From positions 1-64,000 of the forward strand of contig NZ_BATQ01000007.1 of NCBI RefSeq assembly GCF_000739635.1: a DNA stretch of 64,000 nucleotides, given 5' to 3'. This DNA is from Verrucomicrobium sp. BvORR034 (lineage in GTDB: Bacteria; Verrucomicrobiota; Verrucomicrobiia; Verrucomicrobiales; Verrucomicrobiaceae). Made by a program: the position numbers and the translations under genes. The notes beneath the pieces were generated by a model. It saw only the letters and a list, made by a program, of their open reading frames with translations, made no database searches and was not told the DNA's origin. Shown here in pieces: positions 1 to 64,000 of this stretch. Numbering within the stretch: position 1 is the first letter of the stretch; each line of letters starts with the position of its first letter.

Positions 1-2306
1 GGAGCTGCGACTTTCTGCACGGCTTTGGGGTTCTTGGAACCAACGGTAGGGGCGGGGGCGGGAGCGGCCTCACCAGCCAGGGCGCGCTGACCGAGTCGGC
101 GGGCGCTGAGCTGCTGGTGAAGAAGCTGGCCGTGGTTGTGGCTGAGCTCAATGCCGGTGCGGAGCGCGCCGTCATAGTAGGTGGGCAGGATCGCCTCAAA
201 TGCGGCGGGATATTGATCGGCGCGCAGGACATCCAGCGCGAGAGTGACCTCGCCGATGTCACCGTGCTCGGTGCCGATCCAGTGATCCAGCGCACGCGCG
301 AGGCGGGCCTGGTTGGGCGTCTGCGCCACCAGGGTGTAGCTGGCCGGGGCTACGAGCAGGATGCCCGTGCCGCCTTCCGTAAGGAAACGGCCCCGCAGCA
401 CGCCGGGATTCGGCATGACGATGCGATCAAAGCGGCCAGTAATCTTGCCCGCGCGGAGGAAGGGGTACTGGTCGCCAAAGGACACATGCTTGTTCAGCGC
501 CGCGATGCGGAGCGTGCCGTCCAGATGCGCGGTGCCGTGCACGGTGAGGCGGTCAAAGCGTCCGGGGCCAGCCACTTCAATGAGAAGCGTGCCGCTGGAG
601 GTCTGGGTGTAGTTTCCGCCAATCGTGAGGTGGCCGATGGAGTTGCCGGGGCTCACGGTGTCGGCGTTGTGGACGTTGCCGGAGATGTATCCGTTGCCGC
701 CGAGCAGGGCCCCGTGGGAAACATGGACCTGTGGGGTCATGAGGTTTCCGTTCACAAGCAGACTGCCGCCAGTGACGGAGGTGGTGCCTGCCAGGAAGCT
801 CGTCCCGTTGAGCACCGTGGTGCCGCCCTGGAACTGCGCGTTCTGGAAGTCGTAGAAGGAGTGGTTGAAGATGAAGCGTCCGCCCGCACCTGGATTGACG
901 ACCAGGGTGTTGGCTCCTGTACCACCGTGGACGTCGCCCACGATGGCCGCTTCTCCGCCGAGGATGGAGAGGGCATCGTCGCCCTCACCGAGATCGATGG
1001 CCTTGCTGCCGCCGCTGATCACGGTGCCGCGGTTCGTTATGATGTCGGCGCCGCCGCCGGTCTCGATGGTGGTGACGCCACTCGCGCCTCGGATGACGCC
1101 GCCGGCGTTGTTGATGAGGGTGTCGCCAAAGGTGCCGATGATTTTGATGGCGTAGCCGTTCTTGCCCTGGATCAGGCCGCTGTTGGTAATGCTGGTGGCG
1201 CTGAGAGCGTTGCCGCCGCTGGAGTCGTCTACCAGGATCCCGTTGCCCGCTGCGGAGGTGTTCGTGGGGTTTTCACCAATGATCTGGCCGCCCGCGAGGT
1301 TCACGATGGTGCCGCCGCCGATGGAGACGCCTTCTGCATTGTTGGAACGGTTGTCGCTGTCATTGACCCCGCCAGCGCCGATGCCTTTGATGATGCCGCT
1401 GTTGGTCAGGTGCAGGATGCCGTCCACGTCCACGCCGTCGCCATCGCCCACCTGGTACTGGGTGTCGTAGGAGCCGGTGATGGTGCCGCTGTTGTTGACG
1501 GTGACTACGGAGCCGAACTCATCGATGTTGATGCCTGCCCCGTTCACGCCGACGAGCTTGCCCCCGGCGAGGTTCGTGATGTTCACGGTGATGTTGACAC
1601 CTTCGCCGCCGGTGATGCCGTGGCGGCCGGAGATGGTGCCGGAGTTTGTGATCTGCACGCCGGTCTTGTCACGCACGTCGATGCCGTCGCTGCCGCTGGC
1701 CTGAGTGAAGTCGTTGTCGTCCACGTCGGCCACCGGCGTGGCCTGAATGAGGCCCTGGTTGGTGATGACCGCGTTGGTGCCGGGGCGGATCGCGTCTTCG
1801 CCCGTGGACTTGATGGTGCCCGTCAGGTAGTTGTTGATGATGGCCTTGCCGGTGGTGATCGCGTTGAAGTCGAGGGCCTGGTTGGCACCGATGGATTCGA
1901 TGGCCCCGTAGTTGTCGAGCGTGATCTTGGAGCCCGCCACATTCACCCGGATGGTGTCTCCGTTTTGGGTCGTGATGGTGCCCGTGGTGCTGTTGGTGAT
2001 GTTGATCGTGGCGATATTGCTGCCGCCTGTATTGTCGATGCCGCGTCCCGTACCCGTTTGGGAAATGGTCCCGTTGTTGTCGAGGGTCACGATCCCCGTG
2101 CCGGTGATGCCGACGGCCGTGGTGCCGCCGCTGATGGAGAGGGTGCCAGTGGCCTGGACCGTGCCCGTTTCACCGGCGGCGAGGGTCTTGGCGTTGGGGT
2201 CGGTGACACCGGCGTTGACGGTGAAGTTGGCGGCCTGGATGGCAGGCATCGGCAGGGCGAACAGTCCGGTGACTGCCAGCCCTTGGAGTAAGCGGGAGTG
2301 CTTCAT
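1..2306 (-). CDS. Autotransporter (passenger part), C-terminus off the left edge
   Basis: The frame is open from an ATG at 2306 down to base 1, about 768 residues, with no stop. The first ~25 residues (MKHSRLLQGLAVTGLFALPMP, then AIQAA) form a Sec signal peptide. The passenger is a low-complexity Gly/Asn/Thr/Ile beta-helix built of repeated units such as TNSGTISG and LTNSGIIKG, as in haemagglutinin-like autotransporters. From about residue 560 it reads GNGYISGNVHNADTVSPGNS and a GGNYTQTSSGTL block, the usual end of an autotransporter passenger. After that comes a region resembling the linker before a beta-barrel (ALDHWIGTEHGDIGEVTLAL) and a Pro/Ala-rich stretch. The outer-membrane barrel is expected beyond base 1 but is not visible. 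The opposite strand has a 724-codon open frame that is only a shadow of this repetitive gene. Likely a surface adhesin; ligand unknown. Confidence 0.85.
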   Translation of the reverse strand, partial: MKHSRLLQGLAVTGLFALPMPAIQAANFTVNAGVTDPNAKTLAAGETGTVQATGTLSISGGTTAVGITGTGIVTLDNNGTISQTGTGRGIDNTGGSNIATINITNSTTGTITTQNGDTIRVNVAGSKITLDNYGAIESIGANQALDFNAITTGKAIINNYLTGTIKSTGEDAIRPGTNAVITNQGLIQATPVADVDDNDFTQASGSDGIDVRDKTGVQITNSGTISGRHGITGGEGVNITVNITNLAGGKLVGVNGAGINIDEFGSVVTVNNSGTITGSYDTQYQVGDGDGVDVDGILHLTNSGIIKGIGAGGVNDSDNRSNNAEGVSIGGGTIVNLAGGQIIGENPTNTSAAGNGILVDDSSGGNALSATSITNSGLIQGKNGYAIKIIGTFGDTLINNAGGVIRGASGVTTIETGGGADIITNRGTVISGGSKAIDLGEGDDALSILGGEAAIVGDVHGGTGANTLVVNPGAGGRFIFNHSFYDFQNAQFQGGTTVLNGTSFLAGTTSVTGGSLLVNGNLMTPQVHVSHGALLGGNGYISGNVHNADTVSPGNSIGHLTIGGNYTQTSSGTLLIEVAGPGRFDRLTVHGTAHLDGTLRIAALNKHVSFGDQYPFLRAGKITGRFDRIVMPNPGVLRGRFLTEGGTGILLVAPASYTLVAQTPNQARLARALDHWIGTEHGDIGEVTLALDVLRADQYPAAFEAILPTYYDGALRTGIELSHNHGQLLHQQLSARRLGQRALAGEAAPAPAPTVGSKNPKAVQKVAA

Positions 2307-2471
2307 GGGAGGATGGGTTGAGGATGAACCCGGTCCCTAATACCGCCCTCCCCCAGGGTGAAAGCGGGGACGGGTGACGATTCCGTCGCATGAATTGGGG
2401 TCTCGAAGGCGCGGTTGAACGAAAGCCGGGTTCGCCTGCGTATGGGGAAAACAGCGCACCCTGCTCTCCTC

Positions 2472-4064
2472 ATGAACCGTCTCTTCCTCCCCACGCTGGC
2501 CTTGCTCGCCAGCGCCTCTGGCTTGTCTGCCGAGATCAAGCTCTCCAAGCTCTTCACCCCGCACATGGTGCTTCAGCGCGAGATGGCCGTCCCCATCTGG
2601 GGCACGGCATCACCCGGGGAGAAGGTGGTCGTGAAGTTCCGGAACCAGGAAAAAACCACGCAGGCCGATGCGGCGGGCAAGTGGTCGGTGAAGCTGGACG
2701 CCCTGAAGCCCGGTGGACCGGATGTGCTGATGATTGGCGAGAAGAAGATCGATGACGTGCTGGTGGGAGATGTGTGGGTTGGCTCCGGCCAGTCCAACAT
2801 GGAGATGCCGGTGACGCGATACTCTGCGGATGACGCCGTGCTGGCGGAGGCGGCCAAGCAGACCTATCCCAAGCTGCGTCTTATGAAAAAGGGGCCCGGG
2901 GACGTATGGCAGGAGGCCACGCCTGAGACGATCGCACCATTTAGCGCCCTGCTGTTCTCCTTTGGTCATCCCTTGCAGAAGGAGTTGGATGTCCCTGTAG
3001 GCCTCATGGTGGGCGCGGTGGGCGGCACGCCCTCGGGTTTCTGGCTCAGTGAGGAAATGTATCGCTCGGATGCCGAATGCGCCGCGGCCGCTAAGAAGTT
3101 CGCGGAAACCTACGACTACCCCGCAGAGAAGGCCAAGTACGACGAACTGAAGACCAAGTATGATGCGGAACTGGCCGTCTGGAAACCTCTGGCCGAGGCG
3201 GCCAAGAAGGAAGGGAAACAACCGCCGCCCGGTCCCAAGAATCCGCAAGCGGTTTCTCCAGCGGGAGAGCCCATCAACGGGAAGGTGGGGAATCTCTTTG
3301 AATCTTTCATTCGCCCTTATGTGGGCTACGGCATCAAAGGGGTGCTCTGGGATCAGGGAGAGAGCCGCACCGCCATCACCGGGGTGGATCAAGTGACGCT
3401 GATGAAGGCGCTCATCAAGGGTTGGCGCAAGGACTGGGGGCAGGGAGATTTCCCGTTCCTCTATGTGCAGAAGCCCAGCGGTGGCAGCCCTGCGTGGGAC
3501 CCGACGAATCCGGTCACTGCAAAGGCCAATGCCTTCGCGCCCCAGCCCAGAAGCCTGCCGTTCCCGCCTGACCCAACCTATTCCTATGAGGCGCATCTGA
3601 AAATCATGAACAACCCCAACACGTTCATGGTCACGAGCACCGATCTGGGCCCGGGCGTCCATCCCGTGAACAAGTCCGGCTACGGTGCCCGCGGCGCCCA
3701 GATCGCCATGGCGGCCGTGTATGGAAAGAAGCAGGAGATCTACGGCCCGCTCTATGCGGGGCATGAGGTTCAGGGTAATAAAGTGCGCATCCGCTACACC
3801 CATGTCGGCAAAGGGCTGGCGGTGAAGCATGCACCGCAGCTCCAGGGTTTCTTGATTGCGGGCGAGGACAAGAAGTTCGTCTGGGCGGACGCGGTCATTG
3901 AAGGCAACGAAGTCGTGGTTTCAAGCCCAACCGTGCCCGCGCCGAAGGCCGTGCGTTATGCCTGGAGCTACCAGTTCCCTTGGGCGAATTTGTTCAATCT
4001 GGATGGATTGCCTGCGCAGCCGTTCAGGACGGATGAGCCGGCTGCGCCGGAGACGAAAGACTAG
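2472..4064 (+). CDS. Sialate O-acetylesterase-like SGNH esterase
   Basis: A 530-residue exported protein. An in-frame upstream ATG exists at 2415, but the ATG at 2472 puts a clean signal peptide (MNRLFLPTLALLASASGLSA) at the N-terminus and is preferred. The family removes O-acetyl groups from sialic acid or other sugars, and in Verrucomicrobia such enzymes are common in polysaccharide degradation. Visible motifs are GQSNMEM (nucleophile Ser block, about residue 115), LWDQGES (block III equivalent of WYQGES) and a late D-x4-H block, DLGPGVHPVNKSGYG, supplying the catalytic Asp and His. The length fits the family (500-650). The last codons (ETKD) run into a dispersed GA-rich repeat that supplies the stop. 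The real substrate cannot be read from sequence. Confidence 0.85.
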   Translation: MNRLFLPTLALLASASGLSAEIKLSKLFTPHMVLQREMAVPIWGTASPGEKVVVKFRNQEKTTQADAAGKWSVKLDALKPGGPDVLMIGEKKIDDVLVGDVWVGSGQSNMEMPVTRYSADDAVLAEAAKQTYPKLRLMKKGPGDVWQEATPETIAPFSALLFSFGHPLQKELDVPVGLMVGAVGGTPSGFWLSEEMYRSDAECAAAAKKFAETYDYPAEKAKYDELKTKYDAELAVWKPLAEAAKKEGKQPPPGPKNPQAVSPAGEPINGKVGNLFESFIRPYVGYGIKGVLWDQGESRTAITGVDQVTLMKALIKGWRKDWGQGDFPFLYVQKPSGGSPAWDPTNPVTAKANAFAPQPRSLPFPPDPTYSYEAHLKIMNNPNTFMVTSTDLGPGVHPVNKSGYGARGAQIAMAAVYGKKQEIYGPLYAGHEVQGNKVRIRYTHVGKGLAVKHAPQLQGFLIAGEDKKFVWADAVIEGNEVVVSSPTVPAPKAVRYAWSYQFPWANLFNLDGLPAQPFRTDEPAAPETKD

Positions 4065-4100
4065 AAGACAAAAGACAGAAGACCTGAGAGCTATTGGCAG

Positions 4101-4182
4101 CTGTTCGTAGTACAAACTTTAGTTTGCTCAGTCGATCGAGAGTAGTGCGAACTGAGCAAACTAAAGTTTGTACTACGAACAG
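4101..4182. repeat. Perfect 32-bp inverted repeat (long palindrome)
   Basis: Arms 4101-4132 and 4151-4182 are exact reverse complements over 32 bp with an 18-base loop. The core of the left arm is GTAGTACAAACTTTAGTTTG. The arms are AT-rich, unlike the surroundings. The element sits between the 3' ends of two converging genes (esterase + and rtcA -), so it could act as a bidirectional terminator or be a REP/MITE-like insertion. No T-tract follows either arm, which favours a repeat. Confidence 0.8.
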
Positions 4183-4286
4183 AACCTCGCTGCGGCAGAG
4201 GAAAGTAGTGCAGGTCCCGCATGCGGGATCGGTATTGTAAAACGTGAGTCAGTGCGACTGACGAGCTAAAGCTCTTTACTACTTTT

Positions 4287-5342
4287 TCATGCCCTTGACT
4301 TCAGGTCTGACGTCTGGAGTCTGGCAGTCTGGTGTCTAGTGCATATTTCCTTCATGCCGCGCTCTTTCTCGATCACCTCAAACGCCACCTCCAGAAACTT
4401 CGGAATGAGCGCCATGTTGCTCATGGTATGACGGCTCAGGGCGAAGGTGGTGAAGGAGCCTTTGCCAGCGAGGGCGAGGGGCAGTAGGAGTTGATCAGCC
4501 AGGTGCACGCCGACAGGGGCATCGTTTTCCAGGTACTTGGCCAGGCCTTTGGCGGCGGAGGAGCCGACCTGCTCGGCAGAGCGTCCCATCTGGGCCACGG
4601 AGGAGCAAATTTCTGTGATGTGCTCGAACCGGGCACCCAGCATGACGATGTTGCCAGGGCCGGTGCTTTCGGGCACGGCGCGAACGTTCACGGTATCCGG
4701 TTCCCAGCCCAATGAGCCCAGCACGGTTTTCAGCTCACGTTGGACAATCCCTCCATCGAGGTGGGCGTTGAGCACCGTGCCGAACTTGGTCACCAGATCC
4801 CCGCGTTCATGCAGATCGAGCTTCTTCCACTTCTTCACCGGGGTGATGGAGGCGTGGAGAATTCCGCCGCCCGATTGCATGAAGCCGGGACGGCCAAGGG
4901 CGACGGACGCTTTCACCCCCATGCGGTGTAGCACCGGGAGGAAACACTCTTCAATGAACTCGAACGGCGGAGCGAGCGGGTTGTGGGTGCCACCCTCGAT
5001 GCGCACCGTGCTGGGGCCGGGAGCATGAAGCAGCGCGGGCAGCAGCGTCTGCAGCACCAGGGTGGTGGCCCCGCCGCTGCCGATCGCAAACTGGTAGTCG
5101 CCAGCGCGCACGGGACCCGGACGGAACGTCAGCTCCTGGGAACCCAGATGAGCCCCCTCCACCACGGCACCGCTGATCTCCGCCGCCGCGTTCACACAAG
5201 TCAGGTGCTGCCGCATGAGCCCCGGTTTGGGCCGGGCTCCGCGGATGCAGGTCATGTGGAAGGCTTTGCCGGTGATCAGGGAGAGCGAGAGCGAGCTTCG
5301 GAGAAGCTGGCCGCCGCCTTCAGTGCCGTTGATGGAGAGCAA
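4287..5342 (-). CDS. rtcA: RNA 3'-terminal phosphate cyclase RtcA
   Basis: 351 residues (family about 340). RtcA uses ATP to convert RNA 3'-phosphate ends into 2',3'-cyclic phosphates, the substrate of RtcB. The N-terminus carries the signature INGTEGGGQLLRSSLSLS. The expected nucleophilic His lies in ALSRHTMSN (about residue 304), aligned with the SCHLLTN block of E. coli RtcA, after GVHLADQLLLPLALAGKGSF. It is the last gene of the RNA-repair block, 117 bases downstream of rtcB on the same strand. The last ~15 residues (HQTARLQTSDLKSRA) are encoded by an intergenic repeat, so the ancestral stop may have been earlier. The identification is secure; co-regulation by RtcR is inferred. Confidence 0.97.
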   Translation of the reverse strand: MLSINGTEGGGQLLRSSLSLSLITGKAFHMTCIRGARPKPGLMRQHLTCVNAAAEISGAVVEGAHLGSQELTFRPGPVRAGDYQFAIGSGGATTLVLQTLLPALLHAPGPSTVRIEGGTHNPLAPPFEFIEECFLPVLHRMGVKASVALGRPGFMQSGGGILHASITPVKKWKKLDLHERGDLVTKFGTVLNAHLDGGIVQRELKTVLGSLGWEPDTVNVRAVPESTGPGNIVMLGARFEHITEICSSVAQMGRSAEQVGSSAAKGLAKYLENDAPVGVHLADQLLLPLALAGKGSFTTFALSRHTMSNMALIPKFLEVAFEVIEKERGMKEICTRHQTARLQTSDLKSRA

Positions 5343-5459
5343 GAGAGTTATGGGTTAGGAGTTGGAAGTTATGAGTTAAGAGGTAGGTGTGGTGGCTGGT
5401 TATCGGGCTGCATGGATGCTGCTCTCACAACCTTTAACATCTAACCCTTAACTTTTGCA

Positions 5460-6974
5460 TTAATCATCCGCTTCGCTCGCATCTTTGATCACGAAGCGGG
5501 CCTTCAGTTTGCAGACCGTTTCTGCCAGACCGGCGGTTTCCACCGAGCGCAGGACTTCGTTGAAATCCTTGTACGCGTTCGGGGCCTCGTCGATCGGGTA
5601 GGTGCGGCAGTTGGTGAGGATGTCGTGGGTCACGAAGTCGGCGTCCACCAGCTTCTGATCCAGGACACGCCCCGCCTGCTTGCGGCCCATGCAGCGCCCG
5701 GCACCGTGGTTCACACTGTAGCAGGACTTCACGGCTCCGGGCTTGGCGACCATGACGACGGAGCCGTCACGCGGGTTGCCAGGCAGGAGGATCGGGTGAC
5801 CGGTCTCATGAAATGGCGTTTCCTTTAACCCAGGGTGCAGGGCCGGGAAGGCGCGGGTGGCTCCCTTGCGGTGCACCCAGGTGTTGCGTCCCTCCACCAG
5901 CTCTTCGCGGGCGATGTTGTGGCTGATGAAGTACACGAGCTCCCCCTGGGTTCCAGGAAGGATTTCCTGAAACGCCTCCAGCACGAGCGAGTTGATGAGC
6001 AGGTGGTTCACGGTGGCGAAGTTCGCCCCCATGGCCATGTCATCAAGGTACGCATTGGCCTCCGGCGAACCGAGCGGTGCATACACGAGCTGGCGGTCAT
6101 CCGCCGGGAACGGCAGCGACCACTGGCGGAAGAAGCTCTCCAGGGACTTGAACTGGCGCGAGGCCAGATCATGACCAAACCCGCGGGACCCGCAGTGGGA
6201 GAGGAAGGCCACATGACCATCCTTGAGACCAAAGGCCTCGGCCGCACGGCGCGCCTCGGGCGATCCGTCCGCAAGCTCTACGCGTTCGCATTCCCCGAAG
6301 TGGTTTCCTCCACCATAGGACCCGAGCTGCTCCACCTTCTTGTCGAAGTTGGGGTAGCCGTTGAATCGGCGCATCTTCTCAAGGCGCTCGATGAGCGTGG
6401 AGACGTTTCCGTCGTGACCGACATGCGCGCTGTCTTCGCAGCGGGCCGTCCATTCCGGCGGGATCCCGAGCGCTTCGCACACTTCCTTGGAGGCACCTTG
6501 GGTCACCACCTTTTCACCGAGGTCCCCATTCACACGACGGGACTTCTTGGCCGTGCGCTGACCGCGGCCGGCACCCGTAGGTGTGCGTTCCACGATGGCA
6601 TTGATGAGGGCACGACGCACCGCCTTGTCGGCGATGGCGTCATCCGGAATGTTCAGCTGGAGCAGGCTCATCGAGCACTTGATATCCACGCCCACCGGGC
6701 CTGGATAGATGTGCGTCGGCGAGACCATAACGCAACCCACCGGAGCCCCGTAGCCAGCATGCGCATCGGGGTTGAGCACGAGATCCGTCACCCCTGGAGC
6801 GGAGCGGGAGTTGAGGGCCTGCGCCAAACATGTGGCGTCGAAGCCGTTGCGGATGGCCTCCGTTCCGATCACGGTGATCGGCTTGCCTTTGCTATCCCGG
6901 GCAGGGAGAATGGCTTCGGCTTCACCAGTGACGTGGAAAGGGGAGATGTGCATTTGATCTGAAGTGTCGGACAT
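5460..6974 (-). CDS. rtcB: RNA-splicing ligase RtcB
   Basis: 504 residues. RtcB is the GTP- and Mn-dependent ligase that joins 2',3'-cyclic-phosphate or 3'-phosphate ends to 5'-OH ends, as produced when tRNAs or rRNA are cut by endonucleases. Metal and active-site motifs are all present: NPDAHAGYGAPVG, GVDIKCSM (metal Cys), GGGNHFGECE, HCGSRGFGHDLA and NHGAGRCMGRKQA, whose His (about residue 420) is the guanylylated residue. The gene follows the HEPN-like gene by 118 bases and precedes rtcA. No truncation or missing residue was seen. The start at 6974 is the first ATG and leaves the usual short N-terminal extension. Confidence 0.97.
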   Translation of the reverse strand: MSDTSDQMHISPFHVTGEAEAILPARDSKGKPITVIGTEAIRNGFDATCLAQALNSRSAPGVTDLVLNPDAHAGYGAPVGCVMVSPTHIYPGPVGVDIKCSMSLLQLNIPDDAIADKAVRRALINAIVERTPTGAGRGQRTAKKSRRVNGDLGEKVVTQGASKEVCEALGIPPEWTARCEDSAHVGHDGNVSTLIERLEKMRRFNGYPNFDKKVEQLGSYGGGNHFGECERVELADGSPEARRAAEAFGLKDGHVAFLSHCGSRGFGHDLASRQFKSLESFFRQWSLPFPADDRQLVYAPLGSPEANAYLDDMAMGANFATVNHLLINSLVLEAFQEILPGTQGELVYFISHNIAREELVEGRNTWVHRKGATRAFPALHPGLKETPFHETGHPILLPGNPRDGSVVMVAKPGAVKSCYSVNHGAGRCMGRKQAGRVLDQKLVDADFVTHDILTNCRTYPIDEAPNAYKDFNEVLRSVETAGLAETVCKLKARFVIKDASEADD

Positions 6975-7092
6975 ATTCTAACGAAGTAGACAAGTTTGGA
7001 TGGATTGGGCGTGCCTTCTCGGCAGGGAGGCCCTTCTATCAGTTCGGGAGGTGGGCGGATTTCCCACGTATCAGATCTGACTTGTGGCATCA

Positions 7093-8049
7093 TCACATTG
7101 CGTAGGCTCCTGGCTGGAGAGTTGCGAGTTTGTGTTGCGGCTCATTCCAGAGTTTGTTTCTCCATTCTGTGTAATCCTTTGCGGAGTCGAAGCCGTCATT
7201 GGAACCTTCACCAAAGATGAAGTGATCGTGGAGTCCACCTTTCCATCCAATCACCGGAAAGTGCGCAACAATGCCTTTAGGCTTTGGTGACTTGTAGCAC
7301 GATACCTTTGCGAGTGTTCGGCTGATGGATCTCTCCCAATTTTCAAGACCTACAATTAGTCCTTTCATGCATAAGGGCATGTTCAATTTCTTCGATCTTG
7401 TCTTGGGGACGCGCTTATTGCGAGCCTTGAGGTAAACATCAAACAGTCCACGCTCCGCAGTGAGGGCTAGCCCTACCTCATCTTTCCACTTTGGCCATTC
7501 ACCTCTGTGAACGACGCGGTGTCGCCCTTCGCGGAGACCTGAGAGCCATCGTGAATTGTAGAGCTTGTCTACCTTGCGGAACAAAAGCTCCCTAAGGGGA
7601 TGGGAACCTCTCTCCTTTTTCAATCTATTTCGCAAGCTAGTGAGATCGGGCGTTTCTCTATCTGAAGGAGCTTCTTTGAAGATTAACGCCCAGAGCACAC
7701 AGGCGAGAGCATCAATCGATGAAATGGCCGAAGCAAGGCAAAGATACATGGGGGTTCCTACACTAGTCCATTGATGACGCCCTGTGCAGTTTCCGACGCT
7801 TTCGTAGGCGTAAATTGAAATGCTTTTCAAGCGCATCGCCGCTCTACAATGTTCTTTGATGAACTCAGCCAGCCGTTTGTCTGACGCCAATCTTGAAATA
7901 TCCCCTACTCCATACCCTAAAATGATGGAGTGATATGCAAAATGATCCTTGGTTTCCAAGGGTTGCCCATCCTGCAAACCGAATGCAGTGTCACCCCAGT
8001 GGTCTGGCACCAGATTTCGCAACGAAGTATTGGCGTATGTGAATTGCAT
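7093..8049 (-). CDS. Unknown protein with a HEPN-like Rx4H motif, inside the RNA-repair operon
   Basis: 318 residues from the ATG at 8049. The frame stays open upstream to a TTG at 8133, but that start would overlap the last Y-RNA-like gene, so 8049 is preferred. No family is recognised with confidence. A hydrophobic helix (ISSIDALACVLWALIFKE) is followed by a basic helix containing GLREGRHRVVHRGEW. The R-x4-H in it (about residues 175-182) matches the catalytic signature of HEPN RNases, and the helix-then-RxxxxH order is the HEPN arrangement. Base composition is clearly lower in G+C (near 50%) than its neighbours, suggesting acquisition. It lies between the Y-RNA array and rtcB on the same strand. 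A role as an RNA-cleaving or RNA-binding partner is inference. It could instead be an unrelated inserted gene. Confidence 0.7.
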   Translation of the reverse strand: MQFTYANTSLRNLVPDHWGDTAFGLQDGQPLETKDHFAYHSIILGYGVGDISRLASDKRLAEFIKEHCRAAMRLKSISIYAYESVGNCTGRHQWTSVGTPMYLCLASAISSIDALACVLWALIFKEAPSDRETPDLTSLRNRLKKERGSHPLRELLFRKVDKLYNSRWLSGLREGRHRVVHRGEWPKWKDEVGLALTAERGLFDVYLKARNKRVPKTRSKKLNMPLCMKGLIVGLENWERSISRTLAKVSCYKSPKPKGIVAHFPVIGWKGGLHDHFIFGEGSNDGFDSAKDYTEWRNKLWNEPQHKLATLQPGAYAM

Positions 8050-8124
8050 TGCGGACAATTTTGTTGGGTTGTGAATTTCGGATGTATAGTTCCGAAGTGC
8101 AGCAACGCTGAATGAGAAGGGTGT

Positions 8125-8248
8125 GGGCGGCAAGGAATGGTGAAACGTATTTTTTCCTGCTCTACCATTGAGCTACCCGTGCTGAACCAGCATGAGACGG
8201 GAGTCGAACCCGTAACCAAGTAAGATGTAGTTTCCCCGGCATCCGCCC
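8125..8248 (-). ncRNA. Y-RNA-like gene 5 (YrlA type, permuted tRNA module)
   Basis: Read on the minus strand. The outer stem GGGCGG/CCGCCC (8243-8248 with 8125-8130) is followed by GATGCC and the inner stem GGGGAAAC/GTTTCACC (8230-8237 with 8139-8146, one mismatch), then CTACATC. Between the inner-stem strands lies a tRNA-like module in permuted order: T-arm ACGGGTTCGACTCCCGT (8197-8213), a closed acceptor-like hairpin TGCTGGTTCAGCA (8180-8192), then D-arm GGGTAGCTCAATGGTAGAGC (8159-8178). The outer stem is shorter than in its siblings and GATGCC lacks one A of GAATGCC. A 6-bp hairpin just upstream (about 8246-8262, GCCCGC/GCGGGC) could compete with the outer stem. Confidence 0.8.
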
Positions 8249-8292
8249 GCGCAAAGCGGGCCACGATGTGGCATTGACATGTTTGAAAAAGG

Positions 8293-8426
8293 TGACCGCG
8301 ACAAGGGGTGAAGAAGCTTTGTCGTGCTCTACCGCTGAGCTACCGCAGGGTGTTGAGCCCTGCGAGTGGGGATCGAACCCACGTCCACGCTTTGGTAAAA
8401 GGAGCTCCTTCGGGCATTCGCCGTCA
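8293..8426 (-). ncRNA. Y-RNA-like gene 4 (YrlA type, permuted tRNA module)
   Basis: Minus strand. The outer stem TGACGGCGA/TCGCGGTCA (8418-8426 with 8293-8301, one mismatch) encloses ATGCCC, the Ro60-binding-like internal loop. The inner stem GAAGGAGCT/AGCTTCTTC (8403-8411 with 8310-8318, one G-U) leads into the permuted tRNA module: T-arm GTGGGTTCGATCCCCAC (8366-8382), acceptor hairpin GCAGGG-CTCAACA-CCCTGC (8345-8363) and D-arm GGTAGCTCAGCGGTAGAGC (8326-8344). The T-loop TTCGATC and the D-loop GG pair are the residues that form the tRNA elbow. It lacks the CTACAT box of the other units. Confidence 0.85.
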
Positions 8427-8458
8427 TTGGAGAAATGGATGTTTGAGTCAGAAAAGGT

Positions 8459-8516
8459 GCTGGCGACTAGAGTTTGCGAAACACTCCGTATGTAGTTTCG
8501 ATGGCATTCGTCAGCG
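8459..8516 (-). ncRNA. Y-RNA-like gene 3 (short, no tRNA module)
   Basis: Minus strand, about 58 nt. The outer stem GCTGACGA/TCGCCAGC (8508-8515 with 8459-8466, one A-C mismatch) encloses ATGCCAT, the inner stem CGAAAC/GTTTCG, and a loop that starts TACATACGG. It has the same stem, GAATGCC box and ACTACAT box as the larger units but no T-arm or D-arm. It may be a minimal Y RNA or a decayed copy that lost its tRNA module. Confidence 0.65.
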
Positions 8517-8536
8517 TTTTGGGGATGGAAAGGGGT

Positions 8537-8667
8537 GACGATGACTAGGGTTTGAGGAACAGACTCTGCTGCTCTACCACTGAGCTACCGCCTGTATTGC
8601 TACAGAGGGGCGGGAGTCGAACCCGCGACCGGCAGATTGAGATGTAGTTCCTCGGGCATTCATCGTC
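8537..8667 (-). ncRNA. Y-RNA-like gene 2 (YrlA type, permuted tRNA module with GCAA-capped acceptor)
   Basis: Minus strand, the clearest unit. The outer stem GACGATGA/TCATCGTC is perfect (8660-8667 with 8537-8544). The box ATGCCC is followed by the inner stem GAGGAAC/GTTCCTC and CTACATC. The module reads T-arm GCGGGTTCGACTCCCGC (8610-8626), acceptor hairpin CTGTA-GCAA-TACAG (8592-8605, a GNRA tetraloop seals the stem where a normal tRNA has its two ends), then D-arm GCGGTAGCTCAGTGGTAGAGC (8571-8591). The Ro60-binding stem occupies the position of the anticodon arm. Salmonella YrlA is known to fold as such a tRNA mimic. Confidence 0.88.
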
Positions 8668-8696
8668 GTTTGGGGGAAAATCAAGAAGGGGGGATT

Positions 8697-8769
8697 GGAG
8701 GCTGGTGACAAAGGGGTTAATGAGACAGAACAGTTTGCAATGTAGTCTCAAAGGCATTCACCAGCCTCC
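8697..8769 (-). ncRNA. Y-RNA-like gene 1 (short, no tRNA module)
   Basis: Minus strand, 73 nt, starting 26 bases after the Ro60 stop codon. It has a perfect 12-bp outer stem GGAGGCTGGTGA/TCACCAGCCTCC (8758-8769 with 8697-8708), the box ATGCCT, the inner stem TGAGAC/GTCTCA, and a loop beginning TACATTGC. The GGCTGGTGAATGC strand looks like the Ro60-binding 5' strand of animal Y RNAs, a resemblance judged from memory. There is no tRNA-like module, so it is comparable to the shorter YrlB partner in the Salmonella locus. Confidence 0.75.
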
Positions 8770-8795
8770 AAAGGGTTGTTGTGAGAGTGCGCTGG

Positions 8796-10364
8796 TTAGA
8801 GCGGCACCTGGTTGATCTCGCCGACCCAGTGTTCCGGCCCCAGTTCACCCCGGGCGAAGGCGGCGATCACCTCAAAGACCGAGTCCGAGAACCCGCCGAT
8901 GTTGAGGATGTCCTTTTGTTCCTTCGCTTGCGTAGTGGTGTAGGGCTGGATGTCCAGGCACACGAGCCGTGCTTGCGGGTTACTCTGCTTGAAGAGTGAC
9001 CATTCCGCCATGGTGCGGGTCGGGCTTCCGCCAAACCGGCCGTGAGCAGGTGTATCCATCCAAGATTCGTTGTCCGAGACATAGATGACCAGGTCTGCCT
9101 GAGCCTTCTGGCGGTTGAGTTCCGCCATGGGCGCGCTGCAGTTGGTTCCGCCCGAGGGCAGGGCCATGAGCTTTTCAGCATTGGTCATCACGGAGTCACG
9201 CGGGTTCAGGGTCGCTGGCACCACGTTGTCGGAGAACGGCAGCACCACAGAGTTGCGGTTCTGACGCAGGAGGCATGCGGAGACCAGGGCGGCAACGTGC
9301 AGGCACGTCACGGCCGAGGTGGCACCCTTGCGGTAGCCGGTTACGGCGGAACGCATGGAGCCGGACACGTCCGGGCAGATGATGACCTTGCCGTTCACTT
9401 GGGGCACGTTGGCCGTGGCGTGTTCCATGGCGTCCTGGAGGGCGTCACGGATCTCCGCCGGCACATCCTGCCCAGCGCTGGTGTAGGCCATCAACAACTG
9501 GTACGGAAAGGCGCGGGCGCGCTTCACCTGAGTCTCATTGCGGAGCCGGTCTGCCACGAGGGAGACGATCTGCTTGTCTTCAAACACACCGTGCCGGGCA
9601 AAGGTGTTCAAGTTCATGCGGGTCATCTGCCAGGGTGCCCGACGGGCAATGGACTTCCACTGGTCCGATGTAAGCGGCAGGGCCGTCAGCATCTGGAAAG
9701 GCACATCCGGCACGGGTCCCTGGCGGTCCTTCTTCCAGGCCTCGAACTCACGTACGATGGCCGGGAGGAGATCTGCCGGGTGCTCACGCTCGAGGAGATA
9801 ACCATAGAGGGCGGCGCGCGCGGCGGTGGCCGGGCGGGGGTGCACCATCTTGATGATGTCTGCCAGGGACGGGGACTGGCCCACGTCGGCACGGAAGAGG
9901 TCTTCATCCCGGCGGGACTCGAGCCAGCGACGCACGAGCCGCTTCGGCAGCGTCCCAAGGGACTTGCGACCGGTCACGCCGGAGCGCAGGATCTGGACGA
10001 AGTTGCGGAGCATCTTGGCGTCGTCAATCACGCGATCGAAGATCAGCTCCAGCCGGTCCACATCCCGGGAGGCCAGCACCGCGCAGAGCAGCGCGGGCGT
10101 GTCCTTCATGAGGCCCTTCTTGCGGCAGTAGAGAGCGGTGCGGGCCAGGAAGTCCGTGGGCGTCTTGACCGCGAGCTGCAGCACGGTTTCGAGCTGAGTT
10201 TCGGCCGAGGCGTAGTAGGTCGCGTTAAGGCATCCCGTGGCGGCGAGCTGGGCCAGGGCAGCCCGGTCTTCGAGCTGGTAGGCCACACCGCCGGCCTCGT
10301 TCATCCCCGTGGTACGGGGTAGAAGGGCACCGGGTTGGGATTGGAAGAGTTGCTTGTTGGCCAT
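8796..10364 (-). CDS. rsr: Ro60-like TROVE domain protein (Rsr)
   Basis: 522 residues, the usual bacterial Ro60 length. Ro60 is a ring of HEAT-like repeats that binds Y RNAs on its outside and single-stranded ends of misfolded RNAs in its central hole, often together with nucleases such as PNPase. The N-terminal ~300 residues are the helical TROVE repeats (TDFLARTALYCRKKGLMKDTP is typical). From about residue 325 there is a von Willebrand A-like domain with an intact MIDAS, PDVSGSMRS, followed by SGGTNCSAP and VYVSDNESW-type blocks. It starts 23 bases after the slipin stop and is followed at once by the Y-RNA genes, the same gene order logic as rsr-yrlBA-rtcBA in Salmonella. Confidence 0.95.
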   Translation of the reverse strand: MANKQLFQSQPGALLPRTTGMNEAGGVAYQLEDRAALAQLAATGCLNATYYASAETQLETVLQLAVKTPTDFLARTALYCRKKGLMKDTPALLCAVLASRDVDRLELIFDRVIDDAKMLRNFVQILRSGVTGRKSLGTLPKRLVRRWLESRRDEDLFRADVGQSPSLADIIKMVHPRPATAARAALYGYLLEREHPADLLPAIVREFEAWKKDRQGPVPDVPFQMLTALPLTSDQWKSIARRAPWQMTRMNLNTFARHGVFEDKQIVSLVADRLRNETQVKRARAFPYQLLMAYTSAGQDVPAEIRDALQDAMEHATANVPQVNGKVIICPDVSGSMRSAVTGYRKGATSAVTCLHVAALVSACLLRQNRNSVVLPFSDNVVPATLNPRDSVMTNAEKLMALPSGGTNCSAPMAELNRQKAQADLVIYVSDNESWMDTPAHGRFGGSPTRTMAEWSLFKQSNPQARLVCLDIQPYTTTQAKEQKDILNIGGFSDSVFEVIAAFARGELGPEHWVGEINQVPL

Positions 10365-10387
10365 GGTGGCAGATTGCTTAGGTTATT

Positions 10388-11119
10388 TCAAATTCCGGAC
10401 TGGACCTTGGAGGCCAGTTTGTCGCTTTCGGTGAGTCCCAACACGAGGGTGGTGGCCTTGCCGGCACCGATCTCGCCGAGGGTCTGGAGGTAGCGGAGCT
10501 GGAGCAGCTCCGGGTGGTCGCGCATGAGTTTCGCGGCGTTGGCCAGCGTACGGATGGCGGCAGTTTCGGCCCGGGCCTTTTCCAGCGAGGCGTTTGCCTC
10601 CTGGCGCTGCTGCAGTGCGGCCATGAAGGCCTTCTTGAGCTCTGGAGGCAGCATCACGTCCCGGATCTCCACCCGCTCGATTTCCAACCCGAGGGCTGCG
10701 GCACGAGGGCGGAGGGCTTCCAGCAAGGCCGAGCCGTGAGACGACTTGGATTTGAGGAAATCTTCCGAGGTGTTGGATCCCACGAGCTCGCGGAGCGCGA
10801 GTTGCACTTCCACATAGAGGGTGGCGGCGGGGTCCGCGACGGCGCGGTAGCTCACCAGGGCATCCGCCACGCGGTAGAGCAGCACCGTGCTGATCTTGAG
10901 CGCGACCTGGTCCGAGGTAAGAACGTCCTGACCCTGTGTGATGACCTGCTGGATGCGGAGGTCATACTGCACCACCTGGTGGCCGCCCTGCCAGAGACGG
11001 TAGCGTCCAGGAGCAAGCGGGCGGACAAACGCTCCATGCTGGAACAGCAGTGCCGCACGAGAGTCCGGAATAGAGAAAGAAAATCCGGCTGCGAGGTGGA
11101 GGGTTTCGATGAGGGCCAT
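10388..11119 (-). CDS. Slipin-like SPFH/band 7 protein
   Basis: 243 residues from the ATG at 11119. The frame is open further upstream to 11500, but that extension crosses the sigma-54 promoter and has no coding character. The protein begins MALIETLHLAAGFSFSIPDS and continues into an SPFH domain (GQDVLTSDQVALKISTVLLY, then LRELVGSNTSEDFL), ending with a helical Ala/Glu-rich segment. SPFH proteins oligomerise on membranes, but no strong transmembrane helix is visible at this N-terminus. Slipins are repeatedly found next to RtcB/Ro60 in bacterial RNA-repair operons, where their role is unsettled. It is the first gene of the block, with a leader of about 290 bases. Confidence 0.88.
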   Translation of the reverse strand: MALIETLHLAAGFSFSIPDSRAALLFQHGAFVRPLAPGRYRLWQGGHQVVQYDLRIQQVITQGQDVLTSDQVALKISTVLLYRVADALVSYRAVADPAATLYVEVQLALRELVGSNTSEDFLKSKSSHGSALLEALRPRAAALGLEIERVEIRDVMLPPELKKAFMAALQQRQEANASLEKARAETAAIRTLANAAKLMRDHPELLQLRYLQTLGEIGAGKATTLVLGLTESDKLASKVQSGI

Positions 11120-11418
11120 GGGAGTTTGAGTGAAAGGGAAGATGCGGAGTATTTTGAGGTGCCTCACCCGCAGAGGCCGCGGCTTGGTGCGGAGGGCGGT
11201 CCGGCTGACCTTCGGGACTTCCGAAGGTGCCTGAACCGTCCTGCAGGGCACCGGGCCGTTGCTTCCATTCCCGGAGGAACTTCGGCAGGGTCTGCGGATG
11301 AGGCAGGGTAGGGATTGCTCCCTTCCAAGTTTCAGTTGGTACCCAAGTGCTCCGATGTGCGTCTTCGTTGGCGATTGCCGCAGAGTCTGCGTGAAGCGTT
11401 GGGGTTGTGTCTTCCTAT

Positions 11419-11434
11419 TGCCAGGAGCGTGCCA
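11419..11434 (-). promoter_or_regulatory. Sigma-54 promoter for the RNA-repair operon
   Basis: On the minus strand the 16 bases read TGGCACGCTCCTGGCA, against the consensus TGGCACG-N4-TTGCA. The -24 GG and -12 GC are both present with exact 12-base spacing, and there is one mismatch. A start site near 11408 would give a ~290-base leader before slipin. RtcR, encoded divergently, is a sigma-54 activator, which supports the call. An overlapping second TGGCAC lies 10 bases upstream but has the wrong spacing. Confidence 0.75.
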
Positions 11435-11548
11435 AGTCGTGCCAACTGGACCCATCAACGCGCTGGAACCCTTGATTTCACTAGGGAAGAAAGCGCACAA
11501 TTATTTTTCAGGCCCGTTTTGGCCTATCGAGAAAATCCAATCTTGTTT

Positions 11549-11570
11549 ATATACTGGGATAAGAGTATAT
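11549..11570. promoter_or_regulatory. Candidate RtcR binding palindrome
   Basis: Inverted repeat ATATACT (11549-11555) / AGTATAT (11564-11570), AT-rich in a GC-rich setting, about 115-130 bases upstream of the sigma-54 promoter and just before the rtcR start. That is the usual distance for an enhancer site. TTGTTT (11543-11548) and TATATC (11566-11571), 17 bases apart, could also be a sigma-70 promoter for rtcR, giving a nearly leaderless message. Both readings are inference. Confidence 0.4.
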
Positions 11571-11579
11571 CCAGACATC

Positions 11580-13217
11580 GTGTCTGCTCATCGCCCAACC
11601 GTTGTCATTGGCTTTATTGGCGTCCAACTGGACCGCGCTCGGGGTCCGGAGCGCTGGTCGAGGTGGCGTCCGACTGTCGGTCTGTGCCAGCATGAGGACC
11701 TGCTGGTGAGCCGGTTCGAGCTGATCTTCGATCCCCGGCATGAGCCGCTGGCCAGGGAGGTGATGGCGGACATGAGAACTTGCTCCCCGGAGACGCAGGT
11801 GAACCTGGTGCCGATGCCCGTGCGGGATCCCTGGGACTTTCAGGAGGTATATGAGGCGCTCTATGACTGGGTGCGGGCCTATCCTTTTGATGCCGAGGCG
11901 GAGGACTACCTCATTCATCTCACCACGGGCACGCACGTGGCGCAGATCTGCTGGTACCTGCTCAATGAGGCCCGGTATCTGCCGGCGCGCATTCTGCAGA
12001 CGTCGCCCCCGCGGGGGACGAATCGCGGGGACACCCCGGCGGGCGAGTACTCGATCATCGATCTGGACCTCTCCAAGTACGATCGCATTGCGACGCGCTT
12101 CGCCCAGGAGCAGGAGCAGACGTTGGACTTCCTGAAGAGCGGCATCGCCACACGCAACCCGGCGTTCAACCGGCTCATCGGTCAGATCGAGCAGGTGGCA
12201 GTAAATTCCTCGCACCCGATGTTGCTCACGGGCCCGACCGGGGCGGGCAAGTCCCTGCTGGCCAGCCGCATCTATGAACTAAGGCAGCAGCGCTCCGGGC
12301 TGGCGGGAAGGTTCGTGGAAGTAAACTGCGCCACCCTGCGCGGGGACCAGGCCATGTCCGCGCTCTTTGGCCATCGCAAGGGCTCCTTCACCGGAGCCCA
12401 AACGGACCGGCCCGGTTTGCTGAAGGAGGCGGACAAGGGGCTTATCTTTCTGGATGAAATCGGCGAGCTGGGCGCGGATGAGCAGGCCATGTTGCTGCGT
12501 GCGGTGGAGGACAAGACCTTCCTCCCGCTGGGGTCGGACAAGCCGGTGCGCAGCGACTTCCAGCTCATCGCAGGGACGAACCGCGACCTGCGGGCAGAGG
12601 TGGTTCGAGGAACTTTCCGTGAGGACCTGCTGGCCCGCATCAACCTTTGGACCTTCGCCCTGCCGGGGCTGGCAGAGCGGCGGGAGGACATCGGGCCGAA
12701 CCTCGACTACGAGTTGGAGCGGCTGTCCCGCGGCCAGCGCAAGCAGGTGCGGTTCAACAAGGAGGCGCGCGACCGGTTTCTCAAGTTCGCCCTGAGCGCC
12801 GAGGCCAGATGGAGTGCGAACTTCCGCGATCTCAACGCGGCGGTAACCCGCCTGGCCACCCTGGCACCGCGAGGTCGTATCACGGAGGAGTGTGTGGAGG
12901 CTGAGATCGGTCGTCTGAAGGACGCCTGGCTACGACCCGGGGAGGAGGGGGAGGCGACCGTGCCTTGCAAGCTCCTTCCTTCCTTGCTGGGTGAAGAGGC
13001 CTGTGCGGAGATCGACCCCTTTGACCTAGTGCAACTGGAGCATGTGGTGCAGGTATGCCGGGATTCCGTTTCGTTGTCGGATGCCGGGCGGAAGCTCTTC
13101 ACGGTGTCGCGGAAATCGAAGGCGAAGTCCAATGATGCCGATCGCCTGAAGAAGTATCTGGCGCGGTTTGAGTTGAGTTGGGCCCGCTGCGCGGGAGACA
13201 CAAGACGTAAGACCTGA
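11580..13217 (+). CDS. rtcR: Sigma-54 dependent activator RtcR
   Basis: 545 residues from a GTG at 11580. The frame is open back to 11259, but homology begins here: RPTVVIGFIGVQLDRARG followed by RWSRWRPT parallels the start of E. coli RtcR (532 residues). Residues 1-185 are the CARF-like sensor, with EDYLIHLTTGTHVAQICW conserved. The AAA+ domain follows: Walker A GPTGAGKS (about 219), the sigma-54 contact loop GSFTGA (about 270, in place of GAFTGA), Walker B LIFLDEIGEL, and an arginine-finger region. The C-terminus is the DNA-binding region. The domain is known to sense RNA ends or tRNA fragments. The final CAGDTRRKT tail comes from a dispersed repeat. It is divergent from the operon it should control. 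Confidence 0.95.
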   Translation: MSAHRPTVVIGFIGVQLDRARGPERWSRWRPTVGLCQHEDLLVSRFELIFDPRHEPLAREVMADMRTCSPETQVNLVPMPVRDPWDFQEVYEALYDWVRAYPFDAEAEDYLIHLTTGTHVAQICWYLLNEARYLPARILQTSPPRGTNRGDTPAGEYSIIDLDLSKYDRIATRFAQEQEQTLDFLKSGIATRNPAFNRLIGQIEQVAVNSSHPMLLTGPTGAGKSLLASRIYELRQQRSGLAGRFVEVNCATLRGDQAMSALFGHRKGSFTGAQTDRPGLLKEADKGLIFLDEIGELGADEQAMLLRAVEDKTFLPLGSDKPVRSDFQLIAGTNRDLRAEVVRGTFREDLLARINLWTFALPGLAERREDIGPNLDYELERLSRGQRKQVRFNKEARDRFLKFALSAEARWSANFRDLNAAVTRLATLAPRGRITEECVEAEIGRLKDAWLRPGEEGEATVPCKLLPSLLGEEACAEIDPFDLVQLEHVVQVCRDSVSLSDAGRKLFTVSRKSKAKSNDADRLKKYLARFELSWARCAGDTRRKT

Positions 13218-13299
13218 GCTCACGCCGGGGAGAGGACGACGAGCGGAGCGGTTGGTCAAGGTAGTCACAGAGCTTGAGCTCGGAAACTCCACGCCAACG

Positions 13300-13575
13300 G
13301 CTTGATACATAAGAGCCCGGGGTCAGACCGCGAAGCGGTCGCCACCCCGGGTATCGATGCGAGAGCGATGGAACTCCAAGGGAGCTCTAAAGACCGTCCA
13401 GATCATCCGGAGACGACCGTCTTGCATGCGGTGGTCACCTCAGGGATGAGGCCACGGTTTGTAGAACTCACTTCGGAGTTCTGGTCCATCTGCTTGTGTA
13501 CCCAGGGTGGCGGCTCGTGCCTCGCCTGACCCTGGGCTATTTTGTATGACGCCCTTGGCGTCAGAGCGCTCTCAT
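13300..13575. repeat. Hairpin-array dispersed repeat
   Basis: No gene is supported here. The segment is a chain of short palindromes: CCGGGGT...ACCCCGG enclosing ACCGC-GAA-GCGGT, CTCA-GGGA-TGAG, GAACTC-ACTTCG-GAGTTC, CCCAGGGT...ACCCTGGG, and TGACGCC-CT-TGGCGTCA. A shorter relative with the same order (CCAGGGG...CCCCTGG, then ATGCC-TTC-GGCAT) occurs at 38575-38682. Such arrays are typical of Planctomycetes/Verrucomicrobia intergenic DNA. The function is unknown. Confidence 0.7.
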
Positions 13576-13742
13576 GCGACAGCGGTAACACCTTGGAATG
13601 CCTTCGACATGGGCAGAAAATGCGGTGCCGGATGGTGGGCTCTCTTTGCAGCGAATGGATCCAATCTGACTACAGCAACTTCATGCGGCGCAGGAGGGAT
13701 TTGTCTCTTGAACACCCAATTCCATCCAGTAGCCTTTCGCGC

Positions 13743-14270
13743 ATGCAGGTACCTCTCCTTACCTTGATGGCGATGTTCATCTGGCTTGGTTGCATCGAGT
13801 GCCGGGGAGACTCCATCACGATCCCCAAGCACGAGAGAATCATCAACAGGAGGGACCTCCTCGCCGAGACCAACAAGGTGTTGGTGCAAATGAATCATCA
13901 GCAACTGTCCATGGATGAGCTATTGGTTCGTCTGGCGCATCGTGCGTGGATTTCTTCGTCCGATCGGGAAGTGGATGTTCGCATCGAACGCTTCCTGAGG
14001 GACATTGCAGAGGACCGGAAGTTCCGCTACCCGATGGAGCTTTGTGTTGAGTACATTGGAGAGGGTATCCCTGTTAACGGCAAGGATCTCCGGCTTCCGC
14101 CCCATTATGTGCTCTATGTTCACCTACTCAATCACACCCGTGGCAGTGTGGATCGCGAGCGGATTCCACTGAAGATCACCTGGATATCACTCATGATAGC
14201 CACCTCTCCCGCTCCATCGCCAGCACCTCAGAAGGGCCGGCGGTCGTCGGGAAGAGGCAAAGCGGCATAA
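13743..14270 (+). CDS. Small secreted hypothetical protein
   Basis: 175 residues from the ATG at 13743. Upstream in-frame codons run through the hairpin repeat and are unlikely to be coding. The N-terminus MQVPLLTLMAMFIWLGCIEC looks like a signal peptide, possibly a lipoprotein signal (LGC). The middle is a charged, soluble domain (RIERFLRDIAEDRKFRYPME). The C-terminus is Ser/Pro/Lys/Arg-rich (SPAPSPAPQKGRRSSGRG). No family is recognised. It stands alone between rtcR and the FAD oxidoreductase. Base composition is slightly lower in G+C than its neighbours. Confidence 0.5.
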   Translation: MQVPLLTLMAMFIWLGCIECRGDSITIPKHERIINRRDLLAETNKVLVQMNHQQLSMDELLVRLAHRAWISSSDREVDVRIERFLRDIAEDRKFRYPMELCVEYIGEGIPVNGKDLRLPPHYVLYVHLLNHTRGSVDRERIPLKITWISLMIATSPAPSPAPQKGRRSSGRGKAA

Positions 14271-14331
14271 GCCCATTCTTTTTTTGCTTCGCTGCCTTGC
14301 TTGTTTTGTGTAGCGTCCTCCCAAATCATTG

Positions 14332-15690
14332 ATGGCGGAGGACGCAGACATCATCGTGTTGGGAGGGGGCGCGTCAGGGCTGGCGGCGGCCTATCTGGCG
14401 GCGCGGGCCGGGTTGAAGGTGATGCTGGTGGAGGCGAATGAAACGGTGGGTGGGCTGCTTTCCACGTTCGCGGTGGGCGGCACGCGGCTGGAACACTACT
14501 ACCACCACTTCTTCTCGCATGATGAGGAGCTGCGCTGGCTCTGTGCGGAGCTGGGCATTGCCGACCGTCTGCACTACCATGCCGCCACGATGGGCATGTA
14601 TCGAGGAGGCAACCACTATGCCTTCAACAGTCCTGCGGACCTCTTGTTGCGGTTCAAGCCCGTGGATCTGCCGGGGCGATTCCGGTTCGCGGCGACCAGT
14701 CTGTATCTGGGTTCCTATGCCGACTGGCGGAACTGGGAGCACATGACGGCGTTGGAATGGTTTCGCCGCTATGCTGGAAGATCTGCCGCCGACGCGATCT
14801 GGCGGCCGATGCTGGAGATCAAGTTTGGCCCCTATGCCAGTGAGGTGCCGGTCTCGTGGATGATTGGACGGCTGCGGCAGCGCATGAACTCCCGGGAGCG
14901 GGGCGATGAGCGCCTGGGCTATCTGGAAGGCAGTCTGGAGGTGCTCCTGAGGGCGCTCCTGCAACATCTCCAGCAACTGGGCGTGGTGGTGAAAACGAGC
15001 CTGCCGGTGGAGGAGTTCGTGGTGGAGAGGGGCGCAGTGCGTGCCATCAAGACGGCGGAGGGGGCTTACTCGGCCCGTCAGTTCTTGTCCTGTCTGCCCA
15101 CGCCAGTTCTGGCTCGGCTGTTGGCTCCTCATCATGCCGACTATGCCGCGGCGCTGGGGAGAGTGCAGTACTTCGGCGCGGTGTGCACGATCCTGGAGAT
15201 GAAACAGCCGCTCAGCAACACGTACTGGCTCAATGTGGCGGATGAGGGTTTTCCTTTTGGTGGCGTGATCGAGCACACGAATTTGATCCCGGCCTCGAAC
15301 TATCAAGGGCGGCATCTCGCCTACCTGTCCCGCTACTTCGAGGCAGGACATGCCTTGTCCAGCCTGTCCAAGGCGGAGGTGGCGGAGACGATGATGCGCC
15401 CGTTGTCACGCCTCTATCCGCATTGGAAAGACTCGCACGTGGACAACGTGCATGTCTTCCGTACCAACACGGCCGCGGTGGTTTGTGATCGCGGGTTCTC
15501 CCGGAAGGTGCCGCAAGTTGCCACTCCGCTGGGTGGACTGCACGCCATCTCCATGGCGCATGTGTATCCCGATGAGCGCAGTTGTAACAACTCGATCCGG
15601 ACGGCGGCGGCGGCCCTGCGGAGCATGGGCCACCCGACCGGTGCTCTCCCGCGAGGGCCCAGCCTGGCGGGTCAGATCGGGTTTGCGTGA
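14332..15690 (+). CDS. FAD-dependent amine oxidase/protoporphyrinogen oxidase-like protein
   Basis: 452 residues from the ATG at 14332 (a TTG one codon upstream is less likely). The N-terminus has the dinucleotide-binding fold DIIVLGGGASGLAAAYLAAR followed by the conserved acidic VEANETVGGLLST, placing it in the flavin amine oxidase/phytoene desaturase-like superfamily. Similar proteins accompany glycan and exopolysaccharide clusters. The next two genes are convergent membrane proteins, one resembling a lipid-linked sugar transferase, so a role in envelope glycan modification is possible. Substrate unknown. Confidence 0.82.
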   Translation: MAEDADIIVLGGGASGLAAAYLAARAGLKVMLVEANETVGGLLSTFAVGGTRLEHYYHHFFSHDEELRWLCAELGIADRLHYHAATMGMYRGGNHYAFNSPADLLLRFKPVDLPGRFRFAATSLYLGSYADWRNWEHMTALEWFRRYAGRSAADAIWRPMLEIKFGPYASEVPVSWMIGRLRQRMNSRERGDERLGYLEGSLEVLLRALLQHLQQLGVVVKTSLPVEEFVVERGAVRAIKTAEGAYSARQFLSCLPTPVLARLLAPHHADYAAALGRVQYFGAVCTILEMKQPLSNTYWLNVADEGFPFGGVIEHTNLIPASNYQGRHLAYLSRYFEAGHALSSLSKAEVAETMMRPLSRLYPHWKDSHVDNVHVFRTNTAAVVCDRGFSRKVPQVATPLGGLHAISMAHVYPDERSCNNSIRTAAAALRSMGHPTGALPRGPSLAGQIGFA

Positions 15691-15700
15691 GTGAACCTCT

Positions 15701-17272
15701 TCACGGTGGCGAAGCGGGCGTTGCAGGCTTCACGAGTGGCACTGTGCTGGGCTCCACGCGCACAAGGTTGCGGGGAAGCTTGGGATCCACGGTGAAACGA
15801 AATCCCGGGTACATGCTGCTGAGTTGTTCCAGGCGGGCTCCGGAAAGGAGCAACAGGGTGTTCTCTCCGATGAGCGGGTTGGGAGCCTGCCAGTTGGGAA
15901 GGCGGAAGGCGCGGGGGTAGAAGGCCGTGCCGCAGAAGGGGCCTTCATCGTAAAAGTATCTCAGCGTCGGGTAGCTGTGCACTTCCACCGCCACGGTGCC
16001 GCGTTTCGGCTTGTGGCGGTCGAGGTAAGCCAGCGTCTTTTCGAGGTCGAAGGTCAGATCCTGGCGATGCACGACGAGACACGTGCAGAGCACGCAGATG
16101 GCTGCGGCCAGCACGGCTTCTTGCAGAACGGGGTTCGAGCCCGTCAGTCCTCTGCGACGGGAGAGGCTCTCCAGAACATCCGCCGTCAACCGCACGAGCA
16201 TCACCGCAGAGAGTGCGTGGAGATAACTGCTCCACTTCGTCTGCACTGCCCAGGGGTGCCACTTCCACAGGGCGGCGGTGAAGAGCACCGCCGCGAGTGA
16301 CATGAGATAGAACTGCCGTGAGCGGTGCCAGACGTCCCCTTCAGCCAGTGAGCCAGCAGGCTTCTTCAGAAGGAAGAGAGCGATTGCGGGAATCACCGTG
16401 GTGGGGAGCGCAACGAGGGAGAAGAGATTGTCCGCCAACAGTTTGAGGGTGTCTGCCCAAGGGATCGCCCCCAGCTTGTGAGGGTTCAGGTATTCCACCA
16501 TGGTGCCACCGTCGTAGGCGATGCGGGCATGATACTGGGGGACGAACCCCAGAAACACCACGCCAAGACCCGCAAGGCCCAGCGGCACAAAGAAGAGCAG
16601 CAGGTGCGCGGTGCGCCTGGACCAGGAAACAGGCAGCCTCACCACCTGAAGGAGCCAGATCACACTGATCGCTCCGGCAATGAAGATCGCACTGTATCGG
16701 GAGGTGAGAAACAACCCCAGCAGCAGCCCTGCGATGAGACTGGTGGCCGGTTTGGGCCTGGTGAGGAAGAGGTCCACCAGCAGGCACCCGACAAAGACGC
16801 CGGTGAACTCCATGCTGTAAGCGCGGGTTTCGTTGGCATGGTCCAGCAGGAGGGGAAAGGCGGCGGGCATGAGGGCGCTGAGCAGGGCGAAGCGCCAGCT
16901 CTGCCGCCAGCGCCAGCCCAGCCAGCCGAGGGAGAGCATCCCCACCAGGAAGATGGCCAGCGGCAGGATGCGCATCCAGAGGGGATCTCGTGCGATGAGG
17001 AGCCAGTAGTAAAAGATCACGCTGAAGCCACCCGGGTCCAGGTTGGCAAGGCCGTTGTGTTTCATCACGTCGGCGAGCCCGCCCGGCGTCTGGAAGGGTG
17101 GGCCGAAGGCGTCCAGCCCCCGCGAGATCCAGTACTGCACGGATTCATCGTACCAGAAGGCGGTGGAGGCCATCGCCCGGTTCATGAAATTGCCCACGGC
17201 CACCACGCCTGCGCACGCCAGCAGGAGAGTGAGGATCAGGTTCCATCTTGGATTGAGGGGCTGTGCTCGCAT
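15701..17272 (-). CDS. GT39/ArnT-like membrane glycosyltransferase
   Basis: 523 residues with about a dozen hydrophobic helices. The first helix is followed by an external loop with FWYDESVQYW. The acidic pair in this loop is the catalytic signature of GT-C enzymes (PMT/ArnT type), which move sugars from polyprenyl phosphate to lipids or proteins on the outer face of the inner membrane. The C-terminal ~120 residues are soluble. It ends 10 bases from the convergent oxidoreductase and follows the next membrane gene by 27 bases, so the two are probably co-transcribed. The acceptor is unknown. Confidence 0.72.
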   Translation of the reverse strand: MRAQPLNPRWNLILTLLLACAGVVAVGNFMNRAMASTAFWYDESVQYWISRGLDAFGPPFQTPGGLADVMKHNGLANLDPGGFSVIFYYWLLIARDPLWMRILPLAIFLVGMLSLGWLGWRWRQSWRFALLSALMPAAFPLLLDHANETRAYSMEFTGVFVGCLLVDLFLTRPKPATSLIAGLLLGLFLTSRYSAIFIAGAISVIWLLQVVRLPVSWSRRTAHLLLFFVPLGLAGLGVVFLGFVPQYHARIAYDGGTMVEYLNPHKLGAIPWADTLKLLADNLFSLVALPTTVIPAIALFLLKKPAGSLAEGDVWHRSRQFYLMSLAAVLFTAALWKWHPWAVQTKWSSYLHALSAVMLVRLTADVLESLSRRRGLTGSNPVLQEAVLAAAICVLCTCLVVHRQDLTFDLEKTLAYLDRHKPKRGTVAVEVHSYPTLRYFYDEGPFCGTAFYPRAFRLPNWQAPNPLIGENTLLLLSGARLEQLSSMYPGFRFTVDPKLPRNLVRVEPSTVPLVKPATPASPP

Positions 17273-17299
17273 GGAATGATAAAAGGGGGGCAGGCAGGG

Positions 17300-18949
17300 C
17301 TAGGGGGAAGGGCGGGGTGAGACCGTTTTGTTGAGGGTCTTCTCCGGCAAGGGTTTCGCCAGGTGGGTGAAAAACGGTGAGCGGACGGACCCAACGTACT
17401 GACCGATGAAGAAGAGCATCTCACGGGTCTGACGCTGCTGCTTGAAGAGGTCTGGCACTTCAGACGCTGGAGGAATGTAAACCCAGTCCCAGGATCTTTC
17501 CGCGAACCGCTGGCCGGTGATGCGCAGCATGTTCAAGGGGTAGAGGGCTCCTACGGCCAGGAGCACCACCAAGGCTGATCCCCAGGGGCTCCATCGCCCG
17601 CGACCGGGCGTAGGTGTCTGTGCCGCGAGAGTTCGCAGCGCGATGAACTGGAGAACGAACAAGGCCGGAATGCAGACGCGCATCACCAGGTCGTTGTAGG
17701 CTCCGTAGTGGATCCAGGGCAGCAGCATCAATGTGACAGCGGCTGCGAACACCCAACGCCGCTCCTGGGCGGCCTGCCGGGGAAGCGCCAGCAGGATCAA
17801 CGCTGCCAGCAGGCCGAACTCGATGATGAAGGTGCCGGTGTAAGCTGGGAGGAACTTGGCGAAGCCCACCTTTAGGGGTGTCACGTAGAGTTCCCCGCGC
17901 TGGACGACCTGAGGCTCGGAAGTGAGGGAAGGAGGAAAGCGGACTGGCGCGCTCCGGGAGTGGAAGTACATCACCAGCACCGCGAGGAGCAGGGTTGCGG
18001 CCAGGTTGGCGGGGTGCCACAGCTGACGGATGCTGCTCGTCCACCGGCTCCGCGAGGCTCCGGTCCAGAGCAGAAAGAGGAGGCCTAGGCCCACGGTGAC
18101 AAAGGGTGACCAGAGCAGGCTGAGCGCGAAGATCCCGCCGAGCGGAGGGGTCTTGTCCCCCCGCTCCAGAGCGGAGACCAGCAGTGCAGTGAAGAGCCAG
18201 CCTGGAATCGCCTGGTGCGGCGCGTAGGCGATGAGGGTGAGGTTGGACGGGAGGGTCCAGAGACTGTTCCACCACTCGCCATCAAAATTGTTTTTCCAAT
18301 GGTCAGGTTTCCACAGGGCGTCTCCGACCAGGTCCCAGCCGGAGAAGAAGAGCAGGCAGGCGAGCACGAGCCACCAGCGCGCCCATGAGAGAGACCAGAG
18401 CCAGAGCCCAGCGAGGAAACAGCCTGCAACCGTCCAGAGGTAGATGGCGACGTTGGCCGCCTCCCATCCCCAGATTTTGCCGACTACGCTGGCGGGCAGG
18501 TAGTAGGCCACATAGTAGATCAGCGCGACGGGCTGCTTCAGTTGGTCATACACGACCGGCCAGGGGCGCTCGATGAGGTCCTTGAGTATCGCGTTGTGCT
18601 TGATCCAGTCCCAGTTCTGCACGCCCAGCCCTCCGGCTCCCTGGGTGCTGACCAGCAGCATCACCGCTGCCAGCAGTGTCCCCACCTGCCACCACGGCCA
18701 CGGTCGTGTGCCGGTGCTGGGCACGAGGGTGGCACGCACGAGCGGCCAGCCCGCGCCCAACGTGCAAATCACGGCAGGGATCGACCACTGCCACCGCAGC
18801 CACCCCGCCAAAAAAATGACCTCGGGCAGGGTCAGATAGGCCAGCGTGACCAAAGGCAGCCAGCGCGGCAAGCGGGCAGCTGGGGGATGTGGAGAGGCCA
18901 CATCAAGGTGGGATGAGGAGGCGGGTCGCGCTGACGATTTCGACATCAT
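17300..18949 (-). CDS. Polytopic membrane protein, function unknown
   Basis: About 549 residues from the ATG at 18949. The frame continues to 19012, so the start is uncertain. The N-terminus is Ser/Ala/Pro-rich and cytoplasmic, followed by roughly 11-13 hydrophobic segments (LPLVTLAYLTLPEVIFLAGW first). Large loops contain many Trp residues. The overall pattern resembles GT-C-like or O-antigen-ligase-like membrane proteins, but no motif settles it. It lies 27 bases upstream of the GT39-like gene on the same strand. A polyproline micro-ORF and a hairpin lie upstream, between 19107 and 19215. Confidence 0.7.
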   Translation of the reverse strand: MMSKSSARPASSSHLDVASPHPPAARLPRWLPLVTLAYLTLPEVIFLAGWLRWQWSIPAVICTLGAGWPLVRATLVPSTGTRPWPWWQVGTLLAAVMLLVSTQGAGGLGVQNWDWIKHNAILKDLIERPWPVVYDQLKQPVALIYYVAYYLPASVVGKIWGWEAANVAIYLWTVAGCFLAGLWLWSLSWARWWLVLACLLFFSGWDLVGDALWKPDHWKNNFDGEWWNSLWTLPSNLTLIAYAPHQAIPGWLFTALLVSALERGDKTPPLGGIFALSLLWSPFVTVGLGLLFLLWTGASRSRWTSSIRQLWHPANLAATLLLAVLVMYFHSRSAPVRFPPSLTSEPQVVQRGELYVTPLKVGFAKFLPAYTGTFIIEFGLLAALILLALPRQAAQERRWVFAAAVTLMLLPWIHYGAYNDLVMRVCIPALFVLQFIALRTLAAQTPTPGRGRWSPWGSALVVLLAVGALYPLNMLRITGQRFAERSWDWVYIPPASEVPDLFKQQRQTREMLFFIGQYVGSVRSPFFTHLAKPLPEKTLNKTVSPRPSP

Positions 18950-19106
18950 TTTGCCATCTCGCCGGGGGACCGGCGTCGACAGCCACTCTGGCCACGCCCT
19001 GCCGTTTATCAATTTTTCTTCACCCTCACCCAGTGCAAACCCTCACAAAGTTCAGGGGCCGTGCCCCGTTGGAAGGGGCTGATGGGGTCTGGGTCCCGGG
19101 GGATGC

Positions 19107-19141
19107 GCAAGCCCTGCTTCACTGGGCGAAGCAGGGCTTGC
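19107..19141 (-). other. Strong 14-bp hairpin after the polyproline micro-ORF
   Basis: Perfect stem GCAAGCCCTGCTTC / GAAGCAGGGCTTGC with a 7-base loop, beginning about 18 bases after the stop of the minus-strand micro-ORF. No T-tract follows on either strand, so it may be a factor-assisted terminator, an mRNA-stabilising hairpin or an attenuator ahead of the membrane gene at 18949. Confidence 0.6.
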
Positions 19142-19158
19142 ACCGGGCCTCAGGGCTA

Positions 19159-19215
19159 TCAACCGGGAGGTTGTGGTGGCGGCGGCGGGGGTGGGGGAGG
19201 TGGAACGGTGTTCAT
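19159..19215 (-). CDS. Polyproline micro-ORF, MNTV-P10-QPPG
   Basis: An 18-residue open frame: ATG at 19215, then Asn-Thr-Val, ten prolines, Gln-Pro-Pro-Gly, stop. The prolines use CCA, CCT, CCC and CCG in mixed order, so this is not a simple DNA repeat. A second copy with the same first four residues but different codons lies at 20338-20388. Upstream, both share ACAGAA...TATGAACAC. No Shine-Dalgarno is seen. Runs of proline stall ribosomes and need EF-P, so a regulatory leader peptide is a reasonable hypothesis. Translation is unproven. Confidence 0.45.
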   Translation of the reverse strand: MNTVPPPPPPPPPPQPPG

Positions 19216-19450
19216 ACGGTATAGGTATTTCTGTCCGCTCGGATGAGCCTAGTGCCGATTTTGGCAGTTGGGTTATCCGGCCAACAGCCCGGAATATCAT
19301 TTAATAGAATAATGCGCAAAAAATTACTGTTTGGTAACATTTCGCCGAGGTCGGGTCCGGGATCGTGTGCGCCTTTTGCTCCAGGGAAGTGGACCCGCCC
19401 GGTTGACTTGCCCAGACGGCAAGCCATCATGCGCCGAGGTGCCATCAGCC

Positions 19451-20221
19451 ATGGAAGATCATCCCCCACTGCCGCCGCATTCAGAAGTCCCCCAGCACTT
19501 CACGGCCTACGAAATCACTGCAGGGGCCAAGGACTGGACCCTGACGGCCGCGCCCTACCAGCGGCAGCTCATGGATGACACGCCCGGGCGGGGAGCCTAC
19601 CGATGCCTGCCGCTGAGCATGGCCAACCAGGCGGGGTGGTTTGTGCATGCTCCAGTGTCATTCACTGCGGTCTGGCATGGCGGGGTGGAGGCCACGGCGG
19701 TGGACATTGAGTTCGATGAGTCTTCTGTCGTCCGTTCCGAGGCGGTGATGTCCCATTTCGGCAGCGGCATCATCACCTTCAGATTGCCGTTCCTCTTTCG
19801 CACGCCGCCTGGGATCGGGCTGCTGGTCCGGGGTGCCCCCAACTGGCCGCTGGTCAACTTCGCCCCGCTGGAAGGGCTGGTGGAGACGGACTGGAATCCC
19901 GCCAGCTTCACCATGAACTGGAAGATCCTCGAACCCGAAAGGCCCGTCCGGTTTGAAAAGGAGGTGCCGGTGTGTTTCATCCAACCGTTCGACCTGAACC
20001 TGCCCGAACGTCTTGAAACAGAGCGCAAACCGCTGGACCAGCAATCCGACGATGGCCGCGACTACGTGACGTGGCGGCAGGAGCGGCAGGAATTTCTGGG
20101 TTCAGAGGCCCAGAAGCGGGGCGAATGGCAGAAAGATTATTTCCGTGGGATGGACGCCTCGGGCAAAGGCGTCGAGAGTCACCGCACGAATTTCCGGCTG
20201 AAGGATTTCGGTGATGCTTGA
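19451..20221 (+). CDS. DUF6065 family protein
   Basis: 256 residues from the ATG at 19451. The frame is open to 19331, but the upstream part has no family similarity. It contains FTAYEITAGAKDWTL, then GAYRCLPLSMANQAGWFVHA, the hallmark block of DUF6065 as I remember it, and a conserved GIITFRLPFLFRTPPGIGLL segment. The fold and function are not known. Relatives occur near 2OG-Fe(II) oxygenase and tetratricopeptide genes in other bacteria, but none is present here. It has no signal peptide and is probably cytoplasmic. It is framed by the two divergent polyproline micro-ORFs. Confidence 0.75.
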   Translation: MEDHPPLPPHSEVPQHFTAYEITAGAKDWTLTAAPYQRQLMDDTPGRGAYRCLPLSMANQAGWFVHAPVSFTAVWHGGVEATAVDIEFDESSVVRSEAVMSHFGSGIITFRLPFLFRTPPGIGLLVRGAPNWPLVNFAPLEGLVETDWNPASFTMNWKILEPERPVRFEKEVPVCFIQPFDLNLPERLETERKPLDQQSDDGRDYVTWRQERQEFLGSEAQKRGEWQKDYFRGMDASGKGVESHRTNFRLKDFGDA

Positions 20222-20265
20222 GCGTGGCTAAAAAAAGTTGCGCACATCCGCATGTGTTGTCAGGA

Positions 20266-20280
20266 TGGCACTGGTCCTGC
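20266..20280 (+). promoter_or_regulatory. Sigma-54-like promoter before the second micro-ORF
   Basis: TGGCAC-TGGTC-CTGC, with GG and GC spaced 12 bases apart and three of four bases of the -12 TTGC. It lies about 58 bases before the micro-ORF ATG. The minus-strand copy has only a weak CGGCAC at a different distance, so this may be chance. Confidence 0.3.
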
Positions 20281-20337
20281 GTTCAAGGGTGCTCGCGCAT
20301 CCACCGTAGGACCGCACTTAAACAGAATACACATTCT

Positions 20338-20388
20338 ATGAACACGGTACCACCACCCCCCCCTCCGCCCCCGCCGCCGCCGCCGTGA
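20338..20388 (+). CDS. Polyproline micro-ORF, MNTV-P12
   Basis: A 16-residue open frame: ATG AAC ACG GTA, then twelve proline codons (CCA, CCC, CCT, CCG mixed), then TGA directly after the last proline. It is a paralogue of the minus-strand frame at 19159-19215. The two differ in proline codon order yet encode the same start and proline run, which suggests selection on the peptide. A proline run ending at a stop codon should be a severe stall site without EF-P. A GC-rich hairpin with a T-rich tail follows. The next gene is the GbsR-type regulator. Confidence 0.45.
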   Translation: MNTVPPPPPPPPPPPP

Positions 20389-20396
20389 TTGGCGTC

Positions 20397-20455
20397 GGCT
20401 CCGGCTTGGAGCCCAGCCCCGGTCTGCGCAAGCGGTCCGGGGCTGTTTACTTTTG
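20397..20455 (+). terminator. Tandem hairpins after the polyproline micro-ORF
   Basis: GGCTCC-GGCTT-GGAGCC (20397-20413) is followed by AGCCCCGG...CCGGGGCT (20415-20444) and GTTTACTTTT. The second looks like an intrinsic terminator closing the micro-gene, or an attenuator before the gene at 20557. Confidence 0.6.
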
Positions 20456-20556
20456 GGAGAGTACGGCGTGTTGAAAAATCTACTCGACAGGAACACATCC
20501 TTCGATTATTTCTGTCTTAACCGAAAGAACGAAAAGAGCGCTTAACACTCGCCGCC

Positions 20557-21093
20557 GTGAAAGACCTTCCGCCCACCGCCCAAAAGTTCATCCTCCACTG
20601 GGGGGAGATGGGTGTGCGCTGGGGGATCAACCGCACGATGGCGCAGATCCACGCGCTGCTCTTCCTTTCGGAGAAGCCGCGACACGCGGAAGATATCTGC
20701 GAGATCCTGGAACTGGCGCGTTCCAATGTCAGCGTGGCGCTGCGGGAGCTGCAGGGCTGGGGCATTGTGAAGATGGTGCATCTGCCCGGGGACCGGCGGG
20801 ATCACTTCGAGAGCATGAAGGACGTCTTCGAGATGTTCCGCGTCATCGTCAATGAGCGCCGTCGTCGCGAGGTGGACCCTACCGTGAGGCTGCTGGACGA
20901 CTGCCTGCAGGAGAGCGGGAGCAAGGCCAAGGCGGGTGAGGCGCATGTGCGGGAGCGCCTGCAGGAGATGCGAGATTTCTTTGAGGTGGCCACCACCTTC
21001 TCCGCCCAGCTGGACCGCCTGCCGACGGGGTCCCTGGTGAAGATCGCCCGCATGGGGGAGAAGACGCTCAAGCTGCTCGGCTTGGGCGGCTAG
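20557..21093 (+). CDS. GbsR/MarR-type winged-helix regulator
   Basis: 178 residues from a GTG at 20557. The sequence FILHWGEMGVRWGINRTMAQ, followed by IHALLFLSEKPRHAEDICEI and LELARSNVSVALRELQGWG, is a classic GbsR-like winged helix. The C-terminal half is helical and probably dimerises. The gene begins a run of co-directional genes whose later members overlap by 4 bases, so it may regulate that operon. The inducer is unknown. Confidence 0.85.
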   Translation: MKDLPPTAQKFILHWGEMGVRWGINRTMAQIHALLFLSEKPRHAEDICEILELARSNVSVALRELQGWGIVKMVHLPGDRRDHFESMKDVFEMFRVIVNERRRREVDPTVRLLDDCLQESGSKAKAGEAHVRERLQEMRDFFEVATTFSAQLDRLPTGSLVKIARMGEKTLKLLGLGG

Positions 21094-21149
21094 GGCCGGG
21101 GTTGTGCTTTTTTTGATTTCAGATTTCGTTAGTTTCCGAAATTACAGAT

Positions 21150-21980
21150 ATGATCGCCGAGATCGCCATCGCTGAACCTCTGCCCCGCTGGGCCGTGATG
21201 TGGCTGCTGGCGGGCGGGGTGTTCCTCGCCGGGAAGCTGGCCATGCGGGCCGCCCTGGGCCGGGTGCAGCCAGCTCCTACGGGGTGGGATGAGGTGGCCT
21301 GGCTGGCGCTGTGGCCGGGCATGGATGCCGGGGCCTTCTTCCGGCGCGGGGCGGCTCCGGCGCGCACGGTGGCAGATGGGTCGGGGCTTACGGCGGTCTT
21401 GCTGGGGCTTGGTTTGATCTGGGGCGGGGCCAGACATCTGGAGTCGCCGCTCGCGGCTGGGTGGGTGGCCATGGTGGGGCTGGTGCTGGTCCTGCACTTT
21501 GGCCTCTTTCGTCTGCTGGCAGGGTGCTGGCAGCGGCAGGGGCGGAGGGTGCGGCCCATCATGGACCGCCCGGCGCTCTCCCTCTCGCTGGCGGAGTTCT
21601 GGGGGCAGCGGTGGAACCGGGCCTTCCGGGATCTGGCCCATCGCTGGATTTTCCGCCCGGTGCTGCGCCGCTGGGGACGGCACGCGGCCACGGCGGCGGT
21701 GTTCCTGGCCTCCGGGCTGGTGCATGAGCTCGTCATCACGGTGCCCGCCGGGGCGGGTTACGGTCTGCCGCTCATTTATTTCCTCATCCAGGAGCTCGGC
21801 ATGACCCTGGAGCGCCGGTTGTTTCCCGGAAGCGCGGCGGTAGCCGGGCGCGGGCACCTCCTGCCCCGCTGGATCTTCACCCATGTCTTCACCCTCGGGC
21901 CCGCCTTCATCCTCTTTCCCCCGCCGTTCGTGGAGCGGGTCATCCTCCCGTTCCTCCACTTCATCCACGCCCTGCCATGA
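21150..21980 (+). CDS. MBOAT/wax-synthase-like membrane acyltransferase
   Basis: 276 residues, about seven hydrophobic segments. The block SLAEFWGQRWNRAFRDLAHR and the later ASGLVHELVI give the conserved region and the putative catalytic His of the membrane-bound O-acyltransferase family (wax synthase subgroup), which esterifies long-chain alcohols or sugars using acyl-CoA or lipid donors. The protein is shorter than typical MBOATs (350-500), so it may be a compact version. The stop overlaps the next start (ATGA). Substrate unknown. Confidence 0.75.
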   Translation: MIAEIAIAEPLPRWAVMWLLAGGVFLAGKLAMRAALGRVQPAPTGWDEVAWLALWPGMDAGAFFRRGAAPARTVADGSGLTAVLLGLGLIWGGARHLESPLAAGWVAMVGLVLVLHFGLFRLLAGCWQRQGRRVRPIMDRPALSLSLAEFWGQRWNRAFRDLAHRWIFRPVLRRWGRHAATAAVFLASGLVHELVITVPAGAGYGLPLIYFLIQELGMTLERRLFPGSAAVAGRGHLLPRWIFTHVFTLGPAFILFPPPFVERVILPFLHFIHALP

Positions 21981-22444
21981 AAACGCTGCTCACCCTGGAA
22001 AATGCCCTTTACCTGGCCGGAGGGCTGCATTTCGCGATCCTGAGCGCCAGCGCCCTCACTCCGGTGGTGCTGGACTGGAAGTCGGTGCTCAAACCGCTGC
22101 CCGCATTCCTGCGCACCCTCTTCTGGGTGTATGGCGTCTTCATCGTGCTCATGATCGTGAGTCTGGGCACCCTGACGTTGTTGCATGCGCCGGAGCTGGC
22201 CCGGGGAGCACCGGTGGCCCGCAGTCTGGCGGCGATGACGGCGGTGTTCTGGGGGGCACGCCTGATGGTGCAGTTTTTCATCTTTGATGCGCGGGCCTAT
22301 CTCACCAACGGCTGGCTGAAGCTGGGCTACCACCTGCTCACGGTGGTCTTCATCTTCCTCACGCTCACCTACACCCTGGCGGCCCTTCAGCCGGGCTTTG
22401 CCTTCGATTTCTACACCTTTCACCCCTGTCATCAGCATCCATGA
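21977..22444 (+). CDS. Small membrane protein (paralogue of the gene at 23422)
   Basis: 155 residues with four likely transmembrane helices. The stretch LLHAPELARGAPVARSLAAM, followed by TAVFWGARLMVQFF, matches RFAPEMAHAPTELSRWLCGA, followed by MGAFWGIRCVLQWL, in the protein at 23422-23871, so the two are related. No known domain is recognised. Both ends overlap its neighbours by 4 bases, pointing to translational coupling in the operon. Confidence 0.78.
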   Translation: MKTLLTLENALYLAGGLHFAILSASALTPVVLDWKSVLKPLPAFLRTLFWVYGVFIVLMIVSLGTLTLLHAPELARGAPVARSLAAMTAVFWGARLMVQFFIFDARAYLTNGWLKLGYHLLTVVFIFLTLTYTLAALQPGFAFDFYTFHPCHQHP

Positions 22445-23367
22445 AACAACAACTGAAAGTCATCCTCGCCGGCGGCAGCGGCTTCCTGGGCCTGGCGCTG
22501 GCCCGCAGCCTGGCCGCGCGGGACGTGGAGGTGGTCATCCTGGCGCGCAGTCCCCAACCCGCCGGGGCACCGGGCCGCTGGGTGCGGTGGGACGGTCGCA
22601 CCGTGGAGCCCGCCTGGGCCGGGGAACTGGAGGGCGCCCATGCGGTCGTGAACGTGACTGGAAAGAATGTGAACTGCCGGTATACGGCGGCCGCACTCCA
22701 GGAGATCAATGACTCGCGGGTGGACTCGGTGCGGGCCGTTGGCGCGGCCATCCGGGCCTGCCGGCGTCCGCCCGGTGCGTGGGTGCAGGCGGGTTCCCTG
22801 GCCATCTATGGCGATGCCGGGGAACGCGAGTGCGATGAAATGACTGCCCCCGGCACGGGCATCCCGGTGGAGACCTGTTTGAAATGGGAGGCGGCCTTCG
22901 CCGCCGAGGCCACCCCGGGCACCCGGAAGGTGCTCTACCGCATCAGTTTCGTGCTTGGTCACGGCGGGGGCGCGCTGCGGATGCTGGTGAATCTCACGCG
23001 TTGTTTCCTCGGCGGTGCGATCGGCAGCGGGCGGCAGTACATCAGCTGGATCCACGAGGCGGACATGATCCGGCTTTGGGAACGGGCGATGGAGGACCCC
23101 GCCATGGAGGGGGTGTACAACGTCACCAGCCCCGGTCCGGTGCCGAATGCCACCTTCATGCAGGAGCTGCGCCGGGCGCTGCACCGGCCGTGGTCACCCC
23201 CGCTGCCGGCCTTCCTGGTGCCGCTGGGCTGCTGGTTCCTGAGGACGGAGCCGGTCCTGGCCCTCACGGGACGCCGGGGCACTCCGGCGAGACTGGAAGC
23301 GGAGGGCTTTCAGTTTCATCACACCGATCTCCGCCAGGCCCTCCGGCAGCTCTTTGCCAATGATTGA
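22441..23367 (+). CDS. TIGR01777 family NAD(P)-binding epimerase (SDR39U1-like)
   Basis: 308 residues. The Rossmann motif AGGSGFLGLALARSLAARDV is at the N-terminus, with an SDR active-site region GSLAIYGDAGE. YNVTSPGPVPN and a C-terminal domain (GWFLRTEP-like, read as GCWFLRTEPVLALTGRRG) mark the TIGR01777/YfcH-type extended SDR family. The biochemical role is not established. These genes often sit beside DUF2071 and DoxX-like genes, as here. It starts inside the last codon of the preceding gene. Confidence 0.9.
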   Translation: MKQQLKVILAGGSGFLGLALARSLAARDVEVVILARSPQPAGAPGRWVRWDGRTVEPAWAGELEGAHAVVNVTGKNVNCRYTAAALQEINDSRVDSVRAVGAAIRACRRPPGAWVQAGSLAIYGDAGERECDEMTAPGTGIPVETCLKWEAAFAAEATPGTRKVLYRISFVLGHGGGALRMLVNLTRCFLGGAIGSGRQYISWIHEADMIRLWERAMEDPAMEGVYNVTSPGPVPNATFMQELRRALHRPWSPPLPAFLVPLGCWFLRTEPVLALTGRRGTPARLEAEGFQFHHTDLRQALRQLFAND

Positions 23368-23421
23368 GGTTGTTTCCCGCAACTGCATCCAATCGAACCT
23401 GAACCCGAATCTCTTTTCCCT

Positions 23422-23871
23422 ATGAACACGCTCATCCAGACCGCCTTCACCCACCTCGAAGCCCTGCTCCGTTTTGTCGCCATCCTGCAGCTGGGGCTGG
23501 CCGTGCTGAGCTTCTTCCTCCCGCGGATCATGAAGTGGGAGGGGGACATCTCCCGCATGTCGCTGCTGGTCCGGGATGTGTTCACCATTCACTCCTGGTT
23601 CATCAGCATCACGCTGATCATCTGGGGCGTGCTGACGTGGCGGTTCGCGCCGGAGATGGCGCATGCCCCCACCGAGCTGTCCCGCTGGTTGTGCGGGGCG
23701 ATGGGTGCGTTCTGGGGCATCCGCTGTGTCTTGCAGTGGCTGCACTACAGCCCGGCCCACTGGCGTGGCATCCCCAGCCGCACCGTCATTCACTGGGTGC
23801 TGTTCGTGGGCTACGCGGCCTGGACCACGGTGTACGGCATGGCGGCGCTACAAGCCGGGAGGGTCTTATGA
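23422..23871 (+). CDS. Small membrane protein (paralogue of the gene at 21977)
   Basis: 149 residues, four hydrophobic helices, no recognised domain. Similarity to the protein at 21977-22444 in the third helix region (APEMAHAP...GAFWGIRCV) suggests duplication within the operon. The stop overlaps the DUF2071 start (ATGA at 23868). Confidence 0.78.
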   Translation: MNTLIQTAFTHLEALLRFVAILQLGLAVLSFFLPRIMKWEGDISRMSLLVRDVFTIHSWFISITLIIWGVLTWRFAPEMAHAPTELSRWLCGAMGAFWGIRCVLQWLHYSPAHWRGIPSRTVIHWVLFVGYAAWTTVYGMAALQAGRVL

Positions 23872-24677
23872 AGACACTAGTCCCACCTGCCGCAGTACCT
23901 CTGAAAAGCTGGCTGCCCAGCGCGGCGGGTCGCGAGCGTTTGTTGCAGGGCGGGTTGGGCGAGCCCCTGCTCACCGCCGACTGGGAGCGGGTGCTGATGC
24001 TGCACTACGAGGTGGATCCCGCCGCGCTCCAGCCCTGGGTGCCCTTCCCGTTGGATCTGCATGAAGGGCGCGCCTATGTGAGTCTGGTGGCCTTCACCAT
24101 GCGGGACATGGCCCCACGTCGCGGCGGGCGCTGGACCTCGTGGATGCTGCGGCCGATCGCCACGCACGAGTTCCTCAATGTGCGCACCTACGTACTCTCC
24201 CATGCCGGGGAGGGGCCCGATGTGGAAGAAGGGATTCACTTCCTGCACGAGTGGCTGCCGAACCGTCTGGCGGTACGGCTGGGGCGACCGGTGTTCGGAT
24301 TGCCCTATCGGCTGGGGAGGCTGCGCTACGATCACCGGCATGAGGAAGGTGAGCTCGCCGGGTGCGTGGAGGATGCTCACCGGCGAGGTTGCCTGCGCTA
24401 TCGGGCGCCTGTGGCGGGGCCGTTTGCACCGTGTGTGGCGGGCAGCCTCACCGAGTTTCTGATGGAGCGTTACAGCGCCTTCACGGAGTGGCTGGGGTGG
24501 AAGCGGCGTTTCCGCATCTGGCACCCGCCCTGGCCGCAGGTGGAGGTGGTGCCGGAGGTGCTGGATGACAGCCTCCTGCGTGACAACTGTCCCTGGTTCA
24601 AGGAAGCCCGACTGCGCGGAGCACACTATTCACCAGGATCCCCGGGCGTGTGGATGAGCCGCCCCAGCAAAATCTAG
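23868..24677 (+). CDS. DUF2071 (YqjF-like) protein
   Basis: 269 residues from the ATG at 23868. The frame is open for 333 bases further upstream, but that part is out-of-frame shadow of the preceding gene. DUF2071 features are visible: LLTADWERVLMLHYEVDPAA, PWVPFPLDLHEGRAYVSLVA, FTMRDMAPR and NVRTYVL. The family has an acetoacetate-decarboxylase-like fold and no proven activity. It is co-encoded with TIGR01777 and DoxX-like proteins, a recurrent trio in many phyla. It is soluble and cytoplasmic. Confidence 0.88.
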   Translation: MKTLVPPAAVPLKSWLPSAAGRERLLQGGLGEPLLTADWERVLMLHYEVDPAALQPWVPFPLDLHEGRAYVSLVAFTMRDMAPRRGGRWTSWMLRPIATHEFLNVRTYVLSHAGEGPDVEEGIHFLHEWLPNRLAVRLGRPVFGLPYRLGRLRYDHRHEEGELAGCVEDAHRRGCLRYRAPVAGPFAPCVAGSLTEFLMERYSAFTEWLGWKRRFRIWHPPWPQVEVVPEVLDDSLLRDNCPWFKEARLRGAHYSPGSPGVWMSRPSKI

Positions 24678-24710
24678 TTCGCAAACAAACCGTAAATTTT
24701 CTCCAACACC

Positions 24711-25172
24711 ATGAACATGCACAAAGTCAGTATTGCTGTGGAGCCCGAAATCGTGTCCGTCAGCCTCGGGGACTTTCATCGCCTGCAATGGATCAAGAAC
24801 TTCGCCCGCATCTCCATTGGGCTGGTCTGGGTGTGGGAAGGGCTCATGCCGAAGATCTTGTATCCTTCAGCCACGCAGTTCGAAATGGTGCGCCGCAGCG
24901 GCTGGTGGTGGGGCTCGCCAGAGCAGACGCTCTACTGGCTGGGGGTGGCGATGATCGTGGCGGGCTTTGGCATCATGAGCGGGATCTGGGAGCGTGCGGC
25001 GGCCCTGATCTCCACGCTGGCGGTGCTGGTGCTCATGGTGCTGGTCATCACGAGCAACCCGGAGGCTCTGCATGATCCCTTTGGCGGTCTGGTCAAAGAT
25101 GCATGCCTCTTTACCTGCGCCGCGCTGGTGTGGTGGTGGCCCCGGACGCCCGAGAGTGTGTCAAAAAGGTGA
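24711..25172 (+). CDS. DoxX-like membrane protein
   Basis: 153 residues, four hydrophobic segments. ARISIGLVWVWEGLMPKIL and the WWGSPEQTLYWLGVAMIVAG segment fit the DoxX-like (DoxX_3) family of small quinone-oxidoreductase-like membrane proteins. It is the last gene of the GbsR-MBOAT-TIGR01777-DUF2071 run, 33 bases after DUF2071. Function unknown. Confidence 0.82.
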   Translation: MNMHKVSIAVEPEIVSVSLGDFHRLQWIKNFARISIGLVWVWEGLMPKILYPSATQFEMVRRSGWWWGSPEQTLYWLGVAMIVAGFGIMSGIWERAAALISTLAVLVLMVLVITSNPEALHDPFGGLVKDACLFTCAALVWWWPRTPESVSKR

Positions 25173-25262
25173 AGGCTTTTTTCATTTTGCGTGTCGCAAA
25201 GGGGACCAATATGCACAAGAATCGGCGTAGATACTGCACACGGTCACCTACACGCACCTGTC

Positions 25263-25778
25263 ATGAAATCGTTTCCCGCCCTTGTCGCTGTTCCATTCCT
25301 TGCGCTCGCCTTGAGCGCGCCCCTCACTGGTCACGCCCAGGAAAAGGAGAAAGACAAACCCCTCGTGGACAAGACCACGGCGGACAAAGCCAAGAACATG
25401 CTCGACAAGGTGATCGGCGAAGTGTCGAAGGCCGCCAACAAGACGGAGATCAAGGGCAAGGAGCTCTGGGAGCGGACGAAGGACAATCTGCGCCTGAGCA
25501 AGGAGGAGTACCTGAAGAAGGCGCAGTCCGCCATCGCCACGATGGAGGCCGAGATCGACGTGATGGTGGAAAGCGGGGCAGCGATCACCACGCGGGATTA
25601 TTTCAAGCTGCGCATTGAGTCCTTCAAGCTGCAGCTGGACTACTGCAAGCGCGACATGGAGCGGCTCAAGGAAGCGCCTTCTGAAGAGGCCTTCCGTGTG
25701 AAGCAGCGCGGCTTTGACCGCACTCTGGGCGCCTTGAGTGACAACCTCACGCTCGCCAAAGACGAGGCGGGTCTGTGA
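25263..25778 (+). CDS. Secreted coiled-coil protein, unknown
   Basis: 171 residues from the ATG at 25263, chosen because it begins with a signal peptide (MKSFPALVAVPFLALALSAP, cleavage after GHA). An earlier in-frame ATG at 25191 would bury this signal. The mature part is Lys/Glu-rich and almost entirely helical (DKAKNMLDKVIGEVSKAANK), suggesting a periplasmic coiled coil. No family is recognised. It stands 90 bases before the DUF4013 gene. Confidence 0.7.
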   Translation: MKSFPALVAVPFLALALSAPLTGHAQEKEKDKPLVDKTTADKAKNMLDKVIGEVSKAANKTEIKGKELWERTKDNLRLSKEEYLKKAQSAIATMEAEIDVMVESGAAITTRDYFKLRIESFKLQLDYCKRDMERLKEAPSEEAFRVKQRGFDRTLGALSDNLTLAKDEAGL

Positions 25779-25868
25779 GACCCCGCTTGAACTGCTTTCT
25801 GCGCCTTTCCTCATAAACCCCCCCGCTGCCTCAGTCACTAACACCCGTCTCCCTGCCTTGATTGCACC

Positions 25869-26594
25869 ATGAAATTTGCCGAATCCATCACTGACTTCTT
25901 CAAGAGCCCCAAGTGGGTCACGAACCTGCTCTTCGCCGGTCTGTGTGCCCTGGTCTCCAGCATCATCCCGCTCGTTGGTTTCATCGTGCTGGCCGGCTGG
26001 CTGGTGACGGGCTTCTACATGCGCCAAAACGACGAGGACTTCGTCACCTTCCCGGACTTTGACTTCAATCAACTGGGCAAGTACCTGGAGCGCGGCCTGT
26101 GGCCGGTGCTCACCACGGCGGCGGTTGGCATTGGCGTGGGCCTGGTGCTGTGGGTGGTGCTTTTCATTCCCATCATGATCCTCTCGGCATTGCTCTCTGA
26201 TTCCAACGGGGTCGTAGGCGGGTTCTTCGCCCTGATCATCAGCCTGCTTTCCCTGGTGATCTACTTCGGCATCTACGCGGTGCTCTCCCTCATCATGATG
26301 CCGCTGAGCATCCGCGCCTCGCTGGTGCAGGATTTTGTGCAGGCGTTCGACATCAACTTCATCAAGAAGTTCGCCCTCATGATGTGGAAGGAGATTCTCA
26401 TGGCCTCTCTGTTCGTGCTGGTGGCCGGGGCGGTGATGAGCTTCATCGGGTTCTTCGCCTTCTGCGTCGGGATCTTCGCCGCCCAGGCGCTGATGTACTT
26501 CGCCTGGACGCACCTGAGCAAGCAGGTCTACAAGCTCTACCTGAGCCGCGGTGGTGAACCCGTGCCGGTGAGCCCGAAACTGGCCGTCGCATAG
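25869..26594 (+). CDS. DUF4013 family membrane protein
   Basis: 241 residues. It starts MKFAESITDFFKSPKWVTNL and has about five to six transmembrane helices with WLVTGFYMRQ and PDFDFNQLGKYLERGLWPVL, the DUF4013 pattern. The function of the family is unknown. A strong hairpin terminator at 26627 closes the unit. Confidence 0.82.
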   Translation: MKFAESITDFFKSPKWVTNLLFAGLCALVSSIIPLVGFIVLAGWLVTGFYMRQNDEDFVTFPDFDFNQLGKYLERGLWPVLTTAAVGIGVGLVLWVVLFIPIMILSALLSDSNGVVGGFFALIISLLSLVIYFGIYAVLSLIMMPLSIRASLVQDFVQAFDINFIKKFALMMWKEILMASLFVLVAGAVMSFIGFFAFCVGIFAAQALMYFAWTHLSKQVYKLYLSRGGEPVPVSPKLAVA

Positions 26595-26626
26595 CCGGAA
26601 CAGGCACACAAATCATCCAGATTCCC

Positions 26627-26661
26627 GCGGGGCAGGCTGAAAAGCCTGCCCCGCTTGCTTT
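26627..26661 (+). terminator. Intrinsic terminator after the DUF4013 gene
   Basis: GCGGGGCAGGCT-GAAA-AGCCTGCCCCGC (GAAA loop) followed by TTGCTTT, 33 bases after the stop. Confidence 0.85.
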
Positions 26662-26759
26662 CCAGGTCAGGGAGGGCGGGATTTGGCAGCGTGCGGATGC
26701 AAGAATGCCCCTCAGCCTGCGTAGGGTTGTCCCCTCACCAACTCATCTACACCGTCTCC

Positions 26760-28097
26760 ATGTCCGCACCCTCCTCCTCCAGCCGTCGTCGCTTTTTGCA
26801 GACTGCGACCGCCGGCGTTGCCGCTCCGTTCTTCATCCCTGGTCGCACCTGGGCCCAGGACGCCGCTCCCAATGAGCGCATCGTCATGGGTTTCATCGGC
26901 ATGGGCAAGCAGATGGGCGGCCTTCTGAACCGCTTCCTCCAGTACCCGAACGTCCAGGTGGTCGCCGTCTGCGATGTGGACACCACCCGGCGCGAGGACG
27001 CCAAGGCCAAGGTGGACAAGGCCTATGGCAACACCAGCTGCAAGGCGGTGAACGACTTCCGTGAGATCACCACGAACAAGGACATCAATGCGGTCTGCAT
27101 CGCCACGCCGGACCACTGGCACGCGATCATCAGCCTTTCGGCCGTGACCAACGGCAAGGATGTGTACTGCGAAAAGCCGCTGACCCACAACATCCACGAG
27201 GCGGTCACGCTGGTGGACACGGTGCGGAAGCACAACCGCATCCTCCAGACCGGCTCCATGCAGCGCAGTAGTGCGGAGTTCCGCATCGCCTGTGAGCTGG
27301 TGCGCAACGGCGTCATCGGTGAGATCAAGACGGTGGACACCTCCTTCGGCGGCCCGGCCAAGCCGTGCACCCTCCCCGAGGAAGCGATGGAACCCGGTCT
27401 CGACTGGAATCTGTGGCTTGGGCCTGCCCCGGAGCGCCCGTACAACTCGGAGCTCAGCCCCCGCGGCGTCTCCAAGAACTTCCCCATGGGCTGGCGCTAC
27501 TCCCGTGAGTACGGCGGCGGCATGGTGACCGACTGGGGCGCCCACCATATCGACATCGCTCAGTGGGGCCTCGGCATGGACGAGAACGGCCCGGTGGAAC
27601 TTCGTCCGCCCGCCGACTGGCAGACCGCCCAGAAGGGTGGCCAGCTCGTGTACGCGAACGGCGTGATCCTGAACCACGTGACCGGCAAAGGTTGCAGCTT
27701 CTTCGGCACCGAAGGGGAAGTGCACGTGAACCGCGGCAAGTTCGAGCTCGTGCTCGGCGGCAAGACGAAGGCCAAGTTCTGGGACAAGGACCTCGACAAA
27801 GGCACCTCCCTCCAGCGTGAATACACGCTGATGGAGCGTGAGTTCCTCACCAACGCCAAGGTGAAGCTGTACAACAGCAAGGACCAGATTCAGGACTTCC
27901 TGGCCTGCATCAAGTCCCGCCAGAAGCCGGTGTGCGACGTGGGCATCGGCGCCAGCAGCGCCATCGCCTGCCACCTGCTGAGCATCGGCTACTACTACGG
28001 TGCGAACCTGAAGTGGGACCCCATCAAGAACCAAATCGTCAGCGGTGGCGATCCCAAGTGGTTGACGCGTGACTACCGCGGCGAGTGGAAGGTGTGA
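26760..28097 (+). CDS. Tat-exported Gfo/Idh/MocA oxidoreductase
   Basis: 445 residues from the ATG at 26760. The frame opens at 26655, but the Tat signal SSRRRFLQTATAGVAAPFF fixes this start. The NAD(P)-binding N-domain shows GFIGMGKQMGG and the conserved YCEKPLTHNIHEA (EKP motif), followed by the GFO/IDH/MocA C-terminal domain with WGAHHIDIAQWGLG. Exported members are abundant in Planctomycetes and Verrucomicrobia and act on sugars in the periplasm. Substrate not known. It is monocistronic, with a terminator at 28140. Confidence 0.92.
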   Translation: MSAPSSSSRRRFLQTATAGVAAPFFIPGRTWAQDAAPNERIVMGFIGMGKQMGGLLNRFLQYPNVQVVAVCDVDTTRREDAKAKVDKAYGNTSCKAVNDFREITTNKDINAVCIATPDHWHAIISLSAVTNGKDVYCEKPLTHNIHEAVTLVDTVRKHNRILQTGSMQRSSAEFRIACELVRNGVIGEIKTVDTSFGGPAKPCTLPEEAMEPGLDWNLWLGPAPERPYNSELSPRGVSKNFPMGWRYSREYGGGMVTDWGAHHIDIAQWGLGMDENGPVELRPPADWQTAQKGGQLVYANGVILNHVTGKGCSFFGTEGEVHVNRGKFELVLGGKTKAKFWDKDLDKGTSLQREYTLMEREFLTNAKVKLYNSKDQIQDFLACIKSRQKPVCDVGIGASSAIACHLLSIGYYYGANLKWDPIKNQIVSGGDPKWLTRDYRGEWKV

Positions 28098-28139
28098 TGG
28101 GGAGGTGGGAGTTAAGAGTCTGAGATGTAAATGACTCGA

Positions 28140-28174
28140 ACCGCCGGTGCCGATGAGGTGCCGGCGGTTTTTTG
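28140..28174 (+). terminator. Intrinsic terminator after the Gfo/Idh/MocA gene
   Basis: ACCGCCGG...CCGGCGGT stem followed by six T residues, 43 bases after the stop codon. Confidence 0.85.
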
Positions 28175-29307
28175 TTTGGGGGGGCGGAGTTCGTGGAAGT
28201 GACACCTTGGGCAATGTAGAAGAGCCGTCCCGGCTCTTGGGTACGCTGGATGATGCGGGAACTGGGACCGGGGTATGCAGTACAACTGTTGCGGCGAACA
28301 AGGTTTTTCAGGCTGTGTTGGTAGACAAAGGGGCTGGCATTTGCCCTCTGCGATTCAACTTCCATTGCCGGTCGTAGTTGTCGACGTAGGGAGGCACCAA
28401 TTTCCCGGTCTTTGGCGGCAAGGCTGAGGAGTGGATCAAGAGGCCAAGGTGTCCGCTTGGGTGTTTGGAACCGGGGCGTTGGGTGGTTGGAGTTCGATCA
28501 CCAGATTCATGCCGTAGAAGCTTCAGTTAGTGCCTCCTTACGTCGACAGCTACGACCGGTGTTGGGGTGGCAAGGCAGAGGGTGAGGTGCTGCGGCTGTT
28601 GGAGCTTGGGGCAGGCTGAGGGGGGAAACGGCTGGCTAGGGTGCAGGGAGGGTTGGAAGTGCATCTCGCAGGCGAAAGCGGCGCTTCACGCACGCACTCC
28701 ACAGCGACTTCGTCGCCAGGTGTTGGCCGCGTAAGGGCGTCTGAATGCCGTCAGGCCTGCGACATCGGAGGCCGGGTGGGCGGTCTTGGATCGATGCGCA
28801 ATCTCCCCCCTGGATGCGTCCCGACGCGTCGGGATGGAGTGCGCGCGGGAACCACCGCTTTGGCGGCCCTTGTGATGGGCTTGAACCCTTTGTCATCCAG
28901 CAGCGTCTGCCGTGATCGCAGCAAGACGTGACTGCCAAGGAACCGACTCAGGAGACGGAGCATCTACACAACGCTTTCAGCGTTGAAGAGCTTCCCTGAC
29001 CGTACCCAACGTTGACTCGCCTAGGGCTCGTCCAACGTTGGGCTGTGTTAGAGATCCCCGCTGGGGATCAACTTCGGAATGAGGCTGGCACCTCCTGGTG
29101 GTTCCCTGGTGGTTCCCTGGTGGCCACCCCAAAACGCGCGCGGTTGGTCGGTTCTCCTTACGTCGACAGCGCGACCGGCGTTAAGGGTGGCGAGGCAGAG
29201 GGAGAGTCAGTGTGGTAGATGAAGGCATAGGCAAGCTGGAGTGGTGCTGCTGCGGTCACTCAACACTCCATTTCTCCAATACTCCCTCACTCCATCGTCC
29301 CCGCACC
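28175..29307. repeat. Repeat-filled intergenic region
   Basis: About 1.1 kb with no credible gene. An element containing CCTTACGTCGACAGC and GACCGG occurs at about 28530-28590 and 29155-29205 in direct orientation and at about 28366-28396 inverted (CGACGTAGGGAGGCACC). Between them are small palindromes such as CAACG-CTTTCAG-CGTTG and GATCCCC-GCT-GGGGATC, and a 12-base tandem repeat of GGTGGTTCCCTG near 29090. The short frames seen here have no family similarity. It is probably remains of mobile or dispersed elements. Confidence 0.6.
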
Positions 29308-30060
29308 TCACCCTATCACCAACTCTACCGGGCAATGGTCAGACCCGTGGATGTCGGGGCGGATGATGGAGCTCTTCAGGCCGTCTTTGAGACCCAGGGA
29401 GGCGAGCCAGTAGTCGATGCGCCAGCCCACGTTGTTGCCGCGGGCATTGGCACGGTAGCTCCACCAGGAGTACTGGTGTGGGCGGGAGTCGAAGTGGCGG
29501 AAGGTGTCCACAAAGCCGGATTCCAGCAGCTTGCCGAAGCTGGCTCGCTCCTGATCGCTGAAGCCGGGGCTGAAGCGGTTTTCCTTGGGCCGCGCGATGT
29601 CGATCTCGTTGTGCGCGACGTTCAGGTCGCCGCAGGCCAGCACGGGCTTGGTCTGCTCCAGATGCTTGAGATAGAGGCGGAAGGCGTCGTCCCAGAGCAG
29701 GCGATACGGCAGGCGGGCCAGCTCGGCCTGGGCGTTGGGCGTGTACACGTTCACCACGTAGTGATCGGGGAACTCCACGGTGATGACGCGGCCTTCTTTG
29801 TCGTGCTCGTCAATGCCCATGCCGATGGCGTGGGACTTGATGGGCAGGCGCGTCAGGATCGCGGTGCCGGAGTAGCCCTTTTTCTGGGCGGCGTTCCAGA
29901 CGACCTGATAATCCTTGAACCACTCCAGCCCGGCCTGGTCCTCCATGGCCTTCACCTCCTGCAGGCAGATCACGTCAGCATCGCAGGCGGTGAGGTATTC
30001 GCGCAGGCCTTTGTCCATGCAGGCGCGGATGCCGTTGACGTTCCAGGAAACGAGTTTCAT
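29308..30060 (-). CDS. xth: Exodeoxyribonuclease III
   Basis: 250 residues, the standard size. It acts at abasic sites in base-excision repair and degrades DNA 3' ends. All motifs of the ExoIII/APE fold are readable: SWNVNGIRACMD, ICLQEVKAMED (metal Glu), CGDLNVAHNEIDIARPKENR, WRIDYWLAS and the terminal SDHCPVEL (catalytic Asp-His). It is encoded alone, on the strand opposite both neighbours. Confidence 0.96.
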   Translation of the reverse strand: MKLVSWNVNGIRACMDKGLREYLTACDADVICLQEVKAMEDQAGLEWFKDYQVVWNAAQKKGYSGTAILTRLPIKSHAIGMGIDEHDKEGRVITVEFPDHYVVNVYTPNAQAELARLPYRLLWDDAFRLYLKHLEQTKPVLACGDLNVAHNEIDIARPKENRFSPGFSDQERASFGKLLESGFVDTFRHFDSRPHQYSWWSYRANARGNNVGWRIDYWLASLGLKDGLKSSIIRPDIHGSDHCPVELVIG

Positions 30061-30457
30061 CGGAGGAGGAAGATGAGAGTGAGGGGAGTTTGAGAAGGTT
30101 TGTCGGTCGGTGAAGACCGGGGGAAAGCGGTTATCATGGCAAGGCAGGGCGGGCTCGCAACCCCTTCTGCCTTGGTGCCCACGTCACCGGAGTCGCGGGA
30201 AAATACGCTTCTGCGGCCATGGTGGATCTTGCTCAGCCGCATGGACTGGATGTGCGCCCTTTTTTACAAAGTCGCGCTCATGACGGCCTGCCCCGGCCGC
30301 CTGCTCAGACGGCCTGCAAGCCGCCCGTCATCAGGCACGGAACCTTTTTCGCCTATCGAATCACAGGGTAGAATGATCCATTCACCTCCCTTCGATGTCC
30401 ATACACCGTATTGTTCTTACTGATAGAAAGAAAAACACCCATCGTTTTTAGCCCAAG
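30061..30457. other. Intergenic region with no gene seen
   Basis: About 400 bases between divergently transcribed xth and the DUF1549 gene, so it should hold both promoters. A 107-codon frame on the plus strand has no coding character. The last 100 bases are AT-rich, consistent with a promoter for 30458. Confidence 0.5.
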
Positions 30458-32776
30458 ATGAAGACGCTCACGCCTTGCCTTGCTATTCTCGCCTTTGCCG
30501 TGGCGGGAACGCTGCCTGCCGCCAAGCCGGACCCCCTCAAGGCGGCGGCGGAGATTGACGCCATTCTGGTCACTGACTGGCAGAAGAACAAGCTCAAGGG
30601 CAACGAGCCGGTCTCGGACGAGATGTTTGTGCGCCGCATCCATCTGGACATCGTGGGCCGCATCCCGACCTACCGTGAGACGGAGGAGTATCTGAACTCC
30701 AAGGATCCGGCCAAGCGGCAGAAGCTCATCGACCGCCTGCTGGCTGGCGAGGGGTATGTGCAGCACTTTTACAACTTCTGGGCGGACGTGCTGCGGGCCC
30801 AGAGCAACGGTCAGGCGGGTGCCATCACTGGCACGGCCTACACGAACTTCGTGAAGGACAGCCTGCGCACGAACAAGCCGTACGATCAGTTCGTGCGGGA
30901 GATGGTTTCCGCGCAGGGCCGCTCCTGGGAGAACGGTGCGATTGGCTACTACATGAGAGACCGCGGCATGCCGCTGGACAACATGGCCAACACGGTGCGC
31001 ATCTTCCTGGGCACGCGTGTGGAGTGCGCCCAGTGTCACAACCACCCCTTCGACAAGTGGTCGCAAAAGCAGTTCTATGAAATGGCGGCCTTCACCTACG
31101 GGGTGGAGACCAACGACTACAATGGCGGGGCCCTGACGGGTGTGCGCGACCTGCTGCGCGACCGTGAAAAGGCCATCCGCGAGATGGAGAAGGCTCACGG
31201 CAAGGACGTGGCCAACAAGGCCCGTGAAGAATATCGCAAGGAGTCCCGCTTTGTGAATGAGGCCCTGACCCGCCTGCGTGACCCCGTTCGCTACACCGAC
31301 GCCAGCTTCAACGACCGTCGTGAGCTGCGTCTGCCGCACGACTATCAGTACACCGATGCCAAACCCAAATCCACCGTGGCCCCTGCTGCGATGATGGGCA
31401 AGGCGGTGGAGAAGAAGGAAGGCCAGGGCCAGCTGGACGCCTATGCTGCGTGGATGACCTCCCGGGACAACCCGCGTTTCACCAATGTGGTGGCGAACCG
31501 TCTGTGGAAGAAGGCCTTTGGCATGGGCCTGATCGAGCCTGTGGACGAGCTCATGGACAGCACGGTGGCCATGAACCCGGAGCTGATGAAACACCTGGAA
31601 GGCCTGATGGTCAGCCTGGACTATGACATGAAGGCCTATCTGCGGACGCTCTTCAACACCCGGGCTTATCAGAGCGCGGTCACCCGTGAGGAGATTCCTG
31701 CGGGCATGCCCTATCACTTCACCGGTCCCGTCCTGCGCCGCATGTCGGCCGAGCAGATGTGGGACTCCTTTGTGGCGCTCATCAACCCCACGCCGGACAT
31801 GCCCAACCTGCCGGTGCGTGAGCAGGCGGATCAGCGCATCGCTGCGGCCAAGAAGTACAGTGCCTCCCTGGATACCCTGACGCCTGAGGAGATGCTGAAG
31901 GGCGCCGAAGCGGCGGGCCTGAAGTTCAAGGAACAATCCACCAAGCTTACGGAGCTGCAGAAGCAGATCGCCCAGGCTCGGGAGGATGGCGACAAGGAGA
32001 AAGTCAAGGCCTTGGGGCGTGAGTCCGGCGAGCTCCAGCGGGCGGCGCGTCAGTCGGTGAACGCCAACATTGTCGTACCTGCCATGCGCAAGCTGGCGTC
32101 CAACGTGAGCGGCAAGACTGGGACACCAGAGGCCTCGGCGACGCTGGCCGCAGTGGACGGTGCCGCGGCCGGCCCGGCCATGGCGGAAGGGGCGACCTCC
32201 ATGATGGCCATGAACCCGATGGAAGCGAGCATGGGCATCGACACCAAGGTGATGATCCCCGGCTATGACAAGGCACCCAAGACGGACGAGCAGATCCGTG
32301 AAGAGCGCGAGGCCCAACAGAAGGTGTTGCTGGATGAAGCCGCGTATTTTGGCATCCCCGAGAAAAAGGTGCGCGACTACGCGAAGTCCCGGGTGGGCCA
32401 GATGCGCCAGTGGCTGCGCTCGGCAGAGATCGAGTCCCCTGCGCCCCGTGGCCACTACCTGCGTGAGTTCGGCCAGAGCGATCGCGAGACGATCGAAAAC
32501 GCCAACTACGATGCCTCCGTGCCCCAGGCGCTGGCGATGATGAACAGTCCTCTGCTCCCGCAGATCATGGACCAGTACTCCCAGCTGATGCTGACCATCA
32601 ACAAGGCGCCGTATCCCGATGACAAGGTGGATGCCGCCTACATGACGCTGCTCTCCCGCAAGCCGACGCCGCAGGAGAGGGAGGTCTGGAGCAAGGCCCA
32701 GGATAAAGGTCTTAACACGATGGAAGACCTCATCTACGCCCTGATCAACACCCAGCAGTTCATCTTCATCCAGTAA
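30458..32776 (+). CDS. DUF1549/DUF1553 domain protein
   Basis: 772 residues with an N-terminal signal peptide (MKTLTPCLAILAFAVAGTLP). The DUF1549 region starts at about residue 35 (DEMFVRRIHLDIVGRIPTYR). RVECAQCHNHPFDKW gives a CxxCH motif that could bind haem or metal. DUF1553 follows from about residue 340 (RFTNVVANRLWKKAFGMGLI, then EPVDEL). The C-terminal part has a Met/Ala-rich insert and a helical tail. These proteins are almost confined to Planctomycetes and Verrucomicrobia, are exported, and pair with DUF1501 proteins as here. Function unproven, with polymer degradation suggested in the literature. The DUF1501 gene starts 55 bases downstream. Confidence 0.93.
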   Translation: MKTLTPCLAILAFAVAGTLPAAKPDPLKAAAEIDAILVTDWQKNKLKGNEPVSDEMFVRRIHLDIVGRIPTYRETEEYLNSKDPAKRQKLIDRLLAGEGYVQHFYNFWADVLRAQSNGQAGAITGTAYTNFVKDSLRTNKPYDQFVREMVSAQGRSWENGAIGYYMRDRGMPLDNMANTVRIFLGTRVECAQCHNHPFDKWSQKQFYEMAAFTYGVETNDYNGGALTGVRDLLRDREKAIREMEKAHGKDVANKAREEYRKESRFVNEALTRLRDPVRYTDASFNDRRELRLPHDYQYTDAKPKSTVAPAAMMGKAVEKKEGQGQLDAYAAWMTSRDNPRFTNVVANRLWKKAFGMGLIEPVDELMDSTVAMNPELMKHLEGLMVSLDYDMKAYLRTLFNTRAYQSAVTREEIPAGMPYHFTGPVLRRMSAEQMWDSFVALINPTPDMPNLPVREQADQRIAAAKKYSASLDTLTPEEMLKGAEAAGLKFKEQSTKLTELQKQIAQAREDGDKEKVKALGRESGELQRAARQSVNANIVVPAMRKLASNVSGKTGTPEASATLAAVDGAAAGPAMAEGATSMMAMNPMEASMGIDTKVMIPGYDKAPKTDEQIREEREAQQKVLLDEAAYFGIPEKKVRDYAKSRVGQMRQWLRSAEIESPAPRGHYLREFGQSDRETIENANYDASVPQALAMMNSPLLPQIMDQYSQLMLTINKAPYPDDKVDAAYMTLLSRKPTPQEREVWSKAQDKGLNTMEDLIYALINTQQFIFIQ

Positions 32777-32831
32777 GTATTTCGTCAGTTCATTTCCTCA
32801 CCCGCCAGTTCAATCAAGCCCACCCGCTACC

Positions 32832-34136
32832 ATGAATAACCGACTGCTCCGCTCCGACGAAATCAATCGTCGCCAGTTTGTTGCCCGCACGGCGAGCACC
32901 CTCCTCGGGGTGGGTCTGCTGCCGGAAGTGTTCACCCCGTCGCAGGCGCACGCCGCCTTTGAGGGATCTTCCAAGCTCAAGCAGGTGGCCACGGCCAAGA
33001 ACGTGATCTACCTCTACATGTCCGGCGGGCAGAGCCATCTGGACACGTGGGATCCGAAGGAGGGCGTGGAGACGGCCGGTCCCACCAAGCCGATCAAGAC
33101 CAGCGCGGATGGCGTGCGTATTTCCGAGTACCTGCCCCTCACGGCGCAGCAGATGCATCATGCGGCCGTGCTGAACTCCATCACCTCCACGCAGGGGGCG
33201 CATGAGCAGGGCAACTACTTCATGCACACCAGTTACACGCTGCGTGGCACGATCCGCCACCCCGGCATGGGTGCCTGGCTCAATGTCTTCCAGGGCGGTG
33301 GCAACAGCACCCTGCCCAACTATGTGTACGTGGGCAATGACAGCCGCCACCCCGGGGCTGGCTTCTTCCCGGCGGGCAACAACCCGCTCTTTGTGGGCAA
33401 TCCCGAGGCAGGGCTGAAGAACGTCAAGATCCAGCGCAACCTCACGGAGGAGCGCTTTGCCTCCCGCATGTCCCTGGCGGACGATCTGGACAAGGAGTTC
33501 CGCAGCACGTTCCCGCACCGGAATGTGAAGGCGTACTCGGACATGTATGACAACGCCATCTCCATGATGAAGAGCGAGGACCTCAAGGCCTTCGACCTCA
33601 CGGAGGAGCCCGAAGATCTGCGCAAGGCTTATGGCACCGAGGCCTTCGGCCAGGGCTGTCTGCTCGCCCGCCGTCTGGTGGAGCGTGGGGTGCGCTTTGT
33701 GGAAGTGTCACTGGGTGGCTGGGACACCCACACGGCCAACTTCGTGCGCGTGCCGGAACTGTGCGAGACGCTCGACAAGGGCCTCTCCTCGCTGCTCGCC
33801 GATCTGAACGCCCGCGGCCTGCTGAAGGAGACGCTGGTGGTGTTGATGTCTGAGTTCGGCCGCACGCCGACGATCAACCAGAACGTGGGTCGCGACCACT
33901 ACCCGAAGGTCTTCTCCGGCATCATGGCCGGCGGTGGCATCCAGGGCGGCATGACCTACGGCAAGTCCGATGCGGAAGGCCGCGAGGTGGCGGAGAACAA
34001 GATCGAGATTCCCGACATCAACGCGACCATCGGCTACGCCCTGGGCCTGCCGCTGGACCAGGTGATCTACTCCCCCAGCAAGCGCCCCTTCACGGTGGCG
34101 GACAAGGGGCAGCCGCTCACGGGCATCTTTGGCTAA
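32832..34136 (+). CDS. DUF1501 domain protein (Tat-exported, sulfatase-like fold)
   Basis: 434 residues. The N-terminus has a twin-arginine signal (NRRQFVARTASTLLGVGLLP). DUF1501 blocks are visible: YLYMSGGQSHLDTWDPKEG, SEYLPLTAQQMHHAAVLNSI, GGWDTHTANF and SEFGRTPTINQNVGRDHYPK. The family is related to alkaline phosphatase/sulfatase folds. It is co-transcribed with the DUF1549/DUF1553 gene and ends at a strong terminator. Confidence 0.93.
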   Translation: MNNRLLRSDEINRRQFVARTASTLLGVGLLPEVFTPSQAHAAFEGSSKLKQVATAKNVIYLYMSGGQSHLDTWDPKEGVETAGPTKPIKTSADGVRISEYLPLTAQQMHHAAVLNSITSTQGAHEQGNYFMHTSYTLRGTIRHPGMGAWLNVFQGGGNSTLPNYVYVGNDSRHPGAGFFPAGNNPLFVGNPEAGLKNVKIQRNLTEERFASRMSLADDLDKEFRSTFPHRNVKAYSDMYDNAISMMKSEDLKAFDLTEEPEDLRKAYGTEAFGQGCLLARRLVERGVRFVEVSLGGWDTHTANFVRVPELCETLDKGLSSLLADLNARGLLKETLVVLMSEFGRTPTINQNVGRDHYPKVFSGIMAGGGIQGGMTYGKSDAEGREVAENKIEIPDINATIGYALGLPLDQVIYSPSKRPFTVADKGQPLTGIFG

Positions 34137-34167
34137 GTCAGTCCCCGCGACGAGTTCTTCTCTGTTC

Positions 34168-34208
34168 AAAAAACCACGGACCATCCTGTTGGGTGGCCGT
34201 GGTTTTTT
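34168..34208 (+). terminator. Intrinsic terminator after the DUF1501 gene
   Basis: AAAAAACCACGG...CCGTGGTTTTTT, 12-bp perfect stem with a T6 tail. The A-tract on the other side would let it work on both strands. Confidence 0.88.
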
Positions 34209-34300
34209 GGTTTCTGTGATGCAAAGCGGGCGGCTCGGACGTTAAACTCCGCCCTCATCTCAATCACCTTTCAAAGCACCCACCTCACCCACACACTGTC

Positions 34301-35314
34301 ATGAAACGTCGCACCTTCTCCTGGACCCTCGCCATCCTGGCCGCTGCCGCCGGGCTGCTGCCGGTCGTCAGCCACGCCGCTGAGGCCAAGAAAGTCATCC
34401 TGGTGACCACCACCACCGGCTTCCGCCACGGCTCCATCCCGTTTGCAGAAAAGACCCTGGCCCAGCTCGCGGAGAGCTCCAAGGCCTACACCATTGTGGA
34501 CACCTGCAAGCAGCCGGAAGTCCAGGTGCCGAAGAAGCCCAACAAGCCCAAGGATCTGGCCCCGGACGCTGACGCGAAGGCCAAGGAAAAGTACGACAAG
34601 GAGATCAAGGGCTACGAGGCCGCCATGGCCAAGTGGACGCCGGAAGTCGAGGCTCAGGCCAAGGCCGCGCAGGCGGAGTTCGACACCCAAATCAAGGCCA
34701 ACCTCGCCAAGCTGAGCCCGGAGAACCTCAAGGCCCAGGGCATCGACGGCGTGATCTTCGCCAACACCACCGGCGATCTCCCGCTGCCTGATCCAGAAGG
34801 TTTCATCAAGTGGATCGAAGAAGGCCACGCCTTCATCGGCATGCACTCCGCCAGCGACACCTTCCACAAGTTCACCGGCTACATCGGCATGCTCCAGGGT
34901 GAGTTCGCCGGTCACGGTGCCCAGGTCCCCGCGGACCTCGTGGCCGCCGACACCAAGCACCCGGCCAACGCTGGCATCGGTGAGACCTGGAACCTGAAGC
35001 AGGAGGAGATGTATCTCATCAAGAGCCAGGACCGCAGCAAGATCCGCTCCCTCTGGCATATGCGCCACCACCCGAACAAGGTGGAGGAAACCGGCTTCTT
35101 CCCCGTGGCCTGGGCTCGTAAAGCCGGTGAAGGCAAGGTGTTCTACACCTCCCTCGGCCACCGTGAAGACCTCTGGAGCGCCGATCCGGAGATGAAAGGC
35201 CGTGTGAACTCCGTGGAGCTGGCCCAGCAGTACCAGGCCCACATCCTCGGCGGCATCAAGTGGGCCCTCGGCCTGGCCGATGGGAGTGCGGAGCCGAACC
35301 CGGACGCGAAGTAA
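34301..35314 (+). CDS. ThuA domain protein
   Basis: 337 residues with a signal peptide (MKRRTFSWTLAILAAAAGLL, cleavage after SHA). The ThuA-like domain follows (KKVILVTTTTGFRHGSIPFA; IDGVIFANTTGDLPLPD; HAFIGMHSASDTFHKF; KVFYTSLGHREDLW). The fold is glutamine-amidotransferase-like, and in this phylum such proteins are thought to act in sugar uptake or degradation. A Lys/Ala-rich helical insert (about residues 75-130) is unusual for the family. It has its own terminator. It lies next to the DUF1549/DUF1501 pair, a common neighbourhood. Confidence 0.9.
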   Translation: MKRRTFSWTLAILAAAAGLLPVVSHAAEAKKVILVTTTTGFRHGSIPFAEKTLAQLAESSKAYTIVDTCKQPEVQVPKKPNKPKDLAPDADAKAKEKYDKEIKGYEAAMAKWTPEVEAQAKAAQAEFDTQIKANLAKLSPENLKAQGIDGVIFANTTGDLPLPDPEGFIKWIEEGHAFIGMHSASDTFHKFTGYIGMLQGEFAGHGAQVPADLVAADTKHPANAGIGETWNLKQEEMYLIKSQDRSKIRSLWHMRHHPNKVEETGFFPVAWARKAGEGKVFYTSLGHREDLWSADPEMKGRVNSVELAQQYQAHILGGIKWALGLADGSAEPNPDAK

Positions 35315-35356
35315 GCGGAGGATTGGCAGAAGGTCGTTTGTTTGAACTAGCAGTGA

Positions 35357-35387
35357 GGGCGCGCCTGGAAAGGGTGCGCCCTTTTTT
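35357..35387 (+). terminator. Intrinsic terminator after the ThuA gene
   Basis: GGGCGC...GCGCCC followed by T6. Confidence 0.8.
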
Positions 35388-35419
35388 GTGGGGTGTTGGG
35401 GGACGCTGATGGGGAGGAT

Positions 35420-35612
35420 GCTGGCGGGGGTACTGGGTGGGGAGGGGATATGTCGGCTGACGAGTCGGGGGCCGTTTGCGGCAAGCGGGGCGCTTGCCCT
35501 ACAGGGCGTCGAGGGTGGGATGCGGGCACACAGATCTATGGATGTTCTGTCAATGAACCCGCGGGCGAAGATCCTGGGTTGTAGGGCGACCGCCTCGGTT
35601 GCCTTGGTCAGG
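35420..35612. repeat. Dispersed repeat, copy upstream of the 935-residue gene
   Basis: About 190 bp containing GGCAAGCGGGGCGCTTGCCC (palindrome) and TAGGGCGACCGCCTCGGTTG. A close direct copy lies at 38892-39088, on the other side of the gene at 35735-38542. Partial copies recur at 56437-56790 and 60354-60957. Confidence 0.8.
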
Positions 35613-35734
35613 GGCGCTTGTGATGGGATAGAACCTTGGCGTGGGAGCAGGGCGGAGGGGGGCCCCAAGCCCATCTCGCCCTCGCTCCCACCTCTTCTTG
35701 ACGCATATCGAACAAATCCCTGCGCTCTCTGGGC

Positions 35735-38542
35735 ATGGACCCTCAAAGTCACGCCGTCTTCCCTCCGGGCCGGAGCAAGTTCGTTCTTTTATCGCTTTTG
35801 GTCGTCGCAGCTTGGTGCGGCATGGCCCCGGAAGTGATCCTGGCCCAAGGGGATGTGGTTTATCGCCGTCTGGCGCCGGGTCCCGATCCGCTGAAGTTTC
35901 TGCTCTCGAACGAAAGTCGCCAACTCGATCCGGGGAGAATCCGCTTGTCCCTGGGACTGCTGCGCATCTCTGCCCAGGACTTTGCAGAGGCCATGTCGCA
36001 GCAAGAAGACGGGGACTCGCAGTCCTGGCATCGCTGGCTGGAGAAGGCCAATGCGGACAAGAAGCTGACGCTGGTGACAGCCGAAGATGCCGAAACTGGG
36101 CCAGGTCAGGAATTCCGGGAGGGCTATACCAAGCCGTACCGATTTGTCCCGCAGGGAGAGTCGTCCCAAATTTGGGACGACATGCAGCGGGAAGGAGCCA
36201 CACAGTTGAGCCCCCAGCTCTGGGGCAATCTGGTGCAGAATCTTTCAGAAGAGCGGGTGGGCACGCAGATGAACGGCGCCATCCACGTGGCACCTGACCG
36301 CGGAGCCGCGCACCTGGACCTCACCTTCCTCCATGTGAACGAGCCCACGTTGCGCCCCGCGCCTGTGTGGAAGCATGCTCTCTTTGACACGCCCCGGGCG
36401 ATCTTCCGACCCTGGTCCGTTTACACTCAGTCGGTGGTGCCTCTGGAGGCGCCCTTCCTGGTGGCGGCACAGATGGAACCATCGGACGGGAGCGATCCCA
36501 ACAACACGGGCACTCACGTGCTGGCGCTGTTTGGGAAGATCGCCTACCAACCGAACCCTGAGGCGAGGAAAGCACCAACCTTTGCTCCAGAGCGGCTGCA
36601 TTCAGCAGGCACCTTGCAGACCTGGACGCTGGATCTGGCCAGGGAGGATTTTCAGCGTTGGCTCCTGAATCGCCAGACCAGTGAAGGCGATGAGTCGAAG
36701 TTGCGCGAATGGCTCGCCGTGGCGTTCCGCCGTCCGGAGGATCCGGCTGCACCGCGAGTGCTGCGCGCAGCTTCTCTGGCGACCTCGACAGGAGGTGGTC
36801 CGAACTGGGTGAGCGGTGAACTTCAATGGAATGACCCCAGCGGGTTTGAGCCTCCGGCGAACTCCCGCATCTTCCGCCCGCTGGTCAGTGAGGACAGCCC
36901 CTACAGCGTGCGCCAGCGAATGGAGGTGGGCACGCTTTTCCTGACTGCACCACCTGATGATCCCAAGTTGCGGGTGGTGGCCGAACTGAAACTGGAAGCG
37001 CCTACCGGGCCGCTTCGCTGGCAGCGGTGGAAGCACGCGATGGAAGGACGCGAGGATGAGCCGGACAACCTGGAACTTGCTGACAAGGGTCTCTACGGCC
37101 TGCAGGGGCAGAGGCTGGACACTGCGGTGGTGTGGGCGTCAGGGAAGGGCGTCCTCACCGCCGCGGCCATTCGGCGCGACCGGGTTCACGCTGTTTTCAC
37201 CCGGTATGTCTGCCGTGGATTTCAGGGGCCGAAGGATGCGTCCGGGGTGAGCGAACCCACTGCCTTTTTCGTGGGAGGCACATCTCCACCGCCGGGCCCG
37301 GCCTTCCAGGCGACCTTGTGGCGTATCGAGACGCCGCTGACCTGGACCGATAAACTCCTCGCGGCGGGTCCTGGGCAGGCGGCTCCGTTGGCGGCAGACT
37401 TGCTCAAGTCGGTGGAGTCGGGTCAGGCAACGCTGTCCACCCTTTCTACGCAGTCGTTGCGTCTGGACGAAACCTCCAAGTGCACGCTTGGGGAGCCGGT
37501 AAACTTCTACGGCGGCAGCTATGTCAACACGGCCTCGCATGCGGGTGGCATCTACTTCAACATGCGCATGCTGGGTCAGCGTCACACTGGGGAGGAGGTC
37601 GAGCTGGGAGTGCAAAAGTTCGATACGGATGGGGTCGAGGTGGCGATGGCGCTGCAATCCACAGGTGAGCCTGTTTGGCGGCATTGGGGAGTGTGGCAGC
37701 CGGGGGTTGCAGGAACCAACGCGAGCAGCTCCGGGCTTCGGCGGCCTCAGTTTCGCGCCAGCAATCTGGTCACCCAGTTGCGGCTGCCGTTGAATCAGCC
37801 GCAGGTGGTGGCGGTGGAGCCGGTGCGTGATCCCAATGCCCCGGGAGGCGCTCTCACCGGTTTGCGCTGGTGCGTGTTGAGAGTGACGGCTGAGGACAAT
37901 CCGCCTCCAGCCGTGCCGCCCCGGGAGGCGGGGCACGAGATCCAGCCGCAGCAGAGTTCGCGCTTTCAGCTTCTTGTCCTGCCGCTGCCCGCGAGCGAAG
38001 TGGTTCCTCCGTCGGCCGAGAGTCAGGAACTGGCGCAACGGTTGTTGGGCGAGGTCAAAGCCGGGGCGCGGCCCGTGTTGGATGTCCTGAGCGTCTTTCG
38101 CCCGGGGACTGCTGGTCCTGGCTATGGCCTCAGCTTCAGCAGCGGGATGGATTATTATTTCATGGATCCCCGCGGCCAGCCGGACAATCGCGTGCAGAAG
38201 GCCTCGTTGCAGGCTCCCGCCGTGATGCCGCCGGGGACCGTGTTCAGCGAGCAGATCTACTTTGAGGATCACCTGGTGGGTTTGGATCTGAAGTTCTCTG
38301 AGCGAAACTGGGACCTGACGCGGGATAACGCGCCGCCCCAGGTGGTGACGGACACGTTCACGGACGTGCGTTATGAGTTTCCCTATGTGCCATCGCCCGA
38401 CAACCGGCGCACGACGATTTCCGTAGAGCGACCTGTTTTCCAGATGGCGTCCATTTATGGGCGGCGGCTCAAGGTGGGTGAGGCTAGCGTGACGCGGTTG
38501 GATGAGAATACGGTGGTGGTGGTGAGCGAGGTGGGACCGTAG
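35735..38542 (+). CDS. Large secreted protein of unknown function
   Basis: 935 residues. A hydrophobic segment at residues 15-37 (FVLLSLLVVAAWCGMAPEVI) is a signal peptide or anchor. The rest is mixed alpha/beta without obvious repeats, helices or cysteine motifs. Some blocks look like periplasmic domains (GSYVNTASHAGGIYFNMRML; DGVEVAMALQSTGEPVWRHW). No family is recognised. The length and the Pro/Gln-rich loops suggest a multi-domain envelope protein. The gene stands alone and is bracketed by direct copies of a dispersed repeat. Confidence 0.75.
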   Translation: MDPQSHAVFPPGRSKFVLLSLLVVAAWCGMAPEVILAQGDVVYRRLAPGPDPLKFLLSNESRQLDPGRIRLSLGLLRISAQDFAEAMSQQEDGDSQSWHRWLEKANADKKLTLVTAEDAETGPGQEFREGYTKPYRFVPQGESSQIWDDMQREGATQLSPQLWGNLVQNLSEERVGTQMNGAIHVAPDRGAAHLDLTFLHVNEPTLRPAPVWKHALFDTPRAIFRPWSVYTQSVVPLEAPFLVAAQMEPSDGSDPNNTGTHVLALFGKIAYQPNPEARKAPTFAPERLHSAGTLQTWTLDLAREDFQRWLLNRQTSEGDESKLREWLAVAFRRPEDPAAPRVLRAASLATSTGGGPNWVSGELQWNDPSGFEPPANSRIFRPLVSEDSPYSVRQRMEVGTLFLTAPPDDPKLRVVAELKLEAPTGPLRWQRWKHAMEGREDEPDNLELADKGLYGLQGQRLDTAVVWASGKGVLTAAAIRRDRVHAVFTRYVCRGFQGPKDASGVSEPTAFFVGGTSPPPGPAFQATLWRIETPLTWTDKLLAAGPGQAAPLAADLLKSVESGQATLSTLSTQSLRLDETSKCTLGEPVNFYGGSYVNTASHAGGIYFNMRMLGQRHTGEEVELGVQKFDTDGVEVAMALQSTGEPVWRHWGVWQPGVAGTNASSSGLRRPQFRASNLVTQLRLPLNQPQVVAVEPVRDPNAPGGALTGLRWCVLRVTAEDNPPPAVPPREAGHEIQPQQSSRFQLLVLPLPASEVVPPSAESQELAQRLLGEVKAGARPVLDVLSVFRPGTAGPGYGLSFSSGMDYYFMDPRGQPDNRVQKASLQAPAVMPPGTVFSEQIYFEDHLVGLDLKFSERNWDLTRDNAPPQVVTDTFTDVRYEFPYVPSPDNRRTTISVERPVFQMASIYGRRLKVGEASVTRLDENTVVVVSEVGP

Positions 38543-38574
38543 GGGGGAGGTCGGTGGGAGGAAAGTACCGTTCT

Positions 38575-39120
38575 GGCATCCCTTCAGGATGCGGGAAATT
38601 TTGCGGCGTTCCAGGGGCAGGGCTCGTGAGACTCGCCCGGCCCCTGGCTACCGTCTGGGATGCCTTCGGCATGACGGGGGAGGGGCGGAGAGGCTGGGGT
38701 GAGTCTGGGTGATGGGATAGAACCTTGAGGGGAGAGCAGGGAGGGAAGCTTAAAGGAGGCGGGGGTTCCAGCCCCGCAGGGGAGCGGAGGGGAGGGGGGG
38801 TGCGGGTTGGTTGGGTGGATGACCGTCTGGGGTGGGAGTGAAGTCAGTCGTCGTTTGGTTGTGCGGGGCCGGAGACCCCGCCTCCTTTGCCGGCTGGCGG
38901 GGGTGTTGGATGGGGAGGGGATTTTGTGGGGTGATTGGGTCAGGGGCCGTTTGCGGCAAGCGGGGCGCTTGCCCTACAGGGCGTCGGGGGATGCGGGCAC
39001 ACAGGTCTATGGATGTTGTGTCCAGGAACCCGAGGGTGGAGATCCTGGGTTGTAGGGCGACCGCCTCGGTTGCCTTGGTCAGGGGCCGTTTGCGGCAAGC
39101 GAGGCGCTTGCCCTACAGGG
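38575..39120. repeat. Repeat-filled intergenic region after the 935-residue gene
   Basis: 38575-38682 is a hairpin array related to 13300-13575 (CATCCC-TTCA-GGATG; CCAGGGG...CCCCTGG; ATGCC-TTC-GGCAT). 38707-38735 repeats the string GTGATGGGATAGAACCTTG also present near 35620. 38892-39088 is the direct copy of 35420-35612, followed by a second short copy of the GGCAAGCG...CGCTTGCC palindrome at about 39090-39120. No gene is supported in these ~750 bases. Confidence 0.7.
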
Positions 39121-39295
39121 TGTCAGGGGGCAGCGCGGTGTACGCTCCTCCGTTCGTGTCAAACGGCGTTGGATTGACACTGGACTCCCGAAAGCGGTGA
39201 TGCTCACCGCAGTCCCAAAGCGGCTGCGCCGCCAGGTGTTTGGAGCGTTTGGCTGGTTTGTATGCCGACAGGCCTCCGGAGTTGGAGGCACGTCA

Positions 39296-40198
39296 TCAGC
39301 GAACCCGCGCCATCGCTGCCTGCAACGTTTCCACATGCCCCCTCGCGCTCGCGGGATCGGCCTGCAGGTCTTCCTTTCGGATTTTGTAGGGGGCGTCTTC
39401 GGGCACGTAAAAAGGGATGCGCTGGACGCGGGCGAAGATCATGCCGTGGTAGCGGCCGGAGAAGACGAGGCGGGAGGCACCGATCTGGGTGTAGGCGGTG
39501 GTGGGATCGGGGTTCCAGATCAGCCGCACGGTAGGTTCGAGGAGCAAAGCATCTTCCAGATGCCTGGCGTCATCCACCGGCGCACCCATGTTCATCCAGA
39601 CGACTTCGTAGTTCATGGACCGGGCCAGGCGCACCATGTGCTGGGTGTGCTGGTTGTGCGGGTTGATGATCCCGGAGGGGACAATGGTGAGCATGGGCGG
39701 GTCGCTCGCGGGCATGCTGACGGCAGCGGGAGGCCGCAAGAGGTAGGCGGCATCAGGAAAGAAGGAGACGCCGTCCTGCCGCCCAGTAATTTCTTGGATC
39801 TTCTGGACGCATTCCGGGGAACGGACGGTGATGAAGTCCGCGTGCTGCAGATAGGGAACCCAGGGGGCGAGGTCGGTGCGGAAGTGCTCGTCCCGGTGGG
39901 CGCGGAGCTGGAGTCCGCAGGAGAGGAAGCCCCAGCGGGTGCCGCTGGCGATGGCATGGTCCATGTAGAACTGCATGCAGCGGAAGTGCGGGGAGGGCGA
40001 CTGGTCGGGGGTGGCGGAGTTGTAGATGATTCCGCCCCCGCCCAGGACGATGAGGTCCAGGTCGGAGGGCATCTCCGCGGGGAGGTCAGAGTTGAAGAAG
40101 AGCAGTTCCGCCCCGCGGAACTGCTCCTGAAACACGAGGGGGTACGTGTCGTCCCCGACATTGCCGTACCCGGAGGCTCCTACAAAAGCGATCTTCAT
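39296..40198 (-). CDS. Polysaccharide pyruvyl transferase family protein
   Basis: 300 residues. VGASGYGNVGDDTYPLVFQE and DLDLIVLGGGGIIYNSAT are the N-terminal blocks of the PS_pyruv_trans family, which moves pyruvate from PEP onto sugars of exopolysaccharides or cell-wall polymers. The C-terminal half contains the expected SGRYHGMIFA block. The start overlaps the stop of the upstream glycosyltransferase by 4 bases, so the two are coupled. It is the last gene of a three-gene minus-strand operon. Confidence 0.88.
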   Translation of the reverse strand: MKIAFVGASGYGNVGDDTYPLVFQEQFRGAELLFFNSDLPAEMPSDLDLIVLGGGGIIYNSATPDQSPSPHFRCMQFYMDHAIASGTRWGFLSCGLQLRAHRDEHFRTDLAPWVPYLQHADFITVRSPECVQKIQEITGRQDGVSFFPDAAYLLRPPAAVSMPASDPPMLTIVPSGIINPHNQHTQHMVRLARSMNYEVVWMNMGAPVDDARHLEDALLLEPTVRLIWNPDPTTAYTQIGASRLVFSGRYHGMIFARVQRIPFYVPEDAPYKIRKEDLQADPASARGHVETLQAAMARVR

Positions 40199-41676
40199 GC
40201 GAGCGCCAGGGCGCGACGCCGTGAGGCTGTGGGTGATTTCCTCGCTCCGGACTGAATGACCTGTTCCAGCACGTTTTCCATCTGGTGCGCGATGACGTCC
40301 CAGTGGAACCGGTTCTGGCGCGCAAAACGCACGCTCTGCCGGGTGATCTGGCGGCGGCGTCCGGCATCAGTGTAGAGTTCCTGGAGGGCGCTGACGAAGG
40401 CGTCCTTGTCGGCCACCGCGCCCACGGTGTTGATCTCGGGGTGCACGAGGGTGATGGGGCAGGGCACCTTGAGGGCGGGGGTGGCCCACTCGCCCAGGGC
40501 GGCCCAGTCGGGCACGATCTGGGGCACGCCGCAGGCCATGCCCTCCATGGTGGTGAGGCCCCAGCCCTCGCCGAGGGTGGTGGAGACCTGGACGTCCAGG
40601 GCGCTGTAGATGAGCGGCAGCATCGAGGAGTCAACACTGTCCCTGATGTGGCCGCCGCCGGTGAAGAGGAGGCGGTTGCCGATGCCGTAGTAGCGGGCCA
40701 CGCTCTCCAGGTCCCAGCCGACGTCCTGCCTGGCGCAGTGCAGGAGCAGGTACGCATCCGGCACCTGGTGCTGCTGCACCCACTGGGCGAAGTACTGGAG
40801 GGTCAGGTCCAGCCGCTTGCGGGGCTGGTTGCGGTTCACGTTGCCCACGATGAAGGCGTTCTCCAGCACGGGGAGTTCAAGGAGCCGACGGGCGACGCTG
40901 CGGTCCACCGGGCGGAACTGGCGGGTGTCCAGGCCGTGGGAGATGACGTGCCGGGGGCCGCGGAAACCGGCGTTGACCGCCTCGCGATGGCCGAAGTGCG
41001 TGTACCACACGGCGGCGGCCAGCTGGTTGAGCTGCGGGATCACGGCGGGGTTGAGGTTCGCACCGTCAACAGGCATGTAGGCGATGACGGGCACGCTGGC
41101 GGGGGCCTCCCGGAGGAAGGCGGCGACATTCCACCAGTCATTGTTGATGATGACGGCGTCGGGCTTGTGCCGGGCGCAGAGTTCGCGGAAATGATCGATG
41201 CCCCACATGTCGCCGCCCTGGCAGGCGGGCAGGATGGTGTAGGGGTGGGAGTGCGGGCTGCCGTCGTAGTTCACGCCGGAGACGACCACGTCCCAGTCCT
41301 GGCAGAGATGCTGCAGCATGGAGTGGGTCACGGTGCCGAAGCCAGTGGGGACCACGGCATCACCGATCCAGAGCACGCGGCCTTTTTTGCCGTGGGCGCT
41401 GGAGCGGATGGTCTCGGTCGTCAGCATGGCCTTGGGCGTGGAGCCAAAGGAGAACAGCCTGCGGAACAAACTGGTGCCACTGGGCACCACCGCCATGGAC
41501 GTCGGCATCGCTGCATGGAGCGCGGTCGGGGTGCTGGCGCCGGGCGTCTTCTGCGGCGGGGGCAGGGTGATCGCGCGTGCTTTCAGTTTGGCAGGCAGGG
41601 CCGGGCGACGGACACGACGACCCTCGGTGAGTAGGTGTTTGGCGTTCTTCATCTTGGCGGAGACAATGTACTTCAA
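40195..41676 (-). CDS. Family 4-type glycosyltransferase
   Basis: 493 residues. The GT-B fold shows VLWIGDAVVPTGFGTVTHSM at about residue 100 and the donor-binding E-x7-E block EGWGLTTMEGMACG near residue 385. The first ~95 residues are a basic, Pro/Ala-rich extension with no domain, so the true start could be later (Met codons at 41652 or 41508). It overlaps the pyruvyl transferase and starts 9 bases after the kinase stop. Likely builds an exopolysaccharide; the sugar is unknown. Confidence 0.88.
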   Translation of the reverse strand: MKYIVSAKMKNAKHLLTEGRRVRRPALPAKLKARAITLPPPQKTPGASTPTALHAAMPTSMAVVPSGTSLFRRLFSFGSTPKAMLTTETIRSSAHGKKGRVLWIGDAVVPTGFGTVTHSMLQHLCQDWDVVVSGVNYDGSPHSHPYTILPACQGGDMWGIDHFRELCARHKPDAVIINNDWWNVAAFLREAPASVPVIAYMPVDGANLNPAVIPQLNQLAAAVWYTHFGHREAVNAGFRGPRHVISHGLDTRQFRPVDRSVARRLLELPVLENAFIVGNVNRNQPRKRLDLTLQYFAQWVQQHQVPDAYLLLHCARQDVGWDLESVARYYGIGNRLLFTGGGHIRDSVDSSMLPLIYSALDVQVSTTLGEGWGLTTMEGMACGVPQIVPDWAALGEWATPALKVPCPITLVHPEINTVGAVADKDAFVSALQELYTDAGRRRQITRQSVRFARQNRFHWDVIAHQMENVLEQVIQSGARKSPTASRRRALALA

Positions 41677-41685
41677 GAACTTCAG

Positions 41686-43350
41686 TTACTCCACAGCAAT
41701 GCGGCAGTTTGGCAGAAATTCCTGCATCTTTTGTACCAAGCGCATGTCTGCAGCCACGTCCAGGTTCATGGGATCCGACGCGGAGGTGGTGATAAAAAGA
41801 TGCGTGAGGTTGGTGCACGCCTTCAGAAAATGAACGCTGTCCTCGGTAAACGCCACGGTGTTGGTCAGGCGCAGATGGGTCAGGTGGGGGGCCAGCTTGA
41901 TGAGGAGCGCGAGGCTGGAGGGGGAGATCTGCGTGCCGTGCAGATTGAGATTGTTGATGGTGTCGACGTGCTCGCAGTGCCTGATCAACTCGGCCATATC
42001 GGCGTCGTTGAAATAGTCGCATTGCGCCGCGCTCACCCGCCAGACTTCGAAGTCGCCCTTGGGGAGGCTGGCGATGTCGCGGATGTCAGCCTTGTCCCCC
42101 ATCGGGCGGCCGGCGGGTGCTTCCAGAGCGGCGGCATCGGGCTTCAGGCTGACATTCACCATGCCGCCGTGGTTGATGACCCACTCCGCCAGGGCGCGCT
42201 GCCGGGCCTGCTGGCTGACCGGCGGCCGGGCAGGGTCTTCCGGCTGGAAGGGAATGGGGGTGGGCCCAGGGGCGAAGAACTGCATGAGCGTGCCGTCCAT
42301 GGCCAGCTTCCCGCTGGCGATGAGCATGAAGAGCGCGATCACTCCGCCGCCCCAGGCGCGCATGCGACGATGCGCGGGTGGCAGGGGGCCCGGAGCGGGC
42401 AGGTGGGAGTAGGGCTTGGTCACCGCTCCCGCATCCACCTTGGCCGAGATTCCGGGGGTGGTCTGCTTGATGGGGCCGTTGTCCAGCATCCCCTGGAGGG
42501 CGCGGCTCACATCGCTCACCTGCTGGTAGCGTTTGTTGGGATTGGTCTGGAGGGCGGTGCTGACCACCACATCCAGTCGCGCATCCGCTCCGGCAGCGCG
42601 GGAGGGGGGATCCCAGCCCAGGCCGCGGGGCACGCTGCCGGTGAGCATTTCGTAGAGCATCACGCCCAGGGAGTAGATGTCGGCGCGGTGGTCCACTTGC
42701 TGGTCGCGGGTCATCGCCTCTGGCGCGATGTAGTCCGGCGTGCCCAGGGCATCGCTGGCGGAGGTGAGGCCCTGCCCGTCGGCATCCAGGCCGAGTTTCT
42801 TGGCCAGACCGAAATCGGCCACCTTCACATTGCCCTGTTCGTCGATGAGGATGTTGGCCGGTTTGACGTCGCGATGGATGACGCCCTTGTGGTGGGAGTA
42901 CTGGAGCGCATCGCAAATCTGGGTGACGATGGTCAGCATCTGCCGGGAGGACATGTCCCCCTTGCGCATGAGGTGGCGCAGGTTCGTCCCCTTCACGTAC
43001 TCCATCGCGTAGAACATGCTGCCGCCGCCGGGGATCTCGCCGTAGTCGTAGATGGAGACGATGTGGCGGTGGCTCAGCTTCGCCAGGATGCGGGCCTCAC
43101 GATGGAAGCGCTCGGCGAAGACGCGGCGGTTGCGCAGGGCGGGGGGCAGCATCTTCACGGCCACGATGCGGTTCAGGGCCTTCTGCATGGCCTGGTACAC
43201 CGCACCCATGCCGCCGCGGTCGATCAAGGTGACGAACTCGTAGTCCGGGATCAATCCGTTGAGCTCCTCGATCGAAGGAGGCTCGAATCTGCCTAGTCGG
43301 AAGGGATCGTCTGCGTCCTGTGGATCTAGGTTCATGACGAGAGGAAACAC
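41686..43350 (-). CDS. Ser/Thr protein kinase with transmembrane helix and LRR-like tail
   Basis: 554 residues (a second ATG at 43335 is equally possible). The Hanks-type kinase domain spans about residues 37-300: DRGGMGAVYQA (Gly loop), VAVKMLPP (Lys), HRDVKPANIL (catalytic loop) and VADFGLAKKLG. A single transmembrane helix follows (AWGGGVIALFMLIASGKLAM, about 335-355). The external part ends in a leucine-rich-repeat-like region (NLNLHGTQISPSSLALLIKL; LTHLRLTNTVAFTEDSVHFL). It is the first gene of the operon with the glycosyltransferase and pyruvyl transferase, so it may control polysaccharide synthesis. The signal is unknown. Confidence 0.9.
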   Translation of the reverse strand: MFPLVMNLDPQDADDPFRLGRFEPPSIEELNGLIPDYEFVTLIDRGGMGAVYQAMQKALNRIVAVKMLPPALRNRRVFAERFHREARILAKLSHRHIVSIYDYGEIPGGGSMFYAMEYVKGTNLRHLMRKGDMSSRQMLTIVTQICDALQYSHHKGVIHRDVKPANILIDEQGNVKVADFGLAKKLGLDADGQGLTSASDALGTPDYIAPEAMTRDQQVDHRADIYSLGVMLYEMLTGSVPRGLGWDPPSRAAGADARLDVVVSTALQTNPNKRYQQVSDVSRALQGMLDNGPIKQTTPGISAKVDAGAVTKPYSHLPAPGPLPPAHRRMRAWGGGVIALFMLIASGKLAMDGTLMQFFAPGPTPIPFQPEDPARPPVSQQARQRALAEWVINHGGMVNVSLKPDAAALEAPAGRPMGDKADIRDIASLPKGDFEVWRVSAAQCDYFNDADMAELIRHCEHVDTINNLNLHGTQISPSSLALLIKLAPHLTHLRLTNTVAFTEDSVHFLKACTNLTHLFITTSASDPMNLDVAADMRLVQKMQEFLPNCRIAVE

Positions 43351-43632
43351 CGCATGGCGCGGCGGGCAGCCATGCGGGACAGGAATGCCCGCGGTGCTGT
43401 GACTGTACTACTGGGCAGAGAAATTAGAATTTCTGCCGATGAAGACAAGGGTTTTCTCCGCGAAAATACCCGCAGACATGCCTGCGAATCTGCGCAGATA
43501 AAGCCGCGGTTGGGAGCGGGCAGGGGCGCGAGGGGAGCGCGACCCGTCCGCACTTTTACAAGTGCAGCTACGAGTTACCAGCTACGAACTGCTGGATACG
43601 GGCTGCGGGCGGGTGATGCCCGGACTTCGGAA

Positions 43633-44574
43633 TCAGGCCACGGAGTCGCCTGCGAGCGCGGCGTTGCCGATGATGCCTGCTTCGTTGCTGAACTTGGCCG
43701 GGAGAATCTTCAGGCCCTCCCACACGACGGTGGAGAGCATGGACTGCATCTTCTTCTGGAGCGGCTCAAAAAGCAGGGAGCCTGCCTGGGCCACACCGCC
43801 ACCGACGACGAAGGCATCCGGGTTCAGCAGCCAGGCCACGCTGGCCAGGGCGGTGCCGAGCCACTCGGCGACGTCATGCCAGATCTGGATGGCGACGGGG
43901 TCGCCTGCCTGGGCGGCCTCCGCAATGGCGCGCGGGGTGCAGTCTGCGGCGGTCTTGCCGAGACCGGCCTGGGCGAAGACTCTTACCGCGTACTCTGCGA
44001 TCTGGTTGTTGCCCACGTACTTCTCCAGCGCGCCGAGGTTCCCGTAGTGGCCGTGCACGCCCTGGTAGTGGACGCTCATCTGGCCGATCTCGCCGGCGGA
44101 GAACTGGCTGCCGCGGTAGAGCTCGTTGTTGAGGATGAGGCCGCCGCCCACGCCGGTGCCGAGGGTGAGGGCCACCACATTGCGCAGGCCCTGGCCCGCG
44201 CCGTAGCGCCACTCGGCATACGCCATGGCGTTGGCGTCGTTTTCCACCACGGTGGGGAGGCCGGTCATCTCGCTGAGGATCTTTTTGAGCGGCACTTCCT
44301 TCCAGCCGGGCACGTTGGTCAGCACGTGGACGAAGCCGTTGTCGAAGTCCACCAGCCCGGGCACGCCCACGCCCACGGCGCAGATGTCGGGGTGGCGCTC
44401 CTGAAGCTTGGCAATCCGGTCGGCGATGACCCGGATGAGCGCCACGGGGCCGTCATGCCCCTGCGTGGGGATCGGCGCATCCACTTCCAGGAGATCCGCT
44501 CCACGACACACGCCCAGCTTGATGGAGGTGCCACCGAAGTCTACGCCAACGGCGACAGGAGCCGAATCACTCAT
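43633..44574 (-). CDS. ROK family sugar kinase (glucokinase-like)
   Basis: 313 residues. The ATP site DFGGTSIKLG, GVPGLVDFDNG and the ENDANAMAYAEWRYG region with the catalytic Asp are intact, as is LTLGTGVGGG. The zinc-binding CxCGxxGCxE motif of typical ROK proteins is absent. The equivalent segment reads GHYGNLGALEKYVG, keeping G-x-x-G-x-L-E but no cysteines, as in some glucokinases of this phylum. It phosphorylates a hexose, probably glucose. It lies 103 bases downstream of coaX on the same strand. Confidence 0.9.
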   Translation of the reverse strand: MSDSAPVAVGVDFGGTSIKLGVCRGADLLEVDAPIPTQGHDGPVALIRVIADRIAKLQERHPDICAVGVGVPGLVDFDNGFVHVLTNVPGWKEVPLKKILSEMTGLPTVVENDANAMAYAEWRYGAGQGLRNVVALTLGTGVGGGLILNNELYRGSQFSAGEIGQMSVHYQGVHGHYGNLGALEKYVGNNQIAEYAVRVFAQAGLGKTAADCTPRAIAEAAQAGDPVAIQIWHDVAEWLGTALASVAWLLNPDAFVVGGGVAQAGSLLFEPLQKKMQSMLSTVVWEGLKILPAKFSNEAGIIGNAALAGDSVA

Positions 44575-44677
44575 AGGATCAGATAAAGAAGGAAGTAGTG
44601 AGTTTTGAAAATGCGAGCGCTGGGATTAATGCATTTTCCACGAGTTGCAAGCGCCACCGTGGCATTCCCCGCTGCGC

Positions 44678-45433
44678 TCAGGAGGGCTGACGGGCGTGCA
44701 GATTGGCCACGATCCGCAGCCCGTGAAGGGTGAGGTCACCCTCTACATGTGCGATCTCTGGCAGACGTGACGCGATCCATGCGGCATCGCCGCCGGTGGC
44801 CACCACGTGCAGGGTGGCCGGGTTGCCCATCTCCTCGCGGAGCTTCTCCAGGATGCCGCGCACCATGCCGCGGTAGCCGATGGCGGCCCCGGCCAGGATG
44901 GCGCCCACGGTGGACTTGCCGATGGCGGTGTCCGGCTCCCGCAGCTCCACCTGGGGGAGGAGGGCGGTGCGCTCATGCAGGTAGTCCGTCATGAGTCGCA
45001 GACCGGGGGCGATGACGCCGCCCACGTAGGCGGCGTCTGCCTCCACGATGTCGAACGTCACGGCGGTGCCGAAATCGATGACGATGCCCGGGGCTCCGTG
45101 CAGGGTGGCGAGGGCCACGGCATTGGCCAGACGGTCGGCGCCGATCGACTCCGGCTTGGGGTAGCGGATGCCGATGCCCAGCGGGATGTCGTGGCGCAGA
45201 TTCAGCATCTGGCTGCCGAAGTGGGCCTGGAGCCGCTCCGTGGCGTCGGGCACCACGGAGGAGGCAACCACGAGGCCGTGGGACCAGCCGGTCAGCACGG
45301 TGGCCAGAGTGCGGGTGGTATCCGCCACCAGCAGGGAGGTGGGCGTGTCCCGCTGCTCCAGGATGGCGTCCGACGTGGCGAGACCAAACTTCGTGCGGCC
45401 GTTGCCGACGTCGATGAGCAGGTAGGGTGACAT
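44678..45433 (-). CDS. coaX: Type III pantothenate kinase CoaX
   Basis: 251 residues. It catalyses the first step of coenzyme A synthesis without inhibition by CoA. The motifs LLIDVGNGRTKFGLA, GADRLANAVAL (K/R-dependent substrate site) and IDFGTAVTFDIV are all present. The length is standard. It is preceded by a small anchored protein gene 57 bases upstream and followed by the ROK kinase. Confidence 0.95.
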   Translation of the reverse strand: MSPYLLIDVGNGRTKFGLATSDAILEQRDTPTSLLVADTTRTLATVLTGWSHGLVVASSVVPDATERLQAHFGSQMLNLRHDIPLGIGIRYPKPESIGADRLANAVALATLHGAPGIVIDFGTAVTFDIVEADAAYVGGVIAPGLRLMTDYLHERTALLPQVELREPDTAIGKSTVGAILAGAAIGYRGMVRGILEKLREEMGNPATLHVVATGGDAAWIASRLPEIAHVEGDLTLHGLRIVANLHARQPS

Positions 45434-45490
45434 GGGAGGATGCTATTGCGGTACGCCCGGCGGGATCGGCTCAGCTCAGCTCAAATCAAA

Positions 45491-46009
45491 TCAGGGCTTC
45501 CAGTCCACGCGGGTGAAGGTCGTCTTCTCACCGTTTTTCAGGGTCTCGATATCCAGCGGGGTGGAGCTCTTCACCTCCAGGGTGCGCCCCTGCACTTCCA
45601 GAGTCAGGCCCTGTTTCAGATCGGCGGCCTCCAGCCAGTAGCGGAGCTGCACGTCCTGGGTGGTCTTGGCGGGCACTTGGGGGATGGCGTCGAAGGCGAG
45701 GAAGAAGCTGGGGATCTCCCGTCCGCCCGAGGTGAGCAGGCGCACTTCCGGGGCGTGCATGGCCAGCTTGTCTGCGGAGTCGTTTTTCACCCGTACTTCC
45801 AGGTCCAGCCGGACGTTGCCGTAGTCGCGCTCCGCCACGGCGCGGTGGAATTTCAGCGGGGCATCGCTGGCGGCGGCTGGGGTTCCTGAGTTTCCGCCGG
45901 GGCCGTCCTCTTCACCGGAGTCACCGGGGCCGGAGAGGAACACATAGGAGAGACCGGCCACGATGATGGCGAGCAGCACCCACAGTTCGAGGCGTTTGAG
46001 CAGATTCAT
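45491..46009 (-). CDS. Small membrane-anchored hypothetical protein
   Basis: 172 residues: one N-terminal transmembrane helix (LELWVLLAIIVAGLSYVFLS), a Gly/Ser/Asp-rich linker, then a beta-rich periplasmic domain (VRLDLEVRVKNDSADKLAMH; QDVQLRYWLEAADL) of Ig-like appearance. No family is recognised. It is divergent from tig and upstream of coaX. Confidence 0.72.
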   Translation of the reverse strand: MNLLKRLELWVLLAIIVAGLSYVFLSGPGDSGEEDGPGGNSGTPAAASDAPLKFHRAVAERDYGNVRLDLEVRVKNDSADKLAMHAPEVRLLTSGGREIPSFFLAFDAIPQVPAKTTQDVQLRYWLEAADLKQGLTLEVQGRTLEVKSSTPLDIETLKNGEKTTFTRVDWKP

Positions 46010-46198
46010 GGCCGCACCTTGGGGTGGATGCGGGGTAAAATCCAGTGTTCTTCTCCGGTCGGCTCATTGGCAGCCGGGCAGGGTGCGGACCCCCTGGCGG
46101 CTGATTCCTGTTTGCCAAGCTTGATTTTCTGAATACCATCACCGCCCCCTCCGCCGCGTGCGCGGTTGCGGCCTGTGTTTCCCCCTTCGCTTCCCGTC

Positions 46199-47545
46199 AT
46201 GAACATCACGTTTGAGTCCCAGCCCAACTGCCGTGCCGTCTACCGTATCGAGATCCCCGCTGCCGATGTGCAGCGTGAGCGCGAGGACGTGACGGCCAAC
46301 TACGCCCGCTCTGCCCGTCTCCCTGGCTTCCGCCCCGGCAAGGCCCCCAAGGCCGTCGTCGCCAAAAAGTATGAAGGCCAGATCCGTGAAGAGCTGGAGA
46401 CCGCCCTGGTTCGCAAGGGCTACAACGAGGCCTCCAAGCGCGGTGACGCCGACATCCTGAGCGTGCTGAACGTGCGTGACCAGGCCCTCCATGGCGACGA
46501 CCACTACACCTTCACCATCGAGGTGAGCACGGTGCCCCAGTTCGAACTGCCAGAGTACAAGGGCATCCCGGTCAAGCTGCCGAAAGTGGACGTGACCGAT
46601 GCGGATGTGGACCACGACCTCCTTCACCTGCGCGAGCGCTACCAGACCTTCACCGACGTGGAGCGCGAGTCCAAGCTGGGCGACTACGCCGTGCTGCAAG
46701 TGACCGGTTCCGTGGACGGTAAGCCCGTGGAAGAGGCCCATCCCGACGCCCCGGCTTACCTTAAGAAGATCGACGGCAACTGGTTCCAGCTCAGCGAGAA
46801 GGAAAACTTCCTGCCCGGATTCTACGCCGGTCTGGTGGGCGCCAAGAAGGGCGACACCCGCGACATCGCCGTGACGCTGCCCGAGGACTTCCCGTATGAA
46901 GCGCTGCGCAACCAGGTCGTCACCTTCCACACCACGGTGGATGCCGTGAAGGAAGGCGTGCTGCCTGAGCTGGACGAAGAGTTCGCCAAGAAGCTGAACC
47001 CGGAATGGGACCTGGAGCGCGTGCGCACCGAGGTGAAAAACAGCATCGAGGCCCGTCGCCAGCAGAACCGCGAGAATGATCGCACGAACCAGGTGATCGC
47101 CCACCTTGCCGATAAGCTTGAGTTCGAACTTCCCCAGGAAGTGGTGAACCGCGAGGCCCAGCGCCGCACGAATGACATCGCCCGCAACGCGCTGAACCAG
47201 GGCATGGACCAGAGCCAGATCATGGACGCCCAGGAGCAGATCGTGAGCGCCGCGACCCAGCAGGCCCGCCAGAACGTGAAGGTGAGTTTCATCCTTGGCG
47301 AAGTGGCCAAGAAGGAAAACCTCCGCGTGAGCGAAGACCAGCTCCGCATGGCGCTGGCCCAGATCGCGATGCGCCAGAAGGTGACCCCGAAGAAGCTCCT
47401 CCAGGACGCCAAAAAGAACAACCTCATCGAGCGCCTTCGCGAAGACCTCTTGATTGAGAACGCCATCGGCTTCCTCAAGGAGCACGCCGTGGTGGAAGAA
47501 GTGGAAGCGACCCAGGAAGACTGCGGTCACGACCACAGCCACTGA
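46199..47545 (+). CDS. tig: Trigger factor
   Basis: 448 residues from the ATG at 46199 (the frame is open to 46166). The ribosome-associated chaperone binds L23 through the conserved loop GFRPGKAPKAVV. The FKBP-type prolyl isomerase domain follows at about residues 160-245 (LGDYAVLQVTGSVDGKPVEE), and the C-terminal helical cradle fills the rest. The C-terminus is His-rich (DCGHDHSH), a feature of many trigger factors that may bind metal. An intrinsic terminator follows. There is no clpP/clpX next to it, unlike in many bacteria. Confidence 0.95.
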   Translation: MNITFESQPNCRAVYRIEIPAADVQREREDVTANYARSARLPGFRPGKAPKAVVAKKYEGQIREELETALVRKGYNEASKRGDADILSVLNVRDQALHGDDHYTFTIEVSTVPQFELPEYKGIPVKLPKVDVTDADVDHDLLHLRERYQTFTDVERESKLGDYAVLQVTGSVDGKPVEEAHPDAPAYLKKIDGNWFQLSEKENFLPGFYAGLVGAKKGDTRDIAVTLPEDFPYEALRNQVVTFHTTVDAVKEGVLPELDEEFAKKLNPEWDLERVRTEVKNSIEARRQQNRENDRTNQVIAHLADKLEFELPQEVVNREAQRRTNDIARNALNQGMDQSQIMDAQEQIVSAATQQARQNVKVSFILGEVAKKENLRVSEDQLRMALAQIAMRQKVTPKKLLQDAKKNNLIERLREDLLIENAIGFLKEHAVVEEVEATQEDCGHDHSH

Positions 47546-47584
47546 GGCGCGGGTGTGGAAAGTTAGTCAGGTGATTTTTGGCAA

Positions 47585-47614
47585 GGCCACTCCGGAGACG
47601 GGGTGGCCTTTCTG
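47585..47614 (+). terminator. Terminator after tig
   Basis: GGCCAC...GTGGCC stem followed by TTTCTG, 40 bases past the stop. Confidence 0.75.
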
Positions 47615-47650
47615 CTTCGCAGAGACACCAGACTGACCCGCTGCGCGGGA

Positions 47651-47995
47651 GACGCCAGACTAGACGACGAAAGACAGAAGACTTGAGCTGGCGCATGGGA
47701 GTACGCCCCCAACGGAGTGGGGCGGGTTGGTCAGTAAAGCAGTGCAGAGCTTTCAGCCATCGCCACGGGCGTAGTCCGGTTGTCCCAACCGGCTCAGGCA
47801 TCGGAGGGGTGCGGGGTGTTGGGGTGCTTGGGCGTGATGAGGTCTGCGGCGTCAGGGGTGGCGCGTCCGACCGGGACAGGAACGCCCCTCCCTCCCTTGC
47901 TGACCGGCTTCACTGGGCATGGGCTCTCATGCGTCAGCTCAAGTCTTCTGTCTTTCGTCTTCCCGTCTTCTGTCTCCCGCGAAGCGGGTCTTAGC
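47651..47995. repeat. Dispersed repeats upstream of the giant PEP-CTERM gene
   Basis: Two inverted copies of a GA-rich string, GACGAAAGACAGAAGAC (47668-47684 and reversed within 47936-47980), enclose 47757-47870, which contains GTAGTCCGGTTGTCCCAACC. The enclosed part recurs as a direct copy at 56335-56437, after the giant gene. The region has no supported gene. Confidence 0.7.
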
Positions 47996-48130
47996 GAAAC
48001 GAAATTATTTCGAGAGTCTGTGTGTCAAACCGTTGGCCTGGAGACAACGCATTAAAAGGGGTGTTGCCAGTTAATGAGTGAAGGACCCGGGGGCGACGCC
48101 TTGTTTTTTTCCTCACGCTTGCGCACTCAC

Positions 48131-51100
48131 ATGAACGCCCTTTCTGCTCAGAAGACGTCGTCGCCGCCTCCGCCTCTCTCCGCCCGCCCCTGGCGATTGC
48201 GGTCGGCCGTCCTGTCCGGCATGGCTTTGCTCGGCCTGCTCGGGCGGGCGGAAGCCACCACCTACACGCTGCCCAGTGGCTCCACCGCAGGCTGGGACAC
48301 GGCGATGTGGACGCCAGCGGGGTTCCCTAACGCGGCGGGCGACATCGCCCAGTACAACACCGCGACGACCGCGGCTTCCACGCCGCTCAACCTCACCGGC
48401 GGTGGAGCCATCACCCTGGGCCAGCTCTTGAACCTGAACACGGGAAACTGGTCCATCACGGCCGGAACCGCGTCGGGTATGGTCTTCGACAATACGAACG
48501 GGGTGGGGGCCAATGCCGTGATCAGCACCGCCAGCTCCGGCTCGCTGAGCATCGCGCCCAGCATCACCATCGCCAACACGAACCTGGTCATCAGCACGGG
48601 GTCCAACCAGACCGGGACCATTACCATCACCGGAGCGATCGGCGGCACGGGCAATCTCACCCTGACCGGGGCGCGGGCCGCCACGGTAATCTCCCTGGGC
48701 GACGTGAACAACACCGGCACGGTGAGTGCAGCCGTCTCCACAACAGGATTCACCGGCACGATCTTCAGCATCGGCAGCCTGGGGGCGAATGTCTCCTCCC
48801 TGACAGTTGGAGACTCGGCCAATCCCACCTTCGGCGGCCGGTTGAACATCACGGGGACCAGTGCCTTCACGGGGCCCATCGTCATTCAGGGCGCGGCCAC
48901 GCTGGCCACCAGCACGGCGGGGCTCAATGGAGCGAGCAGCACGAGCGGCATCACCTTTGGCACCGGCGGCGGCACGCTGCTTTCTGCGGGCGGCATCGCC
49001 ACGGCCAAGGCGATCCTGATCAATGCCGCAGCAAACTTCACCACGAGTTCAGGAAACGACATCACCCTCAGCGGTGTCATTTCCGGCACGGCCGGATTCA
49101 CGAAGCGGGGCAACGGCAACCTCATCCTCAGCGGCAGTACCAGCAACACTTATGTGGGCGATACCGTCGTGACCGGCGGCGCGGTGATGACTGGCATCCT
49201 GTCCCTCCAGAAGACGGGCGGGGCCATCGCCGTGCCGGGAGATCTCGTCATGGACGGCACCTCGCTCAACGCCGCGGGGGTCGGCACCGCGGCCAACACG
49301 GTGCGCAACCAGTTCGGCCAGCAGTTCGGGGCGAACTCGGTCATCCGCTTTCAGAACAACACCTCCGCCATCCACTCCTACTTCTCCCTGTACGGCAATG
49401 ACCAGACGGTGGCGGGGATTTCGGAAACAACTTCACTCGGCGGCATCATCCAGAACTCCCACACAGAGGCCTTTGCGATCGACTCGGTGCTGACCATCAA
49501 CAACAGCGCGGACTTCACCTATGCCGGGTACCTGCGGAATGTCAGCGGCATCGGCACCGGGACCTTGGGCATCACCAAGACCGGTTCCGGGAAACAGACA
49601 TTGTCCGGCGTCCAGATCATCTACACCGGGGCCACGACGATCAACCAGGGCATTCTGGAGCTGGTCGGCACCACCGGATTCAACAGTGCGGTCACCTTCG
49701 GCGCGGGCAGCACCGGCACGCTGCAACTGGGCAGCGCCGCGCACACCATCAACGGCCTGGCCAGTGCGGACACGGTGAACAACAACGCCTTTGTCCAGAG
49801 CGCCACCGTCAACACCACGCTCACAGTCAACCAGGCGGCGGACACGAACTTCGGCGGCATCCTGCGGGACAACGGACTCTTCACCCTGCGGCTCGTGAAG
49901 ACCGGCGCGGGCAAGCTCACGCTTTCCGGGGCCAACAGCTACACCGGCGGCACGGCCATCAATGCGGGCGTCATCGAGGTGGGCAGCGCCGGGGCGCTGG
50001 GCAGCACCGGCACCATCTCCTTCGGCGGCGGCACCTTGCGCTTCACGGCGGGCAATACCACGGACTACTCCGGCCGCTTCGCCACCACGGCGGGTCAGAC
50101 CTTCCGGATCGATACCAACGGGCAGACGGTGACTTTTGCCTCGAACCTGACCAGCTCCGTCGGCCACCTCACCAAGCTGGGGGCGGGCACGCTCATCATC
50201 TCCGGCACCAGCGGGTATGGCGGGGAGACCACCATCATGGAGGGCGTGCTCCAGATGGGCAGCACCACGGCCCTCACGAGCTCCCGGAACCTGTTCTTTG
50301 ACTCGACCGCGCCCGCCAACACGACCCTGCGCCTGAACGGCTTCAACACCACGGTGGGCTCCAGCGCCAACTCTGGCCTCGCCTCCTCCACGACGAACGC
50401 CGTCATTGAAAACGGCAGCAATGCCACGGCGGCCACCTTCACGGTGGTGAGCGGCCTCGCGAGCACCTACGCGGGCCTCATCCAGGACGGCGGCACCCAG
50501 GCGCTGAACTTCACCCGCGGCGGCACCGGCATCACCACGCTGACCCTGACCGGGGCCAACACCTACACGGGCGTGACCACGGTGAACACCGGGGTTTTGG
50601 AAATCACCCTGCTGGGCAACGGCGGACAGAACAGCGGCATCGGCAAGTCCACCGCCGACGCTGCGAACCTGGTGCTGAACGGCGGCGGCTTCTCCTACGC
50701 GGGCACCACCGCCGCCAGCACGGACCGTCTCTTCACCCTGGGGGCCTCCGGAGGTTCGCTGCATAACAACGCCGTGTCCGCTGCCAGCGCGGTGAACTTC
50801 ACGAACACCGGAGACATCGCCTTCACCGGCAGCGGGACCCGCACCCTCACCCTGCGCGGCACGAATATGGGAAACAACATCTTCGCCGCGCGCCTCACGG
50901 ACAACGGCGGGGACGTCGTCTCCCTCACCAAGACGGATGACGGCACCTGGACGCTCACGGGCGATCACCTCTACACCGGGAACACCAGCGTCAGCGGAGG
51001 CAGACTGGTGCTGACGGGCTCCATCACGGGCTCGGCGGTGACCGTGGCCAACCGCGCCACGCTGGCCGGGACGGGCACCATCGGCTCCCTGACGGGGACC

Positions 51101-54100
51101 AAGGGCCTCACGCTGAACGGCGGGGACCTGGGGGGCACGCTGGACCTGCTCAGCGGCACGATCAACACCTTCACCCTGCAGGGCACTGCGGCCACGAACA
51201 TCCTCGTCCTGGGCAGCACCACGGCAGGGAATGCGGCCGTGCTGAAGTTCGACATCGCCGCGCCGGGAAGCTCCGACCAGATCGTGCTCAATGGCGGCAA
51301 GCTCCTGGTGAATGCAGGCGGGGCGCGCATTGATCTGAACAGCCTCGGCGGCGTGGGGCTGGGCACGTACAACCTCATCACCTACGGCGCTGGGCAGGCC
51401 ACGAACACGGCATTCCTGTATTTGGGGGCCACCACCGGCGGCGGCTTCTCCTACTCCCTGGTGAACTCCGGCACCGCGCTGCAACTGGTGGTCTCCAGCA
51501 GTGCCGCCTCCTCCACCTGGAATGTGGACGCCAGCAGCACCTGGTTCACGGCGGCGAACTGGACCGGCAGCATCATCCCCAATGGCACCGGGGCCACGGC
51601 CACGCTCGGCGGCATCATCACCGCGCCGCGGAACGTGACCATCAACTCCGCTGCCGCCACGGTGGGCACGCTGAACATCAACAGCGCGCAGAGTTATACC
51701 CTGAATGCCACCGGAGGCGGGTTCCTGGTCTTTAACAACAACGGCAACGGCGCCGCGCTGAACGTGACCACCGGCACGCACACCATCTCCGCCCCCGTGG
51801 TGCTGGCGGAGGACACCGCCCTGTCGCTCACCGCCACGCAGCTCACCATCTCCGGCCCCTTGAGCGGACCTGGGCAACTGGTGAAGACCGGCACCGGCAC
51901 GCTGGTGCTGAGCGGGGCCAATACCTTCACCGGCGGCGTGTCCTTTGTGGATGGCATCCTGCGCTTCACGGTGGATACCTCCTGGGGCGGAGTGCCCGCC
52001 GTGGCGGATGCCTCCCACTTCTACTTCAACAATGCCACGGTGGAAGGCGCAGGCGCAGATCTGGATGCGCGCAAAGGCGTGACGTTGGGAGCCGGTGGGG
52101 TCACCTTCAAAGTGAATGGTTCCACGCTCTTCCTGCGCGGAGACATCACTGGACCCGGCGGCGTCATCGTCGGGCCAGCCACCGGGAGCGGCCAGTACGC
52201 TCCGGGCGGGGCCAGCACCTACTCGGGCGGCACGATCATTCAGACAGGCTCCAACGTCGTGCCGCTCGTCAGTTCCAGCGGGGCGGGGGATGCCCCCACC
52301 AGCGGACCCTTTGGCACCGGTACGATCACCCTGGCCGGAGGCCGCATGCGTGCCACCAGCAGCGCGACCGCCATCACGCTGCATAACACCATCATCCTGG
52401 CGGCAGACACCACGTTCTACTCCTCCGGCGCAGGCGTGCCCAATGACAGGAACTTGATCTTCGAGGGCTCCACCACCATCACCGGCGGCACGCGGACGCT
52501 GACCGTGGAGACCGCCCTGCCCTCGGGGACCACCGGCATCACCTTCAACGGAGCCATCGGGGATGGCGGAAACAACTACGGCCTGATCAAGGCGGGTGTC
52601 TCCACCCTGCTGCTGAACGGGGCCAATACCTTCACGGGCGGGCTCACCATCCAGGAGGGCACCGTGGTGGGCGGCAGCAGTGCTTCCGCTCTGGGCGGCT
52701 CGGGCACGGGCCTGGTCACTCTGGGCCATACCACCGGCACGGCCAGCGCCTCCCTCCTCAGTGCGGCCAACATAACCTACGCCAATGCTATCACCGTGGC
52801 GGCCGGGTCCACGGGCACGGCTACGATCGGCAACTCTGGAAACAGCGCCGCCCTCTTCAGCGGCACGGTCACGATGAACAAGGGGCTCACCCTCACCTCC
52901 ACCGGGACCGGCTCTGTCACCCTCAGCGGGCCGCTCGTCGGGGCGTTTGACCTCACCATCACCGGCAGCTCGGGGAACTTCGCCCAGCTTTCAGGAAACA
53001 ACGCCAGCTTCACCGGGGACGTGCTGGTGAACTCCGGCACCCTGCGGATGAACTCGACCACCGCCCTGAGCGTGGTGAACACCGTCTCGGTGGCCTCAGG
53101 TGCCACCTTTGATCTCAATGCGCGCAACACCACGATCGAGGGCCTGAGCAACGGCACCGGCATTGTGACCAACACCAATACCACCACCGCGGCCACCCTC
53201 ACCCTGGGCGGCAGTGGCAGCTACAGCTTTGGCGGCTCCCTGCGTGCCACGACGACGGGGAACCTGAGCGTCATCAAGACCGGCACCGGCACGCAGACGC
53301 TCACCGGCCTGAGCCTCTATACGGGCAGCACCACCGTGAGCGGCGGCACTTTGCTACTGGACCTGGGTACGAATACCACCGGCGTGCTGGCTTCCACCTC
53401 GGCGCTCACCTTGTCCGGCGGCACGCTGGGCGTGCGGGGCGCGGCCACGGGGGCCTCCAGCCAGACTCTGGGGAACCTCACCCTCACCGCAGGCACGAGC
53501 AGCAGCATCGTCATCAACAACAACGGCGGCACCAGCACCACCCTCACCCTGGGCAGCACCTGGACGGTGGGCACCAATGCCCGGCTGTTCCTGGACATCT
53601 CCTCCGGCTCTGCCGTACTGACCTCGAACCCCAGCGCCCAGCTCACCAATGGCCTGCTCGCCTTCGTGACGGTGAAGGACGCCACCGGCACCGGCTTCGG
53701 CACCATCAGCTCCGGGCAGGTCGTGCGGGCCGCCACCTCCGAGCTGCGCAACAACAGCAACAGCGGAGCCACCAACTTCATCACCCAGGTGGGTCACACG
53801 GACTATGTGGGCACGACGCTGACCATGCTGTCGGGCACGCACCTCTTGAATTCCCTCACCATCAACACGGACCCCGGCGCAGGCACGTTGGTGCTCACCG
53901 GGACGTCGCTCACGTTTAACAACAACATCCTTCTCATCACGGGTGCGAACAACTTCGCCATCGACGGTGGCAACCTCGGCGCCAGTGCGGCGGCGATGGG
54001 CCTGCATCACCTCGGCACCGGCACGCTCACCATCAGCAGCACGATCAGCGGCGCCGCGGGCAGCCTGCTGAAGACGGGCACCGGCACCGTGGCCCTCACG

Positions 54101-56158
54101 GGGACGAATGCCTACACCGGCGGCACGACCATCAATGAAGGCACGCTGTCTGTCTCCGGCGGCGCGGCCCTGGCGGATACCGGCGCGGTCACGCTGGCGA
54201 ACAATGCCACAGCAGTGTTTCAGGTGAACGCGTCTGAGACCATCGGCACGCTGAATGGCGGCGGGGCTCTGGGTGGGAACATCAGCATCGCTTCAGGAGC
54301 CACGCTCACCGTCACCCAGGGCTCCACGCAGACCTTTGCAGGCATCGTGGGAGGGTTGGGCAGCTTCACCAAGGCGGGCACCGGCCTTCTTGTGCTCAGC
54401 AATGCCAACACCTATGCCGGATTGACCACGGTCAATGACGGCATCCTGCGCATCACGAATGCTTCTGCGCTGGGCAATACGGGCAGTGTCACGCAGACCA
54501 CGGTGGCAGCTGGCGGTCGGGTGGAGCTCTCTGGCGGCATCACGGTGGTGAATGAAGACATCACCATCACGGGTGTGGGCAACGGCAGCCAGGGCGGTCT
54601 GCACGGCAGCTCCGGCGTTAGTGAGTGGGCCGGGCAGGTGACGCTGGCCAGTGATCTGGCCCGTGTGGGCTCCAGCGGGGGCAGCGCCCTGGTCATCAGC
54701 GGGAAGATCACGGATGGCGTTAATACCTTTGGCCTCGCCATTCGCGCGGCGGACAGCCCGACCTTTGCCAATGTGGTGGAGCTGACCAATGCGGGCAACG
54801 ACTACGGTGGCAGCACGGATGTCGTGGTGGGTGTGCTCCGCATCGCTGGCGGTGACAACCGCCTGCCCACGGGCACGGTCTTGCGAATCGGCAACGGCTC
54901 CAACGTGGATCGCGCCCGGTTTGACCTCAATGGCTTCAACCAGCAGGTGGCGGGGTTGAGCTTCCAGGGCAACACCATGCTGAAGAACGTGCACAGCGCG
55001 ACGGCCGCCACGCTGACGATCAACAACTCCTCGAACTTCAGCTACGACGGCTCCATCACCGGAGCCGTGTCGCTGGTGAAGACCGGCTCCGCCGTGCAGA
55101 CGCTGCTGCTCAGCACTCCGGCCAACGGAGCGTCCAGCTACACCGGCACCACCACCATCAACGGCGGCATCCTGCGGGCCGGTTCCACCAGCGCTTTTTC
55201 CGCGAACTCCGCCGTGTCCCTGGCGGACACCGCGGGCGCGGCGCTGGATCTGGCGGGCTTCGCCCAGACCATTGCCTCTCTGGCGGGTGGCGGGGCGACC
55301 GGTGGCAATGTCACCCTGGGCAACGCCACACTCACGACCGGAGGAAATAACTCCAGCACCACCTATGACGGCGTGATCTCCGGCACCGGCGGCGGCCTGG
55401 ACAAGCAGGGCACGGGCGCCTTCAAGCTCACCCGCGCCAATACTTACACCGGCACCACCACCGTCAGCGCGGGGGCGCTCATCGTGAACGGCAGCACGGC
55501 CAGCGGCGCCATGAACGTCTCCGGCGTGCTCGGCGGGAACGGCACCGTGGGCGGCATCACGACCATCCTCACAGGAGGTTCCTTGAACCCGGGCGACCCC
55601 GATGCAAACGGCGGCATCGGCAAGATCAACCTGAGCCAGGGCGTCACGCTCAACACCGGCTCCAACTCCACGCTGGAGATTCGCGGCGCCACCTTCACCA
55701 GCACGGACGGCTTTGGAGGCAATACCATCGGCTCCGCCGGGTACATCACCTATGTGAAGACCAACGGCGTGGGCCAAGGCGATCATGATCAGGTCAGCGT
55801 GACCGGCACCTTTGTGCAGCAGAACGGGGCGGGCATCGATGTGGTGCCTGTGACTGGCTTCTCTGCCAGCTACGGGCAGATCTTCAACCTGCTGGACTGG
55901 ACGACCTTGGTCGGTACCTCCTTCTCCAACAATCTGGGGCTCTCCATGCGCGATGGCTCGGGAGACGCCCTGCTCGATCTGGATCTGCCCAGCCTCGCCG
56001 GTACCGGCCTGGTCTGGGACACCAGCTTCTTCGTCAGTGATGGCATCCTCGTGGTGGTGCCCGAGCCCAGCCGGATGGTCTTGCTGATGGTGGGGATGGT
56101 CTTGGCCGGGATGCGGAGACAGAAGACTGGAAGACGAAAGACAGAAGACCTGAGCTGA
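48131..56158 (+). CDS. Giant autotransporter-repeat protein with PEP-CTERM tail
   Basis: 2675 residues from the ATG at 48131. An upstream in-frame ATG at 48074 is possible. A long, Arg-containing signal region (RLRSAVLSGMALLGLLGRAE) is followed by TYTLPSGSTAGWDTAMWTPA. The body is a tandem array of autotransporter-associated beta-strand (PATR) units such as LVKTGTGTLVLSGANTFTGG and LTLTGANTYTGVTTVNTGVL, at least fifteen. The C-terminus has the PEP-CTERM sorting signal: VVVPEPSRMVLLMVGMVLAG, then MRRQKTGRRK. There is no beta-barrel, so the protein is probably sorted by an exosortase, not found in this window. The basic tail after the hydrophobic helix and the stop are encoded by a dispersed repeat (56115-56156). 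Confidence 0.92.
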   Translation: MNALSAQKTSSPPPPLSARPWRLRSAVLSGMALLGLLGRAEATTYTLPSGSTAGWDTAMWTPAGFPNAAGDIAQYNTATTAASTPLNLTGGGAITLGQLLNLNTGNWSITAGTASGMVFDNTNGVGANAVISTASSGSLSIAPSITIANTNLVISTGSNQTGTITITGAIGGTGNLTLTGARAATVISLGDVNNTGTVSAAVSTTGFTGTIFSIGSLGANVSSLTVGDSANPTFGGRLNITGTSAFTGPIVIQGAATLATSTAGLNGASSTSGITFGTGGGTLLSAGGIATAKAILINAAANFTTSSGNDITLSGVISGTAGFTKRGNGNLILSGSTSNTYVGDTVVTGGAVMTGILSLQKTGGAIAVPGDLVMDGTSLNAAGVGTAANTVRNQFGQQFGANSVIRFQNNTSAIHSYFSLYGNDQTVAGISETTSLGGIIQNSHTEAFAIDSVLTINNSADFTYAGYLRNVSGIGTGTLGITKTGSGKQTLSGVQIIYTGATTINQGILELVGTTGFNSAVTFGAGSTGTLQLGSAAHTINGLASADTVNNNAFVQSATVNTTLTVNQAADTNFGGILRDNGLFTLRLVKTGAGKLTLSGANSYTGGTAINAGVIEVGSAGALGSTGTISFGGGTLRFTAGNTTDYSGRFATTAGQTFRIDTNGQTVTFASNLTSSVGHLTKLGAGTLIISGTSGYGGETTIMEGVLQMGSTTALTSSRNLFFDSTAPANTTLRLNGFNTTVGSSANSGLASSTTNAVIENGSNATAATFTVVSGLASTYAGLIQDGGTQALNFTRGGTGITTLTLTGANTYTGVTTVNTGVLEITLLGNGGQNSGIGKSTADAANLVLNGGGFSYAGTTAASTDRLFTLGASGGSLHNNAVSAASAVNFTNTGDIAFTGSGTRTLTLRGTNMGNNIFAARLTDNGGDVVSLTKTDDGTWTLTGDHLYTGNTSVSGGRLVLTGSITGSAVTVANRATLAGTGTIGSLTGTKGLTLNGGDLGGTLDLLSGTINTFTLQGTAATNILVLGSTTAGNAAVLKFDIAAPGSSDQIVLNGGKLLVNAGGARIDLNSLGGVGLGTYNLITYGAGQATNTAFLYLGATTGGGFSYSLVNSGTALQLVVSSSAASSTWNVDASSTWFTAANWTGSIIPNGTGATATLGGIITAPRNVTINSAAATVGTLNINSAQSYTLNATGGGFLVFNNNGNGAALNVTTGTHTISAPVVLAEDTALSLTATQLTISGPLSGPGQLVKTGTGTLVLSGANTFTGGVSFVDGILRFTVDTSWGGVPAVADASHFYFNNATVEGAGADLDARKGVTLGAGGVTFKVNGSTLFLRGDITGPGGVIVGPATGSGQYAPGGASTYSGGTIIQTGSNVVPLVSSSGAGDAPTSGPFGTGTITLAGGRMRATSSATAITLHNTIILAADTTFYSSGAGVPNDRNLIFEGSTTITGGTRTLTVETALPSGTTGITFNGAIGDGGNNYGLIKAGVSTLLLNGANTFTGGLTIQEGTVVGGSSASALGGSGTGLVTLGHTTGTASASLLSAANITYANAITVAAGSTGTATIGNSGNSAALFSGTVTMNKGLTLTSTGTGSVTLSGPLVGAFDLTITGSSGNFAQLSGNNASFTGDVLVNSGTLRMNSTTALSVVNTVSVASGATFDLNARNTTIEGLSNGTGIVTNTNTTTAATLTLGGSGSYSFGGSLRATTTGNLSVIKTGTGTQTLTGLSLYTGSTTVSGGTLLLDLGTNTTGVLASTSALTLSGGTLGVRGAATGASSQTLGNLTLTAGTSSSIVINNNGGTSTTLTLGSTWTVGTNARLFLDISSGSAVLTSNPSAQLTNGLLAFVTVKDATGTGFGTISSGQVVRAATSELRNNSNSGATNFITQVGHTDYVGTTLTMLSGTHLLNSLTINTDPGAGTLVLTGTSLTFNNNILLITGANNFAIDGGNLGASAAAMGLHHLGTGTLTISSTISGAAGSLLKTGTGTVALTGTNAYTGGTTINEGTLSVSGGAALADTGAVTLANNATAVFQVNASETIGTLNGGGALGGNISIASGATLTVTQGSTQTFAGIVGGLGSFTKAGTGLLVLSNANTYAGLTTVNDGILRITNASALGNTGSVTQTTVAAGGRVELSGGITVVNEDITITGVGNGSQGGLHGSSGVSEWAGQVTLASDLARVGSSGGSALVISGKITDGVNTFGLAIRAADSPTFANVVELTNAGNDYGGSTDVVVGVLRIAGGDNRLPTGTVLRIGNGSNVDRARFDLNGFNQQVAGLSFQGNTMLKNVHSATAATLTINNSSNFSYDGSITGAVSLVKTGSAVQTLLLSTPANGASSYTGTTTINGGILRAGSTSAFSANSAVSLADTAGAALDLAGFAQTIASLAGGGATGGNVTLGNATLTTGGNNSSTTYDGVISGTGGGLDKQGTGAFKLTRANTYTGTTTVSAGALIVNGSTASGAMNVSGVLGGNGTVGGITTILTGGSLNPGDPDANGGIGKINLSQGVTLNTGSNSTLEIRGATFTSTDGFGGNTIGSAGYITYVKTNGVGQGDHDQVSVTGTFVQQNGAGIDVVPVTGFSASYGQIFNLLDWTTLVGTSFSNNLGLSMRDGSGDALLDLDLPSLAGTGLVWDTSFFVSDGILVVVPEPSRMVLLMVGMVLAGMRRQKTGRRKTEDLS
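56115..56156 (+). repeat. GA-rich dispersed repeat encoding a protein C-terminus
   Basis: Contains GAAGACGAAAGACAGAAGAC followed by CTGAGCTGA. Related strings lie at 4053-4092, 13197-13220, 47651-47690 and 47936-47990. Here it is in frame and supplies the last residues of the giant PEP-CTERM protein. Confidence 0.75.
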
Positions 56159-56334
56159 TGCACGGGGCACGCCCAGCGAAGGGGGCAGGCCAAAGGAGGC
56201 GGGGGTTCCCAGCTCCGCGTGGGAGCGGAGGCTGGCGCGTCCGCCTTCATGCCTGCCGAGTTGCCGCATTGGACTCAGTGCGCACCTTCCTCCCGCGTTC
56301 TGAATGGCTGAGGACAGCCGAATTACTTTCAGCT

Positions 56335-56437
56335 GCCTTACCGGGCGTAGTCCGGTTGTCCCAACCGGCATCTTGAGCGGAGGGATGCGGCGTGTGGGGT
56401 GTTTGAGCGGGATGAGATCTGCAGCGTCAGGAGACGC
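56335..56437. repeat. Direct copy of the 47757-47870 repeat
   Basis: Starts GGGCGTAGTCCGGTTGTCCC and continues to GATGAGATCTGCAGCGTCAG. About 80% similar by eye to the copy before the giant gene. Confidence 0.7.
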
Positions 56438-56800
56438 GCACGGCAAGCGGGGCGCTTGCCCTACAGTGCGTCACGAAGCGGTTGTCCAAGGAGCGGCGGT
56501 TTGTGCTTCAAGCACAACCGCTGTGGGTGGCCGGAGGGATTGAGGCGCCCCATTGCCCATGAGGTCTCCAACCCCCCTGAGGTCCCATACCTCATGCGGC
56601 TTCGGGGCAGGGGCACACGCTGAGCTTCGCTCCTCCTCGGCGGTTGTGCTCAAGGCACAAACCGCCGCTCCTTGGTCAGGAGCGACTCCAGGACCTCCAG
56701 CACCCAACCACCCCGGGCCTGTAGGGCGACCGCTTCGGTTGCCTCAGTCAGGGGACGCGCGTGGCAAGCTGGGCGCTTGCCCTACAGTGCGTCAGGGGGG
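56437..56800. repeat. Long dispersed repeat with palindromic insertion, left copy
   Basis: About 330-360 bp matched by 60625-60957 on the other side of the inverse-autotransporter gene. It includes a palindromic element (56486-56675, listed separately) and the GGCAAGCG...CGCTTGCCC palindromes. Confidence 0.8.
56486..56675. mobile_element. MITE/REPIN-like palindromic element, copy 1
   Basis: 190 bp bounded by perfect inverted ends of 21 bp that start CCAAGGAGCGGCGGTTTGTG. It has no coding capacity. The second copy is at 60671-60842. Uninterrupted sites (CAAGGAGCGACTCCAG) at about 60400 and 60532 show the same repeat without it. AGGAGCG at both edges may be a target duplication. Confidence 0.7.
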
Positions 56801-56992
56801 GTGTCCAAGGAGCGACGAATCAACCTCTGTCCCCAGTGACACACCCTTTCCACCCCACCGCCGAGTCACCATAGCGACTAAAAATTCAGAACATCACCAT
56901 TGCAGGGAGTCATTGCTTTTACTAATTGTAAAAATAGGAAATTAATCTCACAAAATACTCACCCTCAGTCCTCTAACAGACTCCCGACTCCC

Positions 56993-59900
56993 ATGAGAAC
57001 CCCCAGTGCCTGCTCCGGGCTCCTACTGGCCCTCCTTCCTCTGCTGCCCGCTTCGGCGGGCACGCTGGATAACAAGAACCCCAGCGGCAAGGAGGTCATC
57101 CAGCCTGCCCAAGCCGAGCCCCTCTACTGGGGCACGATCAACTCCGGCATCAAAACCAATGATGCCTACACGGACGGCAACTTCAGCATCGTGGCTCCGT
57201 TGTGGAGTTCCCTGGGGGCAGATGCCACCCTGAGCGGCGGGCTGCTCTTCCTGGAGCCCTATGTCTCCTATGGCGAGGGCGGGGAGATCGCCGCCTCGCT
57301 CGGCCTGGGCTACCGGCACCTCTTTGGCAGCCAGCCGCTCAGCGCGCTGACGATCCACGACGGTCATCAGGCGGGTTTCTTTGAAGAAGGCGCTTTCATC
57401 GGGGCCAACCTCTTTGTGGACATGCTGGACACGGAGTCGGACAACCAGTTCTGGCAGCTCGGGGTCGGCCTGGAGGCAGGCACGCGCTACATCGAGTTCC
57501 GCGGGAATTATTACATCCCCCTCTCGGATCGCCAGCTCGCGGAGGAGCAGCGCTCCCGCGAGACCTTCCGCACCTCCCGCTCGAGCAGCGGGGTGAGCGG
57601 CTCCCAGTCCGTCACTCCCCTGGGCGATGCCTTCGCCACGGGCAACACGGTCGCCCAGGACGGCCTCTTCACCAACTACAGCACGCGCACGACGCGGACC
57701 ACCACCACCACCACCACCATCGAGCGCCTGCTCCAGCGGTTCGAGGAAGGCATGGAAGGCTGGGACGCAGAAGTAGCGGTGCTGATCCCCGGGCTGGATC
57801 GTTACCTGGACGTGATGCTGATCGGCGGCTACTACAGCTTCGACAACCAACCCTTCGGCCCCCAGCAGGGCGGTACCGGCAATGTGGAAGGCTGGAAGGC
57901 CGGCCTGGAAGTGCGCCCCGTGCCCGCCCTCATCCTGAGCGGCACCTGGTATGAGGACGAGCGCCTCACGGGCAGCGACTGGACCGCGGGCGTGCAGCTT
58001 CAGATCCCCTTCGAAATGGGCGACCTGGGCGATGGCAAAGGCTTCTGGGATCGCGTCGGCGATGCCTTCACCCCCCGCCGCCGTCATCTGCTGGAGCGCA
58101 TGGCTGAGCCCGTGGGCCGCCAGAACGCCGCGGTGAAGCTCGCCAACAGCTTCAAGGAATCCGAGCGCGTTGTTTCCCAGACCAGCAGCACCAGCGTGAA
58201 GCGCGTCACGCGAGTTGTTTCCCAGACCGCCCAGCGCGTCGTGCTGGCAGATGACATCATCTTCGTGAACAACGGCATCTCCGTGGGCAACGGCATCCAG
58301 GCCGGGACCTCCGGCAAAGCAGGGGCCGATGGCACGGCGGAGAAGCCCTTCGACAACGTCGCGGAAGGCGCGTTCGCAGCGGGCAGCAACTCCAACGTCA
58401 GCACCGACGGCAGCATCTGGAAGGTGTACACCCAGGGCGGCACCGGCACGGACTACATCGGCAGCGTAGTGGCCACGGGCAGCACCCGGTTCATCAGTTC
58501 CTTCACGCCCCTCGTGGCGCTGGGGAACACCTACTTCGGCGGCGGCACACCCCGTCCGGGCTTGAACGGGAACTTCAACGCCACCAACATCGGCTTCCTG
58601 CAGGTGACCGGGTATGACGTGCGGAAACCGTTGCTCCTCCCCGCAGCCATCGATGCGCTGAACGTCCGGGAACTCCTCGTGACGGACAATCTCACCTCCG
58701 GCGGCAGCGGCATCCGGTCCACCACAAATGACGGCGGCACCTCCGCGGTCAATGTCCTGCGCAACCAGGTGACCGGTGTGGGTACCGGCTCGACGTACAA
58801 TGGCATCGATGTGCTCAGCGAAGGCAGCTCCACCGTGAATGCTCTCGTCCAGGGGAATGACGTGCTTGGAGGTTTCGACCGGGGCATCGCGCTCATCACT
58901 GCCGGAACGGGCGTGATCGATGGCACGGTGGTGGACAACAACCTAAGCGGCTTCTACCGGCTCTACGGCATTCTTGTTGATCACGCCTCCGGAAGTGAAA
59001 GTACTGCCGTGGTGGCGAACAACCACCTGACGGGCGACTTCGATCAGGTCGGCATGTCCTTCCGCTCTACCAGCTCGACGGCCGGGTCAGTTCTTGACAT
59101 CACCGCACAGGGGAACGTCTTCAGCGGCGAGTTCGAGGATACGGGGATCACCTTCACCGCCGGGAACGGTTCCAGCATGGTGGGCAAGACCATTGGCAAC
59201 CAGTTCAGCGGCACTTTCAACGACATCGGCGTGTGGGGCACGACGGTCGGGACGAACTCGCATCTGGAGCTGGAGATCCTGAACAACAGCTTCTCCGGTT
59301 CCTTTGGCTCCGGGGTCGAGTTCGCGACAAACGGCACGACCACCATTGATGGGCATGTGGAAGGCAATACCTTCTCCGGCACCTTCACCTCCGGCGTCGA
59401 AGCCCGCAGGAGTGGGTCCAGCACGGTGGATGTGGATGTGTTGAACAACACCTTCTCCGGCACGTTCTCAGACGCGGGCATCTATTACTTCCAGAACGGC
59501 ACGGGTACTGGCAACGTGTGCGGCCAGGTGCAGGGCAACCTGCTGAGCGGCACGTTCACGGCATACGGGGTTAACGTCGAGGCCCGCAACGGCATCGTGG
59601 ACGTGGATGTCATCGGCAATGCGCTGACCGGCAACTTCGGCACGGGCATCTCCCTGCGCCGCAACGTGGCCTCTGGCACGGCTGCCAAGCTCAGCTCTGA
59701 TATCCTGAACAACACCCTCTCCGGCGACTTCTCCGTGGCAGGTATTTCCGTGGACCACCGCGGCATGGCCCCGGCAGATGCCTCGTTCATCGGTGACGTG
59801 GACATCATTGGCAACGTGCTGAGCGGTGACTTCAACGAAGCGATCCTGGTCTCGGCGACTGGCGGCAGCCAGCTCAATGCGACGGTCACGAACAACGCGA

Positions 59901-60214
59901 TCACCGCAGCCGCCACCGTGGACACCGTGGGCATTCACCTCCGGTCCGGCGGCACCAGCATCCTCACAGTTTCAGGGTTCAACAACAACGTCATCAGCGG
60001 CCTCTCGCAGACCGGCATCCTGGTCGAGCGCATCGCGCCCAATGGCCTGGGCGGCGGACTCAGCGTGAACGGCACTCTGAATGCCCCTTCCAGCAACAGC
60101 GTCAGCAACGAGACCGCGAACAAGCTGGACGTCATCAACGGCACCACGGAACCGATCAGCGGCAGCTTCTTGCTGAATAACACCCAGGCGACCCTGCCAG
60201 CCATCGTGCCCTGA
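56993..60214 (+). CDS. Inverse-autotransporter-like surface protein with beta-helix passenger
   Basis: 1073 residues from the ATG at 56993, where a signal peptide begins (MRTPSACSGLLLALLPLLPA, cleavage near ASA). Residues ~40-370 look like an N-terminal outer-membrane barrel of the inverse autotransporter (intimin-like) type: GGLLFLEPYVSYGEGGEIAA, SLGLGYRH, GVGLEAGTRYIEFRGNYYIP, WYEDERLTGSDWTAGVQLQI. A Thr-rich stretch (TRTTRTTTTTTTIE) lies inside a barrel loop. A linker with VVSQTSSTSVKRVTRVVSQT follows. From about residue 430 the passenger is a right-handed beta-helix with ~24-residue units ending in NTFSGTFSDAGI-like strings. Likely an adhesin. It is flanked by direct repeats. Confidence 0.85.
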   Translation: MRTPSACSGLLLALLPLLPASAGTLDNKNPSGKEVIQPAQAEPLYWGTINSGIKTNDAYTDGNFSIVAPLWSSLGADATLSGGLLFLEPYVSYGEGGEIAASLGLGYRHLFGSQPLSALTIHDGHQAGFFEEGAFIGANLFVDMLDTESDNQFWQLGVGLEAGTRYIEFRGNYYIPLSDRQLAEEQRSRETFRTSRSSSGVSGSQSVTPLGDAFATGNTVAQDGLFTNYSTRTTRTTTTTTTIERLLQRFEEGMEGWDAEVAVLIPGLDRYLDVMLIGGYYSFDNQPFGPQQGGTGNVEGWKAGLEVRPVPALILSGTWYEDERLTGSDWTAGVQLQIPFEMGDLGDGKGFWDRVGDAFTPRRRHLLERMAEPVGRQNAAVKLANSFKESERVVSQTSSTSVKRVTRVVSQTAQRVVLADDIIFVNNGISVGNGIQAGTSGKAGADGTAEKPFDNVAEGAFAAGSNSNVSTDGSIWKVYTQGGTGTDYIGSVVATGSTRFISSFTPLVALGNTYFGGGTPRPGLNGNFNATNIGFLQVTGYDVRKPLLLPAAIDALNVRELLVTDNLTSGGSGIRSTTNDGGTSAVNVLRNQVTGVGTGSTYNGIDVLSEGSSTVNALVQGNDVLGGFDRGIALITAGTGVIDGTVVDNNLSGFYRLYGILVDHASGSESTAVVANNHLTGDFDQVGMSFRSTSSTAGSVLDITAQGNVFSGEFEDTGITFTAGNGSSMVGKTIGNQFSGTFNDIGVWGTTVGTNSHLELEILNNSFSGSFGSGVEFATNGTTTIDGHVEGNTFSGTFTSGVEARRSGSSTVDVDVLNNTFSGTFSDAGIYYFQNGTGTGNVCGQVQGNLLSGTFTAYGVNVEARNGIVDVDVIGNALTGNFGTGISLRRNVASGTAAKLSSDILNNTLSGDFSVAGISVDHRGMAPADASFIGDVDIIGNVLSGDFNEAILVSATGGSQLNATVTNNAITAAATVDTVGIHLRSGGTSILTVSGFNNNVISGLSQTGILVERIAPNGLGGGLSVNGTLNAPSSNSVSNETANKLDVINGTTEPISGSFLLNNTQATLPAIVP

Positions 60215-60290
60215 TCGATCGTTGGCGCGAGTGCGCTCGCGAGCGGGGAGCGGGGAGCCGCGCAACCGCTCCGTGCACATGCATCACACG

Positions 60291-60323
60291 AAGCCGCACC
60301 CTTCACCGGGTGCGGCTTTTTTG
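60291..60323 (+). terminator. Intrinsic terminator after the inverse-autotransporter gene
   Basis: AAGCCGCACCC-TTCACC-GGGTGCGGCTT followed by TTTTTG, 76 bases past the stop. Confidence 0.9.
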
Positions 60324-60353
60324 TGGGGGGTGTGGCAGTGTCAGGGGTGGCTC

Positions 60354-60957
60354 GCGGCAAGCGGGGCGCTTGCCCTATAGTGAGTCTGGAAGCGATTGTT
60401 CAAGGAGCGACTCCAGCACCTCCAGCAACCGTCCACCCTGGGCCTGTAGGGCGACCGCTTCGGTTGCCTCAGCCAGGGGCCGCGCGCGGCAAGCGGAGCG
60501 CTTGCCCTACAGTGAGTCTGGAAGCGATGGTCCAAGGAGCGACTCCAGCACCTCCAGCAACCACCCACCCCGGGCCTGTAGGGCGACCGCCTCGGTTGCC
60601 TCAGTCAGGGGCCGCTCGCTGAACCCGGCAAGCAGAGCGCTTGCCCTACAGTGTTTCAGGAAGCGATTGTCCAAGGAGCGGCGGTTTGTGCTTCAAGCAC
60701 AACCGCCGTGGGTGGCCGGAGGGATTGCGGCACCCCATTGCCCTTGAGGTCCCATACCTCATACGGCTTCGGGGTAGGGGCACACGCTGCGCTTCGTTCC
60801 CAATCGGCGGTTGTGCTCAAGGCACAAACCGCCGCTCCTTGGTCAGGAGCGACTCCAGCACCTCCAGCAACCACCCACCCCGGGCCTGTAGGGCGACCGC
60901 CCCGGTTGCCTCAGTCAGGGGCCGCGCGCGGCAAGCGGAGCGCTTGCCCTACAGGAG
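60354..60957. repeat. Three tandem copies of a ~128-bp dispersed repeat
   Basis: Units begin near 60354, 60486 and 60625. Each has the GGCAAGCG...CGCTTGCCCTACAG palindrome, GGAGCGACTCCAGCACCTCC and GTAGGGCGACCGC. The third carries the palindromic insertion at 60671-60842 and, with it, matches 56437-56800. No gene is supported between 60215 and 61085. Confidence 0.8.
60671..60842. mobile_element. MITE/REPIN-like palindromic element, copy 2
   Basis: 172 bp with the same 21-bp inverted ends as copy 1 and internal GCACAACCGCC/GGCGGTTGTGC arms. Copy 1 is 18 bp longer because of a short internal duplication around GAGGTC. It splits the third tandem repeat unit, while units one and two remain intact, giving empty and filled sites side by side. 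Confidence 0.7.
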
Positions 60958-61085
60958 TAATTCCAGGCCTACCCGCTCCCATTCTGCGACACCATCGACA
61001 CCCTTTTTAGAGGTTCACTGAGAAATAGAGAGAGGGACTTTTTTGTGAACTACTAAATATGGTGTCGATGGTGTCGCAAAACCTC

Positions 61086-62552
61086 TTAATTGCTCTCCAG
61101 TGGGATGATCACCCAGCTCCGGCAGTTTCGGGTATTTTGATGCCTCACCCGATCCGGGCACAACCGCGCCAGCCTTCCCAGAAAAGTGCCGCAGGCATTG
61201 GGGAAATACAGGGCCCGCTGCACGTCTCCCCGCACCTCGGGGATGGCCAGGAGCTGGGCTTCCAGTTCGTTGGCGGTGCCGGTCCAGGTGTCCTTCAGGT
61301 GCAGGGTGAGCAGGGCGCGGTCCACGAGGGCGAGGAAACGCACCTCGGCCGAGAGCTCGCGGATGGACTGGATCAGCTCCGGGTGGTGCCAGTGGCGGAT
61401 GCCGCTGCGGCTGTCGCGCAGATCCGCCGGGATCTGAAACTCGTGCAGCAGGTAGTGGGTGAAGTGGGGCAGCTCGTCCATGAGCGTCTGCCAGAAGGCG
61501 GACTCCTGCTCCAGGGAGTTCGTGGGCATGGGCATGGGGCAGCGGGCGGCGCGCAGGATCATGAGCTTGTCCTCCAGGCTGTCATCCAGCGGGGGCAGCA
61601 CCTGCATGTTCTCCGGCTCCTCATTCAGCGCCACGGTCATGCGCCACACGGGGTCCAGCAGCAGGGCATCCTTGCGCTTGGCGTGCAGACGCTGCTCATG
61701 CCCGTAGAGCAGCTCCTTGATGCGGGCGCCGAACTGACGGCGGGCGCGCATGTCGGTGGTGCCGTTCTCGTCATCCAGCCGCAGGTGCTCGCAGCCGAAG
61801 AGGTCCGCATTGAAGTCCGTGGTGCCGGTCATGTAGCCGTAGGGGCGGCACTCGCGACCGCCCAGCAGCCGGGTGATCACCTTTTGAAACAGGGACTTCC
61901 CGCTCTTCACCGGGCCTGCCATCACCAGCACCTGCCCGGCCTTCCGCCAGTGGGCGTGCATGGCCAGGATGGAGCACTGCAGCCAGCCGTAGAGGTGCAC
62001 GCGCTGGTCATGCTCCTCGCTCACGAAGAGGCCGTCGATCAAGGCCCGCAGCACAGGCCAGGGCCCCGGCACCGCCACGGGCATCTGGGGATCGGTCGTC
62101 ACCAGGATGAGCTGCCCGTTCACCTCGCGTGGACCCTTCACATGCCCGGCCAGCGGACCGGCGTAGCCCACCGGGCGGCGGCACTGCACCATGGTGATAA
62201 ACTCCTCGAACTCGGAGATGAGCCCGGGCTTGGCCGTCATGATGGCCATGCCGCGCACCTTGCAGTGGCGGCGCAGGGGACCTTCCATCACAGGGAACCA
62301 GTCCCCGCGATCATCCAGGATGAGGTATTCCTTGTGGGCCTTGTCGTAGTACACTTCCTCGAACCACGCGGCATGGCTGCGGCGCAGGGCGCGCGTGTAG
62401 GCCGGGCGCTGCTGGATCTCCTCCCCGATGTCGCGGCGGGTGGCCTGATCCTCGATACCGGTGGCGTCATCAAGGGAGAGCCGGGAGGCGAAGAGAGGCG
62501 GCAGGTCCATGGTCGGTCGTGTGTTCGTGTTCGTCGTCGTAGTTGCGTACAT
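61086..62552 (-). CDS. SF3-like primase-associated helicase (DUF5906 type)
   Basis: 488 residues from the ATG at 62552 (MDLPPLF at 62510 is an alternative; the frame is open to 62645). Walker A is AGPVKSGKSLFQKVITRLLG (about residue 225). GCEHLRLDDENGTTDMRARR follows as a candidate Walker B and sensor region, then WRMTVALNEEPENM. This is the layout of superfamily-3-like helicases of phages and P4-like satellites. It starts 22 bases after the toprim gene stop and the two should cooperate in replicating an integrated element. Confidence 0.82.
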   Translation of the reverse strand: MYATTTTNTNTRPTMDLPPLFASRLSLDDATGIEDQATRRDIGEEIQQRPAYTRALRRSHAAWFEEVYYDKAHKEYLILDDRGDWFPVMEGPLRRHCKVRGMAIMTAKPGLISEFEEFITMVQCRRPVGYAGPLAGHVKGPREVNGQLILVTTDPQMPVAVPGPWPVLRALIDGLFVSEEHDQRVHLYGWLQCSILAMHAHWRKAGQVLVMAGPVKSGKSLFQKVITRLLGGRECRPYGYMTGTTDFNADLFGCEHLRLDDENGTTDMRARRQFGARIKELLYGHEQRLHAKRKDALLLDPVWRMTVALNEEPENMQVLPPLDDSLEDKLMILRAARCPMPMPTNSLEQESAFWQTLMDELPHFTHYLLHEFQIPADLRDSRSGIRHWHHPELIQSIRELSAEVRFLALVDRALLTLHLKDTWTGTANELEAQLLAIPEVRGDVQRALYFPNACGTFLGRLARLCPDRVRHQNTRNCRSWVIIPLESN

Positions 62553-62574
62553 GAGAAATGAAGAAAGGGTTGTG

Positions 62575-63633
62575 TCAGTCGGCGAAGAGAAGCTGGAGGG
62601 ACCGCGCGTGAGCCTGCGGATCCGCCAGAAGATTGGCCAGGTCATTGCGAATGGCGGGCAGCTCGATGACGTCCACCTGCGCCCCGGCCACCCTCAGCTC
62701 GGCATGCCAGGTGGCGGCGCCATTGCGACCGGCCTCGCCCTCATCCGGCAGGATGCGCACGCGACGGCCGCGCAGCAGCTCCAGCAGCTTGGGATCGCGG
62801 GTGAAGGAGGCCCCTGCCGTGACGGCGGCCAGCGGCACCCAGGGGGCATCGGCCAGATCGATGGCGGAGGCCGCCTCCAGCAGGCCCACCACGCCCTCCA
62901 CCATCAGCACCGGCGGGCGGCCGCGACTGAGGAAACTACGTCCGAAGAAACTGCCACGTGACCCCGCCAGCGTCCTGGCCTTGGTCGGGCCCCGGGAGGT
63001 GCGCAGCAGGCCGCCATCGTAGCGGCGCGCCTGGGCAAAGGTGTCCTCCACCAGGCACCAGCAGGTCTGCCCGTCCACCCGCGTGTTGTGCAGCAGCCCC
63101 TTGTTTTTGAACAGATGCACCATGCCCGGGGTGACGTGCCGGAGCGCCGCGATGCGCGCCTCGTCGGCATCGGTAAGAGGAAAGAACGTATGCCGGGCGC
63201 GATGCTCCGCCGGATTCACCGCCGGGGGCTCAGACGCCCGCCTCCGGGGCGGCAGGCTGGAGCGGTGCAGGGGCGGGGAGCCTGTCCCGCCTCCCGACTC
63301 ATCCTCCTGCAGCAGGTGGCCATACGGCATGTGGCCACTGCGGTCGGCATCTCGCAGCTTGTGGCGCAGCTCCGCCTCCGTCCACACGGGGCGGGAGAAA
63401 GCACGGTTCCAGTGCTCCAGCAGCGGGCTGGCCGCATCCGGCGGGAGGTTAAAACCACGAACCAGCACCACCGCCACGCGAAAGAGCGCCGCGCTGCCGC
63501 CCTCACCCTGGACGGAGGGCGGCATGCGGGAGATATATTGCCAGGCCCGGTCCTCCACGGGTTGCGGCGGACGCTGCCTGGGTGTCGCAGCCAGTGGCGT
63601 TCTCATCGTCGTCGTTTTCATCATCACCATCAT
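62575..63633 (-). CDS. Toprim-domain primase-like protein
   Basis: 352 residues from the ATG at 63633. The frame extends to 63732, but the upstream part is low-complexity. Residues ~25-90 resemble the helical PriCT region (AALFRVAVVLVRGFNLPPDA; EAELRHKLRDADRSGH). The C-terminal half is a Toprim fold: PPVLMVEGVVGLLEAASAID (catalytic Glu) and RVRILPDEGEAGRNGAATWH (DxE instead of the usual DxD). No zinc finger is visible. It pairs with the helicase downstream and the HTH protein upstream. Confidence 0.78.
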   Translation of the reverse strand: MMVMMKTTTMRTPLAATPRQRPPQPVEDRAWQYISRMPPSVQGEGGSAALFRVAVVLVRGFNLPPDAASPLLEHWNRAFSRPVWTEAELRHKLRDADRSGHMPYGHLLQEDESGGGTGSPPLHRSSLPPRRRASEPPAVNPAEHRARHTFFPLTDADEARIAALRHVTPGMVHLFKNKGLLHNTRVDGQTCWCLVEDTFAQARRYDGGLLRTSRGPTKARTLAGSRGSFFGRSFLSRGRPPVLMVEGVVGLLEAASAIDLADAPWVPLAAVTAGASFTRDPKLLELLRGRRVRILPDEGEAGRNGAATWHAELRVAGAQVDVIELPAIRNDLANLLADPQAHARSLQLLFAD

Positions 63634-63784
63634 CAGCGTCTCCTCGTTTGTTCCTCTCCTTGATGCTCTCTCTCTCCGTGCTGTCCCCGGCACCGGGCAC
63701 AGCAAATCCCTTTCCGGTATGGGAACTCCCACCCGGTGAATGAAGGGCCGCGCTCTTCCGCGCGAGTGCGGGTACTATGAAATA

Positions 63785-64000
63785 TCAGTCCGTTCCGTCC
63801 GGCTTCGGGGCGGCTGACGCAGGCACCGTGAGCCGCCGCTTGAACTCCTCCACCCCCGCGCGCTCGAAGCGCACCAGACGGCCGATCTTGATGTAAGGCA
63901 GCTCCCGTTGGGCCATGAACCGCTCGATCGTCTTGGGCCTGACCCTCAGGATGCCCGCCACCTCCAGCTTGGTCAGCAGCCCCTCCGTACCCTCCAGTGA
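63785..64000 (-). CDS. Excisionase/AlpA-like helix-turn-helix protein, N-terminus off the right edge
   Basis: 71 residues visible, open at base 64000. LLTKLEVAGILRVRPKTIER followed by FMAQRELPYIKIGRLVRFER is the MerR-like HTH_17 domain of excisionases and AlpA regulators, which bend DNA or activate excision of integrated elements. The tail VPASAAPKPDGTD is disordered. It is the upstream member of the minus-strand replication set. Confidence 0.82.
   Translation of the reverse strand, partial: SLEGTEGLLTKLEVAGILRVRPKTIERFMAQRELPYIKIGRLVRFERAGVEEFKRRLTVPASAAPKPDGTD

Follow-up and report, generated by a model that had tools for sequence, protein, structure and literature searches.

An array of five bacterial Y RNA genes in a putative RtcR/sigma-54-controlled RNA-repair operon of Verrucomicrobium sp. 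BvORR034

In the 64,000-nt stretch of the Verrucomicrobium sp. BvORR034 genome analysed in this work (hereafter the window), we found the gene layout SPFH-ro60-(five Y RNA units)-ORF-rtcB-rtcA, divergent from rtcR. The protein-coding genes and the promoter site, in window coordinates, are:

4287-5342, minus strand: rtcA, RNA 3'-phosphate cyclase (Pfam, 2e-71)
5460-6974, minus strand: rtcB, RNA ligase (Pfam, 4e-100)
7093-8049, minus strand: 318-aa ORF between the array and rtcB (not at the same place in the related genomes G002 and G003)
8796-10364, minus strand: ro60 (rsr), with TROVE and Ro60 vWA domains (PF05731, 28.2 with a cut-off of 23; PF25045, 74.4 with a cut-off of 27.7)
10388-11119, minus strand: SPFH/Band 7 gene between the promoter and ro60 (Pfam Band_7, 4.7e-30; ORF open to 11500, likely start ATG near 11119)
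11419-11434, minus strand: sigma-54 -24/-12 site TGGCACGCTCCTGGCA (one mismatch to TGGCACN5TTGCW)
11259-13217, plus strand: rtcR, divergent sigma-54 activator (NCBIfam RtcR, 810 bits with a cut-off of 650; also Pfam; family match from near 11595)

The RNA-repair setting, which had been proposed in an earlier note made from the sequence alone, is borne out by these Pfam and NCBIfam matches and by a gene order that is conserved in relatives across the order. As in RtcR-controlled rtcBA operons, a divergent rtcR, both rtcB and rtcA, and a sigma-54 promoter site are present; unlike in those operons, an SPFH gene, ro60, five Y RNAs, and the 318-aa ORF are added. The SPFH gene also precedes ro60 in G002 and is missing from that place in G003. 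Against the NCBIfam Rsr equivalog, the ro60 product scores 96, under the cut-off of 900. The 318-aa ORF has no Pfam, NCBIfam, or PADLOC match; distant homologs (31-39%) occur at other places in three relatives.

In each of the 18 loci examined, the best site upstream of ro60 was of this sigma-54 type and had one to three mismatches. The sites of relatives mostly read TTGGCACG and then, at the correct distance, (A/G)GCA or GGCA; if no SPFH gene separates them from ro60, they are 48-59 nt ahead of it. Within the array, a simple scan found no sigma-70-like or terminator-like sites. The spacers between units are short (about 20-40 nt in the window; median 22 nt across loci, n = 187) and poor in G (17% vs 28% in the units). 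These spacers and the negative scan fit a single transcript that starts at the sigma-54 promoter and would later be cut.

For the array itself, two covariance models were built only from Ro60 loci outside the genus, one from 32 short units (R1) and the other from 40 long units (R2). Reading of the sequence, together with a search for an outer stem, a box, and an inner stem, confirmed five separate units on the minus strand between ro60 and rtcB (8771-8123), as had been noted before:

8695-8771, minus strand: U1, short Ro60-proximal Y RNA (R1, 54 bits, E 3.6e-13; fold z -5.9)
8537-8667, minus strand: U2, long YrlA-type Y RNA with a permuted tRNA-like domain (R2, 112.8 bits, E 4.5e-31; Rfam YrlA, 66.8 bits)
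8571-8626, minus strand: tRNA-like domain of U2, with T-arm GCGGG-TTCGACT-CCCGC, acceptor-like hairpin, and D-arm TAGCTCAGTGGTAGAGC (sequence and alignment)
8459-8515, minus strand: U3, minimal Y RNA of 57 nt (R1, 38.9 bits, E 8e-9; alignment)
8293-8426, minus strand: U4, long Y RNA with a tRNA-like domain and GAGCTCC in place of ACTACAT (R2, 94.1 bits; Rfam YrlA, 45.5 bits)
8123-8250, minus strand: U5, long Y RNA with a tRNA-like domain and a GGATGC box (R2, 97.4 bits; Rfam YrlA, 63.8 bits; ends taken from the R2 match)

In all five, an outer stem is combined with a (G/A)ATGC box and an inner stem. The division into two short (U1 and U3) and three long units (U2, U4, and U5) and the presence of ACTACAT in four (U1, U2, U3, and U5, but not U4) agree with the earlier description. 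U1 has a 14-bp outer stem (TTGGAGGCTGGTGA/TCACCAGCCTCCAA) that is identical in two sister species, a GAATGC box, an inner stem, and an ACTACAT loop, and it lacks a tRNA-like domain. The long units hold a feature absent from the earlier note, namely, a permuted tRNA-like domain in the order T-arm, acceptor-like hairpin, D-arm. The stems of the units had also been said to keep their pairing. They are indeed paired, but two of the quoted stems are imperfect in this genome: GCTGACGA/TCGCCAGC of U3 has one A.C mismatch and TGACGGCGA/TCGCGGTCA of U4 has one G.G mismatch. At both sites, pairing is perfect in the sister species. The outer stem of U5 is shorter than in BvORR106.

The proposed identity as Y RNAs was upheld by the models from other genera, which match all five units at 39-113 bits (E 8e-9 to 4e-31 in the 64-kb window). 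R1 detected U1, U5 (39.3 bits), and U3, with the next-best match in the window at 15.3 bits (E 0.06); R2 detected U2, U5, and U4. Over the whole 8.6-Mb genome, the five units were the only matches to R1 and R2. These scores, obtained with models of other genera and unique genome-wide, argue that the units are not chance occurrences. Three features expected of bacterial Y RNAs were all found: a Ro60 gene directly upstream of the array, a stem of the 5' and 3' ends that holds the conserved Ro60-binding internal loop with AATGC opposite CTTG, and a tRNA-like domain in at least one unit.

Both folds covary strongly. In the short fold, 96.6% of alignment cells are paired (73% in shuffles) and 14 of 15 pairs show double-sided change; the corresponding values for the long fold are 97.5% and 22 of 31 pairs. 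None of 500 shuffles reached covariation as high, and in both folds the pairing was lost when the partner was shifted by 1-3 columns. Compensatory change, claimed earlier from comparison among the five units, is real in cross-species alignments; the stem differences among the units themselves are differences between old paralogs and not compensation. Single-sequence folding of U3 (z -0.6) and U5 (z -0.4) was no better than that of shuffled sequences.

The covariance-model check against Rfam that had been proposed gave a mixed outcome. At the gathering threshold, Rfam had no match in the window. By E-value, U2, U5, and U4 match YrlA (RF02553) over its full length (E 7e-15 to 1e-8) at scores below the gathering score of 69, so none of the three qualifies as a YrlA member by that score. 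U1 and U3 match no Rfam family and have no YrlB (RF02565) match at E<=10. The YrlA cut-off is passed by only 9 of 96 relatives, although 20 of the 96 have Ro60 and arrays; the cut-off is therefore strict for this clade, which accounts for the missing hits at threshold.

The association between these RNAs and Ro60 is tight. Among the 96 relatives, this Ro60 occurs in 20, and YrlA matches of at least 50 bits occur in exactly those 20; the highest YrlA match in a genome lacking this Ro60 is 46 bits. Weak YrlA matches were also considered in other families of the phylum, and all seven that were checked proved to be tandem identical tRNA-Asp or tRNA-Gly pairs. Such tandem tRNAs (L060-L063, L066, L071, and L076) are a trap for genome annotation: the second half of one tRNA, joined to the first half of the following one, imitates the permuted domain and yields Rfam YrlA scores of up to about 45 bits. 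Separately, the Myxococcus phage Mx1 (L158, OR576727.2) encodes a Ro60 that is 51% identical to that of the window; its surroundings are rich in tRNAs and include a VWA protein and a peptidyl-tRNA hydrolase. No Y RNA match was listed around this phage gene.

Five units in a row had been presented as exceptional, and this claim did not hold. We collected 80 named Ro60 loci from GTDB genomes of several phyla, 69 of which have at least 1.5 kb of downstream sequence. The counts rest on covariance models, since a pattern-based finder gave an opposite-strand background of 143 per 283 kb. The 69 loci have a median of four units (zero units in 1 locus, two in 7, three in 11, four in 29, five in 12, six in 5, seven in 3, and ten in 1), and with five or more units at 21 of them, five is ordinary here. 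In Verrucomicrobiota, Planctomycetota, and Acidobacteriota, loci with this type of Ro60 normally have several units, whereas the experimentally studied species in the literature searched have one or two Y RNAs. In one Akkermansiaceae-group genome (G384), Ro60 is followed by nine consecutive Y RNA units (L054:745-2356, minus strand), the Ro60-proximal one being a weak YrlB match.

In 17 related loci, we found a second permutation, in which the tRNA-like domain is hung by its D-loop rather than by the anticodon stem, and the anticodon stem is capped. The order is D-stem 3' half (GGTAGAGC), short-loop anticodon-like hairpin, T-arm, acceptor hairpin, and D-stem 5' half (TAGCTCA), which implies that a whole tRNA is hung from the Y stem through the D-loop. 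This class is defined by one alignment (A4) and the model built from it (R3), which includes ten units from Verrucomicrobiota, Planctomycetota, Acidobacteriota, and the isolate Rhabdaerophilum sp. SD176; seven further units come from held-out loci:

Units in R3: L088:7731-7857, L090:7719-7843, L092:3818-3943, L097:9077-9201, L105:7819-7962, L106:7654-7795, L115:7985-8103, L133:7659-7799, L152:7900-8030, L154:8122-8257
Held-out units: L109:6436-6560, L122:8149-8276, L150:2628-2751, L107:3611-3741, L131:3024-3149, L141:4874-5004, L103:4422-4558

In the alignment (n = 10), 88% of cells pair (73.5% in shuffles), with double-sided change in 25 of 35 pairs. R3 scores the seven held-out units at 73-100 bits, and the anticodon-hung model gives them 40-56. 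L109 shows a compensated D-stem change (GAGU/ACUC), and the closing D-stem appears in the predicted folds of five of the six units examined. Most of the units tested with Rfam were missed or fell below threshold. The R3 search found no unit of this class in the window. We found no description of this permutation in the literature searched, a search that did not include the main Y RNA papers. Other units carry a T-arm only, or a hairpin, T-arm, and acceptor hairpin but no D-arm (L149:7590-7669, L123:7827-7928, L147:7588-7696, L155:7650-7757, and L153:3934-4039); these intermediates form a graded series of tRNA mimics inside the arrays.

According to published work on the Rsr/Y RNA/PNPase machine and on tRNA-like YrlA, Y RNAs act as gates of Ro60 and are able to tether PNPase, and tRNA-modifying enzymes recognise the tRNA-like domain (PMC8394870; PMC4726728). 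In Salmonella, tRNA fragments switch the operon on through RtcR (PMC7790460). For the role of Ro60 and bacterial Y RNAs in RNA repair, the Salmonella study and a review give possibilities only (PMC7790460; PMC8394870). We consider it probable that the locus encodes five bacterial Y RNAs as a polycistronic array in an RtcR/sigma-54-controlled RNA-repair operon, in which the short units would be Ro60-docked gates and the long units gates with a handle. All five share one Ro60-type docking module, composed of the outer stem, AATGC internal loop, inner stem, and CTTG strand. In the proposed sequence of events, RNA damage would lead RtcR to turn the operon on, cleavage of the transcript within the short spacers would free the Y RNAs, and each Y RNA would dock on the Ro60 ring. 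By analogy with other species, the two short units may act as plain gates over the RNA-binding surface of the ring, and the three long units may add a handle that recruits tRNA-binding proteins, for which PNPase is the known precedent. The long units could in this way give Ro60 several alternative partners. The wiring of the operon is supported by its predicted genes and promoter site; processing, docking, and partner choice of the Y RNAs are inferred.

The units may not be interchangeable. Across three Verrucomicrobium species, units at the same position are 81-98% identical, compared with 58-65% between positions in one genome, and the U2 and last-unit lineages also occur in Prosthecobacter-like genera. 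In U4, the docking module is nearly constant across species, and the tRNA-like part varies, its pairs being kept by compensation (e.g., GTGGG/CCCAC to ATGGG/CCCAT). The position of U3 is occupied in G003 by a complete tRNA-like unit (L032:6835-6963; R2, 77.6 bits), whereas it is 57 nt in the window genome and BvORR106. The array positions are old, separately conserved lineages, and these lineages, the compensation in U4, and the U3 difference in G003 argue for retained, separate roles. A set of adaptors that differ in their partners, as suggested earlier, is plausible, as the positions are old and separately conserved and the effector modules differ in type. The main competitor is a dosage effect, in which all five Y RNAs saturate Ro60 alike and their differences are drift. 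The common docking module, a copy number that varies from 2 to 10 between loci, and the weakening of three of the five outer stems relative to a sister species (A.C in U3, G.G in U4, and shortening in U5) would fit such redundancy; the same weakened pairing indicates that some units could be decaying, possibly under relaxed constraint. However, the positions have not been homogenised, two lineages reach across genera, and U4 changes its tRNA-like part with compensation while keeping its docking module, so we judge a pure dosage effect unlikely.

A less probable alternative, to which we give little credence, is control in cis: Ro60 would bind hairpins of its own transcript and thereby control how stable the mRNA is or how rtcBA is expressed, with free Y RNAs being minor. 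All units lie within the operon transcript, U1 with its 14-bp stem comes right after the stop codon of ro60, and stems are longer overall in the Ro60-proximal units (median 10.5 vs 9 bp, p 0.001). Such control has no need for tRNA-like domains, though, and known bacterial Y RNAs function as free RNPs (PMC8394870; PMC4726728); in some Acidobacteria, units are found upstream of ro60 as well. Chance or decayed remnants of a tRNA-gene cluster, which the T-arm and D-arm sequences and the tandem-tRNA matches elsewhere in the phylum might bring to mind, are refuted by covariation and synteny and have next to no probability, as ARAGORN finds no tRNA in the array, covariation ties the Y stems, the AATGC box, and the tRNA-like arms into a single structure, and the link to Ro60 is strict. 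A cloverleaf with an anticodon and a free acceptor end is absent from the array; in the long units, a hairpin closes the acceptor end and the Y stem replaces the anticodon stem.

Compared with known systems, U2, U4, and U5 resemble YrlA of the Salmonella rsr-yrlBA-rtcBA locus in their docking module, in the order of T-arm, acceptor hairpin, and D-arm, in their full-length alignment to the model, and in an array that adjoins ro60 and rtcBA. They differ from it in having three copies instead of one, in Rfam scores from just below to well below the gathering score, and in the lack of ACTACAT in U4. U1 and U3 are like YrlB in being short, Ro60-adjacent, and free of a tRNA-like domain beside YrlA-type units; unlike YrlB, they have no Rfam match, U1 has its 14-bp outer stem, and U3 is only 57 nt. 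The locus shares a Ro60 ortholog and Y RNA with the RYPER (Ro60/Rsr-Y RNA-PNPase) of Deinococcus radiodurans, with a presumed tether role, but differs in having several Y RNAs of two types inside an RtcR/sigma-54 RNA-repair operon. Contact with PNPase is presumed here by analogy.

Taken together, the five-unit array belongs to the known kind of bacterial Y RNA, and its size is ordinary in this branch. A more speculative reading, to which we would give slightly less than an even chance, is that the arrays are modular, ordered adaptor sets. Each would have a short head unit followed by effectors that range from none, via a T-arm hairpin, to a full tRNA mimic hung by the anticodon stem (window) or the D-loop (sister arrays), and Ro60 would gain a different tRNA-binding partner from each position. 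If this is true, hanging the domain by its D-loop would be a second way of mimicking a tRNA, one that has no description so far. The D-loop-hung variant offers a second tRNA-mimic topology for structural work. With its five separately conserved Y RNAs in a single damage-regulated operon, this genus allows the question of the Ro60 partner to be put unit by unit, including whether the short units are gates and the long units are tethers.
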